IMG/VR virus record: IMGVR_UViG_3300044961_000333
Span: 1 to 21,293 of that record
DNA: 21,293 nt
From: a virus
Reading direction: 5' to 3' (one strand)
Both the position numbers and the translations under genes were made by a program. Numbering within the stretch: the first letter of the stretch is position 1; each line of letters opens with the position of its first letter. The notes under the pieces were generated by a model. The model was not told where the DNA came from. It saw only the letters and a list, made by a program, of their open reading frames with translations, and ran no database searches. This document shows positions 1-21,293 of this stretch, in pieces.

Positions 1-2
1 AT

Positions 3-1280
3 CGATATGACGCCGCTCTGAGCGCTATCGAGTCATGGAAAAAGAAGAGAGCTGCTGAGCGCGCCCGAGAGGAATTCATCCAAAAATCCGGATTTTCGCT
101 TGACAAGGCGGGTCGAGATAGGTTTCGACGCCGCGCCCAAAAAGATCCGCAATTGCTCAGCAATTTGAAGAAGTTTATCGACGCGGCCTCGTCTGATAGC
201 ATTTCTGATCTGGAGTTGCCCAAGGATCTCAAAGATGAGCTTGAAGTCGCTTCGAAGCGCTTGCGAATTTTCGATCCTAGCCGATTCGATTGGTCTCGTC
301 CCAAGAAAGAGCCTGTCGTCCCAAGAGACGATAAAGAAGCTTTTTCCGAAGAGCCTCTTATGAACCTCGAAAAAGCGTTGTCGACCGACGGCTGGATCGA
401 CTGGAGACAATTCGAAGGATCGTCCAATTTCCCGTCATACGGCTCGGCCAGAAAGGACGACGCCCCCGATCAAGCTAGCGCCGAGGAACGAGCTGATGTG
501 GGTACCGGGCCCGGCGAGAAACGATTGGCGAGGATCTTTGGCGGAATCGTCAAGGGAGGTGGCGTCTCGTATGACGTCGTGACTCCCGACGGCAGAAAGT
601 GGGAAGTCAAAGCCCTTGAAAGTCCGTCCGAGACGATCCGGCCCGGAACAGAAGGAAAAGCAGCTCTTTCCAAGACCAGAGATCTTCTTTCGACCATTAT
701 GCGTCAGCTGATGATATTCTCCTCAGCGGCCCAAAAATCTATCGACAGCTTCGAAAAGCCTTCCCACAAAGAGATGATCAGGTGGATCTCCGACTTTGTA
801 AGAAGCGAATACGAAGAGATCGTCGGTAAGGGAGAGGTTACAGACGAACGATTCAAAGAGCTCGAGACAGCCCTTGTTTTGGTGAGTCGTTTGCAGAAGG
901 AACTCAACGTGGACAAGAAATCCTTTCCGACGGTCGTCGGTCTAAACGACAAGAAGATCGATGTCGACAAACCGACATTTTTGGATGTTGCGAAGACCGT
1001 GCAGAAGTTGACAGGCCGCGAAGACATCTTGACTCCCTTTCAAAAGCATGAGATCGTCTTTTCGGTTCTCAAAAATCCTGCATTTCGGGATCCCAAGACG
1101 TTCTTCAAGAATCTCTTTTCCTCCGTCAAAGCTTCTGAAGTCTTTAGAGGGGTCGATGGAGTCTTCATCGTCAACAGAAACAAGGGATTCTATCCAGTTC
1201 TCAAGGATAGTTTCGACGATGTCTTTAAATTCGTAAAGATCTCTCAGGCGACCCCAAGATTCAAGTTTACGAAGTTTTGA
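3..1280 (+). CDS. 3' part of a gene with a PD-(D/E)XK nuclease-like motif
   Basis: The reading frame is open from the first complete codon in the window, so the gene begins off the left edge; 425 residues are visible. Around visible residues 170-205 there is a GE, then SYDVV, then WEVKAL, giving the E...D...ExK order (E172, D191, E201, K203) of PD-(D/E)XK nucleases. The rest is charged and helical and I recognise no family. Its stop overlaps by 14 bases the end of the convergent nucleotidyltransferase gene. It may be a nuclease or a virion protein that keeps a nuclease fold. The coding call is secure; the function is only a motif-level inference. Confidence 0.75.
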   Translation, partial: RYDAALSAIESWKKKRAAERAREEFIQKSGFSLDKAGRDRFRRRAQKDPQLLSNLKKFIDAASSDSISDLELPKDLKDELEVASKRLRIFDPSRFDWSRPKKEPVVPRDDKEAFSEEPLMNLEKALSTDGWIDWRQFEGSSNFPSYGSARKDDAPDQASAEERADVGTGPGEKRLARIFGGIVKGGGVSYDVVTPDGRKWEVKALESPSETIRPGTEGKAALSKTRDLLSTIMRQLMIFSSAAQKSIDSFEKPSHKEMIRWISDFVRSEYEEIVGKGEVTDERFKELETALVLVSRLQKELNVDKKSFPTVVGLNDKKIDVDKPTFLDVAKTVQKLTGREDILTPFQKHEIVFSVLKNPAFRDPKTFFKNLFSSVKASEVFRGVDGVFIVNRNKGFYPVLKDSFDDVFKFVKISQATPRFKFTKF

Positions 1281-1971
1281 GAGATTCGAAAATGAAGGAC
1301 TTGATCAGATCGATAGCTTCCGATCTGGTCGTCTTCTTTTTTGTCGGTTTGGCCTTTTGCGTTGGAACGGCCGCCGACGCCTTTTTTAAAGCATTCTTTC
1401 GGGCGGGCTGAGCTCCGGCCGATTGGGCCGTTTTCGCCGACTGGCTCAGGATATCCCAGATAGCCTTGCCATTGACGCCTTTGGGCAGATTTTTGATAAA
1501 CGACTTTTCGTCGCCCGTTTCGATGTACTGCCGCATCTTGGTGCCGCTGACATCTACGGTCTCCGTCCTCTGGACTGCCCTCGGAATAATCTGATTCTTC
1601 GAATAAAGGTTACCGGCATACTTGATCAGGGATTTTTTTGGATAGTTCTGAGCCAAGTCTTCGGGATCGGAGTAGATGCGGTAGGTATTTTCGACGTTGG
1701 TCGTGTTGTCGTTTCCCACTTCTTCCCACACGGATTTCACAGGGTTTTGGACATAAACGACTTGCACGTTGCCCGGCAGCGAGGGCTCGATGTAACCCTT
1801 CCAGATGGCTTTCATGTCAGATCCGAGGATGGGAATCTCTCCAGGACGCTTTCGATCCGATAGACTGACAAAAACTTTGACTTTGTCGTTTTCTTTGGCG
1901 GCTAAACGAATGACGGCATCATGTCCTGCGTGGAGCGGTTTAAACGATCCTGGTACTAATCCGATGCGCAT
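1267..1971 (-). CDS. HxGH nucleotidyltransferase (cytidylyltransferase-like / NMNAT-like)
   Basis: A 234-residue protein beginning MRIGLVPGSFKPLHAGH. The HAGH motif near residue 15 and a later SGTKMRQYI, equivalent to the ISSTKVR motif, identify the HxGH nucleotidyltransferase superfamily (NMN adenylyltransferase, phosphopantetheine adenylyltransferase, glycerol-3-phosphate cytidylyltransferase). Similar enzymes occur in many marine T4-like phages; the substrate cannot be told from sequence. A Lys/Ala-rich linker leads to a C-terminal segment, LIKSFIFESLKTS, resembling the N-terminal tags of other proteins in this window. I chose the ATG at 1971 because the core begins there; an in-frame ATG at 2007 adds 12 unlikely residues and lies in a hairpin. 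It is one of only two minus-strand genes. Confidence 0.88.
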   Translation of the reverse strand: MRIGLVPGSFKPLHAGHDAVIRLAAKENDKVKVFVSLSDRKRPGEIPILGSDMKAIWKGYIEPSLPGNVQVVYVQNPVKSVWEEVGNDNTTNVENTYRIYSDPEDLAQNYPKKSLIKYAGNLYSKNQIIPRAVQRTETVDVSGTKMRQYIETGDEKSFIKNLPKGVNGKAIWDILSQSAKTAQSAGAQPARKNALKKASAAVPTQKAKPTKKKTTRSEAIDLIKSFIFESLKTS

Positions 1972-1986
1972 GGCATAATTATTGTT

Positions 1987-2007
1987 ATGCCTATTGTTTA
2001 TAGGCAT
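1987..2007. repeat. 8-bp perfect hairpin over a start codon
   Basis: ATGCCTAT and ATAGGCAT are perfectly complementary around a 5-nt loop. The left arm contains the ATG of the broken GIY-YIG gene on the + strand. On the - strand the hairpin lies in the leader of the nucleotidyltransferase mRNA. It could hinder translation in either direction. Confidence 0.6.
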
Positions 2008-2494
2008 CGTCGTCGCGTAACCAATCGGTCATACATCGGAATTACTCCCAAGCGTTCGTCTTACGATTTGACCCAAATGACGTTAGAAGAAATAGAAATC
2101 GTTTCTAAGAAAATGATGTCTTTAAGATGGGGAGGTCATCTGGCTGCGGCGAAAAAGTCTTCTAATACATCATTCTGTAATGCGATTAGAAAATACGAAG
2201 AAGAGAATTTCGATCACGAAGTTTTGGAAATTTGTGATACGTTGGCGACTGTATACGAACGCGAGAAACATTGGATATCTGTTTTCAAATCTAACGATAG
2301 AGATTTTGGATTTAACATGAAAGTTGGCGGAGACGGCGTCTTGTTGACAGAAGAACATCGCAAACGGCAAAAAGATGCTACCAAAGAAGCTATGTGGAGA
2401 CCAGATGTCAGACGTCGGCATCTTGAGGTCCAAGCAAGCCTCGAGACAAAAGAGAAAAAGAAAAAAATCGGCTAAATTGGCCTGGTCTCGAGAA

Positions 2495-2526
2495 GATGTT
2501 CGAAAAGCTTAAGCTTTTCGAACATC
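2495..2526. repeat. Perfect 32-bp palindrome inside the GIY-YIG remnant
   Basis: The arm GATGTTCGAAAAGCTT (2495-2510) is followed directly by its exact reverse complement (2511-2526), with no spacer. It contains nested AAGCTT and TTCGAA sites. It interrupts the endonuclease reading frame. There is no following T-run, so it is not a standard terminator. Confidence 0.85.
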
Positions 2527-2735
2527 GCTCGCAGTCGCAAAAAAGTCGTCATCCAGTCGTACAGATTGATATTTTGACAGGAGAAGTGATCGCCCAATTC
2601 GAGTCTATCAGAGAAGCCGTCAGAAAGACGAATGTGCCCAAATCATCGATACAGGCACACCTCATTAATTCTAAAAAATATGCCGGAGGTTTCCTCTGGC
2701 GGAGAATGATGTAATCCTTGCCCTGACTAACTTAG

Positions 2736-2743
2736 TATAAATA
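2736..2743 (+). promoter_or_regulatory. T4-type late promoter box TATAAATA
   Basis: This is an exact match to the T4 late promoter -10 element. It lies 13 bases before the ATG of the Nudix gene and there is no Shine-Dalgarno sequence between them. Transcription would start at or next to the start codon. Confidence 0.6.
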
Positions 2744-2748
2744 CCAGC

Positions 2749-3174
2749 ATGGCCGACAAGGGTAAGACGATTCACACTGTATCTTGCGGCACCTGCATGT
2801 ACCGCAAAGTCGATGATGGGTACGAGGTTCTGCTGGTCCGACCTCGCCGCGACCGAGATGTTTGGGGTGTCCCGAAAGGACATATCATGGAAGGCGAGAC
2901 GGAAGAGGAGTGTGCCATTCGAGAGACGATCGAGGAGACCGGCATCACGCCCATCATTTCGGATCACAGAATGTCGGATGTCAAGGTCAAGCACGCTTAC
3001 GAGCACAAGACGGTCAAGATCTGGATGGCTCAGCCCGATCCCGAAGTTCCGCCCCTTGCGGATGACGGTGAGAACGTCGAGATTCGATGGCACCACATCG
3101 ATCGGTTGCCGACAGTCCACAAGTATCAGATTCCGTTGTTCGCTGAGATATCGGTCTTCCTCAAAGGAAGATAG
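2749..3174 (+). CDS. Nudix hydrolase (first of two)
   Basis: A 141-residue protein with a complete Nudix box at residues 44-66 (G44, E50, R58-E59, E62-E63, G65, matching Gx5Ex7REUxEExGU), so it probably cleaves a nucleoside diphosphate linked to another group using Mg2+. The part before it (SCGTCMYRK... LLVRPRRDRDVWGVPKG) is typical of small Nudix proteins acting on (di)nucleotides such as Ap4A or mRNA caps; the exact substrate is unknown. It is preceded by a TATAAATA late box and has no ribosome-binding site, so its mRNA may be leaderless. The next gene starts 8 bases after its stop. Confidence 0.93.
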   Translation: MADKGKTIHTVSCGTCMYRKVDDGYEVLLVRPRRDRDVWGVPKGHIMEGETEEECAIRETIEETGITPIISDHRMSDVKVKHAYEHKTVKIWMAQPDPEVPPLADDGENVEIRWHHIDRLPTVHKYQIPLFAEISVFLKGR

Positions 3175-3177
3175 TTA
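3170..3177 (+). promoter_or_regulatory. Late-promoter-like box GATAGTTA
   Basis: This box starts 13 bases before the ATG at 3183, where no proper Shine-Dalgarno sequence is present. It is a weaker match to TATAAATA and is supported mainly by its spacing, shared with boxes at 2736, 6493, 6816, 12531, 15641 and 15955. Confidence 0.3.
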
Positions 3178-3182
3178 TAGGC

Positions 3183-4226
3183 ATGTCAGATGAGCGTCGT
3201 ATTCTCAAGGAGTACGTAAAAAGTGTCCTCCAGGAAGACGAAGGCTACGGCGCCGCCTACGGCGACTATTTGGACTCTCCGTACGGAGTCTCGTGGGGCG
3301 GACCAAGTCTCTTTAAGATCTTTGTCGAACCTTTCGTGGACGTCTTTAAGACGACGAAGGCCGCCGCCGAAGATATCTCGGCGCGCACGCGCGCTGCGGC
3401 GAAAGTGGCCTTCGAGGCCATCGCGACGTCGCTCATTCCCGGACTCAGCTCGGATTACAAGGCTATATTCGAAAAGGAGCACGCTGAGCTCGAGAAGATC
3501 AAAGGAAAATATCGAGACGTTTTCGAGCGTACTGATAAGGCTCTTTTTAACGAAGGTAACGATTTCGTTTTGTTAGCCTTTCTGCTTGACCCGGCCCGAT
3601 TCATCACGGCGGTGGCCCTCAATAAGGCTCCGTCGACTGTCCTCTCCATCTTCGAGATCTTTGCAGGCGAGAGCCCGAAGCTTAAATCCTTCTTCGATAA
3701 GCTCAAGATCCTCAAGCATGTTCCCGGACAGTCCAAAGAACCCTCGGGTTGGCACATGGGCGGTCACGGTTATCTCGAGGGTCGGATCTACGAGGAAAAC
3801 GAACCCGCTCAAGACCCAAACGCTGAGCTAAAATCGAAGCTCGGCAATCCGAAGGTCTTGGCCGCCATTCAGAATTCTTCTAAGGCGAAAGCCATGAAGC
3901 AGGACGCCATGACATTGGTCAACCAAACGGTCAACGATCTGCTGTCAAAGGTCAAGGCCGTGCAGTCGGCACGAACGCTAGAAGACTTAGCGAAAGAGGC
4001 TCCGGGCTTCGATCGATCGAAATTGGCTCCTCTGCAGAAGCTGCCGGCGAACGAGAGACAGACAGCCGAACAGGCTATCGTGGCTCAAGTCAAGAAGGCG
4101 GCCAACGCTTTTTATGTCAAGACGCTGCAGGCTCAGATCGATTCTGCCATGAAAGCAGGAGTACCGGCGGATAATCCGCTTCTTCAAGGTTACAAAAAAG
4201 TGATGAGTATGATAAGATCGTCTTGA
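3183..4226 (+). CDS. Helical phage protein of unknown function with N-terminal tag-like helix
   Basis: A 347-residue protein I do not recognise. Residues 7-19 (ILKEYVKSVLQED) resemble the amphipathic N-terminal tags of the proteins at 6507 and 10708. The middle (about 40-175) alternates Ala-rich and hydrophobic helices, including a segment near FVLLAFLLDPARFITAVAL that could touch a membrane. A Gly/His-rich turn (GWHMGGHGYLEGR) at about 188-200 separates it from an Ala/Lys-rich helical C-terminal part. There is no signal peptide. Its stop overlaps the start of a GIY-YIG gene (TGATG). A virion or internal-head protein is possible but is only an inference. Confidence 0.8.
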   Translation: MSDERRILKEYVKSVLQEDEGYGAAYGDYLDSPYGVSWGGPSLFKIFVEPFVDVFKTTKAAAEDISARTRAAAKVAFEAIATSLIPGLSSDYKAIFEKEHAELEKIKGKYRDVFERTDKALFNEGNDFVLLAFLLDPARFITAVALNKAPSTVLSIFEIFAGESPKLKSFFDKLKILKHVPGQSKEPSGWHMGGHGYLEGRIYEENEPAQDPNAELKSKLGNPKVLAAIQNSSKAKAMKQDAMTLVNQTVNDLLSKVKAVQSARTLEDLAKEAPGFDRSKLAPLQKLPANERQTAEQAIVAQVKKAANAFYVKTLQAQIDSAMKAGVPADNPLLQGYKKVMSMIRSS

Positions 4227-4839
4227 TGCACTGTGTGTACGTCATTCAGAACACTCTGAATGGTAAGTGTTGCGTCGGATACTCTTTTAGTCCCGATGAT
4301 CGATGGAAAGAGCATGTTCGACTCTCAAAAAAGCTGAACCCTCCGTGTCACATTCATCGAGCCATGAAAAAAGATGGCCTCTCGAATTTTGATTTTCAAG
4401 TTGTAGAAACGTTTGAAACTAAAGAAGCTAGATTTTTGGCAGAAGTCAAATTGATTTCTCAATTTGGTCCTTACGGAGACGGTGGTTATAACGAAACTCG
4501 AGGAGGAGATGGATATTCTCATTCGTGGAGTTCTGAACAAAATTGGCTCAGTCAATTCGTCTTAAAAAGAAGTATGAGTCATATGAGATTCCCCTTGAAA
4601 CGAGAGAGAAGCTAAGTGCTATTTGGAAAGGTCGCTTCCATTCCGAAGAGTCAAAACTTTTGATGGCAGAGAAAGCCAGAGGGAAGAAATACACTTTAGA
4701 AACTCGAGCTAAAATGTCTAAGAAAGCTAAAGGACGACCTTCTCCGAATAAGGGGAAAGTGATGTCCGAAGAGCAAAAGCTAAAGATTAGCGAGACTAAG
4801 AGGAAAAATGGAAAACGCAAAGAACTACAACACGGCTGA
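4226..4839 (+). pseudogene. Frameshifted GIY-YIG homing endonuclease with NUMOD3 repeats
   Basis: It starts at an ATG overlapping the stop of the previous gene (TGATG). The first frame has the GIY-YIG domain: CVYVIQNTLNGKCCVGYS, RWKEH, a helix with the catalytic Glu (ARFLAEVKLI) and GYNETRGGDG. At the short A-run around 4537-4540 the homology moves to another frame, where NUMOD3-type repeats (SEESKLLMAEKARGKK, LETRAKMSKKAKGR, SEEQKLKISETKR) continue to 4839. Loss of one A would explain this. The end overlaps the start of the DsbA/GapR-like gene by 32 bases. Either the gene is inactive or the base is a sequencing error; the clean homology on both sides suggests a recent event. Confidence 0.75.
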
Positions 4840-5083
4840 GATGCAACCCGATGAACTCAACGCGCTCAAAGCGCTGGTCGAAGAATTTCTTGGCAAAGTT
4901 CAGAACATCGACAACGAGATTCAGCTGCTGAAAGACGATCGCAAAGAGCTGTTCGAGGAGTACTCGGATCGTCTAGATATGAAGACGCTCAAAGCCGCTC
5001 TGAGCATCATTAAGATCCAAAAGGGAGTCGCGCATGCGGACACTTTTGAAATGTTTATGGAAGTTCTAGATAAGCAGATATGA
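4808..5083 (+). CDS. Small DNA-binding protein, T4 DsbA-like / GapR (DUF2312)-like
   Basis: A 91-residue protein made almost wholly of helices. The pattern LKALVEEFLGKV, then ELFEEY, then DMKTLKAALSI, then DTFEMFMEVL has the length and layout of T4 DsbA, the dsDNA-binding protein that acts near late promoters, and also of the GapR/DUF2312 family that binds overtwisted DNA. Both assignments were made from memory of the families, without alignment. The ATG at 4808 follows AAGAGG at good distance; the original start may be the ATG at 4841, if the first 11 residues arose when the endonuclease inserted upstream. The stop overlaps the following GIY-YIG gene (ATGA). In T4, dsbA lies next to rnh; here the rnh-like gene is 2 kb downstream. 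Confidence 0.65.
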   Translation: MENAKNYNTAEMQPDELNALKALVEEFLGKVQNIDNEIQLLKDDRKELFEEYSDRLDMKTLKAALSIIKIQKGVAHADTFEMFMEVLDKQI

Positions 5084-5658
5084 ATTTCGTATACGTCATT
5101 TCAAACAACCAAACGAAGAAAAGATATGTTGGATTGTCGAACAACGTAGCTAAGCGCTGGAAAGAACACGTCCGTCATGCCTTTGATAACTGCACGACGA
5201 AATATCTCTTGCATCAAGCGTTGGTGAAATACGGTGTTGATTCGTTTTCTCTAAGCGTTTTAGAAGAATATGAATTGAGAGATGACGCTTTACGAGCTGA
5301 AGCGCGTCTTATTAAAGAGCTTGATACGTTTGGGCCTAACGGATACAATATGACCGGTGGGTGGGAAGGTGCGCTCATTGTTAGCGAAAACACGCGGACA
5401 GTGATTTCTGAATCCCAAAAAAGAAGATTTGCTTCCGTTAAAGAGAGAGAAAAACATAGCAATGCTTGCAAAGGTTCTCTTCGAAGTGAAGAAACTAAGA
5501 AAAGAATAAGTGAATGTCAAAAGGGACGTAAACATACTACTCATTCAAAAATGAAAATGAGCCTTTCGAGAAAAGGAATTAAGTTTTCCGAAGAGCGTAA
5601 ACAAAAGATGAGAGATGGCTGGGCGCGCAAGAAAGTCCTCGAAAAAGAAGGACTTTAA
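5080..5658 (+). CDS. Intact GIY-YIG homing endonuclease with NUMOD3 repeats
   Basis: A 192-residue protein. VYVIS and RYVGLS (residues 4-20) form the GIY-YIG motif, R26 is the catalytic Arg in KRWKEH, E74 lies in LRAEARLIKEL, and GYN follows at 88-90. From about 110 the protein carries DNA-contacting NUMOD3-like repeats (SEETKKRISECQKGRK, SEERKQKMRDGW). The start codon overlaps the stop of the DsbA/GapR-like gene (ATGA), so translation is probably coupled. The gene is richer in A+T than its neighbours, as expected for a mobile gene. It is one of the few complete members of the set in this window. Confidence 0.92.
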   Translation: MNFVYVISNNQTKKRYVGLSNNVAKRWKEHVRHAFDNCTTKYLLHQALVKYGVDSFSLSVLEEYELRDDALRAEARLIKELDTFGPNGYNMTGGWEGALIVSENTRTVISESQKRRFASVKEREKHSNACKGSLRSEETKKRISECQKGRKHTTHSKMKMSLSRKGIKFSEERKQKMRDGWARKKVLEKEGL

Positions 5659-5661
5659 CCC

Positions 5662-5680
5662 CTAGCCCGATTCGGGTTAG
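5662..5680 (+). terminator. Possible weak terminator hairpin
   Basis: CTAGCCCG and CGGGTTAG form an 8-bp stem with one G-U pair and a 3-nt loop, followed by TTTC. It lies just after the GIY-YIG gene. The T-tract is short, so termination would be weak. Confidence 0.4.
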
Positions 5681-5689
5681 TTTCATTCC

Positions 5690-6193
5690 ATGAGCAACGA
5701 AAAGAGACTCGCGAAGTTCGATCTGAGGTTGACAAGAGCCGAGCTCCTTCATCTCAGAGATCTGATGGGAGTCAGCGTCCCGAACGAGGGAGGACCCCGC
5801 ACGGTCTCTTCGACTTTGGCTGCTATCGAGGGTAGAGAGCATGCTGATGAATCCCTTTGGGAAAAGATCAGCTCCGCATGTCAGGTAGCGCAGATTGCTC
5901 TGGAGGACGACGCTCCGGACTATATCATCGCACCGATCGCCTCGCCGCCCATGGCCGTATTTAGATTGCAGGACGACGAGGATCTCGTCGAGGTTCCGGT
6001 CGAAGAATCGGAGGAAAAGGACGATGGAGAAGAAGTACAGAGTGGGTCAGATCCTGTACGTGGTGCTGAACAAGCAGATGAAAGTGTTCCCCTGCCAGAT
6101 AGTGGAGGAACTGACAAAAAAGACGATGAACGGCAACAGCGTCGTTTATCGGGTGGCAATCGGAAAAGGAAGCGAACCAAGAGATCTGAGTGA
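5690..6193 (+). CDS. Unknown phage protein with acidic C-terminal tail
   Basis: A 167-residue protein of unknown function. Residues 1-85 look folded (FDLRLTRAELLHLRDLMGV, then LWEKISSACQVAQIAL), with a helix-turn-helix-like feel but no diagnostic motif. From about 100 it is very acidic, then becomes Lys/Arg-rich at the end. The last 170 bases overlap the next gene in another frame, an unusually long overlap. The true end may be earlier if a frameshift exists. No Shine-Dalgarno sequence is visible. Confidence 0.65.
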   Translation: MSNEKRLAKFDLRLTRAELLHLRDLMGVSVPNEGGPRTVSSTLAAIEGREHADESLWEKISSACQVAQIALEDDAPDYIIAPIASPPMAVFRLQDDEDLVEVPVEESEEKDDGEEVQSGSDPVRGAEQADESVPLPDSGGTDKKDDERQQRRLSGGNRKRKRTKRSE

Positions 6194-6494
6194 GCTCGAT
6201 GGCGAGGTCTTTGACGATCCCGAGGTCGTCAAAAAGACTCTTACTGCCAGAGCCAGCAAGATGATCGAAAAGATGGTCTCCGCGGCGACCAAAGCATCAT
6301 CCGAATGGTATGCCGCCTCTTCTGTCGCTCCCGAAGTCCAGGGCTTGAGCCTCGAGGACATCACACCAGATCCGACGCCTGTCGACGATCCGACGGAATC
6401 TGATGAATCGGACAAACCCGTCGTTGAATTGCCCGACGGCCGCGTCGCCAAAGTCAACATCAAAATCCCGCCCAACTTCAAGACTGGGTCATGA
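6024..6494 (+). CDS. Conserved-looking phage protein of unknown function
   Basis: A 156-residue protein starting MEKKYRVGQILYVVLNKQ. The start at 6024 is chosen because GGAGG lies 10 bases upstream and the folded part begins there; the frame is open further upstream but encodes improbable Arg-rich sequence. Residues 1-60 look like a small beta domain (YRVGQILYVV, FPCQIVEEL, VVYRVAIG). A helix follows, then an acidic Pro/Asp-rich tail ending in GRVAKVNIKIPPNFK. I have an impression of similar short proteins in other T4-like phages but cannot name a function. It begins inside the preceding gene. Confidence 0.75.
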   Translation: MEKKYRVGQILYVVLNKQMKVFPCQIVEELTKKTMNGNSVVYRVAIGKGSEPRDLSELDGEVFDDPEVVKKTLTARASKMIEKMVSAATKASSEWYAASSVAPEVQGLSLEDITPDPTPVDDPTESDESDKPVVELPDGRVAKVNIKIPPNFKTGS

Positions 6495-6500
6495 TACATA
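6493..6500 (+). promoter_or_regulatory. Late-promoter-like box GATACATA
   Basis: This box starts 14 bases before the ATG at 6507, in a gap of 12 bases between genes, and no Shine-Dalgarno sequence is present. Confidence 0.3.
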
Positions 6501-6506
6501 TTGACG

Positions 6507-6782
6507 ATGTCTGTTAAGTTCCTCAAGAGCTTTATCAAGGAAGCTATCAAGGGTAAGGTTGCGGCTTCTCCTTCGTATATGAAAAAGGAAGCCATCAGGG
6601 AAAAGTTGCAAGGCATCATCGCCGACGCCGTTGCTAACGGAGAAGTCGTCGATCAGCCCTCATTAGAGCAGTTTTTGGTTGATATCAATACATCGATGAC
6701 GGCCCTCAAAATGATTCCTTTCAAAGTCTGGACTAAGCTGGCGGGCGCGTCCGCGCCACTTCCCAAAAAGAAGGTCAAGTAG
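6507..6782 (+). CDS. Small protein with capsid-targeting-like N-terminus
   Basis: A 91-residue basic protein. Its N-terminus, MSVKFLKSFIKEAIKG, closely resembles the capsid-targeting segment of T4 internal proteins (MKTYQEFIAEA) and contains I10-K11-E12|A13, fitting the T4 prohead protease consensus (I/L)xE|(A/S/G). The rest is one or two helices and a Lys-rich tail (PLPKKKVK). A TTG two codons upstream is a less likely start. A packaged internal protein is a reasonable inference; no other function is visible. Confidence 0.75.
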   Translation: MSVKFLKSFIKEAIKGKVAASPSYMKKEAIREKLQGIIADAVANGEVVDQPSLEQFLVDINTSMTALKMIPFKVWTKLAGASAPLPKKKVK

Positions 6783-6808
6783 CCTAGTTCGTTATGTAAT
6801 CGGGCCTC

Positions 6809-6828
6809 CATCCATGATAAAATGGATG
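6809..6828 (+). promoter_or_regulatory. Hairpin directly before a start codon, containing a late-type box
   Basis: CATCCAT and ATGGATG form a 7-bp stem with the loop GATAAA, ending one base before the ATG at 6830. The sequence GATAAAAT (6816-6823), 14 bases before ATG, fits the late-box series. The site may be a promoter, a translational control hairpin, or both. Confidence 0.4.
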
Positions 6829-6829
6829 C

Positions 6830-7246
6830 ATGGGTCGTCCATTTACCATACGTATGCCCAATTGGGCTGCCGAGAATCCTGACCTCGACGAGCTTGAGTT
6901 GAGACACAAGCATATGCTGTGTATGCCGAGTTTCGACGCTCTTCGCCAGTACGAATGGGTGCGTCTCAGCGGTAAATTCAACATGCTGACCGACGGTCGC
7001 AAAGTCGTCGAGGAGATGAAGAAGCTAGGCTTCTTCGACGCCCTGGGTTGGCTTCTTCTTTGCCAAGAAGAAAAGGTTTTCTTCGGGACAGTCTATTCGA
7101 CTGGCATGGAACACTACAAAAAGGAGAATCCCGGCAACTGGTTCGATGCGGATTTTCTGAAGGACATCCAGAGGTCGAAAAAGAGGGATCTCAAGGAGCA
7201 GCTACGACAGCTCCAGGCTGAGATCGACGAATTGGAGAACGAATGA
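6830..7246 (+). CDS. Unknown phage protein with C-terminal coiled coil
   Basis: A 138-residue protein I do not recognise. The N-terminal part (MGRPFTIRMPNWAAENPD) is followed by a compact domain with aromatic residues (LGFFDALGWLLLCQEEKVFFG). The last 30 residues form a heptad-like charged helix (LKEQLRQLQAEIDELENE). It has no signal peptide or membrane segment. Its stop overlaps the start of the Rnh-like gene (ATGA), so the two are probably translated together, which hints at a role in replication or repair. Confidence 0.8.
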   Translation: MGRPFTIRMPNWAAENPDLDELELRHKHMLCMPSFDALRQYEWVRLSGKFNMLTDGRKVVEEMKKLGFFDALGWLLLCQEEKVFFGTVYSTGMEHYKKENPGNWFDADFLKDIQRSKKRDLKEQLRQLQAEIDELENE

Positions 7247-8064
7247 AGCATCTCATCATCGACGGTATGAATTTTGCCTGGAGATCCAAAGTCTGGGGAC
7301 CCGCGCGTGACGCGCCCGGTTTCATTTTCTTTCGCAACCTGAAGGCTCTCGTTGAGATGCACCAGCCCGATTACGTCTGGTATGTTTTGGAGGGTCGCCC
7401 GCAGGCGCGTCATGACATCGCGCCGACGTACAAGGCCAACCGCATCCTGGCTCCGGACGATCCGAAGCTGCAGGAGCGCAAGGATTTCATGTCCGAGATC
7501 CGATCTGCCGTGGGTATCATGGCGACGTATCTTCCCATCTCGACCGTGCGGCATCCGCATTGGGAGTGTGACGATACGATTTTCAATCTCGTCAAGAAAG
7601 CCTTGCAACACGAATCAGAAGTGATCGTGTCGTCGAGCGATTCCGATTTCATCCAGCTCATCCAGGATTTTCCCAAAGCTAAGCTGTGGAATCATACCAA
7701 GAAAGTCTATGTCGAGGCTCCGGAGTATGATTACGTGACGTGGAAGGCCCTCCGCGGCGACGGATCCGACAACATCAAGGGAGTCAAGGGAGTTGGCGAC
7801 AAGACGGCGCAGAAGCTGATGGCCGATCAGGATTCGTTGATCGAGTTCCTGACTGAGGATTCGAATCGGGCTCAGTTCGAGAGAAACGTCTCTCTCATTC
7901 GCTTTCACGAGTTCTCGGACGAAGAGCGGGCCCAAATCGAGCATTCTCGTGGCATGTTTGATCCCGATTTCATGCGTAATTATTTCGAGAGCTGCGGCTA
8001 TCCGTCCATGCTGTCTGAGACGTATTGGCCCACGTTCGTCGCGACTTTCGAAAGGCTGAAATGA
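7243..8064 (+). CDS. rnh: T4 RNase H-like 5'-3' exonuclease (FEN family)
   Basis: A 273-residue 5' nuclease. Metal-binding acids are visible in order: D7 (LIIDGMN), D110-D111 (ECDD), D133 and D135 (SSSDSDFIQL), and D173/D176 (GDGSDN). A helix-3-turn-helix follows (GVKGVGDKTAQKL, residues 180-192). The basic TYKANR at 62-67 matches the Tyr/Lys/Arg helix of the family. The stretch from VSSSDSDF to KKVYV reads like T4 Rnh. The enzyme should remove RNA primers and flaps from lagging-strand DNA. The ATG overlaps the preceding stop and its own stop overlaps the aminotransferase start (ATGA both times). Length is close to T4 Rnh (305). Confidence 0.92.
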   Translation: MKHLIIDGMNFAWRSKVWGPARDAPGFIFFRNLKALVEMHQPDYVWYVLEGRPQARHDIAPTYKANRILAPDDPKLQERKDFMSEIRSAVGIMATYLPISTVRHPHWECDDTIFNLVKKALQHESEVIVSSSDSDFIQLIQDFPKAKLWNHTKKVYVEAPEYDYVTWKALRGDGSDNIKGVKGVGDKTAQKLMADQDSLIEFLTEDSNRAQFERNVSLIRFHEFSDEERAQIEHSRGMFDPDFMRNYFESCGYPSMLSETYWPTFVATFERLK

Positions 8065-9104
8065 ACGATCCCCTCGTTCGAACGACTTTACCTGCCGGCT
8101 GGATTGATTTGGGTATCGGAGATGCCAAAGCCGTCCGTCGAGCGTTCGAGCGCACCTTTGGTTTCGGTTTCGATATGTTTCGAAGCGCCGATCGAGACAC
8201 GCTTTTCGATTATCAGCCTCCTTCGGGCTTGCGACCGCTTGTTTCCTATCTCGAAGCTCGTCACAACCAGCCCGTCGTAATCACGTCAGGAGCCAAGCAA
8301 GGGCTCTGCGCCGCTTTTTCGGCGTTGAAGTCTTTAGGCCATCGCAAGCTTGGTTTGCGAGTTCCTTATTGGTGCCAGCTGCCGCCCGCCATCAAGAGCG
8401 AGGGACTGAATCCTGTGTTCGTTAAGGGCAGCTATCGATTTAGTTTCAATCCTCGCGAACCGAGCGCTTTTGATTCGTATCTGCTTGTAAGTCCGGGCAA
8501 TCCGGACGCGTACGTCGAGAATCCGGATTACATAGAGAAGCTCAAGCTAGCTCGTATTCCCGTCATTCACGACGCTGCGTATAACACACGAGCTTATACG
8601 GGATTCTTGCACTCGCACGATAAGTTCGACGCTGATGTCGAAATTTACAGCTTCTCCAAGATGTTTGGATTGAGTGGGCTACGAGTGGGTTACTGCGTCG
8701 TTCGTAACGACGCCATCTATAAACATATGCTCGATTATGTCGAAACGAAGACGGTGGGTGTCAGCAGCCTTTCCCAAAACTTCGTCCTATCGGCGCTCGA
8801 GCGCGGCGACTATCCGGTCGGCGTCAACAAGAAATTGGTGCACGTCTTTGAGGACGCTGCCAAACTCGAGCTCAGAGCTTCAGCTGAGCAGTTTAAGCGA
8901 CTCGATAAACTGAAGCCGCATCACATGATGATTGGTCCCATGTTCGGATGGTTCCGAAACGATGGAATCGATTTTGAAAAGCATCGAATCCACGTCATGG
9001 ACGGCAAACACTTCGGTGCCCCGGGTTATGTGCGTATCAATTTCGCCGCCGGTTCGGAAGTCTGCCGAGAGGCCGTCGATCGGATTCTATCTGAGACGGT
9101 GTAA
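8061..9104 (+). CDS. PLP-dependent class I/II aminotransferase
   Basis: A 347-residue enzyme. SFSKMFGLSGLRVGY carries the PLP-binding lysine (K200) and the phosphate/carboxylate Arg (R208). NPDA (N147), D171 and Y174 (HDAAY) sit where fold-type I aminotransferases bind the cofactor ring. YQPPSGLRPL near 51-60 matches the family's YGPxxG region, and VPYW occupies the usual PYW position. The substrate is not clear; the nearest layout is aspartate- or histidinol-phosphate-type. The start at 8061 overlaps the Rnh stop (ATGA); an upstream in-frame ATG at 8025 lies inside rnh. An intact aminotransferase is unusual for a phage and is probably an auxiliary metabolic or modification gene. Confidence 0.92.
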   Translation: MNDPLVRTTLPAGWIDLGIGDAKAVRRAFERTFGFGFDMFRSADRDTLFDYQPPSGLRPLVSYLEARHNQPVVITSGAKQGLCAAFSALKSLGHRKLGLRVPYWCQLPPAIKSEGLNPVFVKGSYRFSFNPREPSAFDSYLLVSPGNPDAYVENPDYIEKLKLARIPVIHDAAYNTRAYTGFLHSHDKFDADVEIYSFSKMFGLSGLRVGYCVVRNDAIYKHMLDYVETKTVGVSSLSQNFVLSALERGDYPVGVNKKLVHVFEDAAKLELRASAEQFKRLDKLKPHHMMIGPMFGWFRNDGIDFEKHRIHVMDGKHFGAPGYVRINFAAGSEVCREAVDRILSETV

Positions 9105-9112
9105 TTAAAGTC

Positions 9113-9559
9113 ATGAAAAAGTTGTCTTTGACCCTGGGCATGATCTGGGCGTCTCCTATTACGCTCGTTTGCTTCATCTTCTATGTGCTGCCTTTTTGGC
9201 TTTTGGGATGGTACGAGTACATCGGTTGGTATGAGAATTGCTGGGCCTGGAAACTAAGAATAGAAGCACCCGAATTCGTCCATAGGTTGTGGAAAGGATG
9301 GACCGGACACTGCGTCGGTAACATGATCGTCATGGTCGAACGACCCGACATGTCCAAGAGATTTCAGGTCATATTGGCGCACGAGCAACAGCACGTTCTT
9401 CAGTGCATGAAACTGGGAATCTTCCAGCCTATCCTCTATTACGCCAATCGCCTGGTCATCAAGTGGGCCTGCAAGAATTCTCATTCGTATTACGACAATC
9501 CGTTCGAAATCGACGCTCGTCGCGGCGCAGGCCAATATATCAACTATAAGCAGCGCTAA
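9113..9559 (+). CDS. Membrane-anchored HExxH metallopeptidase-like protein
   Basis: A 148-residue protein. Residues about 7-33 form a hydrophobic membrane segment rich in Trp and Phe. HEQQH at 90-94 is a zinc-protease HExxH motif, and E132 in NPFEIDARR is a plausible third ligand, giving the HExxH...E order of gluzincins. An aromatic stretch (WYEYIGWYENCWAWK) follows the membrane segment. It precedes a cluster of wall-degrading enzymes, so a role at the cell envelope is likely. The small size and the lack of a recognised family leave open that it is a structural or inactive relative. Confidence 0.75.
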   Translation: MKKLSLTLGMIWASPITLVCFIFYVLPFWLLGWYEYIGWYENCWAWKLRIEAPEFVHRLWKGWTGHCVGNMIVMVERPDMSKRFQVILAHEQQHVLQCMKLGIFQPILYYANRLVIKWACKNSHSYYDNPFEIDARRGAGQYINYKQR

Positions 9560-9588
9560 CTTTCTACTTAAACGTTGGGAGGTGCGCG

Positions 9589-10707
9589 ATGCCGATCAAC
9601 GTTTCACAAGTCAAGTGGTCAGCTTACGCCGGATTCGAGGGTCCGGTCTTTTACGGTAGCAAGTCATTCAAGATTCCTGAGAATCCCACCTTCCTACATA
9701 AATGCATGGCGATCATCTCGGCCGTCGAAGGGCATATTGACGCCGTCAACATGTACGACTCGGGTATCGTCTCAGTTGGCACCGTGCAGTGGATCGAAAG
9801 AGGCGTGAGCTCCGTTTCTGACATGATCGGAAAAGTGGCCGATGAGCTCGGACTTTATTACGTCAACACGGTTCTAGCGCCGGCTCTGAAGATGTCCAAT
9901 GCCGTCTTTAAGAAGAATTCCAAAGGTAAGTGGAGGTTCTTCATGACAAAGGATGGCAAGGAGATCGAAGTCAATACGGTCGCTACGCAGCAGCAATGCT
10001 TCCTTTCTTGCGACGGTAAGAAAGGATCCTGGAAGCCCGAAAACGTCCTGCATGCCAAGACATGGTGCGCGGCTATAGCTTCATTGTGGGATTCGGAAGA
10101 GGCGTGTCGAACCCAAATCGAATTTTCGGCTGGGAGATTGCTGCCTTGGTTCGTGACACCCAACGCAAAGAAGATTCTCTTTTCCGATCCCGATGAAACG
10201 GGTTGGAAAGGTCTGCTAAAGGCCGTCTACATCCAATACGCCGTCAACATTCCGGCTTTGGCCGATCGCAATCTGGTTATCGGAGATCGAGAGTCCAAGT
10301 TTCCGAAATGGTCTCGAGAGTATTGCCTGGATGTCATCGTGCAACTGGCCTTCGGATCAGGTGTGACTCTTTGGCCCATTCGTTACTCGGGCCTCATCAA
10401 GCGAGCCGAGGCCCTCTTTGGAGTGACTCTTCCTGCTTCGGCCAAAGAATTGTCTCAGAAAAAGTGGAGAGTTCAGAGCCCGGCACCCGCGCCCGAACCC
10501 TCTCCCATTGTGCCCGACCCGATCGTACCATCGCCCACGCCTGTTGTTGTCGAGCCTGAACCCGAACCGATCAAGCCGATTCCGCCTGCCCCGCCGACGC
10601 CTCCTCCCGTTGAGGAGAACAATTCGTCTCGAAAGATGCTTATAATCATGCTAGCAGCCGGTGGTCTTCTGACGATCCTGACGAGACTCATTGACTCATG
10701 CAGGTGA
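9589..10707 (+). CDS. Lysozyme/transglycosylase-like enzyme with Pro-rich linker and C-terminal membrane segment
   Basis: A 372-residue protein. Near the N-terminus, SAVEGHIDAVNMYDSG and then SVGTVQW (residues 45-68) resemble lytic transglycosylase/muramidase active sites, with E47 as candidate catalytic Glu. A large domain follows to about 295. A Pro/Glu-rich linker (about 297-345) leads to a hydrophobic segment at about 350-367 and a short basic end. The enzyme would be tail-anchored, or held in the membrane like other membrane-tethered lysins. A strong GGGAGG lies 6 bases before the ATG, one of the best ribosome-binding sites in the window. Its stop abuts the second Nudix gene. Confidence 0.75.
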   Translation: MPINVSQVKWSAYAGFEGPVFYGSKSFKIPENPTFLHKCMAIISAVEGHIDAVNMYDSGIVSVGTVQWIERGVSSVSDMIGKVADELGLYYVNTVLAPALKMSNAVFKKNSKGKWRFFMTKDGKEIEVNTVATQQQCFLSCDGKKGSWKPENVLHAKTWCAAIASLWDSEEACRTQIEFSAGRLLPWFVTPNAKKILFSDPDETGWKGLLKAVYIQYAVNIPALADRNLVIGDRESKFPKWSREYCLDVIVQLAFGSGVTLWPIRYSGLIKRAEALFGVTLPASAKELSQKKWRVQSPAPAPEPSPIVPDPIVPSPTPVVVEPEPEPIKPIPPAPPTPPPVEENNSSRKMLIIMLAAGGLLTILTRLIDSCR

Positions 10708-11148
10708 ATGATGAAAAACGTACTCAAACAATACATCAGGGAGGCTCTAGCCTCTATGGAACCTGAGCCTCCGATCAAGGAGAAGGTGGCGGCGTGCGTC
10801 CTCGTCATCTCTTCTGACGGTAGGATTTTAGCCGTCTCTCGTAAGCACGATCCTACCGATTTCGGTTTGCCGGGTGGCAAGGTCGATCCTGGGGAGGAGC
10901 CTTGGGAAGCGGCGCGCCGCGAATGTCGAGAAGAGACGGGACTTGAAGTGACGAACATGATTCGTACTCCCTTTCATGATGAACTCGACGACAACGGCTA
11001 TCGCTGCCTTACGTTCAAGGCTGTCGTCAACGGAGACATCAATACAGACGAAGCGGGTGTCGTGCGTTGGGTCGACCCCGGGACGTTGATGGCCGGGTCA
11101 TTTGGACCTTACAACACTAAAGTTCTGAGGAAAGCGGGCTTGATATGA
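10708..11148 (+). CDS. Nudix hydrolase with capsid-targeting-like N-terminus
   Basis: A 146-residue protein with a full Nudix box (GGKVDPGEEPWEAAR then RECREETGL, about residues 54-76). The N-terminus, MMKNVLKQYIREALAS, has I10-R11-E12|A13 at the same offset as the protein at 6507 and resembles T4 capsid-targeting segments. The Nudix fold starts at about residue 24, so the tag is an added N-terminal piece. It may be packaged in the head and delivered with the DNA to act on host nucleotides or capped RNA; this is inference. ATG follows the previous stop directly, and the stop overlaps the VanY gene (ATGA). Confidence 0.92.
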   Translation: MMKNVLKQYIREALASMEPEPPIKEKVAACVLVISSDGRILAVSRKHDPTDFGLPGGKVDPGEEPWEAARRECREETGLEVTNMIRTPFHDELDDNGYRCLTFKAVVNGDINTDEAGVVRWVDPGTLMAGSFGPYNTKVLRKAGLI

Positions 11149-11936
11149 GAGTTTTGAGGAAGGGAATGGTCGGTGATGATGTCATCGCCTGGCAGAATTT
11201 TTTGAGAGGTCTTTTGCCCGATTCTTTGGTCGTCGTCACCGGAAATTTCGATGACGTTACGCACAATGAGACCGTTCGGTTTCAAAAGATGAGCGGTTTG
11301 CGGCCCGACGGCGTCGTCGGTCCCAATACGGCAGGATCAGCTCTCAAATTGGGCTATCACGCCATGACAGACGATTCTTCCGACGACACGGGTCCCAATT
11401 GGCCAGCTAAACCAGCGGGAGTCTCATCCCTCTCCGCCGCGGATAGAGAAAAGTTGTTTGGCAAGTTTTCCTATGTGCCCGCGCCCAGTCAGTGGAATCC
11501 CGAAGGCATCAAAATCACGGACAACTGGGCTGCCAACAATATCACGACTGTCAGCGTCCCGCAGCTGATGCTTGTCAACGGCGGTCCCAAAGACGGCAAA
11601 GTGAGCTTTCACGTCAAGGGAGCTAAACAGCTGCAGGATCTTTTTTCTGAGTGGGAATCGGCGGGTCTGATGAATCGAGTGCTGACGTGGGGCGGTTCGT
11701 GGGTCCCTCGTTACGTGAGAGGTTCTCGTACGTATCTTTCCAATCATTCGTGGGGTACGGCTTTCGATATCAACGCTCAGTGGAACGGATTGGGAGCCCG
11801 GCCGGCGACTAAGGGTCTGAAAGGCTCAGTCCGCGAATTGGTCACCATCGCTGACAAGCACGGTTTCTTTTGGGGCGGCTGGTGGGACGGACGACCAGAC
11901 GGGATGCATTTCGAGTGCTACAAAATCATTCCGTGA
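11145..11936 (+). CDS. Peptidoglycan-binding domain plus VanY/M15-type peptidase (endolysin-like)
   Basis: A 263-residue protein. Residues 3-68 are a PG_binding_1 domain (LRKGMVGDDVIAWQNFL... RPDGVVGPNTAGSAL). Residues about 150-263 carry the M15 metallopeptidase zinc site: H201 and D208 in NHSWGTAFDIN, and H255 in DGMHFE. Such enzymes cut peptide stems of peptidoglycan (D-Ala-D-Ala carboxypeptidase or L-Ala-D-Glu endopeptidase). There is no signal peptide, so export would need a holin or another factor. It follows the Nudix gene by an ATGA overlap and its own stop overlaps a GIY-YIG start (GTGA). With the muramidase-like protein it probably forms the lysis or virion-entry set. Confidence 0.92.
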   Translation: MRVLRKGMVGDDVIAWQNFLRGLLPDSLVVVTGNFDDVTHNETVRFQKMSGLRPDGVVGPNTAGSALKLGYHAMTDDSSDDTGPNWPAKPAGVSSLSAADREKLFGKFSYVPAPSQWNPEGIKITDNWAANNITTVSVPQLMLVNGGPKDGKVSFHVKGAKQLQDLFSEWESAGLMNRVLTWGGSWVPRYVRGSRTYLSNHSWGTAFDINAQWNGLGARPATKGLKGSVRELVTIADKHGFFWGGWWDGRPDGMHFECYKIIP

Positions 11937-12523
11937 ATTCGTATGTGTACTGCATCACTAATTTAGTGAACGGTAAACGTTATGTTGGCAAGACGAATCA
12001 TCCTAATCGTCGATGGAAGGATCATTGCAATCCGGATCTAAAGTCTTCGGGAGGTATGATCATACCCTTCGCAATTATGAAATACGGCGCTCAGAATTTC
12101 AAATTTGAGATCGTTGCAGAATGTTCTTCTGAAGAAGAGGCTTTCGAACTTGAAAAGAAGTTCATCGTCGAATGGCAGACAACGGATCGGTCTAAGGGCT
12201 ACAATATGAATGAAGGTGGTTGTGGAGGTATTAATCCGACTCCAGAAGTTCGAGAGAAAATTGGAGCTCGACACCGAGGTAAGAAAATTTCTGACAAACA
12301 GAAAGAAATGATTTCGAAAGTTCATAAGGGCAAAGTGATGTCCGAAGAGTCTTGTCGAAAAATGTCTGCATCTCGTACGGGATCTGGAAACGGTCGTTAC
12401 GGAATGATTGCTTCAGAAGAGACTAAAGCTAAAATGAAAAAGCCTCATCGATGTTCTCTTTGCGGACGAACGGGTCATATCAAACCAACCTGTAGAAAAA
12501 CTCGTAGTATGATACTTCCCTAA
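11933..12523 (+). CDS. GIY-YIG homing endonuclease with NUMOD3 and C-terminal zinc knuckle
   Basis: A 196-residue protein read from GTG at 11933, which overlaps the VanY stop (GTGA). VYCITNLVNGKRYVGKT is the GIY-YIG motif, R27 (NRRWKDH) the catalytic Arg, the Glu lies in FELEKKFI, and GYNMNEGG follows. NUMOD3-type repeats run from about 115 to 170. The C-terminus has CSLCGRTGHIKPTC, an exact CX2CX4HX4C zinc knuckle, unusual in this family. An upstream start inside the VanY gene would add improbable sequence. The gene looks complete. Confidence 0.9.
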   Translation: MNSYVYCITNLVNGKRYVGKTNHPNRRWKDHCNPDLKSSGGMIIPFAIMKYGAQNFKFEIVAECSSEEEAFELEKKFIVEWQTTDRSKGYNMNEGGCGGINPTPEVREKIGARHRGKKISDKQKEMISKVHKGKVMSEESCRKMSASRTGSGNGRYGMIASEETKAKMKKPHRCSLCGRTGHIKPTCRKTRSMILP

Positions 12524-12530
12524 AAAACGC

Positions 12531-12538
12531 GATAAGAT
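12531..12538 (+). promoter_or_regulatory. Late-promoter-like box GATAAGAT
   Basis: This box starts 14 bases before the ATG of the dehydrogenase gene, which has no Shine-Dalgarno sequence. Confidence 0.35.
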
Positions 12539-12544
12539 CTTCCC

Positions 12545-13813
12545 ATGTCGGAAGGTCGGATCGTTGTCGTTGGTTTGGGTTACGTCGGGCTGCCGCTAGC
12601 TGTTGAGCTGGCTAAGAAATTTGAGGTCGTCGGCGTCGACAAGGACCCCACCCGGATATCCCAGCTTAAAGCGGGATATGATCGAACGGGAGAGATCAGA
12701 TCAGACGATCTGATCTCAACTACAGCCGCCTGGGAGACGTCCCTATCGGGAGTCACGGGTACGTTTTATATCGTGGCGGTTCCCACGCCTGTCGATAAGC
12801 GTAACGATCCGGACTTCCGACCGCTTGATTCGGCCAGCAAGTGGGTGGGAGAGCGTCTGAAGAGCGGTGACGTCGTTGTTTATGAGTCGACGGTCTACCC
12901 GGGTGCCACCGAAGAGCGCTGCTTGCCGATCCTGCTGAAGGAATCGAAGCTACAACGCAAGGATATCGGTCTGGGTTATTCTCCCGAACGAATCAATCCC
13001 GGAGACAAGGAACACACCCTGACTCGAGTGACGAAAGTCATCTCGGCTGATTCTCCCGAAACGATGGAGAGGGTCGCTTTCGTCTATTCGGTCGTCGCCC
13101 CCATTTTCGAAGCCAAGAGCATTAAGGCGGCGGAGGCTGCTAAGGTCATCGAAAACACGCAGAGGGATCTTAATATCGCTCTGATGAATGAACTGTCCCT
13201 CATCTTTGAAAAGATGGACCTGCGGACGGAGGATGTCCTCGCCGCGGCCCGGACCAAGTGGAATTTTCTCGACTTCAAACCGGGTCTCGTCGGTGGGCAC
13301 TGCATCGGAGTAGATCCTTACTATCTGACGTATAAGGCTCGCGAGATGGGTCATCATCCTGAAGTCATCTTGTCGGGTCGTAGAGTCAATGATTCGATGG
13401 CTAGCTGTGTCGCTCGAAAAACGGTGCAGCTTTTGCAAGGAGTCCCCAAGATTCAGCGCGGGTATCGTGTCCTCGTCCTCGGAGCGACCTTCAAAGAAAA
13501 CTGCCCTGATACCCGCAATAGTAAGGTGCCTGATCTTGTTCGAGAGCTCGAGGCCTTAGGCGCGGCGGTCACCCTTGTCGATCCCTTTGCTCATCCGGCC
13601 GAATTTTTCGAAGAATACGGAGTCGATGTCAGAAATGAGCTACCTGTATCGTCAAAATATGATGGAGTAATCCTGGCCGTGCCTCACAAGCAATACCTTG
13701 ATATCGTTTCGAAAATGGTTCCGACGTGGCTCACGGACTACTGTGTCTTGGTCGATGTCAAGAGCGTTCTAGACCCTCTCGACTATGTCAGGTATACGTA
13801 TTGGAGTCTATGA
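12545..13813 (+). CDS. UDP-glucose/GDP-mannose dehydrogenase family enzyme (TviB/WecC-like)
   Basis: A 422-residue enzyme of normal family length. GLGYVGLP (10-17) is the NAD-binding Rossmann loop; YSPERINPG (145-153), K200 and N204 in AKVIENTQRDLN, and C253 in GGHCIGVDPYY are the active-site elements of enzymes that oxidise nucleotide-sugar C6 alcohols to acids. The pattern is closest to UDP-N-acetylhexosamine dehydrogenases. It would act in the cytoplasm to make uronic acids for surface polysaccharide, or for a sugar put on phage DNA or protein; no glycosyltransferase is visible nearby. No frameshift or missing residue is seen. Confidence 0.95.
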   Translation: MSEGRIVVVGLGYVGLPLAVELAKKFEVVGVDKDPTRISQLKAGYDRTGEIRSDDLISTTAAWETSLSGVTGTFYIVAVPTPVDKRNDPDFRPLDSASKWVGERLKSGDVVVYESTVYPGATEERCLPILLKESKLQRKDIGLGYSPERINPGDKEHTLTRVTKVISADSPETMERVAFVYSVVAPIFEAKSIKAAEAAKVIENTQRDLNIALMNELSLIFEKMDLRTEDVLAAARTKWNFLDFKPGLVGGHCIGVDPYYLTYKAREMGHHPEVILSGRRVNDSMASCVARKTVQLLQGVPKIQRGYRVLVLGATFKENCPDTRNSKVPDLVRELEALGAAVTLVDPFAHPAEFFEEYGVDVRNELPVSSKYDGVILAVPHKQYLDIVSKMVPTWLTDYCVLVDVKSVLDPLDYVRYTYWSL

Positions 13814-13820
13814 GGTCCAC

Positions 13821-14594
13821 ATGAAGACTCCGAAGCTGGGTGGATGGCGGCCCGAAGCGCCAGATTCCGAAGATCATCTGCTAGCCGATCATCCCGCCAA
13901 GATGATTCTCAAAGAGAGTCCATCCAACGGCATCGTTGATCTACGTAAATGGTGCTCTCCTGTCGAAGATCAGAGGGATCTGGGATCGTGTGTCGGTAAT
14001 GCCGTCGTTGGCGGTCTAGAGCTGCTACAGATTCGTAATGGACAGCCGCTCAAGGATCTGTCTCGTCTCTTCGTTTATTACAATTCCAGGCTGATGCATC
14101 AACAGGCCGATGTCGACGAAGGCACGTATATCAGGTTGGCGATGGGCACTCTATCGGCTTTGGGTACATGTTCGGAGGCCAAGTGGCCGTATGACACGTC
14201 CAAGGTCTTTTATCGACCCAGCTGGGGAGCCTATCGAGAGGCCTACGCTAATAAGATTCAGAGCTACTATCGTATCGACGGCACGGGCTCCTATCGTCTG
14301 ACTCTCATCAATAAGGCTTTGGAGGCGGGCAATCCTGTCGTCTTTGGCTGCATGGTCGACAATCATTTCATAAGCACAGGTGGCGACGGTAAGGTTTCTA
14401 TGCCGCGGCCCGGGCGAGCAGTGCAGGGCAGTCACGCCATGCTCATCGTCGGTTATAAGGATTTCGGTCGAACATTGATCGTTCGCAACTCTTGGGGTAC
14501 GGGTTGGGGAGATCACGGTTATTGTTACATCCCGGATACGTACCTCGATGCCACCGATGCCAACGATTTCTGGGTACCATTTCTTTCTATATAA
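13821..14594 (+). CDS. Papain-like (C1A) cysteine peptidase
   Basis: A 257-residue protein with all elements of the papain active site: Q51 and C57 (VEDQRDLGSCVGN), H205 (GSHAMLIVGY) and N223 (VRNSWGTGWGDHGY). There is no signal peptide or clear propeptide; the first 35 residues (with WRPEAPDSEDH) are short. The ATG at 13821 follows AGGT and lies 7 bases after the dehydrogenase stop; an ATG at 13785 inside that gene would add 12 residues. It may process a phage or host protein, or help entry. It converges with, and overlaps by 8 bases, the endonuclease gene on the other strand. Confidence 0.93.
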   Translation: MKTPKLGGWRPEAPDSEDHLLADHPAKMILKESPSNGIVDLRKWCSPVEDQRDLGSCVGNAVVGGLELLQIRNGQPLKDLSRLFVYYNSRLMHQQADVDEGTYIRLAMGTLSALGTCSEAKWPYDTSKVFYRPSWGAYREAYANKIQSYYRIDGTGSYRLTLINKALEAGNPVVFGCMVDNHFISTGGDGKVSMPRPGRAVQGSHAMLIVGYKDFGRTLIVRNSWGTGWGDHGYCYIPDTYLDATDANDFWVPFLSI

Positions 14595-15225
14595 AGAGAT
14601 GATGCCAATCTTGGTTCAAGGCCTGCTTATCTGTGATTCGTTTTAGGTCTATATTTTGTTGTTTGCAAAATTCGTCTAAGAGTCTATCTCTATCAAATTT
14701 TTTGCGAATTCGTTCTTCAAGTTTGTCATAGGGTTGATCTAATCCGTGCCAATATGTTCCATCGACTTCAATGAATAAGTTTTGGCTTGGAATGTAAAGA
14801 TCAATAGAGCAAAGCCCAAAAGGGGTTTGAAGATAATGCCATCTTTTAACTTCTCTAAATCGTTTTAGACATTCTTCATATACAAGATTTTCCGCGTTGG
14901 AAGTGAAATTTGCTTTTCCCTTTTTTAGTTTTGTTTCGTTAGCTTTTTGTCTGTTTTGCGGTTCATGAGCTATTGAGAGCGCTCTAAGACATTGGCCGCT
15001 TAATGCAGCGTTTTTTCCTGAGATCGGACCTCCAGCTTTTCCGCCCTTCGACGCTATAGCGGCGTTATGACATGGTTTACAACAATGTTTATTTGATGAT
15101 AAGACTTTTTTGTTTCCTCTTCGAGACCATTCTTTGAGACATTTAGAGCTGACACCAAAATCACATTTAAATCGATAAAGCTTGTAAAGTCCTGCGTATT
15201 TTTCTTTTGATACACCAAGCAACAT
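14587..15225 (-). CDS. Vsr-like (EDxHD-type) homing endonuclease with N-terminal Cys cluster
   Basis: A 212-residue protein. Residues 112-212 carry the PD-(D/E)XK-like fold of Vsr and I-Bth0305I-type endonucleases: D142 in SIDLYIP, E153/D155/H160 in FIEVDGTYWHG, and basic helices after it. Cysteines at 21, 29, 48, 49 and 52 suggest an N-terminal zinc-binding module. Residues 60-110 are basic and NUMOD-like (SKGGKAGGPISGKNAA). It is opposite in strand to nearly all other genes and is A+T-rich, signs of a mobile insertion between the peptidase and the Cys-rich protein. Confidence 0.85.
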   Translation of the reverse strand: MLLGVSKEKYAGLYKLYRFKCDFGVSSKCLKEWSRRGNKKVLSSNKHCCKPCHNAAIASKGGKAGGPISGKNAALSGQCLRALSIAHEPQNRQKANETKLKKGKANFTSNAENLVYEECLKRFREVKRWHYLQTPFGLCSIDLYIPSQNLFIEVDGTYWHGLDQPYDKLEERIRKKFDRDRLLDEFCKQQNIDLKRITDKQALNQDWHHLFI

Positions 15226-15286
15226 GACTATTGGGTTCCCTATTGTATATCTATGCTAAATTCACTCTAGAATATTCGGAGATAGA

Positions 15287-15613
15287 ATGATGAAGAAGCT
15301 TGTATTGATGTGTCTCGCATTATTGGCGATGGCACCCGATTGCGGTCCTCCGACCGGTCCGACTCCGCCTCCCGTTCCTCCTCCGCCTGTTCCACCCAAT
15401 ACCGAACAGTGCGTCGACGCATGCGCCAACTTGAAGAAACTCAAGTGTCCCGAGGCCGAACCGATCAAGATGTCAGACGGATCGGCTGTGACTTGCGAGC
15501 AATTCTGTCGTGATACGCAAGGACAGGGAGTCTATCTCAACCCGGCGTGTGTCGCGACCGTAACGACTTGCGGCGAAGTCGAAACGAAGTGTTACGTGGG
15601 CAAGGCTCGCTAA
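15287..15613 (+). CDS. Secreted Cys-rich protein with Pro-rich segment
   Basis: A 108-residue protein. The N-terminus (MMKKLVLMCLALLAMAPDC) is a signal peptide; the Cys could be lipid-modified, but PDC is not a good lipobox. A Pro-rich stretch (about 22-37) leads to a domain with eight cysteines (CVDACANL, CPEAEP, CEQFC, then C, C, C) likely forming disulfides outside the cytoplasm. Short secreted proteins with ACANL...C patterns are known to me from delta-proteobacteria, a weak hint about the host. GGAG lies 5 bases before the first ATG. Function unknown; a superinfection or lysis accessory protein is possible. Confidence 0.75.
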   Translation: MMKKLVLMCLALLAMAPDCGPPTGPTPPPVPPPPVPPNTEQCVDACANLKKLKCPEAEPIKMSDGSAVTCEQFCRDTQGQGVYLNPACVATVTTCGEVETKCYVGKAR

Positions 15614-15640
15614 AAAGCATGTAATCCTGGTCCTCCTTAA

Positions 15641-15648
15641 TATAGGAT
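15641..15648 (+). promoter_or_regulatory. Late-promoter-like box TATAGGAT
   Basis: This box starts 14 bases before the ATG at 15655. The upstream intergenic text GTAATCCTGG resembles GTAATCCTTG in front of the promoter at 2736. Confidence 0.35.
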
Positions 15649-15654
15649 GGCACC

Positions 15655-15927
15655 ATGGACTTTGAGATCAAGTTTGGGACGGGGTCGGCCATCTTTGGGT
15701 TGTGCCTTGTCCTGGCCTTTCCCATTTACGCGATCGTGCAGGCTAGCCGTTATAATGACGAGGTGGATTACTGCTACATCCAGCAGCACTCCGAAGGAGC
15801 CCTTCCTTATTACACGGTCTACGGGCACCGACCCTGGCGCCAGGACGTGACGAAAGCCTCGTATCGGTCCTTGGAAGATGCAGTTTCGGCGACGAAAGAA
15901 TTAAATTGCCCCCTCGAAAAAAAGTAG
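15655..15927 (+). CDS. Small single-span membrane protein
   Basis: A 90-residue protein. Residues about 11-31 form one membrane segment (AIFGLCLVLAFPIYAIV). The following 60 residues are polar with Tyr and two Cys (YCYIQQH near 39 and NCPLEKK at the end). The topology is probably N-in with the tail outside. I recognise no family. A late-type box precedes it. Confidence 0.7.
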   Translation: MDFEIKFGTGSAIFGLCLVLAFPIYAIVQASRYNDEVDYCYIQQHSEGALPYYTVYGHRPWRQDVTKASYRSLEDAVSATKELNCPLEKK

Positions 15928-15954
15928 TGTAAACGAGAAACCACTAAGATATAG

Positions 15955-15962
15955 TATAGACT
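15955..15962 (+). promoter_or_regulatory. Late-promoter-like box TATAGACT
   Basis: This box starts 15 bases before the ATG of a 17-codon ORF. AGTATAGACTACCAGCC here parallels AGTATAAATACCAGC in front of the gene at 2749. Confidence 0.35.
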
Positions 15963-15969
15963 ACCAGCC

Positions 15970-16023
15970 ATGCTGACCAAACGCACACAGCAACGATTGC
16001 AAGGGACAAAGCGCACGCGCTAA
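15970..16023 (+). CDS. Possible 17-residue basic peptide
   Basis: It reads MLTKRTQQRLQGTKRTR followed by TAA, with 6 Lys/Arg among 17 residues. It has no Shine-Dalgarno sequence but has a late-type box at the usual distance. It lies just before the first tRNA, so it may only mark the start of the tRNA transcript. Coding status is uncertain. Confidence 0.3.
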   Translation: MLTKRTQQRLQGTKRTR

Positions 16024-16047
16024 TGGCGCGCCTTTCCTCTTAGCTCT

Positions 16048-16120
16048 GCTGTCGTGATGTCAATGGCTAACATACCTCACTCGTAATGAGGTCATCCGGG
16101 TTCGAATCCCGGCGACAGCT
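16048..16120 (+). tRNA. tRNA-Thr(CGT)
   Basis: Acceptor GCTGTCG/CGACAGC, D-stem ATGT/ACAT with GG in the loop, anticodon arm CCTCA-CTCGTAA-TGAGG, T-loop TTCGAAT. CCA is not encoded. It is the first tRNA of the array and looks normal. Confidence 0.9.
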
Positions 16121-16144
16121 CCGAATGATTCGATTCAATCTCAT

Positions 16145-16215
16145 TCAGGGGTCGTCTAACTGGTAGGACTCTTGGCTCTGAACCAAGCAATGGGGGTCGA
16201 TTCCCTCGCCCTGAT
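16145..16215 (+). tRNA. tRNA-Gln(CTG), T-arm one base short
   Basis: Acceptor TCAGGG/CCCTGA, anticodon arm CTTGG-CTCTGAA-CCAAG, GG in the D-loop. The T-arm reads GGGGGTCGATTCCCTC, as if one T of the TTC were lost. CCA is not encoded. Confidence 0.75.
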
Positions 16216-16232
16216 CTAGGAAAGGTAAAGTC

Positions 16233-16490
16233 ATGATTTTCGCAAGATTGAAGGTCGGTGTCATGGATCCTAGTTCGAAAGAATTCGAGGAGAATGATTC
16301 GTATGACCTCGAAGCCCACGAATCGGTCAATGGGTTGCTCGAGGCCAATCATTCTCACGAGGATGACGAGTGCAATCATGCCATCCTTGAGCTCGTCTTC
16401 CCGATGGGAGAAGTGACTCTTCTTTCTGTCAAGAAGATTCAAACTCGCAGCGCGCAGGGAAAGCTTAAGGTTCGCTGGCGTCTGACATAA
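16233..16490 (+). CDS. Small acidic protein of unknown function
   Basis: An 85-residue protein between tRNA genes. AGGAAAGG lies about 8 bases before the ATG, a good ribosome-binding site. The centre is very acidic (EFEENDSYDLEAHE, HEDDECN); the C-terminal 40 residues look like beta strands with basic residues (ILELVFPMGEVTLLSVKKI, then LKVRWRLT). I recognise no family. Codon use is like that of the other phage genes. Confidence 0.7.
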   Translation: MIFARLKVGVMDPSSKEFEENDSYDLEAHESVNGLLEANHSHEDDECNHAILELVFPMGEVTLLSVKKIQTRSAQGKLKVRWRLT

Positions 16491-16499
16491 TAGTTATTT

Positions 16500-16568
16500 T
16501 GGTCGTTCTTCCAACGGCTAGGAAAACCGGCTCCCGGGTAATGGGGGGTTCGAATCCCTCACGACCAA
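16500..16568 (+). tRNA. tRNA-like gene with collapsed anticodon loop
   Basis: Acceptor TGGTCGT/ACGACCA, discriminator A and encoded CCA (16569-16571), D-stem TTCC/GGAA and T-loop TTCGAAT are all good. The anticodon region is CCGG-CTC-CCGG, leaving a 3-nt loop, so no normal anticodon can be assigned. It looks like a loop deletion in a Glu/Gln/Asp-type tRNA. Confidence 0.7.
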
Positions 16569-16587
16569 CCAAAGAAAAGAGATTATC

Positions 16588-16815
16588 ATGAGTCAAAAGA
16601 CGACCGACCCGCCCATCGAATTGCTCGAGCAGCTTCTTTCTGCCACTCCCTTCGGAGAAAAGGTCAAGGTGCCCAATAAGCGATCCGAGCTGGTCGCTAT
16701 GCGAGAGCGGCTCTTCATGATGGGTCGAGGCAACGGCCGCGATTTTGCTTATATCGATTCCCTGCTCGATTACGAGCGCCAAGGACGAATCGAATTTCTT
16801 CCGGAGGATAGCTGA
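16588..16815 (+). CDS. Small protein of unknown function
   Basis: A 75-residue protein directly after a tRNA gene. It is helical (PIELLEQLLSATPFG, then LVAMRERLFMMGRG, then FAYIDSLLDYER). An AAAGAG-type ribosome-binding site precedes the ATG. The next gene starts one base after its stop. No function can be inferred. Confidence 0.7.
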   Translation: MSQKTTDPPIELLEQLLSATPFGEKVKVPNKRSELVAMRERLFMMGRGNGRDFAYIDSLLDYERQGRIEFLPEDS

Positions 16816-16816
16816 A

Positions 16817-16972
16817 ATGGATCAAGAGACGATTAACAAGCTGGGATTGGCGACGAAGATCTTCGGAGCCGTCCTTTTTGTGGTCTGCGCAGGAGCCCTC
16901 GTCTGGTCACTCTTCAGACCCGCCGTAACGGAAGGCCCGATGCCTCCCGAGCCGGCTCCGATGCAACGATAA
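16817..16972 (+). CDS. Small membrane protein
   Basis: A 51-residue protein with one membrane segment at about 14-33 (IFGAVLFVVCAGALVWSLF) and a short Pro-rich tail (PMPPEPAPMQR). GGAGG lies about 10 bases before the ATG, inside the previous gene. The frame is open further upstream but only within that gene. The function is unknown; size and topology would suit a holin-like or membrane-modifying peptide. Confidence 0.65.
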   Translation: MDQETINKLGLATKIFGAVLFVVCAGALVWSLFRPAVTEGPMPPEPAPMQR

Positions 16973-16979
16973 TGAATTT

Positions 16980-17055
16980 CGGTCCGTGGTGTCAACGGTA
17001 TTAACATACTTGGCTCTTACCCAACGAGATGAGGGTTCGATTCCCTCCGAGCCCA
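16980..17055 (+). tRNA. tRNA-Lys(CTT) with mismatched acceptor
   Basis: Anticodon arm CTTGG-CTCTTAC-CCAAC (first pair mismatched), T-arm GAGGG-TTCGATT-CCCTC, discriminator A and encoded CCA (17056-17058). The acceptor CGGTCCG/CGAGCCC has mismatches at pairs 1 and 5. Confidence 0.75.
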
Positions 17056-17062
17056 CCACAAG

Positions 17063-17338
17063 ATGTTCAAAAGCAGCATATGCAAAATTTGCGGAAGAAC
17101 GTTTCCTCATGGATATCGATGCCAATCATGCGGCCACGATACATGGATGAGAGATCCGATTCCGATCGAGATTGATCACATCGATAGAGATTCTAGAAAC
17201 AATGAAAGAGAAAATCTCCGTTTGATTTGTCCTAATTGTCACGCGCAAACTGACACTTACAAGGGCCGAAACATCGGAAAGAATCCGGATACAAAGAGAG
17301 CAGAGACTCTCAAAAAGCATTATGGAAAGTATCGATAA
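17063..17338 (+). CDS. HNH endonuclease
   Basis: A 91-residue protein. Two CxxC pairs (CKICG, CQSCG) precede the catalytic segment IEIDHIDRDSRNN and NLRLICPNCHAQT, the classic HNH/zinc pattern. It is short for a homing endonuclease and lacks a separate DNA-binding domain. It begins 4 bases after the CCA of tRNA-Lys and has no clear ribosome-binding site. It is A+T-rich compared with its neighbours and is the first of two HNH genes in the array. Confidence 0.9.
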   Translation: MFKSSICKICGRTFPHGYRCQSCGHDTWMRDPIPIEIDHIDRDSRNNERENLRLICPNCHAQTDTYKGRNIGKNPDTKRAETLKKHYGKYR

Positions 17339-17494
17339 ATGAGAATTAGTCAACGAAATTGCGTTCTTGTCGAAGGCACGAATGGAGAAATGTACATTCC
17401 TATCGATACCAACGAATCAACAGCGTTTTGCGTCAACCGAAAAGATATGCTTGATAAGGGCATTTTGAAAAGCAGACTCGCTCGCTCGAAATAA
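17339..17494 (+). CDS. Small protein of unknown function
   Basis: A 51-residue ORF starting directly after the HNH stop (TAA then ATG). It reads MRISQRNCVLVEGTNGEMY at the start and ends in basic LKSRLARSK. The composition looks like a real small protein, but I recognise no family. The next 120 bases (17495-17616) hold a short hairpin (ACCAT/ATGGT at 17576-17589) and nothing else I can name. Confidence 0.5.
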   Translation: MRISQRNCVLVEGTNGEMYIPIDTNESTAFCVNRKDMLDKGILKSRLARSK

Positions 17495-17616
17495 AGCCTC
17501 GAAATCGCTGCCTCTTCTTGAAAAAGAAAGGTATTCGAATCGAATCTATCAGACATGATTCTCGACGTCCGGTTAACCATCCCGATGGTCCGGTTTAGGT
17601 GAAATAACAGCAATTT

Positions 17617-17701
17617 GGACGCGTGAGAGTTAGTTGCGAATTTGGCACAGCACGCCTGCTCAAACCAGGTTCTTTTGTGGGTTCGAGTCCCACCGCGTCT
17701 A
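17617..17701 (+). tRNA. tRNA-Leu(CAA) with extra bases before the D-arm
   Basis: Acceptor GGACGCG/CGCGTCT, anticodon arm GCCTG-CTCAAAC-CAGGT, T-arm GTGGG-TTCGAGT-CCCAC, A73 and encoded CCA (17702-17704). Nine bases rather than two separate the acceptor from the D-stem GTTG/CAGC, and the variable region is short for a Leu tRNA. Confidence 0.75.
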
Positions 17702-17713
17702 CCAACTCAAAAG

Positions 17714-18053
17714 ATGATCAAAAGCGAAATTTCCTTTCCTCAAGAGACTGTCGGAATCGGTCTCGAAGATCGATCATCCCAGCATCGATATCCAACTCGT
17801 CGCTAACGAGGATGTATACGTCGAAAGCGACGCCTTCGAGCAGCTCTTAAAGCTGCGAGTCATCACTCCGATCTATCCCGAGTCCCCGCGCATCAAGTCA
17901 CGTCGGGACATCATGACCTAGTATCGCAAGCGTGGCATGGAAAAGATGCCGTACGCTTACAAGGACATCGAGCCTGTCATCGATTCAGCCGAAGAGGCTC
18001 AGATTGCCAAGAAAGTGGTTCGTTTGGCTCCTCTGTGCATTGTCAAGGGCTAG
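17714..18053 (+). pseudogene. Broken gene with RtcB-like (RNA ligase) C-terminus
   Basis: Removing one A from the AAAA at 17718-17722 gives ATG and a continuous frame beginning MIKAKFPFLKRLSESVSKID. It runs to an in-frame TAG at 17919, then continues KRGMEKMPYAYKDIEP and ends in APLCIVKG at 18053. The segment from AYKDI to the terminal VKG matches the conserved C-terminus of RtcB tRNA/RNA ligases. The N-terminal 65 residues do not resemble RtcB, so the gene may be a deletion fusion. The natural stop is also TAG, which argues against recoding of TAG. A remnant of a tRNA repair enzyme inside a tRNA array is functionally suggestive. Confidence 0.55.
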
Positions 18054-18121
18054 GAGAAAAAAGTGACAGGGTGAGTGTAAACAGTCGACTACCATGTTAG
18101 ATTTAGAATCCTAGTCAATCT

Positions 18122-18194
18122 GGCCCCCATCGACCACTGGCTAAGTCAGCTGGTTTTCACCCAGCAGAACCGGGATCGATACCCGGTGGGGTCA
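18122..18194 (+). tRNA. tRNA-Glu(TTC)
   Basis: Acceptor GGCCCCC/TGGGGTC (pair 7 mismatched), anticodon arm GCTGG-TTTTCAC-CCAGC, T-arm CCGGG-ATCGATA-CCCGG, A73 and encoded CCA (18195-18197). The D-loop has GG. Confidence 0.85.
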
Positions 18195-18203
18195 CCAGTT
18201 TGG

Positions 18204-18275
18204 TCCTGTCATGCTAACGGCTTAGGCGACTGCCCTCTCAAGGCAGGGATACGGGTTCGAATCCCTCCGCTATTA
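18204..18275 (+). tRNA. tRNA-Glu(CTC)-like gene with lost acceptor 3' strand
   Basis: Anticodon arm CTGCC-CTCTCAA-GGCAG and T-loop TTCGAAT are clear and the D-loop has GG. The T-stem is only 3 bp, and the sequence after it (CGCTATT) does not pair with any 5' acceptor strand. It is probably a truncated pseudogene. Confidence 0.6.
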
Positions 18276-18318
18276 AGACACATGCACAAAGGAGAAGGAG
18301 TGAGACTAGAACCGCTCA

Positions 18319-18429
18319 ATGTGCAAGTTCTGCATGCTGGCTCAGCAGTTGTCGGGCCAACCGATGATGTGCAAGCCGTGCTGGCACAAGGCTTATAAAA
18401 ATCGTAAGCCGAAGAAGCGACAGAGTTGA
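18319..18429 (+). CDS. 36-residue zinc-ribbon-like peptide
   Basis: It begins MCKFCMLAQQLSGQ, continues PMMCKPCWHKAYKN and ends in basic KPKKRQS. Two CxxC pairs 14 residues apart suggest a small zinc-binding protein, possibly nucleic-acid binding. A GGAGAAGGAG stretch lies about 20 bases upstream. A strong terminator follows directly, which supports this being an expressed gene. Confidence 0.55.
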   Translation: MCKFCMLAQQLSGQPMMCKPCWHKAYKNRKPKKRQS

Positions 18430-18434
18430 GTGAG

Positions 18435-18462
18435 AAGGACCCATTCGGGTCCTTTTCCTTTT
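18435..18462 (+). terminator. Rho-independent terminator
   Basis: AAGGACCC-ATTC-GGGTCCTT is an 8-bp perfect stem with a 4-nt loop, followed by a T-rich tract (TTTTCCTTTT). It is the clearest terminator in the window and separates the first part of the tRNA array from the following non-coding region. Confidence 0.85.
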
Positions 18463-18549
18463 AATAGGAGCGGCTAGTTTTCAAGGCCTCCGAGCAAAAA
18501 AGAAAAAAGTGCTCGCGGAAGTGCAAACAGCCTGCAGATCTGGTATATC

Positions 18550-18557
18550 TATAAAAC
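18550..18557 (+). promoter_or_regulatory. Late-promoter-like box TATAAAAC
   Basis: It lies after the terminator and a CGAGCA/TGCTCG hairpin with an A-rich loop (18491-18515). Transcription from it would start at about 18562, at the first helix of the structured region. Confidence 0.4.
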
Positions 18558-18561
18558 ACGA

Positions 18562-18900
18562 CGAACTCAAGCGGTTCGGAGCAAGACAATGAACTTCGTA
18601 GATTCACATAGCAGAATGGGGAGCCGAGATTCGGCGGACCTGTGCGTGTGGTCCGATGCTGTCCGCCCGAACGTCGCCGCCCTTATCAATCCCTTTCGGG
18701 GATGATAAGTCGCGGAGCCGGCCCGAATCCGGCAAAGAGTCACGAGTCCCCGATAGGGGACGGAAGCTTCATAAGATGTCGCTTCTTGGGTTTGTCGCCG
18801 CTCTAACGGAATACCGGATGAAGCGACTGGAGCGGATGCTTGAAGGCATCTGACGCCAACCAAGATGGAGATATGGGAATGACCGTATCTTCGAAAGCAC
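18562..18900 (+). ncRNA. Candidate structured non-coding RNA (region 1)
   Basis: About 340 bases without a credible gene but with many perfect helices: CGAAC/GTTCG (18562/18574), GCCGA/TCGGC (18623/18631), CGGACC/GGTCCG (18635/18650), CTTATC/GATAAG (18682/18704) capped by CCC/GGG and closed by CCGC/GCGG, GCCGG/CCGGC (18717/18729), GTCCCC-GATA-GGGGAC (18746-18761), GATGC/GCATC (18835/18846) and AGATATGG/CCGTATCT (18869/18883). GTCGCTTC (18778) pairs with GAAGCGAC (18820), while CCGCTC (18798) pairs with GAGCGG (18830), forming an H-type pseudoknot. A late-type box is upstream and tRNA-Arg downstream. It does not show the conserved words of RNase P RNA or tmRNA;  the large tRNA-linked phage RNAs GOLLD and ROOL are alternatives to test. 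Confidence 0.6.
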
Positions 18901-18909
18901 AATGTATTT

Positions 18910-18984
18910 GCCCGCGTAGTTCAGTGGATTTAGAACGCCTGTCTACGAAACAGGAGGTCGCAGGTTCGAGTCCTGCCGCGGGTA
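18910..18984 (+). tRNA. tRNA-Arg(ACG)
   Basis: Acceptor GCCCGCG/CGCGGGT, anticodon arm CCTGT-CTACGAA-ACAGG, T-arm GCAGG-TTCGAGT-CCTGC, A73, no encoded CCA. A34 would need deamination to inosine by the host TadA. A perfect ACGTGC-ATAC-GCACGT hairpin follows at 19001-19016. Confidence 0.92.
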
Positions 18985-19023
18985 CTATTCTCCTTAATAT
19001 ACGTGCATACGCACGTTCAATTT

Positions 19024-19096
19024 GCCACCTAAGCTAATCTGGTGAAAGCGGCTGCCTGAAGAGCAGCAGAGCTCGGCTCGAAACCGAGAGGTGGCA
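19024..19096 (+). tRNA. tRNA-Phe(GAA)
   Basis: Acceptor GCCACCT/AGGTGGC, D-stem GCT/AGC with GG in the loop, anticodon arm GCTGC-CTGAAGA-GCAGC, T-arm CTCGG-CTCGAAA-CCGAG, A73 and encoded CCA (19097-19099). Confidence 0.92.
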
Positions 19097-19099
19097 CCA

Positions 19100-19160
19100 A
19101 ACACGAAGTTTCGTCGATGAAACAAAGTGTTGTACAGGACATCCTACCTGGTTTAGGATG
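19100..19160 (+). ncRNA. Two-hairpin spacer between tRNAs
   Basis: AACAC/GTGTT encloses GTTTC/GAAAC (19100-19131), followed by CATCCTA/TAGGATG with a 7-nt loop (19140-19160). It may be a small RNA or a processing signal in the tRNA transcript. Confidence 0.35.
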
Positions 19161-19170
19161 ATCTTACTTT

Positions 19171-19247
19171 CAGCGTGTAGCTCAGCCTGGTATTAGAGCG
19201 CTACCTTGGGGTGGTAGAGGTCGCGGGTTCGAATCCCGCTTCGCTGA
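19171..19247 (+). tRNA. tRNA-Pro(GGG)
   Basis: Acceptor CAGCGTG/TTCGCTG (pair 6 mismatched), D-stem GCTC/GAGC with CCTGG in the loop, anticodon arm CTACC-TTGGGGT-GGTAG, T-arm GCGGG-TTCGAAT-CCCGC, A73, no encoded CCA. Confidence 0.9.
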
Positions 19248-19249
19248 CT

Positions 19250-19556
19250 CGGTTGGTGGTCGTATCTGGTGGTCGAAACTTAACTCCCGCTCGGGGTAAG
19301 ACACCGGCAACGGACACTGGTCGGATCTAACGTATCTAGGAAGCATAAAGCAGCGGCGAAGGGGATCAATGCAGTGGCCTATTCCTCTTCAAAGCATAAC
19401 GCCGACACTAATCGGACCAGAGCTTGGGCGTTTGCGAGTAAAACCTCGCTCCGTCGCTAACGGTGAGATCGCTACTCACCTAGACGGATGGCTGAAGAAT
19501 GCGACTTTGATAGGAAGGTAAAAGAGGTGGTTCTCTTTTCGGATCGATCATCAACC
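19250..19556 (+). ncRNA. Candidate structured non-coding RNA (region 2)
   Basis: About 305 bases without a gene. Visible pairings are: long-range CTGGTCGGAT (19317) with ATCGGACCAG (19411), 9 of 10 pairs, enclosing CGGC/GCCG (19354/19401) and GAAGGGG/CCTCTTC (19358/19384); GCGAG-TAAAAC-CTCGC (19434-19449); CCGTC/GACGG (19451/19483) enclosing GGTGAG/CTCACC (19462/19475); and AAAGAG/CTCTTT (19521/19533). GGTGGTCG is repeated near the 5' end. No T-loop sequence is present, so it is not a hidden tRNA. It lies between tRNA-Pro and tRNA-Lys and could be processed from the same transcript. Confidence 0.55.
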
Positions 19557-19561
19557 GTAAC

Positions 19562-19633
19562 GGACGAGTAGCTCAGCAACAGAGCGACCGGATTTTAACC
19601 GGGAGGTCGGAGGTGTAAGTCCTCCCTCGTCCA
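19562..19633 (+). tRNA. tRNA-Lys(TTT) with unusual D and T loops
   Basis: Acceptor GGACGAG/CTCGTCC, anticodon arm ACCGG-ATTTTAA-CCGGG, T-stem GGAGG/CCTCC, A73 and encoded CCA (19634-19636). The D-loop AGCAACA lacks GG and the T-loop is TGTAAGT rather than TTCRANT. Confidence 0.8.
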
Positions 19634-19637
19634 CCAT

Positions 19638-19712
19638 GGAGAAGTAGCTCAGGCTAGAAGAGCGCCAGAAATTTGATTCTGGAGGTCGGGTGTGCAAATC
19701 ATCCCTTTTCCA
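19638..19712 (+). tRNA. tRNA-Gln(TTG) with enlarged anticodon loop
   Basis: Acceptor GGAGAAG/CTTTTCC, T-arm GGGTG-TGCAAAT-CATCC, A73 and encoded CCA (19713-19715). The anticodon arm is CCAGA-AATTTGAT-TCTGG: 8 nt in the loop, or 6 bp plus a 6-nt loop. TTG is the best anticodon reading. Confidence 0.75.
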
Positions 19713-19731
19713 CCAAGACAAGAGACTAGAA

Positions 19732-21293: not shown

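Follow-up and report, generated by a model that had tools for sequence, protein, structure and literature searches.

The tRNA cluster of a large, uncultivated phage contains at its head a structured RNA that is very probably real, new and narrowly distributed among such clusters. The RNA is assigned to positions 18556 to 18905 (+ strand) of a 21-kb IMG/VR record, all 21,293 nucleotides of which are referred to here as the window. Its 5' end is predicted at about 18556-18559, and its 3' end would arise by processing just before a tRNA-Arg gene. According to the best reading, the RNA represents a small new family outside Rfam that occurs in the tRNA clusters of large phages (~200-310 kb). Portions of it can still be identified in two related phages, which makes a genuine, functional RNA probable. 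The original prediction of an undescribed structured RNA beside phage tRNAs is supported by the lack of any Rfam match in the segment at E<=10, which places the RNA outside Rfam, by compensating changes in homologues and by a promoter-like element.

Genomic setting and predicted transcript

Several of the relatives that were found are contigs of 200-310 kb, and no DNA similar to the window is present among 50,697 phage records. The window codes for a 5'-3' exonuclease, an endolysin and homing endonucleases, and it contains tRNAs and degenerate tRNAs from about 16 kb onward. For instance, ARAGORN predicts a tRNA with an anticodon-arm intron of ~168 nt at 20776-21023, and the Rfam group I model does not recognise this intron. 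Moreover, a frame at ~17718-18052 (the frame of 17700) has one internal TAG, after which protein-like sequence continues to 18052; it may be a broken or recoded gene.

The segment was originally described as devoid of genes and bounded by a terminator, a late-type box and a tRNA-Arg, and this description was confirmed. The open reading frames inside the segment do not belong to any protein family (best E 0.07). The conserved LTEYRM frame (18656-18853) was also rejected as a protein: it has no family, the alignment contains a gap of 5 nt and the conservation runs beyond the stop codon. Upstream, a perfect GGACCCATTCGGGTCC-TTTTCCTTTT hairpin (GGACCC..GGGTCC) followed by a T run at 18437-18462 (+) reads as the intrinsic terminator of a unit comprising tRNA-Glu and a small ORF, and would isolate the structured RNA from it. 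Downstream, the predicted tRNA-Arg(acg) at 18910-18985 (+) is the first tRNA of the following operon.

The TATA-containing box at 18544-18549 is the -10 element of a phage-type promoter (18503-18549, +), which reads AAAAAAGTG..AGTGCAAA (18520-18527)-N16-TATATC (18544-18549) and follows the motif GTGYAAA-N14..20-TATW. The window has two copies of the motif (15927 and 18521), as compared to a mean of 0.05 in shuffled sequences; the copy at 15927 stands ahead of the start of the tRNA array and a variant (18058-18080) lies ahead of tRNA-Glu. In the relative G014 (L114), the motif is found six times in 3 kb, mostly directly 5' of an ATG; other genes of the phage group thus share it. The promoter spacing places the predicted transcription start at about 18556-18559, which is where the folded RNA begins. 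The 3' end of the RNA carries no terminator mark, and we infer that a cut by RNase P at tRNA-Arg would set it.

The segment from 18550 to 18905 (+ strand) folds with -139.3 kcal/mol (z -4.0), and none of 100 shuffled sequences was as stable; for 18556-18893 the z-score is -4.5. As a whole, the segment folds better than expected by chance. A 3' hairpin, GGAGAUAUGG-GAAUGA-CCGUAUCUUC (18867-18892, +), is seen in the fold of the window sequence alone. The helix P1 of the energy fold, which pairs CGACGAACUC (18559-18568) with GGGUUUGUCG (18788-18797), is at most an alternative fold because it draws on letters of the covarying helices S0 and S1 in the D2 module described below.

Module D2 and its homologue

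A collection of viral sequences was scanned with three exact 15-mers, and one scan yielded a true relative, the 23.6-kb contig L232. Its sequence is 69% identical to RNA positions 225-324 over 106 nt (nhmmer E 3e-7), and a CM built from the window alone also finds the homologue (E 0.0015). The shared part, module D2, is a three-way junction at 18780-18872 (+) in the window and at 3150-3247 in L232, where it sits in a tRNA array with tRNA-Val(cac) on one side and tRNA-Pro(ggg) on the other. Helix S0 (18784-18789/18860-18865, +) is UCUUGG/CCAAGA in the window and CCUCAG/CUGAGG in L232. S1 (18794-18798/18823-18827, +) carries the invariant apical motif CUAACGGAAUACCGGAUG (18803-18820), and S2 (18832-18837/18848-18856, +) contains a UGA bulge. 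The 18-nt apical motif is identical in phages that otherwise share little DNA.

The comparison with homologues from metagenomic phages, which had been proposed as a check on the RNA, revealed compensating changes between the D2 modules of the window and L232. All 22 pairs of the module form in both sequences, seven of them are changed on both sides and none is broken. Every one of the seven changed pairs is compensated on both sides, and the pairing is lost when the partners are slid against each other. The shuffle control is coarse because both sequences were taken into account when the 22-pair structure was drawn and n is 2; folding each sequence independently is the cleaner test. When energy-folded alone, the window and L232 modules reach the identical three-way junction, and each fold has 4 to 5 further pairs that the other sequence lacks. 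The L232 module is no more stable than its own shuffles (z +0.7).

Among the records searched, the junction with the CUAACGGAAUACCGGAUG motif is present in the window and in L232 only. A CM of D2 (R2) recovered these two among 51 records, the weaker matches being chance-like, and D2 was not found in G001, a 309-kb relative, or in the other relatives searched. Furthermore, a full-length CM (R1) detected no homologue in 18 records, the D2 pattern had no match in the genome collection and the phage collection as a whole contained no convincing match to the RNA. The D2 module of L232 shares GGAATACCGG, GCGGCCCC and CTGACG with 16S rRNA; mimicry of 16S rRNA was rejected, as z did not exceed 1.8 and shuffled sequences scored higher.

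The original prediction also contained an H-type pseudoknot. Both of its helices exist as letters, the 8-bp helix as GTCGCTTC (18778-18785) with GAAGCGAC (18820-18827) and the 6-bp helix as CCGCTC (18798-18803) with GAGCGG (18830-18835). However, an H-type pair of perfect helices of at least 8 and at least 6 bp appears in 115 of 1000 dinucleotide shuffles (11.5%), which is not beyond chance. When placed on the L232 alignment, three of the 12 counted pairs are broken and one shows a double change, no better than in shuffles. As the pseudoknot would also occupy letters that the covarying helices S0 and S1 need, it was rejected.

Modules D1 and r2

The 5' part of the RNA constitutes a second module, D1 (18571-18745, +), which is supported by a Smith-Waterman alignment to G001 and by the CM R3. 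Its homologues are flanked by tRNA-Glu(ctc) and tRNA-Pro(tgg) both in L232 (2755-2959) and in G001 (L013 ~15941-15760, - strand). The alignment of the window D1 with that of G001 scores 27.5, the best of 300 shuffles reaching 21.5. The match to L232 is weak: depending on which of two scorings is used, 5 of 300 or 114 of 300 shuffles do equally well. The CM R3, for which G001 and L232 were used and the window was left out, gives 18557-18744 the top rank in a stretch of 5.8 kb (E 0.05). All three D1 elements have in common a closing helix (GUUCGG 18574-18579 with CCGAAC 18667-18672 in the window, +), a CCC..GGGG hairpin followed by UGA-AA, and GCCGG..CCGGC, which in the window forms hairpin H3 (GCCGG-CCGGC, 18717-18733, +). 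Some pairs in the outer stem of hairpin H2 (~18675-18714 in the window, +) are compensated in L232; in the window, one pair of this stem is broken. It is likely, though not proven, that the window D1 is homologous to the elements of the relatives, the link to G001 consisting of both sequence and shape. The tRNA arrays of G001 also contain a tRNA with the stop anticodon TTA according to ARAGORN (L014, reverse complement 5151-5226) and a tRNA-Sec-like gene according to Rfam (L013 6488-6573).

A linker of ~38 nt (18746-18783, +) with the hairpin GUCCCC-GAUA-GGGGAC connects D1 to D2 in the window, and at the equivalent place L232 has tRNA-Pro(tgg) and tRNA-Val(cac). A further undescribed RNA, r2, follows tRNA-Pro(ggg) in the window (~19260-19525) and is conserved in L232 (3395-3690) and G001 (L013 15445-15141, - strand); 35 of its 83 pairs are doubly changed and 18 are broken in one sequence. 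r2 has no Rfam family, and its exact pattern has no match in the genome collection. The order of the modules is D1-D2-(tRNAs)-r2 in the window, D1-(tRNAs)-D2-(tRNA)-r2 in L232 and D1-(tRNAs)-r2 in G001, and every homologue found is housed in a tRNA array. Some GOLLD RNAs are reported to carry tRNAs in their linker (PMC12286853), just as tRNAs separate D1 from D2 in L232, so that the interleaving of modules and tRNAs is not without precedent.

Comparison with known RNAs

GOLLD and ROOL had been named as possible kin of the RNA. Kinship with GOLLD by descent is unsupported because the Rfam model (RF02032), used to look for the conserved 3' region, detects GOLLD in another phage tRNA array (L017 3800-4197 on the 200-kb phage contig G007; 169 bits at the gathering threshold) and has no match in the window stretch at E<=10. 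As an analogy of setting the comparison stands: each is a structured RNA that has modular 5' and 3' regions and is located in tRNA clusters of phages, whereas GOLLD often exceeds 800 nt, as compared to ~340 nt here, and differs in sequence. ROOL is a phage and prophage RNA found near tRNA islands (PMC12286853), and the window RNA likewise lies beside phage tRNAs. However, ROOL is larger and contains several pseudoknots, whereas no pseudoknot is supported in the window RNA, and its Rfam model does not match the window RNA at E<=10. A further trait of GOLLD and ROOL is a homo-oligomeric RNA cage. Extra stable RNAs also belong to the tRNA cluster of phage T4, in which RNAs C and D (species 1 and 2) are co-transcribed with the phage tRNAs. 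The window RNA would resemble them in this respect if it is transcribed as predicted.

As stated originally, signatures of RNase P RNA and tmRNA are lacking. The window RNA is similar in length to bacterial class A RNase P RNA (RF00010); it aligns with an RNase P RNA from a phage array no better than shuffles do and has no Rfam match. ARAGORN with tmRNA search and Rfam detected no tmRNA in the window. For group I introns, the lack of an Rfam match says less, as the sensitivity of Rfam is limited: the predicted ~168-nt tRNA intron of the window is missed as well. Group I introns have a P3-P8/P4-P6 core, and an interlaced order like that of P3 and P7 is not seen among the D2 helices that are supported.

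RNase P RNA does occur in the arrays of the relatives. L232 has a full-length class A RNase P RNA (7367-7724; 260 bits) right after tRNA-Leu in its tRNA array, and G001 has a truncated 3' remnant at the corresponding place (L013 ~12150-12235, - strand; 15 bits with RF00010, alignment above all 200 shuffles). The motif AACCAAGA..GGAATGAYCGT, which is common to the window and G001, was discarded since its matches in the collection do not exceed chance and its copy in G001 belongs to the truncated RNase P RNA.

Possible function and alternative explanations

On balance, we favour a stable RNA of ~340 nt that is released from the tRNA transcript and acts in trans. The phage-type promoter would start transcription at about 18556, and the predicted transcript would comprise D1, the linker and D2, followed by tRNA-Arg, tRNA-Phe and tRNA-Pro. 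A cut directly before tRNA-Arg by the RNase P of the host or the phage would release the stable ~340-nt RNA, which would hold two separately folded modules. By analogy with what is thought for GOLLD and ROOL, it would most probably play a structural role in trans during infection and serve to scaffold or sequester tRNAs, ribosomes or proteins.

The position of the RNA, which extends from the operon promoter right up to tRNA-Arg, would also suit a cis-acting leader, that is, a folded 5' part of the tRNA-operon transcript that guides or times tRNA cleavage and is then degraded, and the homologous modules in L232 and G001 are also close to tRNAs. However, the structure is kept while the neighbouring tRNA differs (tRNA-Arg in the window, tRNA-Pro or tRNA-Val in the relatives), D1 of the relatives comes after tRNA-Glu and not at the operon head, and so elaborate a conserved core would not obviously be needed for processing. 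A leader is therefore considered unlikely. Distinctly unlikely is that D1, D2 and r2 are pieces of one larger, fragmented RNA with tRNA-bearing linkers that assembles after tRNA excision. The recurring order of the modules with intervening tRNAs in the three phages, the covariation of r2 itself and the tRNAs reported in GOLLD linkers are in line with this idea, but no D2 was found in the G001 cluster, and the pairing between modules, judged by whole-length duplex energies, is no higher than in shuffles. No more probable is its extended form, in which the three modules and the interleaved functional tRNAs would make up a GOLLD-like RNA of ~560 nt assembled in trans.

It is very improbable that the segment is decayed intron, homing-endonuclease or tRNA debris that folds by accident. 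The region does contain HNH and GIY-YIG genes and degenerate tRNAs; this explanation is opposed by the compensating changes in D2, the absence of broken pairs and the identity of the apical motif, and also by the missing group I intron match, to be read with the limited sensitivity of Rfam noted above.

As GOLLD and ROOL illustrate, large RNAs can lie hidden in the tRNA islands of phages. The existence of a further, apparently unrelated RNA family with modules that can be split by tRNAs and with a promoter-like element suggests that such RNAs recur in tRNA-rich phages, and a comparison across the families makes it testable what these RNAs do for the adjoining tRNAs.
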